Source: Ensifer sp. IC4062 (GTDB lineage Bacteria; Pseudomonadota; Alphaproteobacteria; Rhizobiales; Rhizobiaceae). Taken from it: a DNA stretch of 64,000 nucleotides. The notes beneath the pieces are model-generated. The model made no database searches, was not told where the DNA came from, and saw nothing but the letters and a program-made list of their open reading frames with translations. The position numbers and the translations under genes are program-made. Shown here one piece after another: positions 1-64,000 of this stretch. The stretch lies in assembly GCF_020193575.1 (NCBI RefSeq), contig NZ_JADYVD010000022.1, positions 1-64,000 of the forward strand. Reading direction: 5' to 3'. Each line of letters starts with the position of its first letter. Positions within the stretch are counted from its first letter, which is position 1.

Positions 1-391
1 GTTCCAGCCCGCCCTCACCCAGCCCCTCGGTATAGGCGCCCATCATCTCGCGCAGGCCCGCCATCATCTCGTCGATGAGCGGATCGGCCCGGTCGCTGAC
101 GACGACGTTCTTGGCCCGTCGATCGGCCGGGTCCGGTACACGCGCGACCAGTCCCAGCGCTTCCAGGCGATCGAGATAGGCCGAGAGCGTCATCGGCTCG
201 ATACCCATGCGGGTAGCTATTTCCGCCTGCTTGATGCCTTCCGTCGTGGCGACCTGGATCAGCGTGCGCGCCTCGCCGGGCGTGATTCCGAGTTGCATCG
301 CGTTGACCTTGCGGTCGAAGGCGCCGCGGAGCAGCCGGGAGACGTCGTTGAGCAACATCCCGATCGTTTCGGATTCAAGTTTTCTCGGCAT
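1..391 (-). CDS. MarR-family transcriptional regulator (3' end beyond window)
   Basis: The ATG is at 391 and the frame is open to base 1, so the C-terminus lies outside the window. About 130 residues are visible. The protein begins MPRKLESETIGMLLNDVSRLLR, followed by a winged-helix core: an EARTLIQVATTEG helix, the recognition segment EIATRMGIEPMTLSAYLDRLE, and a wing with the MarR signature DPADRRAKNVV. MarR proteins are dimeric repressors, often controlling a neighbouring transporter or stress gene, and usually bind short palindromes. A perfect 15-bp palindrome lies at 416-430, just upstream of the start, which suggests autoregulation. The ligand and target cannot be told from this sequence. 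Confidence 0.85.
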   Translation of the reverse strand, partial: MPRKLESETIGMLLNDVSRLLRGAFDRKVNAMQLGITPGEARTLIQVATTEGIKQAEIATRMGIEPMTLSAYLDRLEALGLVARVPDPADRRAKNVVVSDRADPLIDEMMAGLREMMGAYTEGLGEGGLE

Positions 392-415
392 TTCAAGCGT
401 TCATAGGAGAATGTA

Positions 416-430
416 GTAAGTTTTACTTAC
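416..430. promoter_or_regulatory. Candidate MarR operator palindrome
   Basis: GTAAGT-ttt-ACTTAC is a perfect inverted repeat with 6-bp arms and a 3-bp spacer. It sits 25-39 bp upstream of the marR-like start codon at 391, where an autorepressor of this family would bind. The assignment as operator is inferred from position and symmetry only. Confidence 0.5.
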
Positions 431-485
431 CATATTCCCTGGACGCGTTCAACGTAGGGAGATGCGCAAAAGGCCAGGCATCGCC

Positions 486-525
486 CCAACCCTCCCCACA
501 AGGGAGGGGTTGGAGAGGGGTCGTT
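486..525. repeat. GC-rich imperfect hairpin downstream of uup
   Basis: An imperfect inverted repeat (CCAACCC and GGGTTGG-type arms, 486-513) lies between the uup stop and the divergent marR promoter region. It resembles the short GC-rich palindromes dispersed in rhizobial intergenic regions and may also end uup transcription. Confidence 0.4.
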
Positions 526-544
526 CACACCGACCCGGACGACG

Positions 545-2375
<1,831 letters not shown>

Positions 2376-2395
<20 letters not shown>

Positions 2396-3026
2396 AGGGT
2401 CGGGCAAGGATGACCGCCCGGCCGGATTTCAGGGAAAAGCGGACCGGCCCCTCCGCAACGTTGGAAATTGTCCGGGACGAGCCGAAGGGCAGCGCGAAAT
2501 CGTCGAGCGGATAACGCGCATTTTCGATGGAAAGGCCGGAAAGTGCGCTGAGCCCGAGAATCGAGAAGATGCTGCCTTTGGGAAGATCGATCTCGTCAGA
2601 GCCCGGCAGCAACGGATAGGCTTCCTCCTCGCCGGAGGTCATCAGCACCGGCAATCCCTCTTCGGCGATTGCGACGGCGCGCAGCAGATGCAGGAAGGCA
2701 TGATCGCTTCTGGTGCCGCCGAGGGCGCCGACAAAGATCAGCGATGTTGCACCCCGCGCTAGCGCCGCCTCGACACCGATCTCCCCGTCGGTCGCGTTCT
2801 TGGCTGCCGAATAGCGCTCGCGCGGCACCTTGGCGAATGCGGCCAGCAACGCGTCGTCGGTCGAATCGAAGTCGCCGACCCAAAGCTCGGGAACGACACC
2901 AAGCGCCTTGGCATGGCGCATGCCGCCGTCGGCCGCGATGAAGCGACTGCCGGAAAGCTGGCTTGCAAGCCGCTCGGTGCGGGTGAGCGTGCCGCCTAGA
3001 AGGATGGTAAAGGTCTGTTGGGCCAT
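2376..3026 (-). CDS. thiN: Thiamine pyrophosphokinase
   Basis: 216 residues from ATG 3026 (MAQQTFTILLGG). It shows thiamine pyrophosphokinase motifs: the N-terminal GGTLTRTERL, FIAADGG, and the metal/ATP motif WVGDFDSTD near residue 50, then GALGGTRSDHAFLH. The enzyme transfers pyrophosphate from ATP to thiamine to make TPP in the cytosol. The reading frame stays open upstream to 3701, but that part overlaps the acetyltransferase gene and has no family similarity, so the internal ATG is the real start. The 3' end overlaps the uup start. The gene lies divergent from, and within 1 kb of, the TPP-riboswitch-controlled thiBPQ operon, so uptake and activation of thiamine are clustered. Confidence 0.88.
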
Positions 3027-3124
3027 GGCAGAAGCCCATAGCGCAAACAAACCACAAAGGAAAAGGCCGAACGCGATTTTGCGGCGGCAAAGGCTGCGCT
3101 TTGCGGCGGCTCGATCGCTGGCGA

Positions 3125-3610
3125 TCAGTCTTCCGACGGCGTTTCGCCAGGAAAAAGCATGCCCGCATAAATGCCGGGCGTCGAATCCGCTATCTCCACG
3201 GCGCCGACGGTGCGAGCATAAAAATCCGCTGGCCCGACACCGCCGATGACGGCGTAGCCGTAGCCGGCCGCGCGCATCGCCATCAGGCTCTCGATAAGCA
3301 GTGCTTCGCCGATCCCCTGACCACGCATCACCTCGTCGACGCCTGTCGGTCCGAAGAAGCCAAGCGCCGTCACGTCGTGGCAGGCGAAGCCGACGATCCG
3401 GTCTTGGTGAACGGCGATATGAATCCGCGTCGGTGTTGACGAGAAGGCGGCCTCCGCCTCGCCCGCCCAACCGGCTCCGAACCGTTCTTCGATCCATTTG
3501 AGCACGATCCTGCGTTCCGCGGCCATCGCTCGGCGGATGCTGATACCAGGACCGAGCCGGGAAGCGTGCCTTTCCGGCAAGGCATAAAGACGAACGAGCA
3601 TGTCTGGCAT
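3125..3610 (-). CDS. GNAT-family N-acetyltransferase
   Basis: 161 residues. The acetyl-CoA binding core is visible: beta-strand IHIAVHQDRIVGFACHDV, then the motif GVDEVMRGQGIGEALLIESL (R/Q-x-x-G-x-G/A pattern), then YAVIGGVGPADFYAR typical of GNAT motif B. The ATG at 3610 is preceded by a strong ribosome site (GGGGAGG, 8 nt away). GNAT enzymes move an acetyl group from acetyl-CoA to an amine; the substrate is unknown. It lies 98 bp upstream of thiN on the same strand and may be cotranscribed, without any obvious thiamine role. Confidence 0.82.
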   Translation of the reverse strand: MPDMLVRLYALPERHASRLGPGISIRRAMAAERRIVLKWIEERFGAGWAGEAEAAFSSTPTRIHIAVHQDRIVGFACHDVTALGFFGPTGVDEVMRGQGIGEALLIESLMAMRAAGYGYAVIGGVGPADFYARTVGAVEIADSTPGIYAGMLFPGETPSED

Positions 3611-3624
3611 GAGAGTACCTCCCC

Positions 3625-3728
3625 GCTACGGCACCACGCCCGATCCGGCGCGTCCTGCCGCACTTTGAATTGCTGCACGTCTCTATCCTCAAATCGGCCA
3701 AGACTGAGGAAACATGCGGTAGGCGAAC
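3625..3728. repeat. RIME-like intergenic mosaic repeat, copy 1
   Basis: This stretch aligns with three others in the window (10515-10620, 21461-21570, 35108-35212). Shared features are a left GC-rich hairpin beginning CTACRGC, a central CACTTTGAATTGCTGCA, and a right hairpin around TATCC..AAATCGG ending in GGAAACATGC. Two-palindrome elements of this size are known in rhizobia as RIME. This copy is the most diverged on its left side. Confidence 0.6.
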
Positions 3729-3840
3729 AAAACGCCGCCGACAATTGTTTGGTCTAATAGCGCAGATGGCTTGGACGGCAAATGTTTCCGCCGAAACTCG
3801 GCTTGCCAGACCTGCCGCCGAAAGCTAAATCTTTGCTGCT

Positions 3841-3934
3841 CTAACGGGGTGCCTTCGGTCCGATCGGAACCAAGGCTGAGAGGCTCGCGCCAACCCGCGG
3901 AACCTGATCCGGCTCATACCGGCGGAGGGATTAG
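3841..3934 (+). promoter_or_regulatory. TPP riboswitch (THI element)
   Basis: The conserved thi-box blocks appear in order: GGGGTGC (3846), GGCTGAGA (3874), ACCCG (3893), GAACCTGATCCGG (3900) and a closing GGAGGGA (3924). The element lies 64 bp upstream of thiB, so it is the leader of the thiBPQ mRNA. When TPP is bound it should lower expression of the transporter. Bases 3855-3866 are fully complementary to 3938-3949 just past the aptamer, a possible alternative pairing for the switch. Confidence 0.93.
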
Positions 3935-3997
3935 AAGCGATCGGACCGATGCGCCCTTTTCCCGCAACATCAAAAAAGAGGGAGAGAGGTGCCCGTC

Positions 3998-5017
3998 ATG
4001 TCCATTTACACCAGATTGCTGCGCCGACTGGCGATTACGGCGATGGCCGCGGCTTTGCCGTTTGGCGCCAGCGCCGCCGAAAAGACGCTGACGATCTACA
4101 CCTATGAGAGTTTCATCAGTGAATGGGGGCCGGGCGCGAAAGTCGCCGAGGCTTTCGAGAAAACCTGTGGCTGCGACGTCAACTATGTCGGCGTCGCCGA
4201 CGGCGTCGAACTTTTGACGCGGCTGAAGCTCGAAGGTGAGCAATCGAAGGCGGACATCGTGCTCGGCCTCGACACCAATCTCGTCGCGGAAGCCAAGGCG
4301 ACGGGCTTCTTCGCGCCGCACCGTCTCGACACCGCGGCCTTGAAGGTGCCGGGCGGCTTCTCCGACGACACCTTCATTCCCTATGACTACGGCCATTTCG
4401 CGGTGATCTACGACACCGAGACGCTAAAGAACCCGCCGAAAAGCCTGAAGGAACTTGTCGAGGGCGATCCTTCGCAAAAGATCGTCATCGAGGATCCGCG
4501 CACCTCGACACCGGGCCTCGGCCTGCTGCTCTGGGTGAAATCGGTTTATGGGGACGAGGCGGCCGCCGCCTGGACCAAGCTCAAGGATCGGGTGCTGACC
4601 GTGACGCCTGGCTGGTCGGAGGCCTACGGCCTCTTTACCAAGGGCGAAGCGCCGATGGTGCTGTCCTACACAACCTCGCCGGCCTACCACATGGTGGCGG
4701 AAAACACCGAACGGTATCAAGCTGCTCCCTTCGCCGAGGGCCATTACATCCAGATCGAAGTGGCCGGCGTGACAAAGAATGCCAAAGAGCCCGAAGTCGC
4801 CAAAAAGTTTCTGGCCTTCATGACCGGTCCGGAATTCCAGTCGATCATTCCGACGACCAACTGGATGATGCCAGTCGCGGCGACGAAGGAACCCCTGCCG
4901 GACGCGTTCGGCAAGCTCGTCAATCCGCAAAAGACATTCCTGATGTCTTCCGAGGAGGTCGCCGCCAACCGCAAGGCGTGGATCGACGAATGGCTGGCGG
5001 CCATGAGCACGAACTGA
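3998..5017 (+). CDS. thiB: Thiamine ABC transporter, periplasmic binding protein
   Basis: 339 residues from ATG 3998, chosen because GGAGAGAGG lies 8 nt upstream; the frame also offers GTG 3989, which overlaps that site. The N-terminus is a Sec signal peptide (arginines, then [14 protein letters not shown], cleavage near residue 27). The mature part resembles ThiB/Tbp[56 protein letters not shown] and [27 protein letters not shown]. It captures thiamine, TMP or TPP in the periplasm for ThiPQ. First gene of the riboswitch-controlled operon; the gap to thiP is 7 bp. Confidence 0.93.
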
Positions 5018-5024
5018 GGCAGGC

Positions 5025-6653
5025 TTGTCCGGTGCAGCCGAAAGACGGATGATGATTGCCGCGGGGGCCATCAGCCTCGGCGGCATTCTGCTGTTTGTCG
5101 CCCTTGCCATCGTCGCGCTTCTCGCCTGGTCGGGCGGTGGCGATAGCGGCGCCCAGTTCGACGCCTATGTCTGGCGCGTCACCCGCTTCACGCTGCTTCA
5201 GGCGAGCCTCTCGACAATCCTCTCCATCCTGTTCGCAGTGCCCGTGGCGCGTTCGCTCGCCCGTCAGGCAAGCTTTCCCGGCCGCACTTGGTTGCTGCGG
5301 CTGATGGCGCTGCCGCTCGGCCTGCCCGCCCTCGTCGCAGCGCTCGGCCTCATCCTAGTCTGGGGCCGGCAGGGCTTTCTCAATAGCGCTCTCGTCGCGA
5401 TCGGGCTCAACGACCCGATCAGTATCTACGGGCTCTTTGGCATTCTTCTCGCCCACGTCTTCTTCAATATGCCGCTCGCGGCGCGGTTGATGCTTGCCGG
5501 GATCGAACGGATCCCGGGGGAATATTGGCGCACGTCAGCCAATCTCGGCATGCCCTCGGCCGCGATCTTCCGCTTCATCGAATGGCCGGCGATCCGCGGA
5601 CTATTGCCGGGCATCGCCGGCCTCATCTTCATGCTTTGCGCCACCAGCTTCACGCTCGTGCTGACGCTCGGCGGTGGACCTGCGGCAAGCACGATTGAAG
5701 TGGCGATATATCAGGCGCTGCGCTTCGATTTCGACCCGCCGCGTGCGATCGCCCTTTCCGCCCTTCAGATCGCTCTTACGGTTGCGCTGCTTCTCGTCCT
5801 GAAGATCTTGGCGCCGCCACCGCCGGAAAGCGAGACGACCGGCAAGGCAATGAGGCGGTTCGACGGCGTGAGCGGACGGTCACGAGTGGCCGACGGGCTC
5901 TGGCTCATCCTTGCGCTCGTCTTCGTCGGACTGCCGTTCGCCGCAATCGCCCATTCCGGCTTGCAGGCAGATTTGCCAAGGCTCGCGCGCGACGCTGCCG
6001 TCCACCATGCGTTCGCCACCAGTGCTGCGATTGCGCTTCCTTCGGCTGCGATCTCCGTAGGGGCGACCGCCGTAATGATCCGCGCGCAGCAGATTACCTC
6101 GAGGCGACGGCAGGCGGGAGCCGCCGCTCGCGGGTTCGCCGGCACGATAAGCGCCAGCACCTCCCTCGTCCTGCTGGTGCCGCCGGTCGTTCTCGGTGCG
6201 GGCTGGTTCCTGCTGCTGCGTCCCTTCGGCGATGTGGCACGTTTTGCACCGGCCGTCGTCATCGCGATCAACGCGCTAATGGCGCTTCCCTTCGTCCATC
6301 GCGTGCTCGCTCCGGCGATGGCAACCCATGTGGCACGCACGGATCGGCTGGCGGCAAGCCTCGGTATCGCCGGCTTTCATCGCCTGCGATGGATCGACTG
6401 GCCGCCATTGCGCAAACCCCTGCTCATGGCCTTCTCTTTCGCCATGGCCTTGTCCCTCGGCGATCTTGGCGCGGTGGCCCTGTTCGGATCGCAAGACATG
6501 ACAACCTTGCCTTGGCTGCTCTACAGCCGCATGGGAAGCTACCGCACCGCCGACGCCGCGGGACTTGCATTGCTGCTCGGCCTCATCTGCCTGGTCCTCA
6601 CCGTGCTCGGCACGGCGGGAGAGAACGGCGCGCGCGAAGGAAGAGACGTATGA
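5025..6653 (+). CDS. thiP: Thiamine ABC transporter permease
   Basis: 542 residues with about twelve hydrophobic segments arranged as two fused permease halves, as in ThiP. Each half carries an ABC permease EAA-type loop: SANLGMPSAAIFRFIEWPAIRGLLPG in the first and ASLGIAGFHRLRWIDWPPLRKPLL in the second, the ThiQ docking sites. The start is probably TTG 5025 with GAGG 5 nt upstream; ATG 5049 or 5052 are alternatives without a good ribosome site. The stop overlaps the thiQ ATG (ATGA), so the two are translationally coupled. Inner-membrane channel of the thiamine importer. Confidence 0.92.
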   Translation: MSGAAERRMMIAAGAISLGGILLFVALAIVALLAWSGGGDSGAQFDAYVWRVTRFTLLQASLSTILSILFAVPVARSLARQASFPGRTWLLRLMALPLGLPALVAALGLILVWGRQGFLNSALVAIGLNDPISIYGLFGILLAHVFFNMPLAARLMLAGIERIPGEYWRTSANLGMPSAAIFRFIEWPAIRGLLPGIAGLIFMLCATSFTLVLTLGGGPAASTIEVAIYQALRFDFDPPRAIALSALQIALTVALLLVLKILAPPPPESETTGKAMRRFDGVSGRSRVADGLWLILALVFVGLPFAAIAHSGLQADLPRLARDAAVHHAFATSAAIALPSAAISVGATAVMIRAQQITSRRRQAGAAARGFAGTISASTSLVLLVPPVVLGAGWFLLLRPFGDVARFAPAVVIAINALMALPFVHRVLAPAMATHVARTDRLAASLGIAGFHRLRWIDWPPLRKPLLMAFSFAMALSLGDLGAVALFGSQDMTTLPWLLYSRMGSYRTADAAGLALLLGLICLVLTVLGTAGENGAREGRDV

Positions 6654-7378
6654 ATTCGCCAGCCTCCGTTGCCGCGGCCGTTTCACTCAAGGACGTCGAA
6701 GTCCGTTTCGAAACGACGAAGCTCACGTTCGACTGCGTGATTCCGGCCGGGCAGATCGTCGCGGTCGTGGGTGCGTCCGGGTCGGGGAAATCGACCCTGT
6801 TCAACGTCATCGCCGGATTTGAAGAGCCAGAGCAAGGCGCCGTACATATTCTCGGCGAAGACATGGCGGGCCGCCTGCCGGCCGAACGCCCGGTGTCGAT
6901 TATCTTCCAGGAGCACAACCTCTTTGCCCATCTCGACGCGGCAACCAATGTCGGTTTCGGCATCAGCCCGGCCTTGCGCCTGTCCGCCGCCGGCCGCGCC
7001 AAGGTGGCCGATGCGTTGAAGCGTGTCGGCCTCGACGGCTTCGGCGGAAGGTTGCCGCCGACGCTTTCCGGGGGCGAACGTCAGAGGGTCGCACTTGCTC
7101 GCGCGCTCGTACGCCACCGTCCGCTGCTCCTCCTTGACGAGCCCTTTGCCGCGCTCGACCCGGGCATGAGAGCGGAAATGCGCCAACTTTTGCGCGACCT
7201 CCACGACGAGGAAGGCAATACGATCCTGATGATCACGCATCATCCCGATGACGTGAGACTGCTCGCCGACAGCGTGCTCTTCCTCGATCGGGGGCGTATC
7301 ATCGCACACGATCCTGTCGATCGTTTTGTCGAACGGCGCGACATCACGGCGATCAACCGCTTCCTCGGTCGCGAATAA
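6650..7378 (+). CDS. thiQ: Thiamine ABC transporter ATP-binding protein
   Basis: 242 residues. Walker A GASGSGKST (about 40-48), Q-loop IIFQEHNLFAHL, signature LSGGERQRVALARAL, Walker B LLLLDEPFAALDP and the H-loop MITHHPDD are all intact. The short length and single domain without a C-terminal regulatory part fit ThiQ. It powers thiamine uptake with ThiB and ThiP. Its ATG overlaps the thiP stop by 4 bp; no terminator is obvious after it. Confidence 0.92.
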   Translation: MNSPASVAAAVSLKDVEVRFETTKLTFDCVIPAGQIVAVVGASGSGKSTLFNVIAGFEEPEQGAVHILGEDMAGRLPAERPVSIIFQEHNLFAHLDAATNVGFGISPALRLSAAGRAKVADALKRVGLDGFGGRLPPTLSGGERQRVALARALVRHRPLLLLDEPFAALDPGMRAEMRQLLRDLHDEEGNTILMITHHPDDVRLLADSVLFLDRGRIIAHDPVDRFVERRDITAINRFLGRE

Positions 7379-7777
7379 GGTTCCGTCGGCCGCCGTGGCA
7401 TTTTTCTTCAATCGGAGCGATTTAAGTAGAAAGACACGCAGCAACAGAAATCACTCCGGTGACTTTTACGCGTTTGAACACGCAGGGCGCGGGAGAGAAA
7501 TTTTCGCTAATTTACCGTTCGCCACAATTTAACCGCCGCGCTGTGCGACGCGCGGACTGCCCAACGGTTGGCGCGATGTTCGCGCATCCGTTGCTGTGAT
7601 ACCACGGGGCAAGTATTTCTACGGGGATCAGCTAGGCAGAGGGCGCTGAAATCGATACAGCACAATAGTTGGCTGACACACCCAGGCCGGAACGCTGTAT
7701 CCGGCTGAAAAAGTAGGATTTTTCAACGTCGGCGCTCAAGTTGTGGCACGCGCCGGCGTAGGGGAACGGGCTGAGGC
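7379..7777. other. Intergenic leader before the M48 protease gene
   Basis: No convincing ORF is present. Two small hairpins lie in the likely 5' leader: GCCGGA/TCCGGC (7686-7705) and GAAAAA/TTTTTC (7707-7724). They are followed by 50 bp to the next start codon. The rest shows nothing recognisable. Confidence 0.4.
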
Positions 7778-9289
7778 ATGGTTAGGCATACAGTCATCGA
7801 CGGCCGGATTCGGACGCGACGCGGCGGCAGGAATGCACGATTAATGGTTGCATTGCTCGCGACTGCGCTCCTGTCCGCCTGCCAATCGGTGATCGAACAG
7901 ACCTATGAGCCGACCGTCTCCCCCTCGTCAAATCCGCAGATCGTCGACGAAGTGCAGAAGAACGACCCGCGTGCCCAACTCGGCGCACGCGAACACCCGC
8001 GGATCGTTGCGAGCTACGGCGGCGAATACAAGGACGCCAAGACCGAACGCCTGGTGGCGCGCATCACCGGCGCGCTGACGGCGGTTTCGGAAAATCCGCA
8101 ACAGTCCTATCGCATCACCATTCTGAATTCGCCGGCAATCAACGCCTTTGCGCTGCCGGGCGGCTATCTCTACGTCACGCGCGGTCTTCTGGCGCTTGCC
8201 AACGATGCCTCGGAGGTCGCTGCCGTGCTCTCGCACGAGATGGCGCACGTCACTGCAAACCACGGAATCGAACGCCAACAGCGTGAAGAGGCCGAGGTGA
8301 TCGCAAGCCGGGTCGTCTCCGAAGTGCTTTCCTCCAATCTGGCCGGGAAACAGGCGCTTGCGCGCGGCAAGCTGCGGCTCGCCGCCTTCTCGCGCAATCA
8401 GGAGCTCCAGGCCGATGTGATCGGGGTGCGCATGCTCGGCGAGGCGGGCTATGACCCCTATGCCGCCGCCCGCTTCCTCGATTCGATGGCGGCCTATGCC
8501 CGTTTCACGGCGGTCGATCCGGAAGCCGACCAGAGCCTCGACTTCCTGTCGAGTCATCCCAATGCACCGCAGCGCGTCGATCTCGCGCGCCGGCACGCGC
8601 GTGCCTTCGGCGTCGAAGGCACAAGCGGCGACCGCGGGCGCGATTACTATTTGGCCGGGATCGACGGCATCCTCTATGGCGACAGCCCGCAGGAGGGTTA
8701 TGTCCGCGGCCAGACGTTCCTGCACGGCCAGCTCGGCATCCGCTTCGACGTGCCGGTCGGGTTCCAGATCGACAACAAGGCCGAGGCAGTGCTCGCCACC
8801 GGCCCGGGCGACATCGCGATCCGCTTCGACGGCGTTGCCGACGCGGCGCAGCGCAGCCTCACCGACTATATCGCCAGCGGTTGGGTCACCGGCCTGCAGC
8901 CGGATACAATCCGTCCGATTTCCGTCAACGGTCTCGAAGCGGCGACGGCACGTGCGTCCGCCGATCGTTGGGACTTCGACGTCACCGTGATCCGCATCGA
9001 CAACCGCATCTACCGTTTCCTGACTGCGGTACCGAAGGGATCGAGCGCGCTCGAAGGCACGGCCAGCCAGTTGCGCAGCACTTTCCGCCGGATGACGCAG
9101 GCCGAGGTTCAATCGCTGAAGCCGCTGCGCATCCGCGTAGTCACTGTGAGATCTGGCGACACGATCGCGACGCTCGCCGCCCGGATGATGGGGACGGATC
9201 GCAAGCTCGATCTCTTCCGCTTGATCAATGCGATGCAGTTCACCTCCACCGTTAAACCCGGTGACAAGGTGAAAATCATTGCGGAGTAG
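7778..9289 (+). CDS. M48-family zinc metalloprotease lipoprotein with C-terminal LysM
   Basis: 503 residues. The N-terminus has arginines, a hydrophobic stretch and a lipobox LLSAC (Cys about 35), so it should be a lipoprotein. The protease domain follows: SPAINAFALPGGYLYVTRGLL, zinc motif HEMAH (153-157) and a later NQELQADVIGVRMLGEAGYDP supplying the third ligand. The C-terminal 50 residues (VVTVRSGDTIATLA to PGDKVKII) form a LysM peptidoglycan-binding domain. This resembles BepA/LoiP-type periplasmic quality-control proteases. It converges with the heat-shock sigma gene rpoH2, so an envelope stress role is plausible but inferred. Confidence 0.88.
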   Translation: MVRHTVIDGRIRTRRGGRNARLMVALLATALLSACQSVIEQTYEPTVSPSSNPQIVDEVQKNDPRAQLGAREHPRIVASYGGEYKDAKTERLVARITGALTAVSENPQQSYRITILNSPAINAFALPGGYLYVTRGLLALANDASEVAAVLSHEMAHVTANHGIERQQREEAEVIASRVVSEVLSSNLAGKQALARGKLRLAAFSRNQELQADVIGVRMLGEAGYDPYAAARFLDSMAAYARFTAVDPEADQSLDFLSSHPNAPQRVDLARRHARAFGVEGTSGDRGRDYYLAGIDGILYGDSPQEGYVRGQTFLHGQLGIRFDVPVGFQIDNKAEAVLATGPGDIAIRFDGVADAAQRSLTDYIASGWVTGLQPDTIRPISVNGLEAATARASADRWDFDVTVIRIDNRIYRFLTAVPKGSSALEGTASQLRSTFRRMTQAEVQSLKPLRIRVVTVRSGDTIATLAARMMGTDRKLDLFRLINAMQFTSTVKPGDKVKIIAE

Positions 9290-9343
9290 TCTGCGGACTT
9301 GCGTGATTCCTTGATGGTTGGGCTTAAGCGATGGCGGTCGCGG

Positions 9344-10210
9344 TCAGTGCATGCCGGCAGTCAATGCCGGCGCCTTGGCGGCGAGCGCGGCACGGAGCTT
9401 TTCCAGCGCCCGGGTCTCGATCTGTCTGACGCGTTCCTTCGAGATGCCAAGGTCGACGCCAAGCTCCTCCAGCGTCGCGCCGTCTTCCGACAAACGCCGG
9501 GCGCGGATGATCTTCATCTCACGCTCGCTCAACTCCCCAAGCGCGATGTGAAGCCAGCGACGAGCTCGTTCGCCGTCGATCATATCGCTGACCTGTTCGT
9601 CAGGCAGCGGCGCCTCGCTGGCAAGGAAGTCGAGTCGCTCGCCGCCGTCCGTATCTCCGTGGCCGACAGGGGCCTGTAGCGACGCGTCACTTCCGGACAG
9701 CCGCGCATCCATCGTCTGCACGTCGGCGAGGCTGACGCCCAGCGCCGCGGCAATCTCCTCATGCATCGCCTGCGAAGTCAGTTGCCGATCTCCCTGCGCA
9801 AGACGCGCGCGCAGTCTCCTGAGGTTGAAGAACAGTGCCTTTTGCGCCGAGCTTGTCCCCCCGCGTACGATCGACCAGTTACGTAGGACATAATCCTGCA
9901 TCGACGCGCGGATCCACCAGGTGGCATAGGTCGAGAAGCGAACGTCCCGACTTGGTTCGAAGCGTGCTGCCGCCTCCAACAGGCCGACATGCCCCTCCTG
10001 GACGAGATCGCTCATAGGCAACCCGAAACTGCGAAATTTCGCCGCCATGGCGATCACCAGGCGCATATGCGCCATGGCAATCTTGTTGCGCGCTTCCTGA
10101 TCGTTGTTGTCCCTCCACGCCTGCGCCAGGGCATGTTCCTCTTCCCGTTCGAGATAGGGCGCATCCATGGCAATCTTGATCATGCGCCTGTCTGCTGTAA
10201 GGGTCTTCAT
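9344..10210 (-). CDS. rpoH2: RNA polymerase sigma factor RpoH2 (sigma-32 family)
   Basis: 288 residues. Sigma region 2 is clear (DLVQEGHVGLLEAAARFEPSRDVRFSTYATWWIRASMQDYVLRNW). The RpoH box follows as AQKALFFNLRRLR, and region 4 as SEDGATLEELGVDLGISKERVRQIETRALEKLR. The ATG at 10210 has GGAG 6 nt upstream. S. meliloti has two rpoH genes; this neighbourhood matches rpoH2 as I know it, which serves general and photooxidative stress and is itself under RpoE2. A matching promoter is present at 10431-10455. The gene converges with the M48 protease gene. Confidence 0.9.
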   Translation of the reverse strand: MKTLTADRRMIKIAMDAPYLEREEEHALAQAWRDNNDQEARNKIAMAHMRLVIAMAAKFRSFGLPMSDLVQEGHVGLLEAAARFEPSRDVRFSTYATWWIRASMQDYVLRNWSIVRGGTSSAQKALFFNLRRLRARLAQGDRQLTSQAMHEEIAAALGVSLADVQTMDARLSGSDASLQAPVGHGDTDGGERLDFLASEAPLPDEQVSDMIDGERARRWLHIALGELSEREMKIIRARRLSEDGATLEELGVDLGISKERVRQIETRALEKLRAALAAKAPALTAGMH

Positions 10211-10430
10211 CGATCGCTCCGTAGCTGGCGCCGGGCGCCGTTAAGGACTGAACTCGAAGGGGCCAAACGCTTGTCGGAGCATCCGGCGACAGGAACGGCG
10301 AGCGCTATGTCATGCTTGAAGAACCGATGCAGCGCCCTAAATCGAAGATACGAAACCTGAAACGGTGAGAGATCACAGAACCAAGGTCGTCCAGGCCGCA
10401 AAGGCGAACACCTTCGCACCGGCCTTTCCT

Positions 10431-10455
10431 AACGCGCGCCGGCGCAAAAGGTTCC
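10431..10455 (-). promoter_or_regulatory. RpoE2/EcfG-type general-stress promoter of rpoH2
   Basis: On the minus strand GGAAC (10455-10451) is followed after 17 bp by GTT (10433-10431). This fits the published GGAAC-N18-TT pattern of alphaproteobacterial EcfG sigma factors (RpoE2 in S. meliloti). It lies about 220 bp upstream of the rpoH2 start and points at it. Confidence 0.72.
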
Positions 10456-10514
10456 CTTCCCTGCAATGATAACGGGATCATTGTTCGTGCACGTCGCCAA
10501 AGCGTGCAGGTGCT

Positions 10515-10620
10515 GCTACAGCGTCGCGCGTCTAATCATGCGCGCAAAGATGCTGTAGCGCTTTGAATTGCTTCATGTTTTAATCCTTAGATCGAGCAGG
10601 ATTTAGGGAAACATGCAGTC
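10515..10620. repeat. RIME-like intergenic mosaic repeat, copy 2
   Basis: This is the best-formed copy on the left side. GCTACAGC (10515) pairs with GCTGTAGC (10552), enclosing a second GCGCG palindrome. The right half (CTTCATG to CATGCAG) forms a second hairpin. It lies between the rpoH2 promoter and the terminator shared with carD. Confidence 0.65.
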
Positions 10621-10634
10621 GCCGTGCGGACAAG

Positions 10635-10662
10635 AAAAAGCCCGGCGAAGGCCGGGCTTTTT
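10635..10662. terminator. Bidirectional rho-independent terminator after carD
   Basis: A perfect 12-bp stem (AAAAAGCCCGGC at 10635-10646 with its complement at 10651-10662) with a GAAG loop. It is flanked by A and T tracts on both strands. It ends carD transcription on the minus strand. Confidence 0.9.
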
Positions 10663-10698
10663 AGGGTCGTGGTTTTCGGGTTGCGTCCGGACTGCGGC

Positions 10699-11268
10699 TT
10701 AAGCGGCCTCGTCCTGGGCGTCGTCCTCTTCGATGGCCTTGCCGCGCTTCGGCCCCTTGTTCAGGTTGGCTTCGACGAGACGGACCGCCTCCGTTTCAGA
10801 CATCTTGTTTACGGCAGCGATTTCGCGCGCCATGCGGTCAAGAGCGGCCTCATAAAGCTGGCGTTCGGAATAGGACTGTTCGGGTTGATTTTCCGCGCGA
10901 TAAAGATCGCGCACCACTTCCGCGATGGAGATGAGATCGCCGGAATTGATCTTGGCATCGTATTCCTGGGCACGGCGGGACCACATGGTCCGCTTGACGC
11001 GTGCCTTGCCCTGCACGACCTTCAGCGCACGATCGACGAAATCGGTTTCAGACAGCTTGCGCATGCCGATGCTGACGGCTTTCGCCACCGGCACCTTGAG
11101 ACGCATCTTGTCCTTCTCGAAATCGATGACAAAAAGCTCGAGCTTCATGCCAGCGACTTCCTGCTCCTCAATCGCAACGATCTGGCCAACACCATGAGCC
11201 GGATATACGATCGATTCACCGGTCTTGAAGCCTTGGCGCGTTGAAGATTTTTTCTGCTGGGTCGTCAT
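10699..11268 (-). CDS. carD: CarD-family transcriptional regulator
   Basis: 189 residues from ATG 11268 (MTTQQKKSSTRQGFKTGESIVYP). The N-terminal CarD/TRCF RNA-polymerase-interacting domain is clear (YPAHGVGQIVAIEEQEVAGMKLELFVIDFEKDKMRLKVPV). A basic helical domain follows with RTMWSRRAQEYDAKINSGDLISIAEVVRDLYR, and the tail is charged. CarD proteins bind the RNA polymerase beta subunit and stabilise open complexes at rRNA and other promoters. The frame extends 13 residues upstream, but those do not match the family. Last gene of the minus-strand group helicase, S4 protein, fdxA and carD; followed by a strong terminator. Confidence 0.9.
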   Translation of the reverse strand: MTTQQKKSSTRQGFKTGESIVYPAHGVGQIVAIEEQEVAGMKLELFVIDFEKDKMRLKVPVAKAVSIGMRKLSETDFVDRALKVVQGKARVKRTMWSRRAQEYDAKINSGDLISIAEVVRDLYRAENQPEQSYSERQLYEAALDRMAREIAAVNKMSETEAVRLVEANLNKGPKRGKAIEEDDAQDEAA

Positions 11269-11680
11269 TCGTTTCAAAAACTCCCTATTGCGCACCCGGC
11301 CTCTCAAAGGCCGGGGCCGGGTCGGTCAGGCCCGGGATAGACGGGAATACCGCCGGGTGGGGTCAATCCTGGTCCGTCCAACGGAACGCATACGGCCTCA
11401 TATATCGCGGTCACAGGCAACGGAACGTTGCGTATTTGGGAAGAGCCGCGCCGTGGAGATCGTTTGCTTTCGTGATGGTTTTCGGGCGCGCAAAAACACC
11501 CTCGGTGGATCAGTAACAGGAAGCTATCACAAAAAAGTGCGCAAATCAATAATTTGCTGCATGGCAGCGATCAAGCTACCACGCGCACAATTGTTAGGCT
11601 GAGGCCGGATTTCCCCAGATTTCGGCCCTCGCTTTGTATCCGTTCGTCAGGGTCGGCGAACCAAGCACGGGACGATTGCG
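11269..11680. other. Intergenic region between fdxA and carD
   Basis: 412 bp without a credible gene. It holds an inverted repeat GCAAAT/ATTTGC (11541-11557). Read on the minus strand, this is followed by a T run, so it may be a weak fdxA terminator or a protein site. A minus-strand TTGACC (11366-11361) could be part of the carD promoter, but no good -10 is spaced from it. Confidence 0.35.
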
Positions 11681-12019
11681 TCAGTCGCCCTGTCCCGGCT
11701 CGGCAGAGAAATACTTCTCGTATTTTCCATCGACGCCGTCCATCTCCTTGGCCTCCGGCAAAGGATCACGCTTCACCGTGATGTTCGGCCACTTCGTCGC
11801 AAAATCCGCGTTCAATTTCAACCACATGTCGAGGCCCGGCTCGGTATCCGGCTTGATCGCATTGGCCGGACATTCCGGCTCGCATACCCCGCAATCGATG
11901 CACTCATCAGGGTGGATGACGAGGAAATTCTCCCCTTCATAGAAGCAGTCCACAGGGCAGACTTCCACGCAATCCGTATACTTGCAGCGAATGCAATTGT
12001 CGGTCACGACATACGTCAT
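11681..12019 (-). CDS. fdxA: 7Fe ferredoxin (3Fe-4S/4Fe-4S)
   Basis: 112 residues from ATG 12019, with GGAG 6 nt upstream. [55 protein letters not shown]-type sequence gives the two cysteine clusters of FdxA ferredoxins; the irregular first cluster spacing indicates one 3Fe-4S plus one 4Fe-4S centre. The C-terminal 50 residues are the helical tail usual in FdxA. A low-potential electron carrier in the cytosol; its partner is unknown. The same-strand neighbours carD, S4 protein and helicase form a group I associate with many alphaproteobacteria. Confidence 0.92.
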
Positions 12020-12314
12020 GAGGTACTCCAGCCAATGCTCACATTTGATGGCAAACGGCAATCAATGGTGATGCTCGTCGTCCATGCACCCCAGGAATGT
12101 CTGGCGCGCATAGCTGCCGGACGAGACCCGAATGCCACTCAACGTGGCTTGTGAGGTAACGGCTTTGGATGCCCATTGCAAGAATAATCCATGCGCCGTT
12201 GGTCGGGAAGCGGGCAGAGTTTTCTAGCGCAGAAGGATTTTCGATTGCTTCGATCCAAAATCGCGGATTTGGCCGATTTTCACAGGCAAGCCAGCACGGA
12301 AACGCCGTCGCAGC

Positions 12315-12728
12315 TCAATCGTCGTGCTCGCCGAAGTCAGGTTTGAGCCGATCCGTGTCGCGCCGTTCCCGCTTCGTCGGGCGCCCGGCGCCCCGCTCGC
12401 GAGTCGCCTGCTCGAAAGCCGTCAACCTCTGGGAGGAGGCTGGCGGGGTCAGGTCCTCGTAGAGCAGGCGGGCCTCCTCGTAGGGACCCCGCCGCGTGCC
12501 AGGTAAGAGCACGCGAACGACGAGATCCCGTCGCTCCATCGACAATTCGAGCGTATCGCCTGCCTTTACCTGAGCGGAGGATTGCGTGACCCGCGTCCCG
12601 TTGACTGCGACATGACCCGCCTCGATCGCCTTCTGGGCAAGCGATCGCGATTTGATCAGCCGCGCGAAGAACAGCCACTTGTCGAGCCGCTGACGAGGTG
12701 CAGGCGCAGACGTTGGCTGTTTCTCCAT
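12315..12728 (-). CDS. S4-domain RNA-binding protein, Hsp15-like
   Basis: 137 residues. The S4 fold occupies residues 12-75: RQRLDKWLFFARLIKSRSLAQKAIEAGHVAVNGTRVTQSSAQVKAGDTLEL. The remaining part is highly charged (RERGAGRPTKRERRDTDRLKPDF), as in Hsp15, which rescues stalled 50S subunits carrying nascent chains after heat shock. The ribosome site AGGAAGG sits just before ATG 12728. It starts 8 bp after the helicase stop, so the two are almost certainly one transcript; both have RNA-related domains. Confidence 0.88.
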   Translation of the reverse strand: MEKQPTSAPAPRQRLDKWLFFARLIKSRSLAQKAIEAGHVAVNGTRVTQSSAQVKAGDTLELSMERRDLVVRVLLPGTRRGPYEEARLLYEDLTPPASSQRLTAFEQATRERGAGRPTKRERRDTDRLKPDFGEHDD

Positions 12729-12736
12729 TGCCCTTC

Positions 12737-15733
12737 CTACTTTTTCAGTTGCTCCTTGAGAGCGGCAAGTTTCGCAAAGGGCGAATCCGGATCCAGCGGC
12801 TTTTCCTTGCGTGGCGGGCGCCCATCAAACTTCTGACCGCCCGGCTTGCCGCCCCGATCATGGCGATCGGGTCGATCCTTGCGTTGGCCTCCACCAGGCC
12901 TGCCCTCCTGTGCCTTGCCGCGCATGGGCGCTCCGCCCTTGCGGCCGCCCTCCCTGCCTTCGCCCTGGCCATGCCGCTGGCCACCACGGCGATGCTCGCC
13001 CTGCTGGCGGCCGCCCTGGCGCTGGTTGTCCTGGCGCGTGCCAGGACGCCACAGGAGCACCGGCCTGGCTTCGGCAGGTTCTTCCGCCGCGCTTGCTTCA
13101 GTCGTGCTTTCTTCAGTCGGCGCATCGTTGGTTGCGTCGGCTGCGGGCGCTTCCGTCTGCGTCACTCCAGCCGGCTCGCTCTCGGCCTTCGCGTCCTCAT
13201 CGACGTTCTCGGCTGCGGCGGTTTCGAGCGGCGTCCCCGCCGGAGTCGCATCTGCGCTCTGGCTTGCGAGGAAGGCAGCCGCCTCTTCGGCGGTCACGCT
13301 GTCGGCGCGATAGCCAAGCCCCTTCAGGATTTCCTCCATGTCGTCAGGCGTTGCGCCGAGAATGGACAGCATCGCTGTCGTCGCCATGAAACGGCGGCCG
13401 TCGTATGCGCCGTCCGGACGCGGCTCTGCACCAGGCTTCCACTGCAGGAGCGGACGTATGAGATCCGCGAGCCGCTCAAGGATGTCGATCCGCACGGCCC
13501 GCTTGCCGAGGAAACGGAATCCGGCGAGCTTGTAGAATGTCCGCTCGAAAGACGGATCGGTGACGACAGAGGTACGGCCGGCGGCAAGCATCGGAATGAG
13601 TTCGCCATAGCCGGGCTTGTCGAGTCCGTCGTTCTTCAGCGCCCAGAGCAGCGTGATGAGCTCGGCAGGCGCCGGCTTCAGGAGAGCCGGCAGAAAGATG
13701 TGATAGGCGCCGAAGCGAACACCATATTTACGGATGGACGCGCGACCATCCTGGTCGAGCGACTTTACCTCCTCGGCGACATCACGGCGGAAGAGCACAC
13801 CAAGATTCTCGACGAGCTGGAAAGCCAGGCCCTTGGCGAGACCTTCGAGGTCCTCCGCACGGGAGATGTCGTCGAGAGGCTTCAATATCGTGCCGATATG
13901 GTGGTTCACGAACCGTTCGATCCGAGCGAGCACATGGTCGCGGGCGTTGGCCTGGAGCTGCTCGTCAGCGAGCAAGATGACGCGCGGGCGCATGACGTGA
14001 TCGCTCGCGGCAAGCCGCGCCACGGGATCGCCGAGCCAGCGCACGAGGCCATCCGACGAAAGCGCAAGATCACCATTGCCGGCCGCGTGAAGACGCGCAG
14101 CGCGCGCCTCGAATTCCAGCGCCAGCGCCTTCTGGGCAGCACCTTGCACCGCCTTCGCATCCGAGCCTTCGCCACCGGCCGCCAAAGTGAACCGGAAACC
14201 GGTTAACTGGCCTACGTGGTGCCCCTCTACGAAGACATCACCATTCACACTGATTTCAGCTTCCAGCATCGCATTCTCTCTCAGGCGCTTCATGAGCACA
14301 GATGTCCTGCGATCAACAAAGCGTTTCGTCAACCTTTCATGTAGCGCGTCGGACAATCGATCTTCGATTTCCCGCGTCTTTTCTTGCCAGTGTGTCGGAT
14401 CGGCAAGCCATCCGGGCCTATTTGACACATAGGTCCAGGTCCTGATCTGCGCAATTCGCGCCGAAAGTGTGTCAATCTCGCCATCTGTGTGATCCGCGCG
14501 GCGGACCTGCTCGGCCATGAAGTCTTCGTTGACCGTGCCCTCGCGAACGAGATCGGCGTAGATCGTCGAAATCAGGTCCGCGTGCTGAGCCGGCGTTATG
14601 CGCCGGTAGTCGGGAAGGGCGCAGGCCTCCCAAAGCGTCTCGACCCGCTCGGACGTGGTGGCAACGTCCATGATTTCGGGATAGCGCATGAGATGCTCCA
14701 GCGCCTGCTGATCGACAGCCGGAAGCGCTCGTGTCAGGCCGGCAACGGCCGGCGCTGCCTCGAGGCTTTTCTTGAGCGCCTTCAGCGAGGAATAATCGAC
14801 AGCCTTGGATCGCCATTGCAACACCCTGACCGCATCGAATTCGTGCGACTCCATGCGATGCACGAGTTCGCTGTCGAAAGGGTCGACGCGCCCGGTGACG
14901 CCGAATGTTCCGTCCCGCACATGCCGGCCCGCCCGCCCCGCGACCTGAGCGAGCTCCGCCGGGTTGAGATTGCGGTATTGGTAGCCGTCGAACTTGCGGT
15001 CCTGCGCGAAGGCGACATGATCGACGTCTAGGTTGAGGCCCATGCCGATGGCGTCGGTCGCTACAAGGTATTCGACGTCGCCCTCCTGGTAGAGCGCGAC
15101 CTGGGCGTTACGGGTGCGCGGCGACAGGGCCCCGAGCACGACGGCGGCACCGCCGCGCTGCCGCCGGATGAGCTCGGCGATGGCATAGACTTCGTCGGCC
15201 GAGAAGGCGACGATCGCGGAACGATGCGGGAGCCGGGTTATCTTCTTCGATCCCGCATAGAGAAGCTGCGACAGGCGCGGACGCTCGATGAAGGTGATCC
15301 CCGGCAGGAGCTGCTGGAGAATGGGGCGCATCGTCGCGGCACCGAGCAGCAGCGTTTCGTCGCGGCCGCGCAGATGCAGCAGCCTGTCGGTAAAGATGTG
15401 ACCACGCTCCAGGTCCGCGGCCAGTTGCACCTCATCGATCGCAACGAACGAGGCGGTCGTCTCGCGTGGCATGGCTTCGACGGTGCAAACCGAATAGCGC
15501 GCCCGATGCGGCGTGATCTTTTCCTCGCCCGTGATCAGCGCGACGTTGTGGTGGCCCACCTTTTCGACCAGGCGCGTATAGACCTCGCGCGCAAGCAGCC
15601 GCAGCGGCAGGCCGATGACGCCGCTGTCATGCGCAACCATGCGCTCGATCGCATAGTGGGTCTTGCCGGTGTTGGTTGGCCCGAGCACCGCGGTCACGCC
15701 GCGACCACTCAGAATCATGGATTGAAAGGACAC
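12737..15733 (-). CDS. SUV3-like DExH-box helicase
   Basis: 998 residues. Motif I is GPTNTGKTHYAIERM (about 18-32), the variant typical of the SUV3/mitochondrial RNA degradosome helicase group; motif II is DEVQ, followed by RGHIFTDRLLHLRG. The later motifs GALSPRTRNAQ, EYLVATDAIGMGLNLDVDHVAF and QVAGRAGRHVRDG complete the SF2 core. A long alanine/glutamate-rich linker and a basic glycine/arginine/lysine-rich tail follow (about 900-998), a likely RNA-binding extension. The start is probably GTG 15733 (AGGA 8 nt upstream); ATG 15718 is possible. The Rhodobacter mgpS product is a similar helicase. Role probably RNA processing; evidence is by family only. Confidence 0.87.
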   Translation of the reverse strand: MSFQSMILSGRGVTAVLGPTNTGKTHYAIERMVAHDSGVIGLPLRLLAREVYTRLVEKVGHHNVALITGEEKITPHRARYSVCTVEAMPRETTASFVAIDEVQLAADLERGHIFTDRLLHLRGRDETLLLGAATMRPILQQLLPGITFIERPRLSQLLYAGSKKITRLPHRSAIVAFSADEVYAIAELIRRQRGGAAVVLGALSPRTRNAQVALYQEGDVEYLVATDAIGMGLNLDVDHVAFAQDRKFDGYQYRNLNPAELAQVAGRAGRHVRDGTFGVTGRVDPFDSELVHRMESHEFDAVRVLQWRSKAVDYSSLKALKKSLEAAPAVAGLTRALPAVDQQALEHLMRYPEIMDVATTSERVETLWEACALPDYRRITPAQHADLISTIYADLVREGTVNEDFMAEQVRRADHTDGEIDTLSARIAQIRTWTYVSNRPGWLADPTHWQEKTREIEDRLSDALHERLTKRFVDRRTSVLMKRLRENAMLEAEISVNGDVFVEGHHVGQLTGFRFTLAAGGEGSDAKAVQGAAQKALALEFEARAARLHAAGNGDLALSSDGLVRWLGDPVARLAASDHVMRPRVILLADEQLQANARDHVLARIERFVNHHIGTILKPLDDISRAEDLEGLAKGLAFQLVENLGVLFRRDVAEEVKSLDQDGRASIRKYGVRFGAYHIFLPALLKPAPAELITLLWALKNDGLDKPGYGELIPMLAAGRTSVVTDPSFERTFYKLAGFRFLGKRAVRIDILERLADLIRPLLQWKPGAEPRPDGAYDGRRFMATTAMLSILGATPDDMEEILKGLGYRADSVTAEEAAAFLASQSADATPAGTPLETAAAENVDEDAKAESEPAGVTQTEAPAADATNDAPTEESTTEASAAEEPAEARPVLLWRPGTRQDNQRQGGRQQGEHRRGGQRHGQGEGREGGRKGGAPMRGKAQEGRPGGGQRKDRPDRHDRGGKPGGQKFDGRPPRKEKPLDPDSPFAKLAALKEQLKK

Positions 15734-15900
15734 TTCTTCGATCCTGGCATTCTCAACGAGCCGGCGCGGTTTTGCGGGCCGGCGGGGAACACATGCCCAC
15801 GCGCCGGCCCAAACGCAAGGGGCGCGGACAATTAAAACCGCTTGCGGCCTCCTCCCCGAACCACATTTCGGGCCTCCAAATTAACGTTCGGAACAGCGGT

Positions 15901-16206
15901 GGAACGAATCAGCGACGAATCGCTGACTCGCGTCGATTCACTGTATGTTCACGGCTATATCTAGACTTCCGCGCGAAGAGTCGCACCACATGCTGAATCG
16001 GCCGGAACATCGCGCAAACAACGGCCGTCAGCGCCGTTAACTTTTCCTTCCAGAACGTTAATTGCCATCAAGGATTCGGAATCCAAGACTCTGGAAAGTT
16101 TAGAAAATTTTAACTCGGATTCGCTTTCGGACTCCGCGAATCGGGGAATAAGAATCGTCGCATTAACCTTTCGATCAAAGCCGGAACGAATCGGCGACGA
16201 ATCGCT
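15901..16206. repeat. 24-bp direct repeats bounding the GANTC cluster
   Basis: Bases 15901-15924 and 16183-16206 are identical at 23 of 24 positions, differing only at the eleventh base (A against G). Each copy holds two GANTC sites 11 bp apart. The copies are 282 bp apart in the same orientation. Confidence 0.8.
15906..16203. promoter_or_regulatory. Cluster of 15 GANTC (CcrM) methylation sites
   Basis: GANTC occurs at 15906, 15917, 15925, 15935, 15978, 15995, 16073, 16079, 16087, 16118, 16130, 16138, 16152, 16188 and 16199. About one would be expected by chance in 298 bp. Many neighbouring sites are 8-12 bp apart. The cluster lies 173-470 bp upstream of the helicase start and downstream of phbB, in the longest gene-free stretch of the window. 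GANTC is the target of the cell-cycle methylase CcrM in alphaproteobacteria. The density is seen directly; its function is unknown. Confidence 0.8.
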
Positions 16207-16233
16207 CACACGGATGCTTTCTCGTTTTGTTCA

Positions 16234-16249
16234 CCACAACATATTGTGG
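16234..16249. repeat. Short inverted repeat downstream of phbB
   Basis: CCACAA-cata-TTGTGG, perfect 6-bp arms, lies between the GANTC cluster and the end of phbB. It may be a protein site; there is no T tract that would make it a terminator. Confidence 0.35.
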
Positions 16250-16416
16250 CTCTGGTGCTTACGCATCAATAGAATTGCGGTGCCATTTTTCGCAATCTGT
16301 GCGCCGCAAGGCTGTGTCGTTAACCATTGCATCCAGCCGGTGAACTCCGCTGCCGCAAACAAAGCAGCGCCCCGAAAGGCGCCGCCAGAGATGACACTAT
16401 CTCGGCTTTTGGTGGG

Positions 16417-17142
16417 TCAGACGAAGAACTGGCCACCATTGGCCGAAATTGTCGAGCCGGTGATGAAGCCGGCGTCGTCGGATGCGAGGAACACGACACA
16501 ACGCGCAACTTCTTCCGGTTCACCGAGGCGCCCCACCGGAATCTGCGGAATGATCCGTTCGTTGAGCACCTTTTCCGGCACGGCCCTTACCATCTCCGTG
16601 CCGATATAACCCGGGCAGATCGCGTTCACGGTGATGCCCTTTGCCGCCCCTTCCTGCGCGAGTGCCTTTGTGAAGCCGAGATCGCCGGCCTTCGCCGCGG
16701 AATAATTCGCCTGGCCCATCTGCCCTTTCTGACCGTTGATGGAGGAGATGTTGATCACGCGTCCGAAGCCGCGGTCGCGCATGCCCGACCAGAGCGGATG
16801 CGTCATGTTGAAGAGGCCGGTCAGATTGGTGCTGATCACTTCACCCCACTGTTCCGGCGTCATCTTGTGAAACATCGCGTCACGCGTGATGCCGGCATTG
16901 TTGACGAGAACGTCCACCGGCCCGAGATCGGCCTCCACCTTGGCGATGCCCTCGGCGCAGGCCTGATAGTTGGAGACATCCCACTTGTAGACGGGGATGC
17001 CGGTTTCCTGCTTGAAGGCCTGGGCCTTCTCGTCATTGCCGGCATAGTTTGCGGCCACCTTGTAGCCCGCTGCTTTCAGCGCCACCGAAATGGCTGCTCC
17101 GATGCCGCGCGATCCACCTGTAACCAACGCTACCCTACTCAT
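16417..17142 (-). CDS. phbB: Acetoacetyl-CoA reductase
   Basis: 241 residues from ATG 17142, with GGGAGG 6 nt upstream; this length is right for PhbB. Short-chain dehydrogenase motifs: cofactor loop TGGSRGIGAAIS, NNAG (NNAGITRDAMFHKM), catalytic serine in INISSINGQKGQMGQ and YSAAKAG with Tyr/Lys, then GYIGTEMV. The PhbB-type segment GQMGQANYSAAKAGDLGFTKALAQEGA separates it from FabG. It reduces acetoacetyl-CoA to (R)-3-hydroxybutyryl-CoA with NADPH, the second step of polyhydroxybutyrate synthesis. It follows phbA on the same strand after 178 bp. Confidence 0.95.
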   Translation of the reverse strand: MSRVALVTGGSRGIGAAISVALKAAGYKVAANYAGNDEKAQAFKQETGIPVYKWDVSNYQACAEGIAKVEADLGPVDVLVNNAGITRDAMFHKMTPEQWGEVISTNLTGLFNMTHPLWSGMRDRGFGRVINISSINGQKGQMGQANYSAAKAGDLGFTKALAQEGAAKGITVNAICPGYIGTEMVRAVPEKVLNERIIPQIPVGRLGEPEEVARCVVFLASDDAGFITGSTISANGGQFFV

Positions 17143-17249
17143 GCTCGCCTCCCACAAAGTTGATTTGAATTTTGCATAGGTGATCCGCATGTGCCCCGGC
17201 ATAAACGGGCCACATGTGCTTGACCAATTTCGTTGATGTCACATAGGGA

Positions 17250-17303
17250 CAGCAGGCCAGCAGACCGGCAAATGCACCGGAAAACTGTTCGGCCGGCCTG
17301 CTG
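17250..17303. repeat. Intercistronic hairpin between phbA and phbB
   Basis: CAGCAGGCC (17250-17258) is perfectly complementary to GGCCTGCTG (17295-17303); the 36-nt loop contains further CCGG pairs. It begins 18 bp after the phbA stop. It could partly terminate transcription or protect the phbA message end. Confidence 0.45.
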
Positions 17304-17320
17304 CATAGGCTTGCGGCCGG

Positions 17321-18502
17321 CTATAGGCGCTCGACGCACATGGCGACGCCCATCCCGCCACCGATGCACAAGGTGGCAAGTCCCTTGGAAACGCCGCGCC
17401 GCTTCATCTCGAAAAGCAAAGTATTGAGAACGCGGGCGCCGGAAGCGCCGATCGGATGGCCGATCGCGATCGCACCGCCGTTGACGTTGACGATCGACGG
17501 ATCCCAGCCGAGGTCCTTGTTGACGGCGCAGGCCTGCGCGGCGAAAGCTTCGTTCGCCTCCACGAGTTCGACATCGCCAACAGACCAGCCGGCCTTCTCC
17601 AGCGCCCTGCGGGAGGCCGGGATCGGCCCGGTCCCCATGATCTGCGGATCGACGCCGGCCGTTGCCCAGGAAACGATGCGGGCAAGCGGCTGGATGCCGC
17701 GCTTTTCCGCCTGCGCTTCCGTCATCAAGAGCGTCGCGGCCGCACCGTCGTTCAGCCCCGATGCGTTTCCGGCGGTCACCGTTCCCTCCTTGTCGAAGGC
17801 GGGGCGGAGCTTAGCCATGGAGTCGAGCGTCGCACCGTGACGGATATATTCGTCCTGGTCGACGGTCACGTCGCCCTTACGGGTCTTTACGATGAATGGA
17901 ACGATCTCGTCGGCGAAACGACCGGCCTTCTGCGCGGCCTCAGCCTTGTTCTGCGAAGCGAGCGCGAATTGATCCTGCTCTTCGCGGGTAAGCTGCCACT
18001 TGCGGGCGACGTTTTCGGCAGTGATGCCCATGTGATAGCCGTAGAAGGCGTCCGTCAGGCCGTCCTTGATCATCGTGTCGATCATCTTGAAGTCGCCCAT
18101 CTTCACGCCGCCGCGAAGGTGCGCGCAATGCGGCGCCATCGACATCGACTCCATGCCGCCGGCCACGATGATATCCGCATCGCCGGTGACGATCTGCTGC
18201 ATGCCGAGCGCCACGGCGCGCAGGCCCGAACCGCAAAGCTGGTTCATGCCCCAAGCCGTCTTTTCCTGCGGTAGGCCCGCCTTCATCGCTGCCTGGCGGG
18301 CCGGGTTCTGCCCTTCGCCGGCGGGAAGAACCTGGCCGAGGATCACCTCGTCCACCTCTGCCGCGTCGACGCCCGCCCGCTCAAGCACCGCCGTGATGAC
18401 GCCCGCACCCAACTCGTGCGCGGGTGTGTTGCCGAAGGCACCGTTAAAGGATCCGACGGCGGTGCGAGCCGCGCTGGCGATCACGACGGAGGGATTGCTC
18501 AT
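17321..18502 (-). CDS. phbA: Acetyl-CoA acetyltransferase (beta-ketothiolase)
   Basis: 393 residues from ATG 18502, with GAGGAAACG upstream; the usual PhbA length. Thiolase signatures: [18 protein letters not shown] with the acyl-accepting cysteine near residue 88, [21 protein letters not shown] with the catalytic histidine, and the C-terminal [15 protein letters not shown] with the second cysteine. It condenses two acetyl-CoA to acetoacetyl-CoA for polyhydroxybutyrate and works in reverse in degradation. First gene of the phbA-phbB unit; the divergent neighbour phaR is the polymer-sensing regulator. Confidence 0.95.
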
Positions 18503-18620
18503 GGGACGTTTCCTCATATTTCGTTTGCCTGATGTAGCCAGACTGGCAAAGCCTGGAGCGCGAGTCAAACGCATTGATGCACTGCCGCAAAAGCTTCACG
18601 TTTCGCGCGGTTACCATATT

Positions 18621-18645
18621 TTGCAGGTGCGTCGCCGCATTGCAC
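18621..18645. promoter_or_regulatory. Candidate PhaR operator in the phbA-phaR divergent region
   Basis: A TGC/GCA-rich imperfect dyad: TTGCAggTGCG, TCGC, CGCAttGCA. PhaR proteins are reported to bind TGC/GCA-containing dyads and repress their own gene and phasin genes. The site lies 82 bp upstream of phaR and 119 bp from phbA. Confidence 0.45.
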
Positions 18646-18726
18646 AAATAGATTGTCAGAGCCTCGATTTTGCGGATACTCTAAAAAATACAATAAAGAC
18701 GGGACGATGGGTAAGAGGAGACCCTG

Positions 18727-19305
18727 ATGGCGAAGAACGATGGCCAGATCGTTATAAAAAAATATGCGAACCGGCGCCTCTACAATACCGGCACCAGCAC
18801 GTACGTGACCCTCGACGACCTGGCCGTGATGGTGAAGAAGGGTGAGGAGTTCGTGGTGCAGGACGCAAAGTCCGGCGAAGACATTACCCACTCCGTGTTG
18901 ACGCAGATTATCTTCGAGCAGGAATCCAAGACCGGCAATACGCTTTTGCCGATTTCCTTTCTTCGCCAACTGATCTCCTTCTACGGCGACCAGATGCAGA
19001 TGGTGGTGCCGAGCTACCTCGAACACTCGATGCAGGCCTTCACCGAGCAACAGGCGCAAATGCGCGAGCAGATCAACAAGGCATTTGGCGATACGCCGCT
19101 CGGCAAGAACCTGCAGGTGCCGCTGCAACTGGTCGAGGAGCAGGTCCGGCGCAACACCGAAATGTTCCACCAGGCCATGCAGATGTTCTCGCCCTTCATG
19201 GCCGCGCCCCCCGCCAAGGAAACGAAGAAGGCCGAGGCCAAGGATATCGACGAGCTCAAGGAACAGTTGCGCGCGCTTCAGACGAAGCTCGACAATCTCG
19301 GCTGA
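18727..19305 (+). CDS. phaR: Polyhydroxyalkanoate synthesis repressor PhaR (AniA)
   Basis: 192 residues. The N-terminal DNA-binding domain is unmistakable: IVIKKYANRRLYNTGTSTYVTLDDLAVMVKKGEEFVVQDAKSGEDIT-type sequence, followed by the PHB-accumulation domain THSVLTQIIFEQES and FLRQLISFYGDQMQMVVPSYLEHSM. The C-terminal half is helical with a coiled coil (DIDELKEQLRALQTKLDNL). PhaR senses free PHB and represses phasin and its own genes; in S. meliloti the orthologue AniA also influences exopolysaccharide and carbon partitioning. The ATG follows AGAGGAG. Divergent from phbAB. Confidence 0.93.
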   Translation: MAKNDGQIVIKKYANRRLYNTGTSTYVTLDDLAVMVKKGEEFVVQDAKSGEDITHSVLTQIIFEQESKTGNTLLPISFLRQLISFYGDQMQMVVPSYLEHSMQAFTEQQAQMREQINKAFGDTPLGKNLQVPLQLVEEQVRRNTEMFHQAMQMFSPFMAAPPAKETKKAEAKDIDELKEQLRALQTKLDNLG

Positions 19306-19344
19306 AGTTGCCCCAGCGATCGCACCGAACTTGCATGCGGCTGC

Positions 19345-19448
19345 CCTAGCCCTCCCCCCGCAGGCGGGAGAGGAGACTTAGGGCTGGCGCTTGCCACGAG
19401 TCTCCTTCGCCCCGCTTGCGGGGAGAGGTGGCCGGCAGGCCGGATGAG
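19345..19448. repeat. GC-rich palindromic repeat, copy 1
   Basis: Contains CCCCGCAGGCGGG and CGCCCCGCTTGCGGGGAGA palindromes followed by GGTGGCCGGCAGGCCGGATGAG. Related sequence recurs at 23614-23742 and 38516-38646. Such motifs are common between rhizobial genes and are known in S. meliloti as short A/B/C palindromes. Confidence 0.6.
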
Positions 19449-19506
19449 TGGCCAGGGCAAGGCGCGAGCATCGCTCAGAAAATCCAACCACACCTCACGC
19501 CCAAAG

Positions 19507-19531
19507 AAAAAGGGCCGGCAAAGCCGACCCT
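19507..19531 (-). terminator. Terminator of rpmF
   Basis: An imperfect GGGTCGGC/GCCGGCCC stem with a 3-nt loop. On the minus strand it is followed by a T-rich tract (CCTTTTTCTTT). It starts about 27 bp after the rpmF stop. Confidence 0.75.
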
Positions 19532-19557
19532 CGAACTTCATCCGCGAACGGAACCGC

Positions 19558-19743
19558 TTATGCGTTTTCCTTCGGCGTCAGCACCTGGCGACCGCGGTAC
19601 ATGCCGGTCTTCAGGTCGATGTGGTGCGGACGGCGCAGTTCGCCGGAGTTCTTGTCTTCGATGTAGGTCGGAGCCTTGAGGGCGTCAGCGGAACGGCGCA
19701 TGCCACGCTTGGACGGGCTCGTTTTTCTTTTCGGTACAGCCAT
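19558..19743 (-). CDS. rpmF: 50S ribosomal protein L32
   Basis: 61 residues, the normal bL32 length in alphaproteobacteria. [18 protein letters not shown] and the core [20 protein letters not shown] are characteristic. The zinc-binding cysteines of some bL32 proteins are absent, as is usual in this group. The ATG at 19743 has GGAG upstream; the frame extends 4 residues further without support. Single gene with its own terminator. Confidence 0.97.
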
Positions 19744-19881
19744 TTCATTCTCCACTTATCGGGCAAAACACTGTTCAGCAGCCGAAAATGGCCGGGTCAA
19801 ACAGATGTCGATCTCGGAAATTTCGCGCGCTTATACATGGCCAACCGCGGTTTGACCAGTCCCCGCGCGCAAATTTTCGAA

Positions 19882-20532
19882 TCACGCCTCGTCCTCTGGA
19901 ACGATCCAGGGTTCGGCCCTCGCCGCTTCCTCCCATTTGCGGAAGGCCGGGTGCGTCTTGATGGCATCCATATAGGCGAGCGTGGCAGGGGCTGTCACCA
20001 GTTCGTAGACGTCAAAACGGTTGACGACCGGCGCAAACATCGCGTCCGCCGCACTGAAGCGGCGGCCGAAGAGAAACGGTCCGCCGGAGCGGGCGATCGA
20101 TTCCCGCCAGATCTCTTCGATGCGAGTGACGTCGGCCTGGACATCGTCCGGCAGCGCGATCGCCCGGCGCGGCCGACGAATGTTCATCGGGCAGGCGCCG
20201 CGCAGCGCCCGGAAACCGGAAAGCATCTCCATCGAATAGCTGCGGGCGCGGGCACGATCCTCGCGGTTCTCGGGCCAGAGGCCGGCCTCGGGGAAGAGCT
20301 CCGCCACATATTCGATGATCGCCAGCGATTCCCAGACACGGACATCGCCATGATGCAGTACCGGGACGCGTCCCGTCGGCGAGATCTCGCGGAAGCGAGG
20401 GTTGCCTGCCGGAAAGTCGAAGGGAATCACCACGTCTTCGAACGGGATACCGCAGGCTTCGAGCGCCAGCCATGGTCGAAGAGACCAGGACGAGTAATTC
20501 TTGTTGCCGACATAAAGAACGAGTTTGTCCAC
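19882..20532 (-). CDS. Glutathione S-transferase family protein
   Basis: 216 residues. The N-terminal thioredoxin-like domain has YVGNKNYSSWSLRPWLAL, with the catalytic Ser in the SS/SW region, and SPTGRVPVL with the glutathione-binding cis-proline and VWESLAIIEYVAELFP. The C-terminal helical domain includes FSAADAMFAPVVNRF, the N-capping S-x-A-D motif. The start is GTG 20532 with GGAG 8 nt upstream. The substrate is unknown; it may detoxify electrophiles or act as a maleylacetoacetate-isomerase-like enzyme. Tail to tail with no clear operon partner. Confidence 0.88.
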   Translation of the reverse strand: MDKLVLYVGNKNYSSWSLRPWLALEACGIPFEDVVIPFDFPAGNPRFREISPTGRVPVLHHGDVRVWESLAIIEYVAELFPEAGLWPENREDRARARSYSMEMLSGFRALRGACPMNIRRPRRAIALPDDVQADVTRIEEIWRESIARSGGPFLFGRRFSAADAMFAPVVNRFDVYELVTAPATLAYMDAIKTHPAFRKWEEAARAEPWIVPEDEA

Positions 20533-20608
20533 GATGCTGCTCCGCCTGGTTCGTCGTGCGGCAGACTTGCCATATCAGCGGCGGTAAGACCAATGAATTG
20601 GCTTCATC

Positions 20609-21373
20609 CTAGTTATAAAGGCATGTGATGTAACCGCCGGAGCGGCTGGCGCGTCGCTCGATCAGCGATGCAAGCCGCCTCAGGCCCCGGCCTGGCTTGC
20701 CGGCGTTGCGATCGATCGGATTGGGCAGCGATACGGCGAGCAGAGCAGCTTGCCGGCGTGACAGTTTGGCGGCCGAAACGCCGAAATGGTGCTGCGCGGC
20801 CGCCTCGATGCCGTAGATGCCGTCGCCCCACTCGGCGACGTTCAGATAGATCTCCATCATCCGGCGCTTGCTCCAGACGAAGTCGGCGACGATCGCAAGC
20901 GGCAGCTCCAGCGCCTTGCGGACAAAGGAACGGCCGTTCCAGAGAAACAGGTTCTTGACGGCCTGCATCGGGATCGTGCTTGCGCCGCGCGTCTGTTCGC
21001 CGTCCAGCGCATCCTCGACGACGCCGCGCATCTGGTTCCAGTCGATGCCGGCATGCGAGCAGAATTGTCCGTCCTCCGACATCATCACCGATTGCACCAG
21101 AGCGGGGGCGATGTCGTCGAACTGGACCCACTGCCGGTCAAAGCCACGCAGGAGCACAAGGTCGCGCAGCATCAGCGTCGAGATCGGCCGAACGAAGTCC
21201 AGGGCATAGAAGACGATCAGGACATAGGGCAGCACGAAGAGGGCAAGGACGGCAAGGAAGAGGCGGCGAAACCTCGTCCGCCATGCGGCGGACCCGCGAT
21301 TGGCGGACATCTTCCCCTCCTCCAACGCTTCCGGAACGACGTCCACGCTCTGACTGTCCACCTCTTTGTCCAT
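20609..21373 (-). CDS. mtgA: Monofunctional biosynthetic peptidoglycan transglycosylase
   Basis: 254 residues. A short cytosolic N-terminus, one membrane anchor ([21 protein letters not shown], about 39-59), then a GT51 glycosyltransferase domain without a transpeptidase part. Catalytic glutamate in [14 protein letters not shown] (Glu about 100), then [17 protein letters not shown] with the GAS/TIT-type motif, [37 protein letters not shown] and the second active-site region. It polymerises lipid II into glycan strands on the periplasmic side of the inner membrane. Downstream of a RIME-like repeat; no partner gene. Confidence 0.93.
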
Positions 21374-21460
21374 CCGCCTCTCTTATTTCATGGGTGAGCA
21401 AAGTTGAATGGCGTTTCTTGTAAAAGGCAAGACGCTTGCACGCTCGTTCCACGTAAAGCA

Positions 21461-21570
21461 TTACAGCGCTGCGCGTCCAATCGGACGCGCCAAAGTCGCT
21501 GAAGCACTTTGAAACGCTGCATGATTTCGGTCTTAAATCGGAGTCGATTTCAGGGATTGGGCAGTAGCCT
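21461..21570. repeat. RIME-like intergenic mosaic repeat, copy 3
   Basis: TTACAGCGCTGCGCGTCCAATCGGACGCGC-type left hairpin, then CACTTTGAAACGCTGCATG and a diverged right half ending GGGCAGTAGCC. It lies between divergent mtgA and ispA. Copies 3 and 4 agree best in the left half. Confidence 0.6.
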
Positions 21571-21622
21571 GCGACGCGAATGCCCGTTGAAAGCCTCTCT
21601 CCCGCATGCCAAAGAGCGCTGC

Positions 21623-22534
21623 ATGAACGAGACGTCATCCTTTTCCGCACAGCTGAAGGCCAATGCGCTTGCAGTGGAAGAACTGCTTTCCGATCTTCTC
21701 GGACCGGCCGTCGGCGCAGATGAGATCGCGCGGCCTCAGAACCTGCTCGCCGCGATGCGCCACGGTGTTCTCAACGGCGGCAAACGCCTGCGCCCCTTTC
21801 TCGTGAGCGCGTGCACCGCGCTTCTTGATGGCGACGCCGGTGCGGCGCTCAGGATCGGCGCGGCGCTCGAGTGCGTGCATTGCTATTCGCTCGTCCACGA
21901 CGACCTGCCGGCGATGGATGACGACGATTTGAGACGCGGACAGCCGACGGTGCACATCGCCTTCGATGAGGCGACCGCCATTCTGGCCGGTGACAGCCTG
22001 CTGACTTTCGCCTTCGACATCATCGCCGCACCGGAAACGCCGCTTTCCGACCGGCAAAAGACTGCGCTGATATTGGCGCTTGCGCGTGCCTCCGGCCACG
22101 GCGGCATGGCTGGCGGGCAGGCGCTTGACCTCGCCGCCGAGAAAACGGCGCCCAGCCAGGCCGGCATTGTCACGCTGCAGGCGATGAAGACCGGGGCCCT
22201 CATCCGCTTCGCCTGCGAGGCGGGCGCAATCATCGCCGATGCGTCCGACGAGGATCGGCGGCGGCTGCGCGCCTTCGGCGAAACGATCGGCCTCGCCTTC
22301 CAACTCGCCGACGATCTGCTCGACCTGACGGCGGACGCGGAGGCGATGGGCAAGGCCACGGGCAAGGATGCCGCGCGCGGCAAGGGCACGCTCGTGGCGC
22401 TTCACGGCCAGGCCTGGGCCGAACGCGAACTGGAGGAACTGGTTGCGCGGGCGGAAACTCTGCTTCAGCCCTATGGCGCCCGCTCGGCCATCCTCGTCGA
22501 GACCGCCCGTTTCATCGCTAACCGCAGGAGTTAG
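21623..22534 (+). CDS. ispA: Farnesyl diphosphate synthase (polyprenyl synthetase)
   Basis: 303 residues from ATG 21623 ([12 protein letters not shown]). First aspartate-rich motif in [20 protein letters not shown], second in [23 protein letters not shown] carries the IPP-binding residues. Two residues lie between paired aspartates of the first motif, as in bacterial FPP synthases. It condenses IPP with DMAPP and GPP to farnesyl diphosphate for undecaprenyl phosphate, quinones and other isoprenoids. Upstream frame extension to 21509 crosses a repeat and was rejected. The next gene, hisC, starts 5 bp later. Confidence 0.9.
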
Positions 22535-22539
22535 AGTCC

Positions 22540-23595
22540 GTGAGCAAATACTGGTCGCCGATCGTCTCTGCGCTGAAACCCTATATCCCCGGCGAGCAGC
22601 CGCGGATGGCGAACCTCGTCAAGCTGAACACCAACGAAAACCCTTACGCGCCTTCGGACAAGGTGATCGAGGCGATCCGGTCGGCGGCAAGTGCCGATCT
22701 CAGGCTCTATCCGGATCCGCTCGCGCTCGACCTACGGAAAACGATCGCCGCGCGATACGGCGTCGCACCGGAGGAGGTCTTCGTCGGCAACGGTTCCGAC
22801 GAAGTGCTGGCGCACAGCTTTGCCGCGCTCTTGAAACACGATCGGCCGCTGCTCTATCCGGATATCTCCTACAGCTTCTATCCGACCTACGCTGGGCTTT
22901 TCGGCATCGACGCGATAGAGGTGCCGCTCAATAGCAGCTTCGGCATCGACATCGCCGACTACCGTCGTCCGGCCGGCGCGATCATTCTCCCGAACCCCAA
23001 TGCGCCCACCGGTATCGGTCTGCCGCTTACAGAGATCGAGGCGCTGGTCACCGAGCATCCGGACCAGCCGGTGGTTATCGACGAGGCCTATGTCGACTTC
23101 GGCGGCGAATCCGCGATCGCGCTGGTTCCGAAATACGAAAATCTGCTCGTCGTGCAGACCTTTTCGAAGTCGAGGGCGCTTGCTGGATTGCGGGTCGGCT
23201 TCGCGATCGGCCAGCGCCCGCTGATCGAGGCTTTGGAACGCGTCAAGGACAGCTTCAATTCCTACCCGCTCGGGCGGGCGGCCCAGGCGGGCGCCATCGC
23301 CGCGATCAAGGACGAGGCGTGGTTCGAGGCGACGCGCGGCAAGATCATTGCTTCGCGGGAGAAGCTGGCGAGCGAGCTCAAGAAGCGCGGCTTCGAGGTC
23401 CTGCCTTCCTTGGCGAATTTCGTCTTCGCCCGCCACCCGGACCACGCGGGCCAGGCGCTGGCGGCGAAACTGCGTGAACGCGCAGTCATCGTCCGCCACT
23501 TCGCCAAGCCGCGGATTTCGGATTTCCTGCGCATCACCATCGGCACCGACGAGGAATGTGCGAGACTGGTCGCGGCGCTTGACGAGATTCTCTAA
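22540..23595 (+). CDS. hisC: Histidinol-phosphate aminotransferase
   Basis: 351 residues. Class II PLP aminotransferase of the HisC type: [56 protein letters not shown] and [15 protein letters not shown] with the PLP lysine near 210; C-terminal [11 protein letters not shown] holds the substrate arginine. The start is GTG 22540 with AGGAG upstream. It converts imidazole acetol phosphate and glutamate to histidinol phosphate. S. meliloti carries more than one hisC-like gene, so this may be a paralogue acting on aromatic amino acids. Probably cotranscribed with ispA. Confidence 0.9.
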
Positions 23596-23613
23596 CGTTT
23601 TGCCCATCACCGA

Positions 23614-23742
23614 ACCCTCGCGCTGGGGGAGAGGGGACTGGGCCGCCGAAGTGCCTCCTCCATCCAGGCGCCCGCAGGGGGAGAGGGCGTGGCGCGGGCG
23701 CCACCTGTCCCTTCGCCCCGCTTGCGGGGAGAAGGTGGCCCC
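23614..23742. repeat. GC-rich palindromic repeat, copy 2
   Basis: Related to 19345-19448: CTTCGCCCCGCTTGCGGGGAGA plus neighbouring GGGGGAGAGGG blocks. It fills most of the gap between hisC and the LysE-type gene. Confidence 0.6.
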
Positions 23743-23850
23743 AGCCCAAGCGGTAGAGCCGAAACGGCTTGAGACCCGCATGCCGCCTCCAGTTGGCACC
23801 GCCGGAAGCCTCGGCTACTGTCCGGTCCGAAATCACGGACGGACGCCGCC

Positions 23851-24489
23851 ATGCTCGACCTCACACCCTATCTGCCGCAGCTCCTCGTCGCCTGGACCGC
23901 TTATATCGTCGCGGTCGTATCGCCTGGGCCGGCAGTGCTAGCGATCATCGCGACATCCGTGAGCCAGGGGCGAAAGGCGGGCCTCGCGCTCGCCTTCGGC
24001 GTGCTGAGCGGGAGCTATACCTGGGCGATGCTGACGGCCTCGGGCCTCTCGGCGCTCATCCGGACCTACGGACAGGCGATCATTGTCCTGAAGATCGCCG
24101 GCGCCTGCTATCTCTTCTGGCTTGCCTACAATGCCCTGAGGGCGGCGATGCGCGGCGAGCCCCAGGCAGCGCTTTGCGTTCCGCTGCAGATGTCACTGAA
24201 GAAGCTCTACCTCAAGGGGCTCGGCATCCACTTGACCAATCCGAAGGCGATCTTTGCCTGGATCATGCTGGTCTCGCTCGGCATGCCGGACGGGGCACCG
24301 GCCGGCGTTACCGCCGCCTTCATCGGCGGCTGCATGCTGATAGGGCTCGTCACCTTCGGCGGCTTCGCGGTCGTCTTCTCGCTCTCGCCGGTCCACCGCG
24401 CCTATCTCAAGTCGCGGCGCGTGATCGATAGCCTGATGGCAGGCTTCTTCGCCTTTGCCGGCCTGAAGTTGCTGACGGCACGGCTTTGA
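23851..24489 (+). CDS. LysE/RhtB-family amino-acid exporter
   Basis: 212 residues with about six hydrophobic segments. Family signatures: YIVAVVSPGPAVLAIIATSVSQGRKAGLALAFGVLSGSYTW at the N-terminus and the mid-protein GIHLTNPKAIFAWIMLVSLG. These inner-membrane proteins export amino acids such as threonine, homoserine or lysine, driven by proton motive force. The substrate cannot be read from the sequence. It stands alone between a repeat and convergent ispG. Confidence 0.9.
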   Translation: MLDLTPYLPQLLVAWTAYIVAVVSPGPAVLAIIATSVSQGRKAGLALAFGVLSGSYTWAMLTASGLSALIRTYGQAIIVLKIAGACYLFWLAYNALRAAMRGEPQAALCVPLQMSLKKLYLKGLGIHLTNPKAIFAWIMLVSLGMPDGAPAGVTAAFIGGCMLIGLVTFGGFAVVFSLSPVHRAYLKSRRVIDSLMAGFFAFAGLKLLTARL

Positions 24490-24499
24490 GTTTTCGGGG

Positions 24500-25753
24500 C
24501 TATTCCGCAGCCGCCTGGCTGCGACCGTAGCGCTTCTCGATATAGTCGGCGACGAGAAGCTGGAATTCTTCGGCGATCTTCGGCCCGCGCAAGGTCATCG
24601 CCTTCTGGCCATCGATGAAGACAGGGGCTGCCGGCGTCTCGCCGGTGCCTGGAAGCGAAATGCCGATATCGGCGTGCTTGCTTTCGCCCGGGCCGTTGAC
24701 GATGCAGCCCATGACGGCGACCTTCAGCGCCTCCACGCCCGGATATTTCTCACGCCAGACTGGCATGCTTGCGCGGATATCTTCCTGGATCTTCTGCGCG
24801 AGTTCCTGGAAGACCGTCGATGTCGTGCGGCCGCAGCCGGGGCAAGCGGCAACCACGGGAATGAACTGGCGGAAGCCCATTACCTGCAATAGCTCTTGCG
24901 CCACCTGCACTTCGCGGGTGCGGTCGCCGCCAGGCTCCGGCGTCAGTGAGATGCGGATCGTGTCGCCGATGCCCTGCTGCATCAGGATGCCGAGCGAGGC
25001 CGAGGACGCGACGATCCCCTTGGTGCCCATGCCGGCCTCGGTAAGCCCGAGATGCAGCGCATGATCGGAACGGGAAGCAAGCATCGCATAGACGGCGATC
25101 AGGTCCTGCACGCCGGAAACCTTGGCGGACAGGATGATGCGGTTGCGCGGCAGACCGAGTTCTTCCGCCAATTCCGCCGAAAGAAGCGCCGACTGCACGA
25201 TCGTCTCGCGCGTCACCTGCTGCGCCGTCAAAGGCGAGCCCTTGGCCTGGTTCTCGTCCATCAGCCGCGTCAAGAGCTCCTGATCGAGCGAACCCCAGTT
25301 GACGCCGATGCGCACCGGCTTGTCGTAGCGCATCGCCATCTCGATGATTTCGGCGAACTGCTTGTCCTTCTTGTCCTTGAAACCGACATTGCCCGGGTTG
25401 ATGCGGTATTTCGCCAGCGCTTCCGCGCAGGCCGGGTGATCGGCAAGCAGCTTATGGCCGATATAGTGGAAGTCGCCGACAAGCGGCACGTCCATGCCGA
25501 GACGCAGCAGCCGCTCGCGGATCTTCGGCACCGCCGCGGCACTTTCGTCGCGATCGACGGTGATGCGCACCAGTTCGGATCCCGCTTTGTGGAGGGCCGC
25601 GACCTGGGCGACGGTCGCGTCGACATCGGCCGTATCCGTGTTCGTCATCGACTGGACGACGACCGGCGCGCCGCCGCCGACGATCACGCCGCCGACATCG
25701 ACGGCGACGGAGGCGCGGCGCGGCTGTGGCTCGAAATCGAAGGCAGAAGACAT
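24500..25753 (-). CDS. ispG: 4-hydroxy-3-methylbut-2-en-1-yl diphosphate synthase
   Basis: 417 residues from ATG 25753, preceded by AAGAAGAGG. IspG/GcpE features: [24 protein letters not shown] at the N-terminus, [21 protein letters not shown], and the C-terminal iron-sulphur cysteines in [13 protein letters not shown] and [22 protein letters not shown]. The enzyme uses a 4Fe-4S cluster to reduce ME-cPP to HMBPP in the non-mevalonate pathway, feeding the ispA product nearby. The frame extends 13 residues upstream without support. Confidence 0.95.
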
Positions 25754-25934
25754 GAAGGCCTCTTCTTGGGTCCCGTTTCGCCCGAGCGGCATGCCGGCCG
25801 CACCGAGCTTTCGCCTTTCAGGTGGCGAAGGAAAGTTCGCTTGTCAACGGCAACATCACGCGCTGACGGCGAATTGATGGCAAGGTAGCCGGCAGGAGCG
25901 GGAAAGCCCCTCATCCGCCTGTCTACACAGGTTG

Positions 25935-27140
25935 CTAATGCTCCCTACCGTGATCCGCATGAACGGCGTGATGCGAGAGCAGGAGCACGACGATAAAGAG
26001 CACGGGGACGGAGGTGAAGATGATAGCGAAGCCGGTATGCTCCGCGATGAAGCCGATCAGCGAGGGGGCAAAAAGCATGCCGGAGTAGCCCATAAAGGTC
26101 GCGACTGAGAGGCCGATGCCGGGTTGCAGCCCCGGCATGTTGCCGGCAGCCGAAAAGGCGATCGGCACCATATTGGAGATACCGATCCCGGCGACGGCGA
26201 AGCCGAGAATTGCGGCCCACGCATTTGGCGCGAGGCCCGCGACGACGATGCCGACCAGCGCTGTGACCGTGCAGATACGTAAGGTCCGCTTCGCGCCGAG
26301 CAGATCGCGGACATGGTCCCCGGCAAAACGCATTGCGGCCATCGTCGCCGAAAAGGCTGCAAAGCCGAAGCCCGAGAGTTCGACGGAAGCGCCAAGTTCG
26401 TTGCGCAAATAGAGTGCGCCCCAGTCGAGCACCGTGCCTTCCGGCACCATCGAGAACAGTGCCATGATACCGATAAGCCAAGGCAGGGGCGTGAGCGGCA
26501 GGCGGAGTTTCTCCTTCGCCGCCGCCGGATGAGGCTGGTCTGCGAGGATCATCGGCCAGGCGACAGCAAGGAACAGAACGCAAAGAACCGTGACGACAAG
26601 CACGTGCGGCAGTACGCCGACGCGCGCCATCAGGAAGCCGCCGATGCCGGCGCCGATCAACCCGCCGAGACTCCAATAGGCGTGACAGGAGGACATGATC
26701 GCGCGGCGCATCGACTTTTCGACCTCCACCGCGTTGGCATTCATCGCCACGTCCATGGCTCCGACGAAGCCGCCAAGCAGAAACATGCCTATCGCGGCCG
26801 TCCAGACATTCGGAGCCAGCGTTAAGAGCAGCAACAGCGGCGACAGAATGATAGCTGTCGCCTTCACTACCTTTTGTGAGCCGACGCGGGCGATGAAGCC
26901 GCCAGCAATGGGCATCAGCACCAGCGAGCCGACGCCGAACACCAGGATCAAGAGGCCGAGCACGCTCTCGCCGATCCCGAGCCGGTCCTTGAACTCCGGA
27001 ATCTTCGGCGCCCAGCTGCCCGTGACGAAGCCATTCATCAGGAACAGGAGCGATACCGCAAGCCGATTCTTCGACATGTAACCGTGCCGGACGAGGCCCT
27101 GAGAGGCGGTTTGCGTGCGCTGATCCGTGCGCTGATCCAT
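25935..27140 (-). CDS. Major facilitator superfamily transporter
   Basis: 401 residues with about twelve hydrophobic segments in two halves. Visible are NRLAVSLLFLMNGFVTGSWAPKIPEFKDRLGIGESVLGLL, a typical first helix pair of the YbjJ-like MFS group, and AMDVAMNANAVEVEKSMRRAIMSSCHAYWSLGG. The start at 27140 has AAGG 8 nt upstream; an internal MSKNRL start (about 27077) is possible because the first 20 residues are hydrophilic and Q/T-rich. The substrate is unknown. It lies 31 bp from the VOC gene on the same strand, so it may share the DeoR-controlled transcript. Confidence 0.88.
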   Translation of the reverse strand: MDQRTDQRTQTASQGLVRHGYMSKNRLAVSLLFLMNGFVTGSWAPKIPEFKDRLGIGESVLGLLILVFGVGSLVLMPIAGGFIARVGSQKVVKATAIILSPLLLLLTLAPNVWTAAIGMFLLGGFVGAMDVAMNANAVEVEKSMRRAIMSSCHAYWSLGGLIGAGIGGFLMARVGVLPHVLVVTVLCVLFLAVAWPMILADQPHPAAAKEKLRLPLTPLPWLIGIMALFSMVPEGTVLDWGALYLRNELGASVELSGFGFAAFSATMAAMRFAGDHVRDLLGAKRTLRICTVTALVGIVVAGLAPNAWAAILGFAVAGIGISNMVPIAFSAAGNMPGLQPGIGLSVATFMGYSGMLFAPSLIGFIAEHTGFAIIFTSVPVLFIVVLLLSHHAVHADHGREH

Positions 27141-27171
27141 GAGTAACCTTCCCGTAGCCGGACCGTCCGGC

Positions 27172-27555
27172 TCAAATGGTGATTTCGATGAGATTGCCGT
27201 CAGGATCGCGGATCACGGCCTCGTAGAAGCCGTCACCCGTCCACCGGGCGCTGGAAACGAGAATGCCCTTCTTCTCGGCCCGTTCCGCCATGTCGTCCAC
27301 GGCCCTGCCGCTGCCCAGCGAAAGGGCGAGATGCGCATAGCCGGCGCGTTCCACCGCATCGTCATGCGGAGCAAGCCACGGCCCCTCCATCACCTCGATC
27401 GACGGCCCGCCGCCAAGCGTCACGAAACGCGAACGGAATCCGGGACGGCGGCGGCTTTCATAGACCTCGCCGACGCTGGCGTCGAAGAAGTCGGTCCAGA
27501 AGGCGGCGATCTTGTCGATGTCCTTCGTCCAGAGAGCGATATGAGCGACATTCAT
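27172..27555 (-). CDS. Glyoxalase/VOC-family protein
   Basis: 127 residues in one beta-alpha-beta-beta-beta pair. It starts MNVAHIALWTKDIDKIAAFWTDFFDASVG and ends GFYEAVIRDPDGNLIEIT, with the metal-ligand positions His5 and the C-terminal Glu present. VOC enzymes act as glyoxalases, dioxygenases or resistance proteins; no specific reaction can be assigned. Its ATG overlaps the stop of the upstream DeoR gene by 4 bp (ATGA), so the two are translationally coupled. Confidence 0.85.
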   Translation of the reverse strand: MNVAHIALWTKDIDKIAAFWTDFFDASVGEVYESRRRPGFRSRFVTLGGGPSIEVMEGPWLAPHDDAVERAGYAHLALSLGSGRAVDDMAERAEKKGILVSSARWTGDGFYEAVIRDPDGNLIEITI

Positions 27556-28328
27556 CGGGCAGGCTCCTTCGCCAGGATAACGTCAGCGCCGCGCGCACCG
27601 AGCGCGGCGATCGCGGCTTCGGGCGCGTTGGCTTCGAGCACCAGCGTCGTCACCGCCTCGATGCCGATGACCGCATGTGGCGCAGCGGTTCCGAGCTTGT
27701 CGCTTGTTATGGCGGCAAGGACCGCGCGGCTTCGCGAGGCGATGAGACGCTTGAACGCCGCGTCTTCGAAGTGGAATGCCGTCAATCCCGCTTCCGGGTC
27801 GGCGCCGCAAGCGCCGAGAACGCAAAGGTCGGGGCGCAGAAGCTCGGCATCCCGTTGCGCCCGCGCGCCGACGGCTGCGCCGACAGCGCGGTCGAGCGCC
27901 CCACCGACAAGGATGAGTTCCACGCCCATCTTATCCATCAAGGCAGCGGCAATGAGTGGCGTGTTGGTGACGACCGTAACCGAAAGGTCCGGCTCGATCG
28001 CCTCAGCGATCGCCAGATTGGCCGAACCGGCGTCGAGGAACACTGTCATGCCTTCACGGATGAATCCGACCGCGGCGCGGGCAAGCGCCGCCTTCCGCTC
28101 CGGGGCGAGAGAGACTCGCTGGCTGAGCGAGCCGGCCATCGGCGCGAGCGGCAAGGCTCCTCCATAGACACGCTCACACAGGCCGGCCGCAGCCATCTCG
28201 CGCAGGTCGCGACGGATCGTATCTTCCGAGACTCCGAATTCGCGCGCGAGATCGGCGGCCAGCACACGGCCGTCGGTTTTCAGCCGTTCCTGGATCAGGG
28301 ATTTCCTCTCGCGCAGCAGCAGGTCCAT
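27552..28328 (-). CDS. DeoR-family transcriptional regulator
   Basis: 258 residues from ATG 28328 (MDLLLRERKSLIQERL), chosen because GAAGA lies 8 nt upstream; ATG 28334 and 28352 are also in frame. N-terminal winged helix with the DeoR signature LAADLAREFGVSEDTIRRDLREMAAAGLCERVYGGA, then the phosphosugar-sensing DeoRC domain (FLDAGSANLAIAEAI, VVTNTPLIAAAL, ELILVGGALDRAVGAAVG). Such proteins repress sugar catabolic genes and respond to sugar phosphates. Downstream coupled genes are the VOC protein and possibly the MFS transporter; divergently lies the amino-acid transporter. Confidence 0.9.
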   Translation of the reverse strand: MDLLLRERKSLIQERLKTDGRVLAADLAREFGVSEDTIRRDLREMAAAGLCERVYGGALPLAPMAGSLSQRVSLAPERKAALARAAVGFIREGMTVFLDAGSANLAIAEAIEPDLSVTVVTNTPLIAAALMDKMGVELILVGGALDRAVGAAVGARAQRDAELLRPDLCVLGACGADPEAGLTAFHFEDAAFKRLIASRSRAVLAAITSDKLGTAAPHAVIGIEAVTTLVLEANAPEAAIAALGARGADVILAKEPAR

Positions 28329-28593
28329 CGCCATATTCTTCAAATCGTGCATAAACGTGCATGAATCGGTCAGAACGTGAATAGCAGGCTTTCGCATGAA
28401 ATTCAATTGCGGCCGCTCGTGGAACTTCCATTGACCCGGCACATTCATCAGCAGGAGTGTTTTCGCTGAGATTTCGGCCTGTTTGAGGAAAAATCTTCAT
28501 CGAAAGCCGGACGAAATGGTGTTTTATGCGCTCAGATGCGTCCGATTTTATGCGAATCTCGCCGCAATCCGGACGACGGGCCGGAGAACAAAG

Positions 28594-29382
28594 ATGGAAA
28601 ACAAGACAATGAAATTCCTTCCGACGCTTTTCGCTGCCGCCCTCATGCAAGTCGCCGCCTTCGCTCCTGCCCACGCGGAATCGAACCTCGACCAGATCAA
28701 GTCTGCCGGCGTTCTCAAAATCGGTACCGAGGGCACCTATGCCCCCTTCACCTATCATGATGCCAGCGGCGCACTGGTGGGCTTCGACGTCGAAATCGGT
28801 CAGGAAGTTGCCAAGCGTCTTGGCGTCAAGGCCGAGTTCCTCGAAGGCAAGTGGGACGGCCTGATCGCCGGCCTCGACGCCAACCGCTACGACACGGTCA
28901 TCAACCAGGTCGGCATCACCGAGGAGCGCAAGAAGAAGTACGATTTCTCGGAACCCTATATCGCCTCCAAGGCCGTGCTGATCGTCAAGGGAGACAACGA
29001 GGAGATCAAGGGCTTCGCTGACCTCAAGGGTAAGAAATCCGCCCAGTCTCTGACCAGCAATTTCGGCAAACTCGCTCAGGCTTCCGGCGCCGAGCTCGTC
29101 GGGACCGACGGCTTCGACCAGTCGATCCAGCTCGTGCTGACCGGCCGCGCCGATGCGACGATCAACGACAGCCTCTCCTTCCTCGATTTCAAGAAGCAGA
29201 AGCCAGACGCGAACGTGAAGATTGCCGCCGAACAGGCCGACGCGGACTATTCCGGCATCATCATCCGCAAGAACGAGCCGGAACTTTTGGCCGCGATCAA
29301 CAAGGCGCTTGCTGAAATCAAGGCCGATGGCACCTACGACAAGATCTCGCAGAAATATTTCGGCGCTGACGTCTCGAAGTAA
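28594..29382 (+). CDS. Polar amino-acid ABC transporter, periplasmic binding protein
   Basis: 262 residues from ATG 28594 (GGAG 8 nt upstream). Signal peptide MENKTMKFLPTLFAAALMQV ending at AHA (about 28). Mature SBP_bac_3 family: GVLKIGTEGTYAPFTYHDASG, GFDVEIGQEVAKRLG, KWDGLIAGLDANRYDTVINQVGITEERKKKYDFSEPY. The KWDGLIAGLDANRYD and NQV segments resemble cystine-binding FliY/TcyA proteins, so L-cystine is a likely substrate, though unproven. First gene of a three-gene importer; two hairpins separate it from the permease gene, which usually gives more binding protein than permease. Confidence 0.9.
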   Translation: MENKTMKFLPTLFAAALMQVAAFAPAHAESNLDQIKSAGVLKIGTEGTYAPFTYHDASGALVGFDVEIGQEVAKRLGVKAEFLEGKWDGLIAGLDANRYDTVINQVGITEERKKKYDFSEPYIASKAVLIVKGDNEEIKGFADLKGKKSAQSLTSNFGKLAQASGAELVGTDGFDQSIQLVLTGRADATINDSLSFLDFKKQKPDANVKIAAEQADADYSGIIIRKNEPELLAAINKALAEIKADGTYDKISQKYFGADVSK

Positions 29383-29396
29383 GTCGCCCAAAAGTC

Positions 29397-29422
29397 AGGC
29401 CGATCGGTTTTTCTATCGGCCT
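29397..29422 (+). terminator. Attenuator hairpin after the binding-protein gene
   Basis: AGGCCGAT and ATCGGCCT, 8-bp arms with a 10-nt T-rich loop, followed by TTTCTC, 15 bp after the stop. It probably acts as a partial terminator inside the operon. Confidence 0.65.
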
Positions 29423-29437
29423 TTCTCGGCTATGAAT

Positions 29438-29470
29438 CGCGATCCGTTCCGGCCTCCGGAGCGGATCGCG
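29438..29470 (+). repeat. Strong 15-bp hairpin just upstream of the permease gene
   Basis: Bases 29438-29452 and 29456-29470 pair along 15 bp with one G-T wobble and a 3-nt loop, followed by CGTTTT. It ends 7 nt before the AAAGG ribosome site of the next gene. Together with the preceding hairpin it may stabilise the upstream message or limit permease expression. Confidence 0.75.
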
Positions 29471-29489
29471 CGTTTTGAAAGGCTTTCCC

Positions 29490-30179
29490 TTGCCCAACTG
29501 GCTTCATTGGCTTCCCCTGATGGCGGAATCGCTGCCGACCCTGCTTTGGGCCGGGCTGATCTTCACGGTCCCGCTGACCCTGCTTTCCTTCGCCCTCGGT
29601 CTTTTGCTGGGTCTCATCACCGCACTCGTCCGTCTCTTCGCACCGGCTCCTTTTGTCGCCGTGGCGCGGTTCTATGTCTGGGTAATCCGCGGAACGCCGC
29701 TCCTCGTCCAGCTCTTCGTCATCTTCTATGGCCTGCCGAGCATGAACATATTGCTCGACGCATTCCCCGCCGCGCTGATCGGCTTCACGCTCAACATCGG
29801 CGCCTATACATCCGAGATTATCCGCGCAACGATCTCCTCCGTGCCGCGCGGCCAATGGGAGGCGGCGTATTCAATTGGCATGAGCTGGAGCCAGGTCATG
29901 CGACGCACGATCCTGCCCCAGGCGACCCGGGTAGCAATCCCGCCGCTTTCGAATACGTTCATTTCGCTTGTGAAGGACACGTCGCTTGCCGCAGCCATTA
30001 CCGTGCCCGAGCTCTTTCAAACGGCGCAGCGCATCGTCGCGACCACTTATGAACCTCTGATCCTTTATATCGAGGCGGCGCTGATCTACCTTGCGATGAG
30101 CTCCGTATTGTCGGCCCTGCAGGTGAGGCTTGAGCGCCGCTTCGCCCGCTATGGCGGTTTCCTGGAGGCGCGCGCGTGA
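29490..30179 (+). CDS. Polar amino-acid ABC transporter permease
   Basis: 229 residues from TTG 29490 (MPNWLHWLPLMAESLP), chosen because AAAGG lies 7 nt upstream and a strong hairpin occupies the region before; TTG 29475 would add 5 residues. About five membrane segments. The HisM-type permease motif is ISSVPRGQWEAAYSIGMSWSQVMRRTILPQATR (EAA loop), with SLVKDTSLAAAITVPEL after it. It forms the membrane channel of the importer with its upstream binding protein; the stop overlaps the ATPase start (GTGA). Confidence 0.9.
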   Translation: MPNWLHWLPLMAESLPTLLWAGLIFTVPLTLLSFALGLLLGLITALVRLFAPAPFVAVARFYVWVIRGTPLLVQLFVIFYGLPSMNILLDAFPAALIGFTLNIGAYTSEIIRATISSVPRGQWEAAYSIGMSWSQVMRRTILPQATRVAIPPLSNTFISLVKDTSLAAAITVPELFQTAQRIVATTYEPLILYIEAALIYLAMSSVLSALQVRLERRFARYGGFLEARA

Positions 30180-30937
30180 TCGAACTCACCGACATCGAAA
30201 AGCGCTTCGGCACCAACCTGGTGCTCAAGGGAATCAGTGTGACGATGGCCGAAGGCACGGTAACTGCGCTGGTCGGCCCATCCGGTGGCGGCAAGAGCAC
30301 GCTGCTCAGATGCGTCAACTTGCTGGAGATCCCGACGCACGGCGCGATCCGGCTGGGCGACGAACGGCTGGAGTTCGCCCCTCACCGCACGGTCGGCTGG
30401 AGGGCGATACAAAAGCTGCGCCGGCAAACCGGTATGGTGTTCCAGAATTTTCAGCTCTTTCCGCACCAGACCGCGCTCGGCAACGTGATGGAAGGTCTCG
30501 TGACCGTTCTGAAATGGCCGACCGACCGCGCCCGCGCCCGCGCGCTCGAACTCCTGGAAAAGGTCGGCATGGCGCACAAGGCCGACGCTTGGCCGTCGAT
30601 CCTTTCCGGCGGTCAGCAGCAGCGCGTGGCGATCGCCCGTGCGCTCGCCCCCTCGCCGCGTGTTCTCCTCTGCGATGAGCCGACCTCCGCGCTCGACCCG
30701 GAACTCGCCGAGGAAGTGGTGGAAGTGCTCAGCCGCCTCGCCCGTGAGGGCACGACGATGATCATGGCGACCCATGACCTTCGCCTCGCCTCCCGCGTCG
30801 CCGATCACGTCATCTTCCTCGACGGCGGTGTCGTCGTCGAAAGCGGCCCGCCACGCAAGATCTTCTCGACGCCGGAGCGCGAACGCACGAAGAAGTTCAT
30901 CGCCTCGCTCAGCGCGCCGATGAGCTATGATATTTGA
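30176..30937 (+). CDS. Polar amino-acid ABC transporter ATP-binding protein
   Basis: 253 residues starting at GTG 30176, which overlaps the permease stop. Walker A GPSGGGKSTLL (about 37-45), QTGMVFQNFQLFPHQTALGNVMEG, signature LSGGQQQRVAIARAL, Walker B VLLCDEPTSALDPEL, H-loop MATHDLRLA. The FNLFPH-type Q-loop and length are those of the GlnQ/HisP polar amino-acid family. Completes the putative cystine-type importer. Confidence 0.92.
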   Translation: MIELTDIEKRFGTNLVLKGISVTMAEGTVTALVGPSGGGKSTLLRCVNLLEIPTHGAIRLGDERLEFAPHRTVGWRAIQKLRRQTGMVFQNFQLFPHQTALGNVMEGLVTVLKWPTDRARARALELLEKVGMAHKADAWPSILSGGQQQRVAIARALAPSPRVLLCDEPTSALDPELAEEVVEVLSRLAREGTTMIMATHDLRLASRVADHVIFLDGGVVVESGPPRKIFSTPERERTKKFIASLSAPMSYDI

Positions 30938-31000
30938 GCGACGTCGCAGGGAGGGGGCTGGTGAACAGTCCCTCTTCACAAGGGATGATTCGAGGCAGCT

Positions 31001-31465
31001 ATGATCAACGAGTTGTCAGCTTGGGCGCAGCAATCTGTGGGTTCTCGTCTCGAACGTGTTGAGGCTAAAATATACGCAGATGCGGAACGACTCCACTTCG
31101 ATCGCCCTAACGTGGTCTGGTTTCAGTTCTCGGCGGCGCAAGGAGTTGCCTTCTTCTGTCATAGCAATGGCGAGACCCTGTCATGGAGCACGTCATCCCT
31201 TTCGGAAGTCGACTTGGGTGAATACGGGAAGGAGCTGGTAATCGATCTGGCGAATCGGCCCCCTTGGTCGCATCTGATCGGGAGGATGCTTACCGGCATC
31301 CAAGCGATTGTTTCTCCAGACGGATTCTCCGTGGGCTACGAGTTTCTCTTCGAAAAAGACAAGTGCGTCCTGTTGTTAAACCTGGGCGACGAGATAGTTG
31401 TCTTCGACGAACCGCCAATTCGGATCTTTGCGGAAGAATCCTTCTTTCGGAAAGAGCTGGCTTAG
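31001..31465 (+). CDS. Hypothetical protein, isolated low-GC gene
   Basis: 154 residues, not recognised. It is soluble and acidic, without signal peptide or membrane segment. Visible pattern: a helical start (MINELSAWAQQSVGSRLERVEAK), then alternating strands (NVVWFQFSAAQGVAFFCHSNGETLSW), a central GEYGKELVIDL, and a strand-rich end (KCVLLLNLGDEIVVFDEPPI). Size, acidity and isolated low-GC context resemble immunity proteins of contact-dependent toxins, but no toxin gene is adjacent. Codon use is less GC-rich than its neighbours, suggesting transfer. The ATG has GAGG upstream. Confidence 0.6.
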   Translation: MINELSAWAQQSVGSRLERVEAKIYADAERLHFDRPNVVWFQFSAAQGVAFFCHSNGETLSWSTSSLSEVDLGEYGKELVIDLANRPPWSHLIGRMLTGIQAIVSPDGFSVGYEFLFEKDKCVLLLNLGDEIVVFDEPPIRIFAEESFFRKELA

Positions 31466-31506
31466 CGCGCCGTCAGCTCCGCTGACTCCCTTCCTTCCTC
31501 TTGAAA

Positions 31507-31533
31507 AAACGGCCGGAGCAATCCGGCCATTTT
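31507..31533. terminator. Terminator of pyc (bidirectional)
   Basis: GGCCGGA/TCCGGCC, 7-bp stem with a GCAA loop. It has A6 on the left, which reads as a T tract for pyc on the minus strand, and ATTTTC on the right. It begins 22 bp after the pyc stop. Confidence 0.85.
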
Positions 31534-31554
31534 CAGGTCAGGGTCTGGGCGCAG

Positions 31555-34500
31555 TCACCCGCCAAACACGATCAACAAATCCTTGGCGTCGATCTGGTCG
31601 CCGGCTCTGACCAGCACTTCGGCGACCACGCCGTCCTTTTCGGCATGCAGCGCCGTCTCCATCTTCATCGCCTCGATCGACAAGAGCACGTCGCCGGCCT
31701 TGACCGGCTGGCCGGTGATGACGGCGACGGTCGAGATGACGCCCGGCATCGGCGCGCCGAGCTGGGCGGCATTGCCGGCTTCGGCCTTGCGGCGGATGGC
31801 GGCGGAGGCGCCGCGGTTGCGGTCCGGCACCTTGATCGAACGCGGCTGGCCGTTCAGTTCGAAGAACATCTTGACCATGCCCTTCTCATCGATCTCGCCC
31901 TGCGCCTGGTTGAGGATGACGAGCGTCTTGCCCTTCTCGATGTCGGCGAAGAGCTCCTCGCCCGGCGCCATGCCGTAGAAATAGGCCGGGGTCGGCAGCA
32001 CGCTGACCGGACCATAGGTCTCGGCGGCGAGCGCGTAGTCGGTGAAGACCTTCGGATACATCAGATAAGAGGCAAACTCGAAGTCGGTGACCTCGCGACC
32101 GAGCTTCTCTTCGATGCTTTTGCGCTCCGCGTCGAGATCGGCAGGCGGCAGCAACGAGCCCGGCACGGCCGTGTATGGCTCTTCGCCCTTCAGCACCTTC
32201 TTCTGAAGCGCCTCCGGCCAGCCGCCCGGGGGCTGGCCGAGATCGCCCTTCAACATCGAGACAACCGATTCCGGGAAGGCGATGTCTTTGGCCGGGTTCT
32301 CGACATCGGCCACCGTCAGGTCTTGGGAAACCATCATCAGCGCCATGTCGCCGACGACCTTGGAGGACGGCGTCACCTTGACGATGTCGCCGAACATCTG
32401 GTTGGCGTCGGCATAGGCCTGAGCCACCTCGTGCCAGCGGGTCTCAAGCCCGAGCGAGCGGGCCTGCTCCTTCAGGTTGGTGAACTGGCCACCCGGCATT
32501 TCGTGCAGATAGACTTCCGACGCCGGTCCCTTGAGGTCGCTTTCGAAGGCCGCATATTGATGGCGCACCGCCTCCCAATAGAAGGAGATGCGGCGAATCC
32601 ATTCCGGATTGAGGCCAGGGTCGCGCTCGGAGCCGGAAAGCGCCTCGACGATCGAGCCGAGGCAGGGCTGCGAGGTGTTGCCGGAAAGCGAATCCATCGC
32701 CGCATCGACGATATCGACACCGGATTCGACCGCGGCAAGCACAGTGGCGGCGGCAATGCCCGAGGTGTCGTGCGTGTGGAAATGGATCGGCAGGTCGGTC
32801 GCTTCCTTCAGCGCCTTGAACAGCACGCGGGCGGCTGCCGGCTTCAGAAGGCCCGCCATGTCCTTGACCGCGATGATGTGGGCGCCGGCCTTCTCCAGTT
32901 CGGCGGCAAGCGCCGTATAGTACTTCAGGTCATATTTCGGCCGGGCGGAATTCAGGATGTCGCCGGTATAGCAGATCGCCGCCTCGCAGATCTTGTTCTC
33001 TGCGGCGACCGCATCCATTGCGACGCGCATGTTCTCCACCCAGTTCAGGCAGTCGAAGACGCGGAAGACGTCGATGCCGCCCTTGGCCGCCTGGGCGACG
33101 AAGTATTTGACGACATTGTCGGGATAGTTCTTGTAGCCGACGCCGTTGGCGCCGCGCAGAAGCATCTGCAGGAGCAGGTTCGGCGCACCCTCGCGCACCA
33201 TTGCCAGCCGCTCCCACGGGTCTTCGGTGAGGAAGCGCATCGACACGTCGAAGGTCGCGCCGCCCCAGCACTCGAGCGAGAAGAGGCTCGGCAGCGCCCG
33301 GGCATAGGTGCCGGCGACGCGGGCGATATCATAGGTGCGCATACGGGTGGCAAGCAGCGACTGATGGCCGTCGCGCATCGTCGTGTCGGTGATCAGCACC
33401 GGCTCTTGCGCCTTCACCCATTCGGCGAACTTCTTTGGTCCGAGCTGGTCGAGCAGTTGCTTCGTGCCCGGCTTCGCCTCGCCATTGATGAACGGCACCA
33501 CCGGGGCGGCGATGTCGTCATTGGGCTTCGGCCGTCCCTTGGCCTCCGGGTGGCCGTTGACCGTGACGTCGGCAAGATAGGTGAGCAGCTTGGTGGCGCG
33601 GTCCTGGCGCTTGACCTGCTGGAACAGTTCCGGCGTCGTATCGATGAAGCGGGTGGTGTAGCTGTTGTCCTGAAACGACGGATGGCTGATGATCGCCTCC
33701 AGGAAGGTGAGATTGGTCGCCACGCCGCGGATACGGAATTCCCTGAGCGCGCGGATCATGCGATGGATCGCCTCGTCCGGGTTCGGTGCCCAGGCGGTCA
33801 CCTTTTCCAAAAGCGGATCGTAATAGCGGGTGATCACCGCGCCGGAATAGGCGGTGCCGCCGTCAAGCCGGATGCCGAAACCGGTGGCGCCGCGATAGGC
33901 GGTGATGCGGCCATAGTCCGGAATAAAGTTTTGCTCCGGATCTTCAGTGGTGATGCGGCACTGCAGCGCATGGCCGTTGAGGCGGATGTCTTCCTGTTTC
34001 GGCACGCCTGATTCCGGCGAGCCGATGGCAAAGCCGTCCAGGATGTGGATCTGCGCCTTGACGATGTCGATGCCGGTGACGACCTCGGTCACGGTGTGCT
34101 CGACCTGGATGCGCGGATTGACCTCGATGAAGTAGAATTTTCCGGTGTCGGCATCCATCAGATACTCGACGGTGCCGGCGCCAATATAGTTGGTCGCCTC
34201 GGCGATCCGCTTCGAATAGGCGGCAAGCTCCTCGCGCTGGGCAGCGGTGAGATAGGGCGCCGGCGCGCGCTCCACGACCTTCTGGTTGCGCCGCTGGATC
34301 GAGCAGTCGCGCTCGAAGAGATGCACGACGTTGCCGTGCGTGTCGCCGAGGATCTGGCTTTCGACGTGGCGGGCGCGCTCGACGAGCTTTTCGAGATAGA
34401 CCTCGTCCTTGCCAAAGGCGGCCTTCGCCTCGCGCTTGGCTTCCGTCACCTCGCGGATCAGGTCTTTCGGGTCGCGGATCGCGCGCATGCCGCGGCCGCC

Positions 34501-35013
34501 GCCGCCCCAGGAGGCCTTCAGCATCACCGGATAACCGATCTCGTCAGCGAGCCGCTTGATCTCTGCCGGATCGTCCGGCAGCGGATCGGTCGCCGGCACG
34601 ACCGGAACGCCGATCGAGATCGCTAGATTGCGGGCCGCCACCTTGTTGCCGAGCTGGCGCATCGTCTCCGGCTTTGGGCCGATGAAGGTGATGCCGTTGG
34701 CGGCGCAGGCCTCCGCAAATTCCGGACTTTCCGAGAGCAGGCCGTAGCCCGGATGAATGGTGTCGGCACCGGAAAGCTTGGCAACACGGATCACCTCGTC
34801 GATTGACAGATAGCTTTCAATCGGACCGAGATCGCGAGCCAGATGGGGGCCGCGCCCGACCTGATAGCTCTCGTCCGCCTTGAAGCGGTGCAGCGCCAGT
34901 TTGTCCTCCTCAGCCCATATCGCGACCGTTTTAAGCCCCAGCTCATTGGCCGCGCGGAAGACGCGGATGGCAATTTCGGAACGGTTGGCAACAAGGATCT
35001 TAGAGATAGGCAA
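31555..35013 (-). CDS. pyc: Pyruvate carboxylase
   Basis: 1152 residues, the normal single-chain length. Biotin carboxylase domain (1-450: ILVANRSEIAIRVFRAANELG, ATP-grasp KASWGGGGRGMR, FIEVNPRIQVEHTVTE). Carboxyltransferase domain with DTTMRDGHQSLLATRMRT and the metal site HFHTHDTSG. C-terminal biotinyl domain with AMKMET (biotinylated Lys about 1117). The start is TTG 35013 with AGGAG 7 nt upstream. It makes oxaloacetate from pyruvate, bicarbonate and ATP, the main anaplerotic route in rhizobia growing on sugars. Monocistronic, with terminator at 31507. Confidence 0.97.
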   Translation of the reverse strand: MPISKILVANRSEIAIRVFRAANELGLKTVAIWAEEDKLALHRFKADESYQVGRGPHLARDLGPIESYLSIDEVIRVAKLSGADTIHPGYGLLSESPEFAEACAANGITFIGPKPETMRQLGNKVAARNLAISIGVPVVPATDPLPDDPAEIKRLADEIGYPVMLKASWGGGGRGMRAIRDPKDLIREVTEAKREAKAAFGKDEVYLEKLVERARHVESQILGDTHGNVVHLFERDCSIQRRNQKVVERAPAPYLTAAQREELAAYSKRIAEATNYIGAGTVEYLMDADTGKFYFIEVNPRIQVEHTVTEVVTGIDIVKAQIHILDGFAIGSPESGVPKQEDIRLNGHALQCRITTEDPEQNFIPDYGRITAYRGATGFGIRLDGGTAYSGAVITRYYDPLLEKVTAWAPNPDEAIHRMIRALREFRIRGVATNLTFLEAIISHPSFQDNSYTTRFIDTTPELFQQVKRQDRATKLLTYLADVTVNGHPEAKGRPKPNDDIAAPVVPFINGEAKPGTKQLLDQLGPKKFAEWVKAQEPVLITDTTMRDGHQSLLATRMRTYDIARVAGTYARALPSLFSLECWGGATFDVSMRFLTEDPWERLAMVREGAPNLLLQMLLRGANGVGYKNYPDNVVKYFVAQAAKGGIDVFRVFDCLNWVENMRVAMDAVAAENKICEAAICYTGDILNSARPKYDLKYYTALAAELEKAGAHIIAVKDMAGLLKPAAARVLFKALKEATDLPIHFHTHDTSGIAAATVLAAVESGVDIVDAAMDSLSGNTSQPCLGSIVEALSGSERDPGLNPEWIRRISFYWEAVRHQYAAFESDLKGPASEVYLHEMPGGQFTNLKEQARSLGLETRWHEVAQAYADANQMFGDIVKVTPSSKVVGDMALMMVSQDLTVADVENPAKDIAFPESVVSMLKGDLGQPPGGWPEALQKKVLKGEEPYTAVPGSLLPPADLDAERKSIEEKLGREVTDFEFASYLMYPKVFTDYALAAETYGPVSVLPTPAYFYGMAPGEELFADIEKGKTLVILNQAQGEIDEKGMVKMFFELNGQPRSIKVPDRNRGASAAIRRKAEAGNAAQLGAPMPGVISTVAVITGQPVKAGDVLLSIEAMKMETALHAEKDGVVAEVLVRAGDQIDAKDLLIVFGG

Positions 35014-35107
35014 GTCGGACTCCTCAAGACTTGAAAGCGCGGGAATGCTGCACCCGCGAAATGAAGTTTTAGCGAGTCACTTGAGGAAGTGCAATTTCAG
35101 ATGCGAC

Positions 35108-35212
35108 ACTACAGCGCCGCGCGTCCAATCAGACGCGGACGCTTTAGCACTTTGAATGGCTGCATGTTTTTATCCTTGAATCGGCGCAATTTAAGGAAAG
35201 ATGCAGTAGCGC
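35108..35212. repeat. RIME-like intergenic mosaic repeat, copy 4
   Basis: CTACAGCGCCGCGCGTCCAATC left half, CACTTTGAATGGCTGCATG centre, and right half TATCCTTGAATCGG to GGAAAGATGCAGTAGCG. The right-half hairpin is well formed. It lies between pyc and expR, within the pyc promoter side. Confidence 0.65.
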
Positions 35213-35292
35213 GGGATGATAAAAAGCGCCGGCGGTTTCCCGCCCGTATCCCGCTCTACCTATAAAATTGATGGTGGCTGAACGGCTTGACT

Positions 35293-36033
35293 TCAGGAAA
35301 TAAGGCCAAGACGGAAGGCGATGGCGACGACGTGATGGCGGTTCTTCGCCTTTAGCTTTTCCTGAATGCCGTTCATGTACCAGTCGACCGTGTGGCTCGA
35401 GATGTCGAGGACCTTGCCGATGTCATTCGATGTCATGCCGTCGGCAAGATAGTTCAGCGCCTCCATTTCACGCCGCGTCATCTGCACCTCGACGCGCGAG
35501 ACGAGCTCGGCCATGATCTCCGGATCGGTGAGTTCCAGCAGCTTCCAGAAGAGCCTCTTGGCGATCGCGTCGAAAAGGCTGAGTTCGACCGGGCTGAGAT
35601 CCACCACCCGGCCACCGACGGTGAGATTGCCCATCAGCCCGCGCCGGCCGTGCACGGGGAAGATATAGCCGTCGAAGAGACCGTGATTGCGCGCCTCGAC
35701 CATCATGCTTTCCATCCGCTTGCGGTGCGGATCCGAGCGGAACGCCGCAAGCGTGTCGCGCCAGCGGAATCCGCGCTGGGCGTGGCCGAGATAGCGGATC
35801 GTCGGATCGATGACGACATATTTCTTGCGGATGTAAATTTGGGGCCAGCCATCCGGCCAGCGGCCCGCAAGGAGCAGCCTCAGCGGGTTCTCGTTGGGCT
35901 TCGGCTGGCGCACGATACCGTAGAAGTCGAAACCGCAACGATCTAGCAGCCGTTCGAACTCGGGCAGAATCTCCTCGCGCGTCTTCATCTCCTCCAGGAG
36001 CGCCAGAAACTGTACGAGCAACGTGATATTCAT
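35293..36033 (-). CDS. expR: LuxR-family quorum-sensing regulator ExpR (intact)
   Basis: 246 residues. N-terminal autoinducer-binding domain with LLAGRWPDGWPQIYIRKKYVVIDPTIRY and GFRWRD (the conserved Trp, Tyr, Asp, Pro and Trp positions). C-terminal helix-turn-helix MTRREMEALNYLADGMTSNDIGKVLDISSHTVDWYMNGIQEKLKAKNRHHVVAIAFRLG. Sequence and position between pyc and ndvA match S. meliloti ExpR, which with long-chain SinI AHLs controls exopolysaccharides and motility. In strain Rm1021 this gene is broken by an insertion sequence; here it is whole. The ATG has GAAGGTG upstream. A 15-bp palindrome lies 52 bp before the start. Confidence 0.92.
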   Translation of the reverse strand: MNITLLVQFLALLEEMKTREEILPEFERLLDRCGFDFYGIVRQPKPNENPLRLLLAGRWPDGWPQIYIRKKYVVIDPTIRYLGHAQRGFRWRDTLAAFRSDPHRKRMESMMVEARNHGLFDGYIFPVHGRRGLMGNLTVGGRVVDLSPVELSLFDAIAKRLFWKLLELTDPEIMAELVSRVEVQMTRREMEALNYLADGMTSNDIGKVLDISSHTVDWYMNGIQEKLKAKNRHHVVAIAFRLGLIS

Positions 36034-36422
36034 GGAACACCTTCAGGTCGAGAATGCGAGGGCGCAGCGCATGAGAACCTTACATGAACGCGCCGTTCAG
36101 AAGCCATTCATGTTGCAACCGCGATAATTCTTCTTATCACGCCCGGTCTTGGACGAAACCTGCAAAATATCGGAGTGGAGGCATAAAGACAGCGGACTAT
36201 GGATTATCCCGCCAATCCTCCCTTGGCATCGGATCTTCCCGCGGTCGGCAGAGCTTTGCCTCCACGTTTGCGGCAGGAATTTCACGAGACCGCCCGTTGG
36301 GGCTTTGACGGCCCGGCACGGTGGGAAGAATTCCGCCAGCCCCGGATCGCCAAAGGCGCAAAGCACTGCCGCATCGAAACATTGCTGCGGCGCAACATCC
36401 GATGCCCAGAAGGGGTGAGACA
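36034..36422. other. Divergent expR-ndvA intergenic region
   Basis: 389 bp with no credible gene. The left part holds the palindrome at 36085-36099. The right part (36160-36420) must contain the ndvA promoter and leader, but I see no clear -35/-10 pair. Confidence 0.4.
36085..36099. promoter_or_regulatory. Candidate operator palindrome upstream of expR
   Basis: TGAACG-cgc-CGTTCA is a perfect dyad with 6-bp arms, 52-66 bp upstream of the expR start. LuxR-type and other dimeric regulators bind such dyads, and expR expression is reported to be controlled at its own promoter. Assignment is by position only. Confidence 0.45.
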
Positions 36423-38180
36423 GTGTCTTTGTTCCAAGTGTATGCAAGAGCCCTTCAGTATCTTGCCGTTCACAAATTCCGCGTCGGGGCGATCGTCATC
36501 GCCAACATCGTGCTCGCCATTATCACGATTGCCGAGCCGGTTCTCTTTGGCCGCATCATCGACGCGATCTCGTCACAAAAGGAAGTCACGCCGATGCTCT
36601 TCCTGTGGGCGGGTTTCGGCGTCTTCAACACGGTCGCCTTCGTGCTCGTTTCCCGCGAGGCAGACCGCCTTGCGCATGGCCGGAGAGCGTCGCTCCTGAC
36701 CGAGGCCTTCGGGCGGATCGTCTCCATGCCGCTTTCCTGGCACAGTCAGCGTGGCACTTCCAACGCGCTGCATACGCTGTTGCGCGCTTGCGAGACCCTC
36801 TTTGGCCTTTGGCTCGAATTTATGCGGCAGCATCTGGCGACGGCTGTGGCGCTCGTCCTGCTTGTACCGACCGCCTTCGCGATGGATCTCCGCCTGTCGC
36901 TCGTTCTGGTCGTTCTCGGCGCCGCCTATGTGGCCATCAGCAAGGTCGTGATGAACCGTACGAAGGACGGCCAGGCCTCCGTCGAGAACCACTACCATAC
37001 GGTCTTCTCCCACGTGTCCGATGCGATCAGCAACGTTTCGGTGGTGCATAGCTACAACCGCATCGAGGCTGAAACGCGCGAACTGAAGAAGTTCACCGAG
37101 CGGCTGCTGTCGGCGCAGTATCCAGTGCTCGATTGGTGGGCGCTGGCGAGCGCGCTCAACCGCATGGCCTCGACGATCTCGATGATGACGATCCTCGTCA
37201 TCGGCACCATTCTGGTGCAGCGCGGCGAGCTCGGCGTCGGCGAGGTCGTTGCCTTCATCGGCTTCGCCAACCTTCTGATCGGCCGTCTCGACCAGATGAA
37301 GGCCTTTGTAACGCAGATCTTCGAGGCGCGCGCCAAGCTCGAGGACTTCTATAAACTCGAGGATTCCGTACGTGAACGCGAGGAGCCGGCCGGCGCCAAG
37401 GAATTGACCGGCGTCGTCGGCGAAGTGGAATTCCGCGACGTGTCCTTCGACTTTGCCAATACGAACCACGGCGTGCACAATGTCTCCTTCACGGCGAAGG
37501 CAGGCCAGACGGTGGCCATCGTCGGTCCCACCGGCGCCGGCAAGACGACGCTCGTCAACCTGCTCCAGCGCGTCCACGACCCGAAGCATGGCCAAATCCT
37601 GATCGACGGCGTCGACATCTCGACGGTCACCCGCAAATCGCTGCGCCGATCAATCGCCACGGTCTTCCAGGATGCGGGCCTCATGAACCGCTCGATCGGC
37701 GACAACATCCGCCTCGGCCGCGATGACGCCTCGCTTGACGAGGTCATGGCCGCTGCGGAAGCCGCAGCCGCCAGCGACTTCATCGAAAGCCGCATGAACG
37801 GCTACGACGCCCTTGTCGGCGAACGCGGCAACCGCCTGTCGGGTGGCGAGCGCCAGCGCGTTGCCATCGCCCGCGCCATCCTCAAGAACGCGCCGATCCT
37901 GGTGCTCGACGAGGCGACGAGCGCGCTCGACGTCGAGACCGAGGCCCGTGTGAAGGACGCGATCGATGCCCTGCGTAAGGATCGCACCACCTTCATCATC
38001 GCCCACCGCCTGTCGACGGTGCGCGAGGCCGACCTGGTGATCTTCATGGATCAGGGCCGAATCGTCGAAATGGGCGGCTTTAACGAGCTTAGCCAGAGCA
38101 ACGGCCGCTTCGCCGCGCTGCTGCGCGCCAGCGGGATCCTCACGGACGAGGATGTCCGCAAGAGCCTTACGGCTGCCTGA
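36423..38180 (+). CDS. ndvA: Cyclic beta-1,2-glucan export ABC transporter
   Basis: 585 residues from GTG 36423 (MSLFQVYARALQYL), preceded by AAGGGGTGAG; the frame extends 34 residues upstream with non-family sequence. Six membrane helices (about 15-290), then an ATPase domain: Walker A GPTGAGKTT, signature LSGGERQRVAIARAI, Walker B ILVLDEATSALD, H-loop IAHRLSTV. A half-transporter working as a homodimer. NdvA moves cyclic beta-1,2-glucans to the periplasm; mutants are impaired in nodule invasion and osmoadaptation. Same locus as opgC-like and ndvB; followed by its own terminator. Confidence 0.96.
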   Translation: MSLFQVYARALQYLAVHKFRVGAIVIANIVLAIITIAEPVLFGRIIDAISSQKEVTPMLFLWAGFGVFNTVAFVLVSREADRLAHGRRASLLTEAFGRIVSMPLSWHSQRGTSNALHTLLRACETLFGLWLEFMRQHLATAVALVLLVPTAFAMDLRLSLVLVVLGAAYVAISKVVMNRTKDGQASVENHYHTVFSHVSDAISNVSVVHSYNRIEAETRELKKFTERLLSAQYPVLDWWALASALNRMASTISMMTILVIGTILVQRGELGVGEVVAFIGFANLLIGRLDQMKAFVTQIFEARAKLEDFYKLEDSVREREEPAGAKELTGVVGEVEFRDVSFDFANTNHGVHNVSFTAKAGQTVAIVGPTGAGKTTLVNLLQRVHDPKHGQILIDGVDISTVTRKSLRRSIATVFQDAGLMNRSIGDNIRLGRDDASLDEVMAAAEAAAASDFIESRMNGYDALVGERGNRLSGGERQRVAIARAILKNAPILVLDEATSALDVETEARVKDAIDALRKDRTTFIIAHRLSTVREADLVIFMDQGRIVEMGGFNELSQSNGRFAALLRASGILTDEDVRKSLTAA

Positions 38181-38203
38181 CGCTTACCGGCTTCCACGAA
38201 CCG

Positions 38204-38231
38204 ATGCCCCGGAGCTTTCCGGGGCATTTTT
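38204..38231 (+). terminator. Terminator of ndvA
   Basis: ATGCCCCGGA/TCCGGGGCAT, a 10-bp perfect stem with a GCTT loop followed by TTTTTC, 24 bp after the ndvA stop. Confidence 0.92.
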
Positions 38232-38515
38232 CATTTGGGAAAAGAAGGTCAGGGGCGTAGGGGCCAAGCAAACGAGAAAACGAGGGACCGAAGCTCCGCT
38301 TTGGATTCTCCAGAAGTGATGACCGTGATCTGGCGGCCGAACCCAGAATATTGATCCGGCCTCGCTTCCGATCCCGAGGGGCTTGATTCGTTATCTAAAA
38401 TTGGTCGTGCGGCAATATTCGACGACACGCCGAATCTCGATGATCCGATTAAGTCTCAAACGCGCCACGCTTTAGAGCGCAAACCCGTCCGCATGAGATG
38501 GGCGAACCGCCTCAT
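38232..38515. other. Gene-free stretch between ndvA and opgC-like gene
   Basis: Between the ndvA terminator and the palindromic repeat I see no ORF with coding character, no promoter facing a gene and no other element. Confidence 0.4.
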
Positions 38516-38646
38516 CGCCCCTCATCCGCTGCCGGCACCTTCTCCCCGCAAGCGGGGCGAAGGGGGACCCGCGGCGACGTTCTTCCCCTGAGTCCCCCTC
38601 TTCCCCGCCTGCGGGGTCCCGCAAGCGGGGTTAGGGTGAGGGGCAT
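38516..38646. repeat. GC-rich palindromic repeat, copy 3
   Basis: Two palindromes in tandem: CTCCCCGCAAGCGGGGCGAAG and CCCCGCCTGCGGGGTCCCGC (within 38538-38632), with CCCCTCATCCGCTGCCGGCACC before them. Same family as 19345 and 23614. It is the last recognisable element before the opgC-like stop codon at 38659. Confidence 0.65.
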
Positions 38647-38658
38647 CGCGCAAACTTC

Positions 38659-39864
38659 TCACGCGGCCCGGAGCGGCTTCACACTCGCCACCTCCTTCAG
38701 CCATTCGAGATAATAGGCGTAGACGAAGTGCAGGCCGATGCCGCCGATGACGAAGAGAGAGCCGATGATCGGGTTCTTGCCGGTGACGAAGAGAAGCACC
38801 TGACCCGCCATCGCAAGGATCGTCCCGAAGATGAAAACCGCCAGCGAATGGCGCCCGATCATCACCAGCGGATGGTTGTTCTCAAGCCGGGTCAACCGGC
38901 TGATGGCGGGGGTGATCGCCAGGAGATAGGCGAGCGCCAGCACATGCAGGAGCCGCGTCAGCGACAGGAAAGTCTTGTCGAAGCCGGTCAGTACCGCCGG
39001 CAGCCCGAAGGAGAAGTCGATGTTCCACCAGGAGAACAAGACCCAGAAGGCGGAAACGGTGAGATAGGCGGCGGAAGCCCCGATCAACAACCAATGCCGT
39101 GGCATGCGCCCGCCGGCGCGCACATGGCTCATCGCGAGAATGCCGATGACGAAAAGGAACTGCCAGGACCAGGGGTTGAGGAACCAGTAGCCCTCGTCGA
39201 GAAAGTTGGACGGCACCAGCTTGAACCAGCCGGCGGCGAGCCACAGCGTCGCCGATAGCGCGAGGAGCAGCCAACGCCCCAGCGCATTCAGCCACAGGAT
39301 GCCCGGCAGCATCAGGAACAGCGCCGCATAGAGGGACAGGATATTGTTGTAGCCGAGCTGATGCCCAAGCAGGACCATCGCGACGATGCCCTGCTCCGCC
39401 TGCTCGACGATCGGCCGGATGTTGATTTCGCCGATCAGGTCCTGACGGCCGAAATAAAGCGCGCCGCCAGCGAAAATCGCCAGTGTCACGACGCTCGTCA
39501 TGATATGGGCGACATAGAGCGTCAGCGCACGCCGCCACATCTTCAAGGTCAGAGCGAGCCTTGCACCGGCGACGAATTTTCCGCCATAGGCAGCACCCAC
39601 CGCCAGTCCGGAGATCAGCACGAAGGCCTCGGCAGAGTCCGAGAAGCCGATGTTCTTGTGTGTGAGATATTCGAGATATTGGCCTGGGACGTGGTTGATG
39701 AAGATCGTCAGCAGGCAGAGCGCGCGAAAGACGTCAAGGCGTGTATCGCGTTCGGTAACCGGCACAGGACGAGGAACGCTGATCTTGGACTGATTGGAGC
39801 CGGGATCGTCGTGAACCAAGCCGGCGGCCTTGATCGGGTCCTTGCCAAATGTCGTTTGCAGCAT
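38659..39864 (-). CDS. opgC: OpgC-family membrane protein (glucan acyltransferase)
   Basis: 401 residues from ATG 39864 (MLQTTFGKDPIK); the frame continues to GTG 39960 and neither start has a good ribosome site. About ten hydrophobic segments. The OpgC family core starts RDTRLDVFRALCLLTIFINHVPGQYLEYLTHKNIGFSDSAEAFVLISG, with the conserved R-x-D-x-R-A-L and N-H, then WRRALTLYVAHI. In Brucella and R. etli OpgC adds succinyl groups to cyclic beta-glucans. Location between ndvA and ndvB fits that role; the acyl donor and reaction in this organism are inferred. Confidence 0.85.
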   Translation of the reverse strand: MLQTTFGKDPIKAAGLVHDDPGSNQSKISVPRPVPVTERDTRLDVFRALCLLTIFINHVPGQYLEYLTHKNIGFSDSAEAFVLISGLAVGAAYGGKFVAGARLALTLKMWRRALTLYVAHIMTSVVTLAIFAGGALYFGRQDLIGEINIRPIVEQAEQGIVAMVLLGHQLGYNNILSLYAALFLMLPGILWLNALGRWLLLALSATLWLAAGWFKLVPSNFLDEGYWFLNPWSWQFLFVIGILAMSHVRAGGRMPRHWLLIGASAAYLTVSAFWVLFSWWNIDFSFGLPAVLTGFDKTFLSLTRLLHVLALAYLLAITPAISRLTRLENNHPLVMIGRHSLAVFIFGTILAMAGQVLLFVTGKNPIIGSLFVIGGIGLHFVYAYYLEWLKEVASVKPLRAA

Positions 39865-39901
39865 GCGGTCTGGTATCCGGGATTTGGCGCCCCGCCCCAC
39901 C

Positions 39902-39916
39902 CCTGTTGAAAACAGG
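39902..39916. promoter_or_regulatory. Palindrome upstream of the opgC-like gene
   Basis: CCTGTT-gaa-AACAGG is a perfect dyad with 6-bp arms and a 3-bp spacer, 38-52 bp before ATG 39864. It supports that start if it is an operator; if translation begins at 39960 it would lie in the coding sequence. Confidence 0.35.
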
Positions 39917-40096
39917 ATGCCGAAAGCGCGCTCCGGCGATCTCCGAGAGGCTTTCGGCACCGTCGATGAAGCGCGATCCCGAACACCACATGACGCGCGG
40001 CGCTGCAGGGATCGCGGCTGGAACTGAGCGGCAAACGAAAACCGGCCTTGCCCGTCTGGTACAAAGCCGGTTTCCTCCCATGCTCAATTCCGGCGG

Positions 40097-43000
40097 TTAC
40101 AGCAAAATCCCTTCATGCGCGTTTTTTGTGACACTATTATTTACGCTGACGATCGGTTCACCAGTTTTTGAATCGCGGCCCACCGAAATGCGGTGCGTGG
40201 TACCGTTCACCCGGACCTCGGCGGAATAGCCCGCCCAGTCCGCCGGCAGCACCGGCCGAATCACCAGCTTCTTACCCGTCAGGCGAATGCCGAGTATGCC
40301 CTCGACGCCCGCGCGATAGAGCCAGCCGGCCGAGCCGGTGTACCAGGTCCAGCCGCCGCGCCCCGCGAGCTCACCTTCGCCATAGACGTCGGCGGCGACG
40401 ACATAGGGTTCGACCCTGTAGTGCTCGGCATCGTCGCGGCTGAGCGCATGCGATACGGGGTTGAGCATTTGGAAGGTTCGCCACGCCTCTTCCGCCCGTC
40501 CCTGAGCGGCAAAGGCGAGCACGACCCAGGTGGCCGCATGCGTATACTGGCCGCCGTTTTCCCGTACGCCAGGCGGGTAGGCCTTGATGTAGCCCGGGTC
40601 CTGCTGCGTCTTTTCAAGCGGCGGCGTGAAGAGCCGCACGATCCGTTTTTCCGGATCGACGAGCTCCGCCATCACCGCGTCCATGGCGTGCCTGGAGCGT
40701 TCTGCCTCGCCCTCGCCGGATAGCGCGCTCCACGACTGGGCGATGGAATCGATCCGGCACTCGACGTTTTCGGCGGATCCGAGCGGCGTGCCGTCGTCGT
40801 AGTAGCCTCGGCGATAGTAATCACCGTCCCAACCTGCACCGTCCAGCGCTGCTTTCAGCATCTCTAGATGCGACTCCCAAAGCTTGGCGCGCGGCTCATC
40901 CCTCCGCTTGCGGGCATAAGGCACGAAGGCACGCAGCGCACCGGCCAGGAACCAGCCGAGCCAAACGCTCGTGCCCTCCCCGGCAATGCCGACGCGGTTC
41001 ATGCCATCGTTCCAGTCGCCGCCGAGAATGAGCGGCAGACCGTTCGCCCCGGTCCGCTTGATCGCGAGATCGAGCGCGCGGGCGCAATGCTCGTAGACAT
41101 CGGCCGTTTCGTCCGCGCTCTCGGGCTTGAAAAAGTTGTCGTGCTGCCCCTCTTCCAGGGCGGGCCCGACAACGAACGGCACCTTCTCGCCGAGGATGTC
41201 CGTGGTGCCGGTCACCGCGCAATAATGCGCGACCGCGTGGGCGAGCCAGACGACATCGTCGGAAATCATCGTGCGGACGCCGGCACCGGTGCCGGGCAGC
41301 CACCAGTGCTGCACGTCACCCTCGACGAACTGCCGGGCGGCCGCATTGAGGATCTGCGCCCGCGCAAGCTCCGGCCGATGCAAGAGGAAGGCAAGCGTAT
41401 CCTGCAACTGATCGCGGAACCCGTAGGCGCCGCTTGCCTGGTAGAAGGCCGAGCGCGCCATGATGCGGCAGCCCAGGCTCTGGTAGGGCAGCCAATGATT
41501 GACCATATGGTTGAAGGATCTGTCTGGCGTCTCAACCTTCACGACGCCGGTGAACTCGCTCCAGAATGCCTTCGCCGCCTTGAGCGTCGTGTCGAAGGCG
41601 GTTCCGCGCAATTCCGTGAGGATCGACTGCACCTTTTCGCCGCTGTCAGCGTCGCCGAGGAAGAAGGTGATCTGCCGCTCGGCGCCCGGTTCAATGAAGA
41701 GATCGGACGAAAGGGCCGCGCAGGCATCGCCATCAGCCTCCGTGACGCCGGTCAATGCAGCACCGGCGATAACCGCTTGCGGCGCCAGAATTCCACCCGC
41801 CTGTCCCAGGAACTCCCGCCGGCTCGCCGTATAGGATGCGACCTGCGCGTCGATCGCGAGGAAGGCCGAACGGCCAGCATAGTCGAGGCTATACGGATTG
41901 GTCGCGACGAGTGCCTGGGCGTCCTCATGCCATTCGGGCAGGACGAACGGAGCCATTCGGCCGCGATTGTTGCCAAGAACCCATTCGGCATAGCCGTAGA
42001 TCCGCAATTGCCGCGCGGAGGCACCGCGGTTGCGGATCGAGAGCCGCACGAGTCTCGCCGGCAAGGTCCTGTGCACGGTGTGAGCCGCCTCGATTTCGAG
42101 TTCGTCCTGGGTGCTTGTAAAGCTCGAATAGCCGAGCCCGTGACGGGCTTCGAAAACGACCGACTTGCGCCGCGAAAGCGCGGCATAAGGCGTCAGGACC
42201 GAGCCGCTCGCCATGTCGCGGACGAAAATCGCCTCGCCCGGCCGGTTGACCACCGCATCGTTGGTCCACGGCGTGAGCTGGTAGTCGCGCGAATTGCGGC
42301 TCCAGGAGAACGCCGAGCCCTCGGCAGAAACGTGGAAGCCGAAGTGTTCGTTGGAAATGACGTTGATCCACGGATGCGGTGTTGCCTCGCCGCCGCGCAA
42401 CCGCACGACATATTCACGTCCTTCATCCGCGAAGCCGCCAAAGCCGTTCCAGAACTCCAGGCCGGCGCCGCTGATTTCGGCTGCCGGGCGCTCGCCCGCC
42501 TCCTGGATCGCCGGCAGCAGCATCTGGGTGGTCTCGGTGATTTTCGCGGCAGGCTTCGCGTAGAGCGCCGTTGCACGGGCGATCTGGTCGGAAATCGTGC
42601 CGTTGCGGGCATGGAAGACGGCCCGCGAGGCGGAAAGCAACGTCGACCAGGTCTCGGGCTCCATCAAATCGCGGCGAACCGCGAAGATATGCTGTCTCGG
42701 ACCGTCGGAAAGGCCGCGCAGCCGCAGGTTTTCGCACATCGAATCGAGCGTGTGTTGCAGATCCTGGGCATAGGAGGACGCCCGCTCGTTGATGACGACG
42801 AGGTCGGCGGTGATGCCGCGCGCCCTCAGATATTCCTGCGCGCGAAGCGCTTCGCGTGCGATGCCGAGATCGCCGTCGTCGTTGATCCTCAGGCAGAAGA
42901 TCGGATAATCGCCGGAGATCGCCAGCGGCCACAGCGCCGCCTGCGAGGCCAGTCCGGACTTGACCGTCGCCGTGTCGGCACGAAGGTGCATGTCCGGATA

Positions 43001-46000
43001 GACAAGGTAACGGCCAAGCATCTGGAAGCTTGCCGCCTCCTGCGACGTCACCCCGACATGGCGCATCTGCACCTGGCTGCGCGTCCAGGCATGGATCAGT
43101 TCGTGATTGAAGGTTTCCGGGTGCCGGTAGCGATCGATCGCGCGATCGACGGTCTCGCGGTTCGGCGCGGCGATCGTCCAGAAGATGACGCTCACCTTCT
43201 TGCCCGCCGGAACGCGCACGACGCGGCGAAGCGACATGATCGGATCAAGTGTGAAGCCTTCCGTTCCCGAAAGGGTGACGCCGGGGTCGAAGGCGGCCGC
43301 CTCCGAGAGCGTGCGGCCCTGCCCCAGGAAGCGCCGACGGTCGGTTTCCACCTGGGTGTGGCGGTCGCTGCCGGCATTGTCGGTGATGAGATGCGCAACC
43401 TCCATGTCCGGATCGCCCGGGCCGCGCTTGTTGCGCGAGACACGGATGACATCGCCCTGCCGGCTGATCTCAGTGCGAACGAACATCTTGGAGAAGGCGA
43501 GATGCGCGCTGTCGGCATCGTCGGTCGCAAGCACCGGCTCGGCATAGGACGTGACCTCGATGAAGCGGTCCTCCGTGCCGGTGTTGAGCAGGATGACCCG
43601 GCGGCCCTCCGCATCGTGCTCGGTCGCGACGATGCATTCGACTTCGCTCGTGAGATCGCCGACGGTCTTGACGAACTCCGCCTTGTCGTCGCCGAAGCGA
43701 GTCATGGTCTTTTCGCCTACCGCCCGGCGCGGTTCGGCGGTGGCGGACCACCAGTCGCCGGTGGCGGTGTCGCGCAGGAAGATGAACGTGCCCGTCCTGT
43801 CTTCGACCGGATCCGGTTTCCACCGGGTGACCGACTGGCCGTTCCAGCGCGCATAGCCGGCGCCGGTCGCGGTCAGCATGATCGAATAATGCCCGTTCGA
43901 CAGGAACACTGTTTCGCGGTCCTGCGTCAGCGGATCCTCGATGACGCGGACTTCCGGTCTGAGGAGATCGGCCTGACCCTTGCCGAGTGATTCCGGCTCG
44001 CGCTTGGCATTCATCACCGGAATGTCGCGCGGCGCCTTCTCCTGCAGCAGCAGCTCGGCCGCTTCGATTACCGGATCGGCATGGAACCACTCGCGCAGAC
44101 GCCCATTGAACACGACGTTCGCGACCGCCGCGACCGACATGCCGTGATGGTGGGCATAGTAGTTGCGCACCACGGCGCATTTCTGCCCCTCGGGAACACG
44201 CGTCGGCGTGAAATCGACGGCGTCATGGAAGCCATAGGCGCCGAGAGCACCCACCTCCCTGAGTCGGGCCAGATTGGCGAGGGCAGACTTGGGATCGTAC
44301 ATGCAGGCGAGGATCGACGCGTAGGGTGCAATGACCGCATTCTGGCCGAGCCCGCGCTTCAACCCGAGCGTCGGCACGCCGAAGTTCGTGTACTGATAAG
44401 TGAGCTCGTGGTCGCGAGCGTTGAAGGCGGCTTCCGAAATGCCCCAAGGGGTTCCGAGGCGTCGGCCGTGGTTGATCTGTTCCTGCACCACCAGATTGTT
44501 CGTCTGATTGAGAATGCCGCCCTGCCGCTCCTGCATGACGAGCGGCGGCATCAGATATTCGAACATCGACCCCGACCAGGAGACGAGCGCGCCGCGTGCG
44601 CCGACCGGCACAATCGGGCGCCCGAGCTTGTACCAGTGCTCCGTCGGCAGATCGCCCTTGGCGATTGCAAAAAGGCTTGTCAGCCGTGCTTCGGAGGCAA
44701 GCAGATCGTAGCAGGCTTCGTCGAGCTCGTTGGCGTTGACGCGGTAGCCGATGGAGAGCAACCGCCGCTCCGGCCGGAACAGGAAGCCGAAATCCATCGA
44801 GAAGGCGATATCGCGTGCGCGCTCCTTTAGCACCAGGAGACGCTGGCGCAGTGCCTCGATCGCGCCGAGATCGAAGACGCCGTCGGCGATATGCGCCTCG
44901 CAGGTGGAAACGAGCGAACCCGCCCACTTCTCCACCTCGGCGCTCTGGGCAGTGCGTACCTCATGATCGAGGTTGGCGGCAAGCTTGTGCATGTCGCGTG
45001 CAAGCACCGCCAGGTTGATCACGCGGATCGATGCGAATTCATGCTCGCGCTTGACGGCGGCAAGCGCGTTCTGGAAGCCGGCGATGCGCTCTTCGATCAG
45101 GCGGCGCAACGGCCGCACGGTCTTGCGATCGTCCGGCAGCTCGGTCAGCACCTCCGAGAGAATGGCGGCGACATCGCCGATGCCGTCGAGACTGCCCTGG
45201 ACATGGGCGGAGGGTGCCTCGGCCCATTCCCGGCACATGGACGAAACCGCGATCAGGTGGCCGGCTAGGTTGCCGCTGTCGACGGACGAGACGTAGCGCG
45301 GCTCCATGGTTTCGAGCGATCGCGTCCGGTACCAGTTGAAAAGATGGCCGCGATATTTCGGCATACGATCGATCGTCGCGATCGTTTGCTCGAGCCGCGT
45401 GATCGTGTCTTCGAAACCGATCCAGCCGAAATCGCGCGCGGACATCACCGACAGGAGATAGACGCCGATATTGGTGGGCGACGTACGCTCCGCCAGCACC
45501 GGCTGCGGTGTTTCCTGGAAATTGTCCGGCGGCAGAAAGTTCTGCTCGGCGGTCACGAAGGTTTCGAAATAGCGCCAGGTACGCCGCGCGATCTTGCGCA
45601 TCTCGTCGATCGCTTCATCCGACACGACGAGCTGGTCCTCGGTCTCGGCCGATTGGCTGACAAACCACGCAACCAGAGGCGAAGCCGCCCAAATGAGCGC
45701 GAAGGGGATGCCGATGTAAGGCAGTCCGGTATCGGACACCGCGGCAAGAGCCAACGAAACGACCGCCAAGGCCGGCGCCGTCCACATCGCGCCGAAGTAA
45801 TCGCCGATCGAGCCATGGCCGGCGCTTTGGACCTGCGCGGCGGTGCGCCACTCGAGCATCAGCTTGCGGCTGACGAAGGTGCGATAGAGCGAACGAACGA
45901 TCGCATCCGCCATCATTGCGGCATTATGCGCGATGAAGACGATGCGGAGCGCCACCTGGGCGTTGGCAGCGCGAATATCCGAGAGCACCGTATGCAGATG

Positions 46001-48706
46001 CGCCCGTGCGACGATGTCGTTGCGGCGCGGCATGATCCCGTTGATCAGCGACAGGGTGGGGGCGACGAACAAGCTGAAGATCAGCACGATCTGCCAGATC
46101 AGCGCCTCGGTCGGCTCCATGTAGTACCAGCCCATGACCGAAGCGACGAGCCAGGCGACCGGGATGAGCGACCGGCGCAGGTTGTCGTACATCTTCCAGC
46201 GGCCGAGCATCGACAGGCCGTTCGATGGATTGAAGATATAGGGCAGCAGTTGCCAGTCACCACGCGCCCAGCGATGCTGACGTGACATTTCCACTTCGTA
46301 GCGGGTCGGGAAATCTTCCACGAGCTCGACATCGGTGACGAGCGCGCAACGCGCATAGGACCCTTCGAGGAGGTCGTGGCTGAGCACGGCATTCTCGTCG
46401 ATCCGGCTTTTGAGGGCCGCCTCGAAGGCGTCGACATGATAGAGGCCTTTGCCGGTGAAGCTGCCTTCGCTGACGATGTCCTGATAGACGTCCGAGACCG
46501 TGAAGACATAGGGATCGATGCCGCGGTGGATCGAGAAAATGCGCTGGAACGCGGAGGCCTCGCTACCCGTGGTGAGCGATGGCGTCACGCGCGGCTGTAG
46601 CAGACTGTAGCCGGTAAGCACTTCCTGCTTCTTGTTCACGACCGGCCGGTTGATCGGATGGTAAAGCTTGCCGACCAGCTTTGTCACCGCGTCGCGCATC
46701 AGGCGGGTGTCGGAATCGAGCGTCATCACATATTGAACGCCGTCCGGGACCATGTTGGCGCCCTGCAGGAACGAGGTGTCGCGGTCGCCGCGAAGCAGAA
46801 GGTTGAGCTCATGCAGCTTGCCGCGCTTGCGCTCCCATCCCATCCAGACGCCCTCGGCCTCGTTGAAGAGCCGGCGGCGATGCAGCAGGAAGAAGCGCGT
46901 CTTGCCGTCATAGGCGTATCGGGCCGAGAGCTCAGCGATTTCACGCTTCGCATATTCGAGGACGTCCATGTCGGTGGGCGTTTCCTCAAACTTGCTGTCA
47001 GCCCAGTCGCTGAGCAGGGCGAAGTAGATTTCGCCGCGCGGATTGGCGAGATAGTGGACCTCCAGATTGCGCACGAGTTCGTCGACATGGTCACGCTTGG
47101 CGATCAGGCAGGGAACGACGACAAGCGTGCGGGCATCCGCCGGGATGCCGTTGAGGAACTCGTAGCCGACGAGCCGCGACGGTTTTACGACGAGCGTGAC
47201 CAGCGTGTTGAAAAGCCCCATCGCGCCTTCCGAAGCCGGCAGCGCGAAAAGCAGCAGCATGATCAGCTTGGCGCCGTTGGGAATTTCCATCGGGCTGACG
47301 AAGGCGTAGACGGCGACCATCGCGAGAATGGTCAGGAGAATGTTCGGTCCGGCGATCGCGAGCCAGCCCAGCTTGCGGCCGAAACGGATGATGTGCTGGA
47401 GCGGCGACGGCGAATAGCCGATCCTGTTCTCCAACTCCTTGTACTGCATGCCGACCAGGAAGGAGCCGACATTCGGCTCCTGCAGCGGCGCTTCGACAGC
47501 CGCGGCCGCCTTTGCTTCCTCGACCATCTCGATCGCGATCTGGGTGACTTCATGCTCGCTGTGACCGGAACGGCGCGCCAGCTTCTCGATCGTGTCGCGA
47601 TACTTATTGCGCGAACCGAAATCGAGCGAGGCATAGTCGGAGCCTTCGCGAAGCGTCGCGTCGATCCTGCTGACGCTCTCGAACCAGACGGCCCAGTCCG
47701 TATCATCGATCTCGCGCAGGCTGCGGATGATGTTGCTCATCGTCGCATTGCCGGACCCCAGGCGATTCTGCTCTGCGACGAGCGCCTCCTCGACGTCGGT
47801 GCCGCGCCTCTCAAGCCGTTCCTCGATCCAGCCGATCACCGCGCCCGACGTCTGGGAACCGTCACGCATGCGATAGAGAAGCTGCGCGATGAACGTGTTG
47901 TCGGCCGAAAGCGCCTCCGATTCTGCAAGCAGCGCCCGACACCTTTCGGGATCGTTCAGGCGCACGATCTGGTCGGCGATCTCGTTCGCCTTCTGCCGCA
48001 TGCCGCGCGAGCGTTCGACCCGGATGGCGATTCGGCGCAGGTTCTCGATCAGCACGAAACGCAGGATCGAGGGCAGCGCCCACAACTCACCGATCTTGAA
48101 GGTTTCATGCTGCTGGAAACCCTCGACCATCGCGGTGATGTTTTCCCGCGAAACCATGCTGTGGGTGTGGGCGACATAGAGCCAGGCCAGCGCCATGGTG
48201 CGCGGGATCACGACACCCGATACCGAAAGCGTCGGTAGCTGCCGATAGAACCTGCGCGGAAAATCGCGCCGGACTTCCTGGATCGCCTCCTCGACCACAT
48301 GGTGATTGTCGAGCAGCCACTCGGCGGCCGGGGTGATCGAGGCGCCGGCTTCGACGTCGGCCGCCGTCGCGCGATAGACGCGGAGGATTTCCTTCTCGTT
48401 TTCCCGATGCCGCGCGCGGAAATCGAACGAAAAGAAACCGGGCAGCGACGAAGCGCCCTTCAGAGCGAGATTTTCACCGCATTGCCGAAGGTCTTCGATC
48501 GAGAAATAGATCGAGCGAATCGAATCGTTAAAATCGATTTGTTTCGCTTCGGGGTCGCGCGGTGGATGAGACGGCTTATTCTGAAGGAGCATGGCTGCGG
48601 TTTCTGATTCCAACCGGGATTGATCGGCCCGGCTTTCGTTGTTCGGCCAGGCCGATTGCGGCCCTGATGGTCCAAGCGGCGTCGGCGCGTTTCTAGACAC
48701 GTTCAT
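40097..48706 (-). CDS. ndvB: Cyclic beta-1,2-glucan synthase
   Basis: 2869 residues from ATG 48706, chosen because GGGAGGACAC lies just upstream; an internal ATG 48592 would give 2831 residues, near the length I recall for S. meliloti NdvB, but lacks a ribosome site. Order: N-terminal region, membrane helices around 415-470, glycosyltransferase core with DSDTRL (about 665) and SRQHRWARGDWQ (about 814), more helices to about 1020, a glycoamylase-like region with YQYTNFGVPTLGLKRG, and a C-terminal GH94 phosphorylase domain (HMVNHWLPYQ, GGDWNDGMNRVG). One inner-membrane enzyme initiates, elongates, trims and cyclises glucan from UDP-glucose. Needed for nodule invasion. Confidence 0.97.
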   Translation of the reverse strand: MNVSRNAPTPLGPSGPQSAWPNNESRADQSRLESETAAMLLQNKPSHPPRDPEAKQIDFNDSIRSIYFSIEDLRQCGENLALKGASSLPGFFSFDFRARHRENEKEILRVYRATAADVEAGASITPAAEWLLDNHHVVEEAIQEVRRDFPRRFYRQLPTLSVSGVVIPRTMALAWLYVAHTHSMVSRENITAMVEGFQQHETFKIGELWALPSILRFVLIENLRRIAIRVERSRGMRQKANEIADQIVRLNDPERCRALLAESEALSADNTFIAQLLYRMRDGSQTSGAVIGWIEERLERRGTDVEEALVAEQNRLGSGNATMSNIIRSLREIDDTDWAVWFESVSRIDATLREGSDYASLDFGSRNKYRDTIEKLARRSGHSEHEVTQIAIEMVEEAKAAAAVEAPLQEPNVGSFLVGMQYKELENRIGYSPSPLQHIIRFGRKLGWLAIAGPNILLTILAMVAVYAFVSPMEIPNGAKLIMLLLFALPASEGAMGLFNTLVTLVVKPSRLVGYEFLNGIPADARTLVVVPCLIAKRDHVDELVRNLEVHYLANPRGEIYFALLSDWADSKFEETPTDMDVLEYAKREIAELSARYAYDGKTRFFLLHRRRLFNEAEGVWMGWERKRGKLHELNLLLRGDRDTSFLQGANMVPDGVQYVMTLDSDTRLMRDAVTKLVGKLYHPINRPVVNKKQEVLTGYSLLQPRVTPSLTTGSEASAFQRIFSIHRGIDPYVFTVSDVYQDIVSEGSFTGKGLYHVDAFEAALKSRIDENAVLSHDLLEGSYARCALVTDVELVEDFPTRYEVEMSRQHRWARGDWQLLPYIFNPSNGLSMLGRWKMYDNLRRSLIPVAWLVASVMGWYYMEPTEALIWQIVLIFSLFVAPTLSLINGIMPRRNDIVARAHLHTVLSDIRAANAQVALRIVFIAHNAAMMADAIVRSLYRTFVSRKLMLEWRTAAQVQSAGHGSIGDYFGAMWTAPALAVVSLALAAVSDTGLPYIGIPFALIWAASPLVAWFVSQSAETEDQLVVSDEAIDEMRKIARRTWRYFETFVTAEQNFLPPDNFQETPQPVLAERTSPTNIGVYLLSVMSARDFGWIGFEDTITRLEQTIATIDRMPKYRGHLFNWYRTRSLETMEPRYVSSVDSGNLAGHLIAVSSMCREWAEAPSAHVQGSLDGIGDVAAILSEVLTELPDDRKTVRPLRRLIEERIAGFQNALAAVKREHEFASIRVINLAVLARDMHKLAANLDHEVRTAQSAEVEKWAGSLVSTCEAHIADGVFDLGAIEALRQRLLVLKERARDIAFSMDFGFLFRPERRLLSIGYRVNANELDEACYDLLASEARLTSLFAIAKGDLPTEHWYKLGRPIVPVGARGALVSWSGSMFEYLMPPLVMQERQGGILNQTNNLVVQEQINHGRRLGTPWGISEAAFNARDHELTYQYTNFGVPTLGLKRGLGQNAVIAPYASILACMYDPKSALANLARLREVGALGAYGFHDAVDFTPTRVPEGQKCAVVRNYYAHHHGMSVAAVANVVFNGRLREWFHADPVIEAAELLLQEKAPRDIPVMNAKREPESLGKGQADLLRPEVRVIEDPLTQDRETVFLSNGHYSIMLTATGAGYARWNGQSVTRWKPDPVEDRTGTFIFLRDTATGDWWSATAEPRRAVGEKTMTRFGDDKAEFVKTVGDLTSEVECIVATEHDAEGRRVILLNTGTEDRFIEVTSYAEPVLATDDADSAHLAFSKMFVRTEISRQGDVIRVSRNKRGPGDPDMEVAHLITDNAGSDRHTQVETDRRRFLGQGRTLSEAAAFDPGVTLSGTEGFTLDPIMSLRRVVRVPAGKKVSVIFWTIAAPNRETVDRAIDRYRHPETFNHELIHAWTRSQVQMRHVGVTSQEAASFQMLGRYLVYPDMHLRADTATVKSGLASQAALWPLAISGDYPIFCLRINDDGDLGIAREALRAQEYLRARGITADLVVINERASSYAQDLQHTLDSMCENLRLRGLSDGPRQHIFAVRRDLMEPETWSTLLSASRAVFHARNGTISDQIARATALYAKPAAKITETTQMLLPAIQEAGERPAAEISGAGLEFWNGFGGFADEGREYVVRLRGGEATPHPWINVISNEHFGFHVSAEGSAFSWSRNSRDYQLTPWTNDAVVNRPGEAIFVRDMASGSVLTPYAALSRRKSVVFEARHGLGYSSFTSTQDELEIEAAHTVHRTLPARLVRLSIRNRGASARQLRIYGYAEWVLGNNRGRMAPFVLPEWHEDAQALVATNPYSLDYAGRSAFLAIDAQVASYTASRREFLGQAGGILAPQAVIAGAALTGVTEADGDACAALSSDLFIEPGAERQITFFLGDADSGEKVQSILTELRGTAFDTTLKAAKAFWSEFTGVVKVETPDRSFNHMVNHWLPYQSLGCRIMARSAFYQASGAYGFRDQLQDTLAFLLHRPELARAQILNAAARQFVEGDVQHWWLPGTGAGVRTMISDDVVWLAHAVAHYCAVTGTTDILGEKVPFVVGPALEEGQHDNFFKPESADETADVYEHCARALDLAIKRTGANGLPLILGGDWNDGMNRVGIAGEGTSVWLGWFLAGALRAFVPYARKRRDEPRAKLWESHLEMLKAALDGAGWDGDYYRRGYYDDGTPLGSAENVECRIDSIAQSWSALSGEGEAERSRHAMDAVMAELVDPEKRIVRLFTPPLEKTQQDPGYIKAYPPGVRENGGQYTHAATWVVLAFAAQGRAEEAWRTFQMLNPVSHALSRDDAEHYRVEPYVVAADVYGEGELAGRGGWTWYTGSAGWLYRAGVEGILGIRLTGKKLVIRPVLPADWAGYSAEVRVNGTTHRISVGRDSKTGEPIVSVNNSVTKNAHEGILL

Positions 48707-49064
48707 GTGTCCTCCCATCCGCCGTCATTCTCCCGAAGGCGGGAAGGCGCCGGAAGCGGGCGCCGCCTGGGACTTGGGCATCGGAGATCGCAAAGCCGAC
48801 GGCGCGTTGGATTTCACGGCCGCGTGATGCATGAAGATGGCATTTTTTAGCCACAGTGTCAGCAGCTTGCAAGGATTGCGAGCGCAGGTTCAGACGAATT
48901 GGGCAAGCCCGGCCCGGGAGGAAGCGGACCACCGCACGCACTCCCGCCAGTTCGATGAACGTTCCTGTCAACTCAGCCCCTTCCTGGTACGTTGCGGCAT
49001 GGCGGCACGAAACGCTAAGCCGCCGGCAAAGGTCCCGCTTCGGGCGGCTCACGTCGGGTCGAAC
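48707..49064. other. Intergenic region upstream of ndvB
   Basis: 358 bp without a credible gene. It must hold the ndvB promoter on the minus strand; a perfect minus-strand TTGACA lies at 48971-48966 but has no acceptable -10 at the right distance. Confidence 0.35.
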
Positions 49065-49958
49065 TCAACCGACCTGTTCGGCAATCCATTCCCTGAAAGC
49101 GAGGCTGATCGGGTTTTCACGTTTGCCCTCCGGGACGGCGAGATAATAACTGTTTTCGGTCTGCATCGGTCGATCGAGAACGATCCGCAGCGTGCCTGCG
49201 GCGAGTTCCTGCTCGATCAGATAGCGAGGCAAAAGGGCAAAACCGAGACCTGCGGTTGCCGCTTCGATCACCATCGAGAATTGGTCGAAGCGGTTGCCGC
49301 GGTAGGCGCCATGTCCGTCCACTCCATTTGTCTCGAACCAATGCGCCCAGAGCTTCGGGCGCGTGGCGAGATGGAGGAGCGGACCGCCGCCGATATCCTC
49401 CGGCACCTCGACCGGATTGGCCGTGAGTAGCGACGGGCTGGCAGCCGGAACGATGACTTCGCTGCAGAGATAGCTGCAGGTCGCGCGCGCCCAAACCGGC
49501 TGGCCGTAATGGATGGCCAGATCGAAATTCTGCTCGTCGAAATCGAACGGCGCCGAGCGCGAGGCAATATTGAGAACGGTGCCCGGATGGCGTCTCAGGA
49601 AATCGGGCAGGCGCGGCACGAGCCAGCGGCTGCCAAAGGTCGGCAGCGATGCGATTGAGAGCGTCGAGTCGGCGCGTGCCGAAGCCATGGCTCGCACCAT
49701 CAATTCCTCGGTTTGGTGCAGCAGCCGCCGGACTTCCGGCAAAAACTTCTGCCCGGCGTCGGAAAGGATGACCCGCTGGCGGACGCGTTCGAAGAGCAGG
49801 ACGCCGAGCTGGGTTTCGAGGTCCTTGATCTGCCGGCTGACGGCGCTTTGCGTAAGGTTGAGCTCGGCCGCGGCCTGGGTAAAGCTGCCATGGCGCGCGG
49901 CGCATTCGAAGGCCTGCAGCGTCGTCACGTCAGGAACCAGTCGTCGGCTTAACTTCAT
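49065..49958 (-). CDS. LysR-family regulator (GcvA-like)
   Basis: 297 residues. HTH: VTTLQAFECAARHGSFTQAAAELNLTQSAVSRQIKDLETQLGVLLFERVRQRVILSDAG. The ligand-binding domain has the GcvA-type features SLPTFGSRWLVPRLPDFLRRHPG and FDLAIHYG, and ends AFREWIAEQ. It is divergent from hglS and the following catabolic genes, so it probably controls them, with 2-oxoadipate or aminoadipate as a possible inducer. This is inference from position. A T-N11-A dyad lies in the shared promoter region. Confidence 0.9.
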   Translation of the reverse strand: MKLSRRLVPDVTTLQAFECAARHGSFTQAAAELNLTQSAVSRQIKDLETQLGVLLFERVRQRVILSDAGQKFLPEVRRLLHQTEELMVRAMASARADSTLSIASLPTFGSRWLVPRLPDFLRRHPGTVLNIASRSAPFDFDEQNFDLAIHYGQPVWARATCSYLCSEVIVPAASPSLLTANPVEVPEDIGGGPLLHLATRPKLWAHWFETNGVDGHGAYRGNRFDQFSMVIEAATAGLGFALLPRYLIEQELAAGTLRIVLDRPMQTENSYYLAVPEGKRENPISLAFREWIAEQVG

Positions 49959-50009
49959 TCCGGCCTCGCATCAACATAGTCAGAAGCAGCGCGATCCAAG
50001 GCCGCTCTG

Positions 50010-50026
50010 TTCGGATATGATCAGAA
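50010..50026. promoter_or_regulatory. Candidate LysR-type operator (T-N11-A)
   Basis: TTC-N11-GAA in the 113-bp region between the LysR gene and hglS, 46 bp before the hglS start. It fits the general LysR-type binding pattern; weak on its own but well placed. Confidence 0.4.
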
Positions 50027-50071
50027 ATAAGAATGACCTTGTCCTTCACCCTTAGCGCGAGGCGAGCCGCA

Positions 50072-51472
50072 GTGAAAGAGAATAGTTTCGTATCCGCCGA
50101 CGAGATCCGCTCGGCCTTCTCCGCCGCCATGTCGGTCATGTACCGCGAGGAGGTGCCGGCCTACGGCACGCTCATGGAACTGGTGGCGAAGGTCAACGCC
50201 GATACGCTTTTGGCGGACGCGACCTTGAAGGACCGCCTGGAGGCGACCGACTCGCTCGACCGCATCTCGGAGGAACGCCACGGGGCGGTTCGCCTTGGCA
50301 CGCCGGCCGAACTTGCGATGATGCGCCGCCTCTTCGCCGTCATGGGCATGTATCCGGTCGGCTATTACGACCTTTCGACCGCCGGCGTGCCGGTCCACTC
50401 GACCGCCTTCCGGCCGGTCGGCGATGCCGCGTTGAAGCGCAATCCCTTCCGCGTCTTCACCTCGCTGCTGAGGCTGGACCTCATCGCCGACGAGATCCTG
50501 CGTGCCGAGGCGGAAGCGATTCTGCGCGAGCGCCGGATCTTCACCTCCGCCGCGATTGAGCTTGCCGAGAAGGCCGAGCGTGACGGTGGGCTAGACAAGG
50601 CCGATGCCGAGCGATTCGTCGCCGAGGTACTCGAAACGTTCCGCTGGCACGACAGGGCCAACGTCGGCGCGGATATGTACAAGCGCCTGCACGACGCGCA
50701 CCGTCTGATCGCCGACGTCGTCTCCTTCAAGGGACCGCACATCAACCACCTGACGCCGCGCACACTCGACATCGACAAAGTCCAGGCGCTGATGCCCGAA
50801 TATGGCATAGCCCCCAAGGCCGTGGTTGAAGGACCACCGAGCCGGAAGTGCCCGATCCTGCTTCGCCAGACGTCTTTCAAGGCGCTCGAGGAGCCCGTCT
50901 CCTTCCGCGACACCGACAGTGGCTGGAAGGCCGGCTCGCACACGGCCCGCTTCGGCGAGATCGAACAGCGCGGCATCGCGCTGACGCCGAAGGGGCGCAG
51001 TCTCTACGACCGGCTGCTCGACGAATCGCGGAAGATCGTGCGGCCTGCAGCCGACGGCTCCAACGCGAAGCAATACGAAGCAGCCCTTGCCCAGGCCTTC
51101 GCAGCCTTTCCCGACAGTTGGGCGGAGATCCGTGAAGCCGGGCTCGGCTATTTCAGCTATTCTCTGACCAAAAAGGGCCGACAGACGAAGCTCGCCGGAA
51201 GTCGTGACCTCGACACGCTGATCGCCGACGGCCTCGTTGCCTTCGATCCGATCGTCTACGAGGACTTCCTTCCGGTCAGCGCTGCCGGTATCTTCCAGTC
51301 GAACCTCGGTGACGGCGCTCAGCAGGAATTCGTTGCAAGTCCGAACCAGAAGCGCTTTGAGGCCGATCTTGGTGTCGCCGTCCTCAACGAGTTCGATCAC
51401 TATGCCGGTATCGAACAGGCCTCGATCGAAAGCTGCCTTCAGGCGCTCTCGGCGGCGATGGCAGCGGAATGA
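50072..51472 (+). CDS. hglS: 2-oxoadipate dioxygenase/decarboxylase (HglS, DUF1338)
   Basis: 466 residues from GTG 50072 (MKENSFVSADEIRSAFSAAMSVMYREEVPAYG), which aligns with family starts; ATG 50033 would add 13 unrelated residues. VOC-like iron enzyme: the metal positions His70 (SEERHGAVR), His226 (KGPHINHL) and Glu296 (ARFGEIEQ), and substrate positions Arg74 and Val402-Ser403 match those I recall for Pseudomonas putida HglS. That enzyme converts 2-oxoadipate with O2 to D-2-hydroxyglutarate in lysine breakdown. The next genes encode a matching dehydrogenase, an ALDH7 and an aminotransferase, which supports this function. Confidence 0.88.
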   Translation: MKENSFVSADEIRSAFSAAMSVMYREEVPAYGTLMELVAKVNADTLLADATLKDRLEATDSLDRISEERHGAVRLGTPAELAMMRRLFAVMGMYPVGYYDLSTAGVPVHSTAFRPVGDAALKRNPFRVFTSLLRLDLIADEILRAEAEAILRERRIFTSAAIELAEKAERDGGLDKADAERFVAEVLETFRWHDRANVGADMYKRLHDAHRLIADVVSFKGPHINHLTPRTLDIDKVQALMPEYGIAPKAVVEGPPSRKCPILLRQTSFKALEEPVSFRDTDSGWKAGSHTARFGEIEQRGIALTPKGRSLYDRLLDESRKIVRPAADGSNAKQYEAALAQAFAAFPDSWAEIREAGLGYFSYSLTKKGRQTKLAGSRDLDTLIADGLVAFDPIVYEDFLPVSAAGIFQSNLGDGAQQEFVASPNQKRFEADLGVAVLNEFDHYAGIEQASIESCLQALSAAMAAE

Positions 51473-51482
51473 AACGCCAACG

Positions 51483-52904
51483 ATGATTGCACAGGAACAT
51501 ACCGACGCGTTGACGAAGGTCCTTGGCGACAAGGGCGTCGTCACGCGCCACGAGGACATGGAAGCCTACGAGACCGGGGCGCGTTACGACCGTGGCAGCG
51601 CGGCTGCAGTGCTGCGCCCGGCGACGACGGCGGAGGTTTCCGCAGCCGTTTCCTATTGCGTCCGCAACGGCATCGCCCTCATCCCGCAATCCGGCAATAC
51701 CGGTCTCGTCTCGGGCTCGACGCCGGACGCCTCCGGCAGTGAAGTCCTTCTGAGCCTCGACCGGCTGACGCGCCAGTTTGCGCTCGATCTCGACAATCGC
51801 TCGGTTCGCGTCGACGCAGGCATCCGCCTGTCCGAGCTCAACCGACGGCTGGAGGAACAGGGCCTGTTCTTCCCGATCGACCTTGGCGCCGATCCGCGCA
51901 TCGGCGGCATGATCGCGACCAACACCGGCGGTTCACGCTTCCTGAAATACGGCGACGTGCGCCGCAACACGCTGGGCATGAAGGTCGTGCTCGCCGATGA
52001 GGACGGCACCGTTCTCGACCTCGATTGCGACCTGCGCAAGAACAATACCGGCGTCGACTGGAAGCAGATCTTCATCGGCACCTCCGGCGCTTTCGGCATC
52101 ATCACCGAATGCGTGCTCAATCTCGAGCGGGTGCCGAAACAGACGGCGACGGCTTTCCTCGTCCCGGCGAGCGGCGCCCATGTGCTGCCGCTGCTGAATG
52201 CGATGGAAGAGCGGCTTGGCACCAACCTTTCCGCTTTCGAAGGCATGTCGAAGAACGCGATCGCAGCCACCTTCGCTCATGTGCCGTCGCTGAAGAATCC
52301 CTTCCAGGGCGGCAATGTCCCCGGCTATGTGATTCTCGCCGAAATATGCCGGACCTGGGCGCCGCGCGAGGGTGAACAGTCGCTCGACGCCGTCCTCGAA
52401 GAGGTGCTCGCCGAAATCTGGGAACTCGAAGAAGCACCGCTCGCCGACGCCTTCGTCGGTCCGCCGCACGAGATCTGGGCGCTTCGCCATGCGCTTTCCG
52501 AGGGCGTGAAGCACCTCGGCAAGTTGATCGCCTTCGATCTTTCCTTCCGCAGAGGTGATATCATGGCCTTCTGCGACCATATGAAGGCCGAGATGCCCGA
52601 CAAGTTTCCGGGCATCACCGTTTGCGATTTCGGCCATATCGGCGACGGTGGCGTGCATTTCAATCTTGTCGTGGCAAAGAACAGCCCGCTAATGACCGAC
52701 TCGAGCTTCGAACAGCGGTTGCGCGAATGGGTCTTCGCGGTAGCTGTCGAGCAATATGGCGGCAGCTTCAGCGCCGAACATGCGATCGGCCGGCGGAACC
52801 AGGCCTTCTACGATTTCTACACGCCGGAAAAACTGAAAGAGATGGCCGGCGGCCTGAAAACACTTACATCGCCGGGAAAACTCGGCAGCGTGCGTTTTGG
52901 TTGA
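51483..52904 (+). CDS. FAD-linked oxidoreductase, probable D-2-hydroxyglutarate dehydrogenase
   Basis: 473 residues from ATG 51483, 10 bp after hglS. N-terminal FAD-binding (PCMH) domain: AAVLRPATTAEVSAAVSYC, PQSGNTGLVSGSTPD, GADPRIGGMIATNTGGSRFLKYG, GTSGAFGIITECVL. C-terminal FAD-oxidase domain ends with HIGDGGVHFNLVV and SFSAEHAIGRRN, the metal/substrate histidine motifs of the D-2-hydroxyacid dehydrogenases. The product of HglS is D-2-hydroxyglutarate, so oxidation to 2-oxoglutarate is the most likely reaction. D-lactate or glycolate are alternatives that sequence alone cannot exclude. Confidence 0.85.
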   Translation: MIAQEHTDALTKVLGDKGVVTRHEDMEAYETGARYDRGSAAAVLRPATTAEVSAAVSYCVRNGIALIPQSGNTGLVSGSTPDASGSEVLLSLDRLTRQFALDLDNRSVRVDAGIRLSELNRRLEEQGLFFPIDLGADPRIGGMIATNTGGSRFLKYGDVRRNTLGMKVVLADEDGTVLDLDCDLRKNNTGVDWKQIFIGTSGAFGIITECVLNLERVPKQTATAFLVPASGAHVLPLLNAMEERLGTNLSAFEGMSKNAIAATFAHVPSLKNPFQGGNVPGYVILAEICRTWAPREGEQSLDAVLEEVLAEIWELEEAPLADAFVGPPHEIWALRHALSEGVKHLGKLIAFDLSFRRGDIMAFCDHMKAEMPDKFPGITVCDFGHIGDGGVHFNLVVAKNSPLMTDSSFEQRLREWVFAVAVEQYGGSFSAEHAIGRRNQAFYDFYTPEKLKEMAGGLKTLTSPGKLGSVRFG

Positions 52905-52990
52905 ACCCGTGGGATGAGCAAAAGTGTGAAGCGGTTTTCCGCCCGCATCCCGCGCAACCAACAAATGAGACAAAACGGGAGTCAGTTGAG

Positions 52991-54523
52991 ATGAACATTG
53001 CAACCAAGAAAGTCGACGTCGCCAAGGAGGCCGCCGCCCTCCTCGACAAGATGGGCGTCGCCCGCGAACTTTATGTTGGCGGCGAAATGCCGTCTTACAG
53101 CCCGGTCACCGGCGAACAGATTGCAAGCCTCAAGACGGTCTCGGCCACCGAAGCCGCGGCCCGGATCGAAAGGGCTAACGAGGCGTTCCGCGCCTGGCGG
53201 CTCGTTCCGGCGCCGAAGCGCGGCGAGCTCGTTCGCCTGCTCGGCGAGGAGCTGCGCGCCTTCAAGGCCGACCTTGGCCGCCTAGTCTCGCTCGAAGCCG
53301 GCAAGATCCCGTCGGAAGGGCTCGGCGAAGTGCAGGAAATGATCGACATCTGCGATTTCGCCGTCGGTCTTTCCCGACAGCTTTATGGTCTGACCATCGC
53401 CACCGAACGCCCGGGCCACCGCATGATGGAAACCTGGCATCCGCTCGGCGTCGTCGGTATCATCTCCGCCTTTAACTTCCCGGTCGCCGTCTGGTCGTGG
53501 AATGCAGCGCTGGCGCTTGTCTGCGGCAATGCCGTGGTCTGGAAGCCGTCGGAAAAGACGCCGCTCACCGCGCTTGCATCGCAAGCGATCCTCGAACGCG
53601 CGCTCGCCCGCTTCGGCGATGCGCCCGAAGGCCTGTCGCAGGTGCTGATCGGCGACCGCGCGATCGGCGAAGTGCTTGTCGATCACCCGAAGGTCCCGCT
53701 CGTCTCGGCCACCGGTTCGACCCGCATGGGCCGCGAAGTCGGCCCGCGTCTTGCGAAGCGCTTCGCCCGTTCCATCCTCGAACTCGGCGGCAATAATGCC
53801 GGCATCGTCTGCCCGTCGGCCGATCTCGACATGGCGCTCCGCGCCATCGCCTTCGGCGCCATGGGCACCGCCGGCCAGCGTTGCACGACGCTGCGCCGCC
53901 TCTTCGTCCATGAAAGCGTCTACGACCAGCTCGTACCGCGCCTGAAAAAGGCCTACCAATCTGTTTCCGTCGGCAACCCGCTTGAGACGTCGGCTCTCGT
54001 CGGTCCGCTCGTCGACAAGACCGCCTTCGACAACATGCAGAAGGCGATCACGGAGGCGAAGGCCCATGGAGGTGCCGTCACCGGCGGCGAACGCGTCGAA
54101 CTCGGGCATGAGAATGGCTACTACGTGAAGCCGGCGCTCGTCGAAATGCCGAAGCAGGACGGGCCGGTGCTCGAAGAGACCTTCGCCCCGATCCTCTATG
54201 TCATGAAGTACAGCGATTTCGACGCCGCGCTCGCCGATCACAATGCGGTTGCGGCCGGGCTTTCGTCGTCGATCTTCACCCGCGACATGCAGGAATCGGA
54301 ACGTTTCCTCGCAGCCGATGGGTCGGACTGCGGCATCGCCAACGTCAATATCGGCACCTCCGGTGCGGAAATCGGCGGCGCCTTCGGCGGTGAGAAGGAA
54401 ACGGGCGGCGGCCGTGAATCCGGCTCCGACGCCTGGAAGGCCTATATGCGCCGCGCCACCAACACGATCAACTATTCGAAGGCTCTGCCGCTGGCGCAGG
54501 GCGTCTCGTTCGACATCGAATAA
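52991..54523 (+). CDS. amaB: Aldehyde dehydrogenase, ALDH7 (aminoadipate semialdehyde) type
   Basis: 510 residues. ALDH motifs: SAFNFPVAVWSWN, GNAVVWKPSEKTPLT, the general base Glu in ELGGNNAG (about 264) and the catalytic Cys in GTAGQRCTTLRR (about 298). The C-terminal NIGTSGAEIGGAFGGEKETGGGRESGSD is the ALDH7 (antiquitin) hallmark. ALDH7 enzymes oxidise 2-aminoadipate-6-semialdehyde to 2-aminoadipate in lysine catabolism (AmaB in Pseudomonas). It follows the dehydrogenase by 86 bp and precedes aatB, so it fits the pathway upstream of HglS. Confidence 0.87.
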   Translation: MNIATKKVDVAKEAAALLDKMGVARELYVGGEMPSYSPVTGEQIASLKTVSATEAAARIERANEAFRAWRLVPAPKRGELVRLLGEELRAFKADLGRLVSLEAGKIPSEGLGEVQEMIDICDFAVGLSRQLYGLTIATERPGHRMMETWHPLGVVGIISAFNFPVAVWSWNAALALVCGNAVVWKPSEKTPLTALASQAILERALARFGDAPEGLSQVLIGDRAIGEVLVDHPKVPLVSATGSTRMGREVGPRLAKRFARSILELGGNNAGIVCPSADLDMALRAIAFGAMGTAGQRCTTLRRLFVHESVYDQLVPRLKKAYQSVSVGNPLETSALVGPLVDKTAFDNMQKAITEAKAHGGAVTGGERVELGHENGYYVKPALVEMPKQDGPVLEETFAPILYVMKYSDFDAALADHNAVAAGLSSSIFTRDMQESERFLAADGSDCGIANVNIGTSGAEIGGAFGGEKETGGGRESGSDAWKAYMRRATNTINYSKALPLAQGVSFDIE

Positions 54524-54540
54524 GCGAATAGGATCGATCC

Positions 54541-55803
54541 ATGACCATCAATACAACGGTCAAGGAGGCGGGCTTTCTGCCCGCCTCGCGGATCGCCTCG
54601 ATCGGCGTTTCCGAAATTCTGAAGATCGGCGCACGCGCCAACGCCATGAAGCGCGACGGCAAGCCGGTGATCATCCTCGGCGCCGGCGAGCCGGACTTCG
54701 ATACGCCGGACCACGTCAAGCAGGCGGCCTGGCAAGCGATCCAGCGCGGCGAGACGAAATATACGGCGCTCGACGGCACGCCGGAGCTTAAGAAAGCGAT
54801 CCGCGAGAAGTTCCAGCGCGAGAACGGCCTCGTCTACGAAATGGACGAGATCACGGTCGCCACCGGCGCCAAGCAGATCCTGTTCAACGCCATGATGGCG
54901 TCGATCAATCCCGGCGACGAGGTGATCATCCCGACGCCCTACTGGACCTCCTATTCGGACATCGTCCAGATCTGCGCAGGCAAGCCGGTCTTGATCGCAT
55001 GCGATGCATCATCAGGTTTCCGCCTCACCGCCGATAAGCTCGAAGCGGCGATCACGCCGAAGACGCGCTGGGTGTTCCTCAACTCGCCCTCGAACCCATC
55101 CGGCGCCGCCTACAGCGCCGCCGACTACCGGCCGCTGCTCGACGCTCTTCTCAAGTACCCGCATGTCTGGCTGCTCGTCGACGACATGTACGAGCACATC
55201 GTCTATGACGGCTTCCGCTTCGTCACACCGGCACAACTCGAGCCCCGCCTCAAAGAGCGCACGCTCACCGTCAACGGCGTATCGAAGGCCTATGCCATGA
55301 CCGGCTGGCGGATCGGCTATGCCGGGGGCCCACGCGAGCTGATCAAGGCGATGGCCGTCGTGCAGAGCCAGGCGACCTCCTGCCCGTCCTCCGTAAGCCA
55401 GGCGACCTCCTGCCCGTCCTCCGTAAGCCAGGCGGCCTCCGTTGCGGCGTTGACCGGTCCGCAGGATTTCCTGAAGGAACGCACCGCAAGCTTCCAGCGC
55501 CGCCGCGATCTCGTCGTCAGCGGGCTGAACGCCATCGACCGTCTCGATTGCCGTGTTCCGGAAGGTGCCTTCTACACCTTCTCCGGCTGCGCCGGCATGC
55601 TCGGCAAGGTGACGCCATCGGGCAAGATGATCGAAACCGATGCGGACTTCTGCGCCTACCTGCTCGACGACGCGCATGTCGCCGTTGTTCCGGGCTCCGC
55701 CTTCGGTCTTTCGCCCTTCTTCCGCATCTCCTATGCGACCTCGGAAGCGGAACTTACGGAAGCGCTGGAGCGCATTGCCGCCGCCTGCGCTCGGCTTTCT
55801 TGA
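54541..55803 (+). CDS. aatB: Class I aspartate aminotransferase AatB, with internal duplication
   Basis: 420 residues. Fold-type I aminotransferase: ILGAGEPDFDTPDHVKQAAW, TVATGAKQILFNAMMA, NSPSNPSGAAY, and PLP lysine in NGVSKAYAMTGWRIGYAGGP (about 249). AatB of S. meliloti, by my recollection, is 410 residues. Here residues 276-285 and 286-295 are the same ten residues, SQATSCPSSV, from a 30-bp tandem duplication at 55366-55425. The insertion sits in the segment after the PLP lysine that contacts the active site, so activity could be altered. In this setting it may convert 2-aminoadipate to 2-oxoadipate; aspartate is the other candidate. Confidence 0.9.
   Translation: MTINTTVKEAGFLPASRIASIGVSEILKIGARANAMKRDGKPVIILGAGEPDFDTPDHVKQAAWQAIQRGETKYTALDGTPELKKAIREKFQRENGLVYEMDEITVATGAKQILFNAMMASINPGDEVIIPTPYWTSYSDIVQICAGKPVLIACDASSGFRLTADKLEAAITPKTRWVFLNSPSNPSGAAYSAADYRPLLDALLKYPHVWLLVDDMYEHIVYDGFRFVTPAQLEPRLKERTLTVNGVSKAYAMTGWRIGYAGGPRELIKAMAVVQSQATSCPSSVSQATSCPSSVSQAASVAALTGPQDFLKERTASFQRRRDLVVSGLNAIDRLDCRVPEGAFYTFSGCAGMLGKVTPSGKMIETDADFCAYLLDDAHVAVVPGSAFGLSPFFRISYATSEAELTEALERIAAACARLS
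55366..55425 (+). repeat. 30-bp in-frame tandem duplication inside aatB
   Basis: Two identical 30-bp units, 55366-55395 and 55396-55425, followed by a partial third match to 55440 with one change (GGCGGCC against GGCGACC). Identity is complete, so the event is recent or an assembly artefact. Confidence 0.95.
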
Positions 55804-55849
55804 GTCGGGCGAAAGAGGCGCGAAAAAAGGCCCCTCCCCAACACACACC

Positions 55850-56398
55850 TCAAAACGTCGGTGGCGTGCAGGCGCTGATCACCTCGCACGGCACCGGCCC
55901 GACGCAACGGAAGCGGTGCGGCCGGCGGCTTTCGAAATAATAGGCGTCGCCCGGCCCGAGAATGCGCCGCTCGTCATCGACGGTCACCTCCAGCCGCCCG
56001 GAAAGCACGATGCCGCCCTCCTCGCCCTCGTGCACCAAGGGCACCTTGCCGGTGTCCGCCCCGGGTTGATAGCACTCCTTCAATATCTGCAGGCTGCGGC
56101 CGAAGAGATTGTCGCCGATCTGGCGGTAGGAAATCGGACCCTTGCCGATCTCGACCAGTTCCTCTGCCGCGTAAAAGGCCTTGCGGGACTTTTCCGGTTC
56201 GAAGGAGAAGAACTCCGCGAGCCCGATCGGAATGCCGTCGAGAATGCGCTTCAGGGCGCCGACCGACGGATTCGAGGCATTGGACTCGATCAGCGAGATT
56301 GTGGAGTTGGTGACGCCCGCCCGCTTCGCAAGTTCGCGCTGGGAGAGATTGTGCATCAGCCGCACATGGCGCAGGCGGTTGCCGATATCGACGGTCAT
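55850..56398 (-). CDS. XRE-cupin transcriptional regulator (PuuR-like)
   Basis: 182 residues. N-terminal XRE helix-turn-helix: IGNRLRHVRLMHNLSQRELAKRAGVTNSTISLIESNASNPSVGALKRILDGI. C-terminal cupin: VPLVHEGEEGGIVLSGRLEVTVDDERRILGPGDAYYFESRRPHRF. PuuR-type proteins repress polyamine or omega-amino-acid catabolic genes and sense the substrate in the cupin. It is divergent from the class III aminotransferase gene at 56543, its most likely target. Convergent with aatB. Confidence 0.9.
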   Translation of the reverse strand: MTVDIGNRLRHVRLMHNLSQRELAKRAGVTNSTISLIESNASNPSVGALKRILDGIPIGLAEFFSFEPEKSRKAFYAAEELVEIGKGPISYRQIGDNLFGRSLQILKECYQPGADTGKVPLVHEGEEGGIVLSGRLEVTVDDERRILGPGDAYYFESRRPHRFRCVGPVPCEVISACTPPTF

Positions 56399-56542
56399 CG
56401 CAGATCCCGTGTTGACGTTGTTCGGAATATCGAAATTCTACCAAGTCGCCTCTATAAAATACAGTGACTTAGCTGACAGAAGAAAAGGACTTGTTCGGCA
56501 ATCCAAATCATGGCGTCAATCGCGCACCGATAGGAGGATGCC

Positions 56543-57880
56543 ATGGACGCCCACAACAAGCCCAACGCCCCGGTGCTCGACAGCTACTGGATGCCCTTTA
56601 CCGCCAACCGCCAGTTCAAGGCCGCGCCCCGCCTGCTCGCGAGCGCCGAGGGCATGCACTATACCAGCATCGACGGCCGGACGATCCTCGACGGCACCGC
56701 CGGTCTCTGGTGCGTCAATGCCGGCCATGGCCGCCGGCAGATCGCCGCCGCGGTCGAGCGGCAGCTTTCTACGATGGATTTCGCCCCCTCCTTCCAGATG
56801 GGCCACCCGATTGCCTTCGATTTCGCCGAGCGCCTGGCCGAGATCGCGCCCGGCCCGGCTGGCGCTAAGCTCGACCGGGTGTTCTTCACCGGCTCGGGTT
56901 CAGAATCCGTCGACACTGCGCTGAAGATCGCACTCGCCTACCAGCGCTCGATCGGCCAAGGCACGCGCACACGGCTCATCGGCCGCGAGCGCGGCTATCA
57001 TGGTGTCGGCTTCGGCGGCATCTCCGTCGGCGGCATCGTCAACAACCGCCGCGCCTTCCCGCAGCTCCCGGGCTCGGACCATCTGCGCCATACGCATGAC
57101 CCGGCGAAAAACGCCTTCGTCAAGGGGCAACCGGAACATGGCGCCGAGCTTGCCGACGATCTCGAAAGGCTCGTCGCACTGCACGGCGCGGAAACGATTG
57201 CCGCCTGCATCGTCGAACCTGTTGCCGGCTCGACCGGCGTCTTGATTCCGCCGAAGGGCTATCTGGAGCGGCTGCGCGCGATCTGCGACAAGCACGGCAT
57301 TCTCCTGATCTTCGACGAGGTGATCACCGGCTTCGGCCGTCTCGGCGCCACCTTCGCAACCGACTATTTCGGCGTCACCCCGGATCTCGTTACCACCGCC
57401 AAGGGCCTCACCAACGGCGCGATCCCGATGGGCGCGGTCTTTGCGAGCCGCAAGGTGCACGACGCGCTGATGCATGGGCCGGAAGGCCAGATCGAACTTT
57501 TCCACGGCTACACCTATTCCGGCCATCCGGCCGCCTGCGCCGCCGGCATCGCCACGCTCGACATCTATCGCGAAGAAGGCCTGATGACGCGCGCCGCCAA
57601 CCTGCAGGAGGACTGGCATGAGGCGATGCATTCGCTGGAAGGCCTGCCTCATGTGATCGACATCCGCACCATTGGCCTTATCGCCGGCATCGAACTCAAA
57701 TCGCGCGACGGCGCGACGGGCACCCGCGCTTATGACGTCTTCGTCGATTGTTTCGAGAGAGGGCTGCTCATCCGCGTCACCGGCGACATCATCGCCTTCT
57801 CGCCGCCGTTGATCGTCGAGAAGCAGCATTTCGGCGAAATCGTCTCCACCCTCGCCGATGCGCTGAAACGGGTGAAGTAA
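56543..57880 (+). CDS. Class III omega-aminotransferase (omega-amino acid:pyruvate type)
   Basis: 445 residues. Starts VLDSYWMPFTANRQFKAAPRLLASAEGMHYTSIDGRTILDGTAGLWCVNAGHG, the beta-alanine/omega-amino acid:pyruvate aminotransferase N-terminus. PLP-site motifs: GSGSESVDTALKIALAY, RGYHGVGFGGISVGGI, IFDEVITGFGRLG and the lysine in TTAKGLTNGAIPMGAV. Ribosome site AGGAGG precedes ATG 56543. It moves the terminal amino group of beta-alanine, putrescine-type or related compounds to pyruvate. The divergent PuuR-like regulator suggests inducible use of such amines. Confidence 0.9.
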   Translation: MDAHNKPNAPVLDSYWMPFTANRQFKAAPRLLASAEGMHYTSIDGRTILDGTAGLWCVNAGHGRRQIAAAVERQLSTMDFAPSFQMGHPIAFDFAERLAEIAPGPAGAKLDRVFFTGSGSESVDTALKIALAYQRSIGQGTRTRLIGRERGYHGVGFGGISVGGIVNNRRAFPQLPGSDHLRHTHDPAKNAFVKGQPEHGAELADDLERLVALHGAETIAACIVEPVAGSTGVLIPPKGYLERLRAICDKHGILLIFDEVITGFGRLGATFATDYFGVTPDLVTTAKGLTNGAIPMGAVFASRKVHDALMHGPEGQIELFHGYTYSGHPAACAAGIATLDIYREEGLMTRAANLQEDWHEAMHSLEGLPHVIDIRTIGLIAGIELKSRDGATGTRAYDVFVDCFERGLLIRVTGDIIAFSPPLIVEKQHFGEIVSTLADALKRVK

Positions 57881-57902
57881 ACAGGGGTCAAATCTGGCGG
57901 CT

Positions 57903-58214
57903 TCAGATCACATAGCGTTCTATGAAGAGAACGTCTTCGATTGGACATTCCGGGTAGACCCACTTCGCCCAGTTAGTTTTGAGCCAAGCGGCAGAAATGG
58001 ACTTCGTTCCTAAGACGATCGCTTCTGGCGGAAGAAGAACGAAGGTGTGTCCGGCGCTATAACCTGTGGCCGCCATGACGCCTAAGGGGCGTGTTTCGTC
58101 GGCCGTTTCGACGACCATGAAATCGACTGTTTCCTCGTAGGGATAGGAACCTCTTACGCGGAAGATAGCGCCTCGCCAAATCTGCGGCGTTTCAATATCC
58201 AGAAGCTTTTTCAT
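57903..58214 (-). CDS. Immunity-like protein, probable Imm45 family
   Basis: 103 residues: MKKLLDIETPQIWRGAIFRV, then YPYEETVDFMVVE, RPLGVMAATGYSAGHTFVLLPPEA, and SAAWLKTNWAKWVYPECPIEDVLFIERYV. This pattern (WRG near 13, PYEET, ATGYSAG, W..NW..WVYPEC) is what I recall for Imm45 immunity proteins, which neutralise polymorphic toxins. No toxin gene is adjacent. It sits alone between a metabolic aminotransferase and glycerate kinase and has lower GC than both, so it looks like an acquired orphan immunity gene. The family call is from memory. Confidence 0.62.
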   Translation of the reverse strand: MKKLLDIETPQIWRGAIFRVRGSYPYEETVDFMVVETADETRPLGVMAATGYSAGHTFVLLPPEAIVLGTKSISAAWLKTNWAKWVYPECPIEDVLFIERYVI

Positions 58215-58311
58215 AGCGCCTTGTCACTTTTTTGCTATGGCGGTTGCCGATGCGGCATGGCGCGGAAATCGAGCAGGTGGACACTTCTGCGTGCGCGCCG
58301 AGCGCTCGCAA

Positions 58312-59583
58312 TCAACGGATCAATATCGCCCGGAAATCATTGACATTCGTCCCGGTCGGGCCGGGCACGAAAAGATCGCCGCTCGCGGCAAAGGCTGACC
58401 AGGCATCATGCCGGGCAAGATGCGTCCGGGGATCGATGCCCGCCGCCCGCATGCGGGCGACACTCGCCCCGTCGGCAAAGGCACCGGCATTGTCTTCCGA
58501 GCCGTCGATGCCGTCGGTATCGGCGGCAAGAGCATCGATGCCGGTAACGCCGTCGATGTCGAGCGCCAGCGACAAAAGGAACTCGCTATTTCGTCCGCCC
58601 TTGCCGTAATTGTTGCCGGAAATCGTCACCGTCGTCTCGCCGCCGGAGAGCAGCACGACAGGCTTTTTGAAGGGACGATTTCGCAGCGCCACCTCGCGGG
58701 CGAGCGCCGCATGCATGCGGCCGATGTCGCGCGCCTCGCCTTCGATCGCATCCGAGAGGATCATGGCGTCGATGCCGACTTCCCGCGCGCGAGCAGCCGC
58801 AGCCCCCAATGAAACGCTCGCCGAGGCGATCACGTGAACTTCGTTTCGAGCGAAGGCAGAGTCGTCGGGAAAGGGTGCACGCGCAGCATCCGACGCGAGA
58901 TGCGCCATCACCCGCTCGGGCAAGGTCATGCCGTAGCGGGCGACGATCTCGCGCGCCTCTTCTAGGCTTGAGAGATCCGGCACCGTCGGGCCGGAGGCAA
59001 CGAAAGCGGGATTGTCGCCCGGCACATCCGAGACGACGAGGCTGACGACGCGCGCCGGCGCGGCGGGTAGCGCCAGCCGCCCGCCCTTAATCCGCGAGAC
59101 ATGTTTGCGGACCACATTCATTGCCGAGATCGGCGCGCCAGAGGCAAGCAGCGCTTTATTGACGCCGATCTCGTCTTCGAGCGAGAGGCCATCGGGCGGG
59201 GCCGGCAGGAGCGCCGAGCCGCCGCCGGAAACCAGCGCCACGACCAGATCGTCGGGGGTCAATCCCTCGACCAGCTTGAGAAGCGTGGAGGATGCCGCAA
59301 GCCCGGCCTCGTCCGGCACCGGATGTGCCGATTGCAGCACCTTGATGCGCTCGCATTTTTCGACCGGCCCGTGGCGAGCGACGACGGCACCCGTCAGCGG
59401 CGCGTCCCAGAGCCGCTCGAAGGCGGCGGCCATCTGGCTTGCGGCCTTGCCGGCGCCGATCACGATCGTGCGCCCCTTCGGCTTCTCGGGCAAATGCGCG
59501 CGGATGGCGGCGTAAGGATCGGCCGCCACCACGGCAGCCTCGAAGAGGGAGATCAGCAAGGAGCGCGGCTCGATTAATGCCAT
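58312..59583 (-). CDS. Glycerate 2-kinase (MOFRL family)
   Basis: 423 residues from ATG 59583 (MALIEPRSLLISLFEAAVVAADP). N-terminal DUF4147 domain: GRTIVIGAGKAASQMAAAFE, LVSGGGSALLPAPPDGLSLED, RKHVSRIKGGRLA, VSDVPGDNPAFVASGPTVPD. C-terminal MOFRL domain: VLLSGGETTVTISGNNYGKGGRNSEFLLSLAL, ALAADTDGIDGSEDNAGAFAD. Starts further upstream (59610, or GTG 59769) are open but not family-like. It phosphorylates glycerate to 2-phosphoglycerate using ATP. Last gene of the minus-strand catabolic group; hence the pathway probably yields glycerate. Confidence 0.9.
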   Translation of the reverse strand: MALIEPRSLLISLFEAAVVAADPYAAIRAHLPEKPKGRTIVIGAGKAASQMAAAFERLWDAPLTGAVVARHGPVEKCERIKVLQSAHPVPDEAGLAASSTLLKLVEGLTPDDLVVALVSGGGSALLPAPPDGLSLEDEIGVNKALLASGAPISAMNVVRKHVSRIKGGRLALPAAPARVVSLVVSDVPGDNPAFVASGPTVPDLSSLEEAREIVARYGMTLPERVMAHLASDAARAPFPDDSAFARNEVHVIASASVSLGAAAARAREVGIDAMILSDAIEGEARDIGRMHAALAREVALRNRPFKKPVVLLSGGETTVTISGNNYGKGGRNSEFLLSLALDIDGVTGIDALAADTDGIDGSEDNAGAFADGASVARMRAAGIDPRTHLARHDAWSAFAASGDLFVPGPTGTNVNDFRAILIR

Positions 59584-59779
59584 GGAATCAGTCCGGGATT
59601 TCGAGGTCATAGACGAAGACACCTTGGACGCCACCATCCGCGGCCGCAACCCATTTCGCGCCGGTCTTGCGATGATCTGCGCCGTCCACGAGCCGCCGGC
59701 GAGTTCGCCGGCAGCAGGATGAGGGGCCAAATCCCGAGCTCCGGCGAGAAAGACGCAATCGCGGATCACCGCAACCCTT

Positions 59780-61435
59780 TCAGCGAACCTCTGCGCGGGA
59801 ACGCGGGCGCGTGTCGTTGCGCTCGTGCTGGAAGATCGCGGGCGGTAGCGCTGGCACGCCGCGGATGATATCCGCCCCTTTCTCGCCCACCATGATCGTC
59901 GGCCCGTTGGTGTTGCAGGAGGGCACGCGCGGCATCACCGAACTGTCGCAGACCCGCAATCCGTCGAGCCCTCGTACCTTGAGCTCCAGGTCGACCACTG
60001 CCGTAGCGTCCGTGCCCATCTTGCAGGTGCCGACGGGGTGGTGGTCGGTCTTGGCGTTGGCACAGCCATATTCGAAAAGCTGCTCTTCCGTACTGATGTC
60101 GTTACCCGGCAAACGTTCGGCGAGTACATAGGGCTTCAGCGCGGCCTGCTGCATGATTTCGCGGGCGATCCTAAGGCCTTCGAGCGACATCTTGCGGTCG
60201 TGCGGATCCTCCCAATAGTTCGGGTCGATAAGCGGAGCGGCGGCCGGATCAGAAGATGAAAGCCGGACTGTGCCGCGCGAGCGGGGATGCAGATAAGCGG
60301 AATTCAGCGTCACGCCGGCGTTCTTGAGGCGCGCGACACCGGCCTCGATGCCGGACCCGAGACCGAGATGGAACTGGATGTCCGGCGAGCGTGCATCAGG
60401 ATCGGCATACCAGAAACCGCCGGTCTCAAAGAGCGAGGAGGCGACGGGACCGGTGCGGAAGAGCACATATTCAAGGCCCGCCCAGAGTGTGCGGTGCAGT
60501 CTGGCGACGTTGTCATAGGTGTGATCGCCGGTGCATTCCGAGATCACGAAGAGATCGAGATGGTCCTGCAGGTTGCCGCCGACACCGGGGAGATCGTGGC
60601 GGACGTCGACACCGACTGCGCGGAGATGGTCAGCCGGACCGATGCCGGATTGCAAGAGGAGTTTCGGCGAGCCGATGGCGCCAGAAGAGACGAGCACCTC
60701 GCGGTCCGCGCGGATTGTCTCGCTCCCCTTGACCGTCACCACTTCGACGCCGACCGCTCGGCTACCCTCGAGCACGATGCGGGCGACGCGGGCACCGGTA
60801 CGCACCGTCAGGTTTTTTCGGTCCTTGATCGGCGACAGATAGGCAAGCGAAGCGGACGAGCGCCGGCGGTTGCGTTGTGTCAGTTGATAGAAGCCGACGC
60901 CCGCCTGCTGTTTCCCGTTGAAATCGTGATTGTAGGGAATGCCAAGTTCCTGCCCGGCGCGGATATAGGCGTCGCAGATCGGCAGCGCCGAGACCGGCAT
61001 CGACACGCCGAGCGGCCCGCCATAGGAATGATAATCATCGGCAAAGCGCTGATTATCCTCGGCGCGCTTGAAATAGGGCAGCACGCTGCGATAGTCCCAG
61101 CCGGTGCAGCCGTCTTCGCGCGCCCAGAGATCGTAGTCGACGGCGTTGCCGCGGGTATAGAGCTGCGCATTGATCGAGGAGCCACCGCCGATCACCTTCG
61201 CTTGCGTATAGCGCAGCACCCTGCCCTTCATGTGCATCTGCGGCACCGTATGCCAGCCCCAACTCGCAACGCCCTTGGTCATCTTGGCGAAGCCGGCCGG
61301 CATGTGGAACAGCGGGTTCCAGTCGCCGCCGCCGGCTTCGAGCAGCAGCACCTTGACGGTCGGGTCCTCGCTCAGCCGGTTGGCAAGAACACAGCCTGCG
61401 GGGCCGGCGCCGGTGATGATGTAGTCGTAAGTCAT
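59780..61435 (-). CDS. GMC-family FAD alcohol dehydrogenase (BetA-like)
   Basis: 551 residues. N-terminal FAD motif YIITGAGPAGCVLANRLSEDPTVKVLLLEAGG, KVIGGGSSINAQLYTRGNAVDYDLWA, SSGAIGSPKLLLQSGIGP and a C-terminal active site DHHPVGTCKMG (His) with VPSCNTNGPTIMVGEKGADII (Asn). It resembles choline/alcohol dehydrogenases, but choline specificity is not implied because no betaine aldehyde dehydrogenase is nearby. It oxidises a primary alcohol or polyol with FAD. Second GMC enzyme of the cluster. Confidence 0.9.
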   Translation of the reverse strand: MTYDYIITGAGPAGCVLANRLSEDPTVKVLLLEAGGGDWNPLFHMPAGFAKMTKGVASWGWHTVPQMHMKGRVLRYTQAKVIGGGSSINAQLYTRGNAVDYDLWAREDGCTGWDYRSVLPYFKRAEDNQRFADDYHSYGGPLGVSMPVSALPICDAYIRAGQELGIPYNHDFNGKQQAGVGFYQLTQRNRRRSSASLAYLSPIKDRKNLTVRTGARVARIVLEGSRAVGVEVVTVKGSETIRADREVLVSSGAIGSPKLLLQSGIGPADHLRAVGVDVRHDLPGVGGNLQDHLDLFVISECTGDHTYDNVARLHRTLWAGLEYVLFRTGPVASSLFETGGFWYADPDARSPDIQFHLGLGSGIEAGVARLKNAGVTLNSAYLHPRSRGTVRLSSSDPAAAPLIDPNYWEDPHDRKMSLEGLRIAREIMQQAALKPYVLAERLPGNDISTEEQLFEYGCANAKTDHHPVGTCKMGTDATAVVDLELKVRGLDGLRVCDSSVMPRVPSCNTNGPTIMVGEKGADIIRGVPALPPAIFQHERNDTRPRSRAEVR

Positions 61436-61541
61436 TCGCTATTTCCCTCCAGCACCGGCAATTTGGATCGTTCCAAGTCACAGGCGCACCAAACGCCGCT
61501 GGGCCGCCTTGCGATGCGAGGCGTCTCTCGGCACCGCTCCT

Positions 61542-62315
61542 TCAAAGACGGCTGATCGACAGTCCACCGTCGGCCTGGATGACCGACCCCGTGGCGAAAC
61601 CGAACTGCCCGCCGGCAAGCCCGGCGACGATCCTGCCGATGTCGTCGGGCTCTCCCCATCGCCGCATCGGAACCAGCCCATCCGCAATCAGGGCATCGTA
61701 TTTGCCGGAGACGGCGGCGGTCATATCCGAGCGGATGATGCCGGGTCGAACCTCGAAGACAGAGATGCCGGTCCCGGCCAATCTTAGCGCCAGGCCTTGG
61801 CTGAAGGCGGCAAGTCCCGCCTTGCTCATGCAATAGTCGAGCCGCTCGGGTGAGGTCATCGCGGCCGATACCGAGGTGATGTTGATGACGGAGCGCGGGC
61901 AGTCAGCCTTTGTCCCGAGCATTGCATTCAACACTGCCTGGGTGAAAAAAACCGTGCCGCGCAGGTTGATGCCGACGATCGCGTCGAAATTCTCCGGCTT
62001 CAGATCGAGGAAATCGCCGCGCACGACGGAAGCGATCCCGGCATTGTTGACGAGGCAATCGATGTTGCCCAACGCCTCGATGACCGCGTCCACTGTCGCC
62101 TGGTGGGTGGCGAGGTCGGCAAGATCGGCCTGAAGAAAGATCGCGCGGGCACCAAGAGTACCGAGCTCGGCGAGCACGGGTGCTACACCATCGGCATCAC
62201 CGATCCCCGTGATGGCGATGTCGAAGCCGCCTGCCGCCAGTGCCCGGGCGATGCCGAGGCCGATGCCGCGTCGGCCGCCGGTGACGATCGCGACGGGACG
62301 TGCTTTCTCCGTCAT
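61542..62315 (-). CDS. Short-chain dehydrogenase/reductase
   Basis: 257 residues. Cofactor motif VTGGRRGIGLGIARAL, NNAG (CLVNNAGIASV), catalytic serine in INITSVSAAMTSPERLDY and YCMSKAG with Tyr/Lys, and VRPGIIRSDMT. The Arg-rich glycine loop suggests NADP(H). Its ATG overlaps the stop of the upstream GMC gene (ATGA), so it is translationally coupled. It probably oxidises or reduces a sugar or keto intermediate in the same pathway. Confidence 0.9.
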   Translation of the reverse strand: MTEKARPVAIVTGGRRGIGLGIARALAAGGFDIAITGIGDADGVAPVLAELGTLGARAIFLQADLADLATHQATVDAVIEALGNIDCLVNNAGIASVVRGDFLDLKPENFDAIVGINLRGTVFFTQAVLNAMLGTKADCPRSVINITSVSAAMTSPERLDYCMSKAGLAAFSQGLALRLAGTGISVFEVRPGIIRSDMTAAVSGKYDALIADGLVPMRRWGEPDDIGRIVAGLAGGQFGFATGSVIQADGGLSISRL

Positions 62316-63823
62316 GACCGAAGGTCCTCTTTAACAACGTAATCGGCGACGCGCAGCGCCTGCGCCGCGACCGTCAGTGCCGGGTTTACGGCTGCGGAAG
62401 TCGGCAGGAAGCCGGCGTCGACGACGAAAAGATTCGGATGATCGAAGGCGCGGCAATAAATATCGAGCGGCGCCTCATTCGGGTCCTTGCCGATCCTGAC
62501 GGTGCCGCACTGATGCGACGGCGTGCGCTTGTCGAAAGCGCGCGCCAGCACGACCGGAAAGCCGGCCTTTTTCAACACTGTCTTCAACTTGGCGACGAGA
62601 TCGAGATGCGCCTGCCAGTTGGTGCGGACCCATTGGAGCACGATGCGGTCGCCGTCGACCATCACGCGGCTGTCCGGCGAAGGCAGATCCTCGCTCATGG
62701 CGTAGAAGTCGATGCCGCGGGCCGAGATCTGGTTCAGCAGCCATTCCGGCACGGCCGGCATGTTCGCCTTCAGGATCGCGCCCGACACCCGGCCGAGAAG
62801 CTGGATGTTGCCGAGCGGCGGCCCGCCCGCCCCGTCCGAGAGATAGAAATCATTGAGGCCGAAAGTCTTCTGATAGACAGAATCGTTGCGATACCAGGGG
62901 CTGAGCGCAATCACCGCACTCGAATTGTGGTTCATGAAATTACGGCCCACCTGGTCGGATCGGTTTGCGAGCCCGGCCGGATTGCGGTTGTCGGCCGAGC
63001 GCAACAGCAGCACGGCCGATTGTACCGCCCCCGCCGAGAGGATGACCAGCTTCGGCGAAACGCTGTGCTCCGCTCCGTCCTTGATATAGTGAACCGTCTC
63101 GATCGCCCTTCCGTCTGGCGCCGTCGCCAGCCGGGTGACACGCGAACCGATCTGCAACCTGACATTCGGGTATTCCAGCGCAGTCGTCAGCGCGGCGGTC
63201 TCGGCATCCATCTTGCCGTCGAAGCTGTTTGGATGTGCGTCCCAGGGCGTCTTCGCCTTGGCGAGCCAACGCTCGATATCGACGCCGAGCGGCAGCGAAT
63301 AGGGGTGAAGCCCAATCTCTGCCAGACGCTTGCGAACCTTGGCGATCGCCGGCTCGTCCGGGACGGGGCGGTAGCTGTAGGCGCTTGAATGCGCGGGCTC
63401 GGTCGGGTCCTCGCCGAGGACGCCCCGCACCTGATAGAGCTCCTCCGCCTTGGAATACCACGGCTCCAGCTCTTCGTAAGGAAACGGCCACGCGGGGGAG
63501 ACGCCGTCGAGATGCTGCATCTCCTCAAAATCCTCGCGGCGGTAACGGGTGAGTACCGCGCCGTAGAACTTGGAGTTGCCCCCGACATTGTAGTAGTTGC
63601 CCGGGTTGAAGCCGAGACCGCCTACCTCGTACCAGGTCTCTTTCGGTCGGAAGTGGCCGCGCTGGAAGATCGCCCGCTGGTCCCGGTTTTCCGGACGGTC
63701 CTCGATGTGAACGCCCGCCTCGAGGATCAGGATCTCGGCGCCCGACGGGGCAAGGCCCGCCGCGACGGTCGCGCCGCCGATTCCAGATCCGACGATGACA
63801 ATATCCGGTTGGCTCATGCTCAT
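62312..63823 (-). CDS. GMC-type FAD oxidoreductase (pyranose/gluconate dehydrogenase-like)
   Basis: 503 residues. FAD motif IVIVGSGIGGATVAAGLAPSGAEILILEAG, GGLGFNPGNYYNVGGNSKFYGAVLTRYR, SAGAVQSAVLLLRS, and C-terminal HQCGTVR (His) plus FLPTSAAVNPALTVAAQALRVADYV (Asn). This is the group that includes fungal pyranose oxidases and bacterial gluconate 2-dehydrogenase large subunits. The ATG overlaps the ABC ATPase stop at its 5' side and the SDR start at its 3' side, so the three are one operon. Substrate unknown, likely a sugar or sugar acid imported by the ABC system. Confidence 0.88.
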   Translation of the reverse strand: MSMSQPDIVIVGSGIGGATVAAGLAPSGAEILILEAGVHIEDRPENRDQRAIFQRGHFRPKETWYEVGGLGFNPGNYYNVGGNSKFYGAVLTRYRREDFEEMQHLDGVSPAWPFPYEELEPWYSKAEELYQVRGVLGEDPTEPAHSSAYSYRPVPDEPAIAKVRKRLAEIGLHPYSLPLGVDIERWLAKAKTPWDAHPNSFDGKMDAETAALTTALEYPNVRLQIGSRVTRLATAPDGRAIETVHYIKDGAEHSVSPKLVILSAGAVQSAVLLLRSADNRNPAGLANRSDQVGRNFMNHNSSAVIALSPWYRNDSVYQKTFGLNDFYLSDGAGGPPLGNIQLLGRVSGAILKANMPAVPEWLLNQISARGIDFYAMSEDLPSPDSRVMVDGDRIVLQWVRTNWQAHLDLVAKLKTVLKKAGFPVVLARAFDKRTPSHQCGTVRIGKDPNEAPLDIYCRAFDHPNLFVVDAGFLPTSAAVNPALTVAAQALRVADYVVKEDLRS

Positions 63824-64000
63824 GCGATCCGCATCTCGCTCTGCGGGTCGAAGAACACCGCCTTGTCGAGGTTGAAGGCGAGCCGCGACGTTTGACCCGG
63901 CGCGATGCGCGCGTCGGCGCGGAGGCGGGCGACGATCTCCTTGCCGCCGAGGCGGGTGACCGCGAAGGTGTCGGAGCCGGCCGGCTCGACCACTTCGATC
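63820..64000 (-). CDS. ABC transporter ATP-binding protein, C-terminal part (5' end beyond window)
   Basis: Only the last 60 residues are seen: IEVVEPAGSDTFAVTRLGGKEIVARLRADARIAPGQ, then LAFNLDKAVFFDPQSEMRIA. This is the TOBE region that ends UgpC/MalK-type carbohydrate ABC ATPases. The TGA stop overlaps the ATG of the GMC gene. The ATPase core lies outside the window, so function rests on this tail and the context of a catabolic operon. Confidence 0.75.
   Translation of the reverse strand, partial: IEVVEPAGSDTFAVTRLGGKEIVARLRADARIAPGQTSRLAFNLDKAVFFDPQSEMRIA

What the first reader, a model, noticed from the sequence alone, without database searches (positions are those of the whole stretch)
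15906..16203. Dense cluster of 15 GANTC methylation sites upstream of the helicase gene
I count 15 GANTC sites in 298 bp where about one is expected, several spaced 8-12 bp, close to one helical turn. No other intergenic region in the window I inspected is comparable. In alphaproteobacteria GANTC is methylated by CcrM once per cell cycle and some sites are kept hypomethylated by bound proteins such as MucR. A cluster this dense could be a methylation-timed promoter switch for the SUV3-like helicase gene, a hemimethylation-sensing sequestration site, or a replication/segregation landmark. It does not match any coding sequence or RIME/ABC repeat seen here.
Basis: partly seen in the sequence, partly recalled or inferred. 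Interest (0 to 1): 0.78.

Follow-up and report, generated by a model that had tools for sequence, protein, structure and literature searches.

The report
Conserved GANTC-rich NrdR-like control element
The dense run of DNA-methylation sites is real and is the visible part of an old, repeated stretch of control DNA in front of a helicase gene, which also carries the paired operator pattern used to sense DNA building-block levels, so it may tie a gene to the state of DNA replication.

Summary
In detail: 15 GANTC sites in 15906-16203, against at most 5 per 298 bp in 400 kb sampled from the same genome. It consists of two copies, 282 bp apart, of a nearly ungapped ~90-120-bp DNA module in front of a Suv3-like helicase gene, plus seven GANTCs between them. 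A profile of the module hits 24 of 24 genomes of the own genus (one locus each), 154 of 199 of the order and 18 outside the order in a class sample of 192; in 18 of the 19 class-sample genomes with both, it lies within 1 kb upstream of that helicase, same strand. Its left half is an NrdR-type operator: palindromes CnAnATnTnG 31 bp apart (87 upstream boxes at that spacing, control 0.74), as before nrdJ in six of eight genomes. Its right half is an 11-bp-phased array with YGATTCG, the extended GANTC motif linked to GcrA. Methylation may matter but is not shown: at most aligned sites the middle base is conserved too. Some relatives carry extra copies in convergent gaps, which a simple promoter reading does not explain. 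Best reading: a composite operator linking dNTP level and GANTC methylation to the helicase operon.

The parts
15880..15999 (-). Proximal module (helicase sense), near-ungapped from GATTC at -78 to TTAA at about +36; zero is the G of the first GATTCG, at 15921
   Evidence: consensus of 60 non-redundant proximal modules; direct repeat
15986..15995 (-). NrdR-type box A core CAGCATGTGG (5 of 6 key positions); its first C is the last base of a GATTC site (15995-15999)
15955..15964 (-). NrdR-type box B core CTAGATATAG (6 of 6), 31 bp from box A
15902..15921 (-). Core GATTCGTCGCTGATTCGTTC, two GATTCG 11 bp apart
15925..15939 (-). GAATC and GAGTC at -18 and -8 of the proximal module
16162..16249 (-). 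Distal module: single NrdR-type box CCACAATATGTTGTGG (core 16237-16246), GTGAACAAA, core, TTAA
16184..16203 (-). Core GATTCGTCGCCGATTCGTTC of the distal module
16073..16156 (.). Seven GANTC sites between the modules; in 25 Ensifer-group sequences the space outside modules holds 16.3 GANTC/kb
15790..15818 (-). Promoter-like TTGCGT-N17-CATGTG between module and helicase; similar strings read by eye in L024, L050, L070
   Evidence: sequence, read by eye, untested
12737..15733 (-). Suv3-like helicase gene, 998 aa
   Evidence: PF22527 DEXQc_Suv3, PF00271
10699..12728 (-). Downstream same-strand genes: S4-domain protein (12315-12728), ferredoxin FdxA (11681-12061), CarD-like ORF (10699-11307; name recalled, not searched)
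16417..17202 (-). Upstream gene phbB, acetoacetyl-CoA reductase
   Evidence: TIGR01829

Best explanation
The cluster is two tandem copies of a composite operator in front of the Suv3-like helicase operon. Left half: a pair of NrdR-type boxes 31 bp apart (a single box in the distal copy), where NrdR loaded with dATP and ATP would sit when DNA precursors are plentiful. Right half: two or three GATTCG/GACTCG sites with 11-bp phasing, flanked by GAAC-N7-GAA and TTC-N7-GTTC arms and a TTAA, which in alphaproteobacteria would be methylated by CcrM late in the cell cycle and hemimethylated after the fork passes; the YGATTCG form is the one associated with GcrA. Expression of helicase-S4-fdxA would thus follow dNTP level and replication state. 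Shown here: the sequence anatomy, its near-fixed geometry, its conservation, its tie to the helicase, and the NrdR-type pair. Inferred: that NrdR binds, that methylation is read, that the genes form one operon and that helicase expression is the output.
For: Density and rarity. Conserved upstream of the helicase (72 of 80 loci; 26 of 30 loci hold the helicase; with 56: 18 of 19). Profile R1: 24 of 24 genomes of the own genus, one locus each at E<0.001; 154 of 199 in the order; 18 outside it among 192 of a class sample. NrdR pattern: box B 6/6 in 55 of 68 proximal and 51 of 62 distal modules; box A 5/6 in 57 of 68 proximal modules, 31 bp away. Over 245 modules, 87 upstream boxes lie at 31 bp and at most 9 at any other spacing; shuffles give 0.74; 31 of the cases come from 71 modules that are nearly all of other families or orders. 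nrdJ in six of the eight genomes over the family cut-off, own genome included, has a 31-bp pair; a seventh has one at 32 bp, the eighth none. Literature passages: boxes about 31-32 bp apart (PMC2892513), conserved GC pairs 31 bp apart (PMC9110341). In 464 kb of the own genome the strict pair occurs once, here. YGATTCG: C or T before the first GATTCG in 147 of 147 instances (partly by selection); GcrA extended motif in PMC7987155 passages. GANTC overlaps box A in 51 of 57 paired modules of the own-family/Mesorhizobium set.
Against: No RNR gene stands next to it. One strict pair in 464 kb is about what chance gives (my own rough estimate about 1), so the case rests on conservation and spacing. 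Box A matches only 5 of 6 positions. Copies in convergent gaps (L247, L248; f20 loci L253-L256) cannot be ordinary promoters of the flanking genes, and the f20 copies lack NrdR boxes. In the other-families set GANTC overlaps box A in only 4 of 28 paired modules. Of modules outside the order read with fixed offsets, none of the 11 shows both boxes at 31 bp, though single good boxes occur. Distance from core to helicase start varies, 154 to 1794 bp over 68 loci. PMC7987155 reports no extended-motif preference in Brevundimonas. I saw no methylation, ChIP or expression data for this locus.
Confidence: 0.55

Rival explanations
1. A GcrA/CcrM methylation-timed promoter region only; the left palindromes belong to some other factor and the dense GANTCs give graded hemimethylation sensing.
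For: YGATTCG core; GANTC 2.86-fold over local dinucleotide expectation while all 12 one-mismatch neighbours are 0.60-1.01; extra GANTCs outside modules in Ensifer (16.3/kb, all four middle bases) and less so in the Rhizobium group (9.4/kb); origin-proximal position.
Against: At most aligned sites the middle base is as conserved as the arms; Mesorhizobium shows no GANTC excess outside modules (4.5/kb, within the range of its one-mismatch neighbours); the 31-bp pair is unexplained.
Confidence: 0.2
2. An autonomous chromosomal site, a docking or titration site for replication-state proteins, which only happens to sit beside the helicase.
For: Copies in convergent gaps; tandem copies, dyad arms and near-ungapped geometry; one locus per genome in the genus; within 637 kb of hemE in the 24 genomes where both lie on one contig.
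Against: Of 19 class-sample genomes (own genome left out) with both element and helicase found, 18 have the element 98-921 bp upstream of the matched helicase stretch on the same strand and one at 4.7 kb: a tight link for an independent site.
Confidence: 0.15
3. A small RNA gene or structured leader RNA.
For: Intergenic, sometimes convergent, tandem copies.
Against: Rfam: nothing above gathering score in the gap. The dyad arms show no covariation: observed pairing equals the independence expectation (other foldings were not tested). No conserved column beyond the module within 130 bp of the core in the Hyphomicrobiales set.
Confidence: 0.05
4. A LexA (SOS) operator.
For: GTTC-N7-GTTC in 62 of 68 proximal modules.
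Against: Distal modules 3 of 62; left arm GAAC-N7-GAAC in 4 of 68 proximal and 0 of 62 distal; a matching box upstream of recA in only 2 of 8 genomes, so the yardstick is weak. The LexA consensus is recalled.
Confidence: 0.05

Closest known systems
NrdR operators of ribonucleotide reductase genes
   Same: Two palindromic boxes of the CnAnATnTnG kind 31 bp apart, as upstream of nrdJ in six of eight genomes, own included
   Different: Upstream of a helicase gene or in convergent gaps, not at an RNR gene; fused to a phased GANTC array; the distal copy has one box
Single NrdR box at topA of Pseudomonas aeruginosa (PMC4409342, passages seen)
   Same: NrdR-type control of a non-RNR gene of nucleic-acid metabolism, single box as in the distal module
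   Different: Other gene, another bacterial class, no GANTC array mentioned in the passages seen
GcrA/CcrM-dependent promoters (Caulobacter, Brevundimonas; PMC7987155, passages seen)
   Same: Extended motif YGAKTCG/TGATTCG
   Different: Many sites in a near-fixed ~90-120-bp frame, repeated; core about 85-100 bp from the nearest promoter-like string; no GcrA data here
E. coli oriC/SeqA GATC cluster (recalled)
   Same: Dense, helically phased methylation sites
   Different: Not at the chromosomal origin marker (hemE 101-150 kb away in 12 Ensifer-group genomes); no SeqA homologue was looked for

Membership tests
NrdR operator | Palindromic box with the key positions CnAnATnTnG | tested here: met
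   6/6 in 55 of 68 proximal and 51 of 62 distal modules; window 15955-15964 and 16237-16246
NrdR operator | Second box 31-32 bp away | tested here: met
   Proximal modules: 87 boxes at 31 bp against control 0.74 over 245 modules. Not met for distal copies (6 of 62 reach 5/6 at that place) nor for the f20 second loci
NrdR operator | Lies at an RNR gene | tested here: not met
   Neighbours are phbB and helicase-S4-fdxA; so it is claimed to work like, not to be, an RNR operator
NrdR operator | Bound by NrdR with dATP/ATP | not testable with these tools
   NrdR gene present in 28 of 29 genomes searched, own included, with and without the element, so presence does not discriminate
GcrA/CcrM promoter | YGAKTCG extended motif | tested here: met
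   147 of 147 instances have C or T before the first GATTCG and G after GATTC (instances were selected with a pattern for this block that allows one mismatch)
GcrA/CcrM promoter | Methylated site within the promoter, GcrA-dependent output | not testable with these tools
   No transcription start site or methylome seen for this locus
MucR-occluded hypomethylated site | MucR binding and loss of methylation | not testable with these tools
Chromosomal origin | At hemE | tested here: not met
   101-150 kb away in 12 Ensifer-group genomes, 12-637 kb over the 24 of 25 genomes where both lie on one contig; that oriC lies at hemE is recalled
LexA operator | GTTC-N7-GTTC or GAAC-N7-GAAC conserved | tested here: inconclusive
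   62 of 68 proximal, 3 of 62 distal
Structured RNA | Covarying pairs | tested here: not met
   for the dyad of the arms only
ChvI and CenR sites | GCC-N8-GCC; AGTCAC/GTGACT | tested here: not met
   Published consensuses in passages compared by eye with the module consensus

The most novel reading that the evidence does not exclude
An ancient alphaproteobacterial replication-state sensor in DNA: NrdR boxes whose flank is itself a CcrM site, joined at fixed phase to a GcrA-type GANTC array, so that precursor supply and fork passage are integrated at one locus; its stray copies in convergent gaps would act as docking or titration sites rather than promoters.
Probability: 0.2. Interest if true: 0.9.

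Novelty: new variant of a known kind. Interest (0 to 1): 0.72.

Why it matters
NrdR is known mainly as a repressor of ribonucleotide reductase genes. An element conserved through an order and found beyond it, which puts NrdR-type boxes and a phased CcrM array on one stretch of DNA in front of a helicase gene, would extend the NrdR regulon and give a direct, testable link between dNTP sensing and the methylation clock of the alphaproteobacterial cell cycle. The precise geometry makes it easy to test by changing single sites.

Tried and rejected
RNA reading: Rfam and covariation over the dyad gave no support. GANTC-only selection: the aligned-site test mostly went against it. Over 11, 8 and 5 aligned sites, changes at the middle base were 8 against a mean of 4 per arm position in Ensifer, 7 against 5.75 in Mesorhizobium, 1 against 3.25 in Rhizobium/Agrobacterium/Neorhizobium; background columns change 4.5, 5.5 and 7.1 times each. 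In Ensifer two sites account for all 8 middle-base changes, and some less well kept sites show three or four middle bases, which does favour GANTC as such there. ChvI and CenR consensuses did not fit. LexA is undecided. A presence test of NrdR does not discriminate. Literature: SMc03877 (gene number recalled) occurs in one held paper (not opened); SMc03878 with sRNA in none; the S. meliloti sRNA survey PMC2873474 has no match for these names in its main text; GATTCGTTC occurs in 121 papers of which 20 were listed, none of the listed titles about such an element; five papers hold GANTC, intergenic, conserved, Rhizobiales and cluster (listing only). So I can only say that I found no description in these searches.

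Dropped rows: before the counts, hits in L121, L130, L128, L001, L002-L008 and L089-L097 were left out (chance or coding hits, or duplicates) and near-identical copies removed, 147 left; the window's two copies were scanned there and fell out as near-identical to others. The alignment A1 used 77 instances: 75 of these 147 and the window's two. Module patterns require the GAACA and GATTCG blocks with few mismatches, so conservation and spacing of those blocks are partly by selection; the NrdR boxes lie outside those patterns. R1 was built mostly from the order, and searches over 40 genomes used stricter filters, so its sensitivity outside the order is limited. One search ignored strand and was replaced, which read 70 of the 132 class-sample genomes with a helicase match. 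One search scores boxes at fixed offsets and misses boxes shifted by one base, which one search corrects. The 'other families' sets include one genome of the own family (L225).

Full report
Observation. The 15 GANTC sites are there, in the 683-bp gap between phbB and a Suv3-like helicase gene, both on the minus strand. Window rate 2.0 per kb; own-genome sample 1.71 per kb over 400 kb with a maximum of 5 per 298 bp. Chance is excluded. The gap DNA as a whole has no second copy in the own genome.

Conservation. The eight below that are L015, L019, L020, L033, L035, L074, L081 and L085. The nearest named relative is an Ensifer (L009), so I call the own genus Ensifer.

The module. Reading and lining up the upstream sequences showed a repeated block in helicase sense. 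The window holds two copies 282 bp apart, the 73-nt direct repeat. Over 147 instances the block aligns without gaps over 92 bp: C.A.AT.T.G, then GTGAACAAA, GAA, GTC, GATTCGTCgcc GATTCGTTC and G..C; the distance from GTGAACA to GATTCG is 31 bp, which the search pattern demands, and it is 30 bp in one second locus that the pattern misses (L247, read). Proximal copies (60 non-redundant of 68) extend further, from a GATTC at -78 to a TTAA at about +36; distal copies (55 of 62) form a second type. Inverted arms GAAC/GAA and TTC/GTTC with 11-bp steps flank the core; they do not covary, so they do not look like RNA stems.

Distribution. The fixed pattern GATTCGTNNNNGATTCGTTC with one mismatch occurs in 126 of 397 genomes of the order against 2 of 397 for the reversed control; 26 of the 30 loci returned hold the helicase. 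In the own genome, R. johnstonii 3841 and M. amorphae it occurs only at this locus; 6 of the 10 genomes searched, chosen mostly because their loci had few GANTCs, have none. A sequence-only profile (R1) hits 24 of 24 genomes of the genus, each at one locus at E<0.001, 154 of 199 genomes of the order, 71 of 93 genera, and 21 of 192 genomes of a class sample including the own genome and two of the order. Of the 20 others in that sample, 19 have a helicase hit; in 18 the element lies 98-921 bp before the matched helicase stretch on the same strand, in G573 at 4.7 kb; G448 has the element but no helicase hit, with a LolA-like gene next to it.

NrdR-type boxes. The left palindrome has conserved bases at C, A, A, T, T, G in alternating places, the pattern I recalled for NrdR boxes. 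Prediction: a partner box 31-32 bp away (PMC2892513 passage; PMC9110341 passages; PMC12051234 passages on spacers of 15-16 bp between 16-bp boxes). Scoring all offsets, only -43 (6/6 in 55 of 68 proximal and 51 of 62 distal modules) and, in proximal modules, -74 (5/6 in 57 of 68) stand out, 31 bp apart. Over 245 non-redundant modules, 197 with a good box B, 87 upstream boxes fall at 31 bp, at most 9 at any other spacing, control 0.74; in 99 modules nearly all of other families or orders it is 31 among 71 with box B. There box B may shift by a base against the core. nrdJ of the own genome and of five others carries a 31-bp pair; of the other two over the family cut-off one has a pair at 32 bp and one none. 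In the window the pair is 15986-15995 and 15955-15964; the distal copy has one excellent box, 16237-16246. In 51 of 57 paired modules of the own-family/Mesorhizobium set a GANTC ends on the first C of box A, so methylation would lie inside the operator; in other families this holds for 4 of 28. Outside the order the pair was not seen in the 11 loci read at fixed offsets, only single boxes.

Methylation. The first GATTCG is preceded by C or T in 147 of 147 instances, the extended GANTC form YGAKTCG/YGAKTCK discussed for GcrA in Caulobacter; the same paper found no such preference in Brevundimonas (PMC7987155 passages). GANTC exceeds local dinucleotide expectation 2.86-fold and its one-mismatch neighbours do not. 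Against a pure methylation reading, most aligned sites keep their middle base and Mesorhizobium has no excess outside modules, whereas Ensifer has 16.3 per kb there with all four middle bases and the Rhizobium group 9.4. So the module seems to be read by specific proteins, and in Ensifer GANTCs have accumulated around it as well. The A. tumefaciens CcrM study (PMC11514494, section 21 read) reports 273 genes changed on CcrM depletion; the word helicase does not occur in its main text, and its tables could not be opened here.

Position. The distance to hemE, the recalled oriC marker, is 101-117 kb in 11 Ensifer-group genomes and 150 kb in one, 144 kb in R. johnstonii, 434 kb in M. amorphae, 495 kb in the same-family genome G145 and 12-637 kb in ten genomes of other families (G078 has the two on different contigs): origin-proximal, not fixed.

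Second loci. Four f20 genomes carry GATTCG cores without NrdR boxes in a gap beside a transketolase-like gene, which in L253 is convergent with an RNase T2 gene. G036 carries copies, with 31-bp pairs, next to a DUF3108 gene, a family that elsewhere (L249, L259) lies directly upstream of element and helicase. These copies speak against a role as helicase promoter only.

Conclusion. The cluster is real, without equal in what was sampled, and conserved. It marks a composite operator, NrdR-type on the left and GANTC/GcrA-type on the right, tied to the Suv3-like helicase gene. The geometry is shown; binding, methylation reading and output are inferred.

Noticed in passing
3835-3947: TPP riboswitch, the only Rfam match in the window above gathering score.
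   Followed up: no
L026, L032, L037, L039, L040 upstream of the helicase: The farthest module copy lies 0.8-1.7 kb from the next, so other sequence lies between copies.
   Followed up: no
L253-L256: In family f20 the right half (GATTCG pairs) stands alone, without NrdR boxes, in a gap beside a transketolase-like gene: the two halves can part.
   Followed up: partly
-700 to -100 of the helicase in 81 loci: GTNAA and TTNAC are also enriched 2.1-2.2-fold, from GTTAAC-like strings that resemble CtrA half-sites (recalled).
   Followed up: no
10699-11307: CarD-like ORF follows helicase, S4 and fdxA on the same strand (name recalled); if co-transcribed, the element would also touch a global RNA polymerase regulator.
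   Followed up: no
L258 (G448): Genome without a helicase hit has the module directly in front of a LolA-like gene.
   Followed up: partly
L015, L019, L020: In two Shinella genomes and one Rhizobium genome the fixed core pattern finds no copy, although Shinella granuli (L017) has one: possible natural deletions for comparison.
   Followed up: partly
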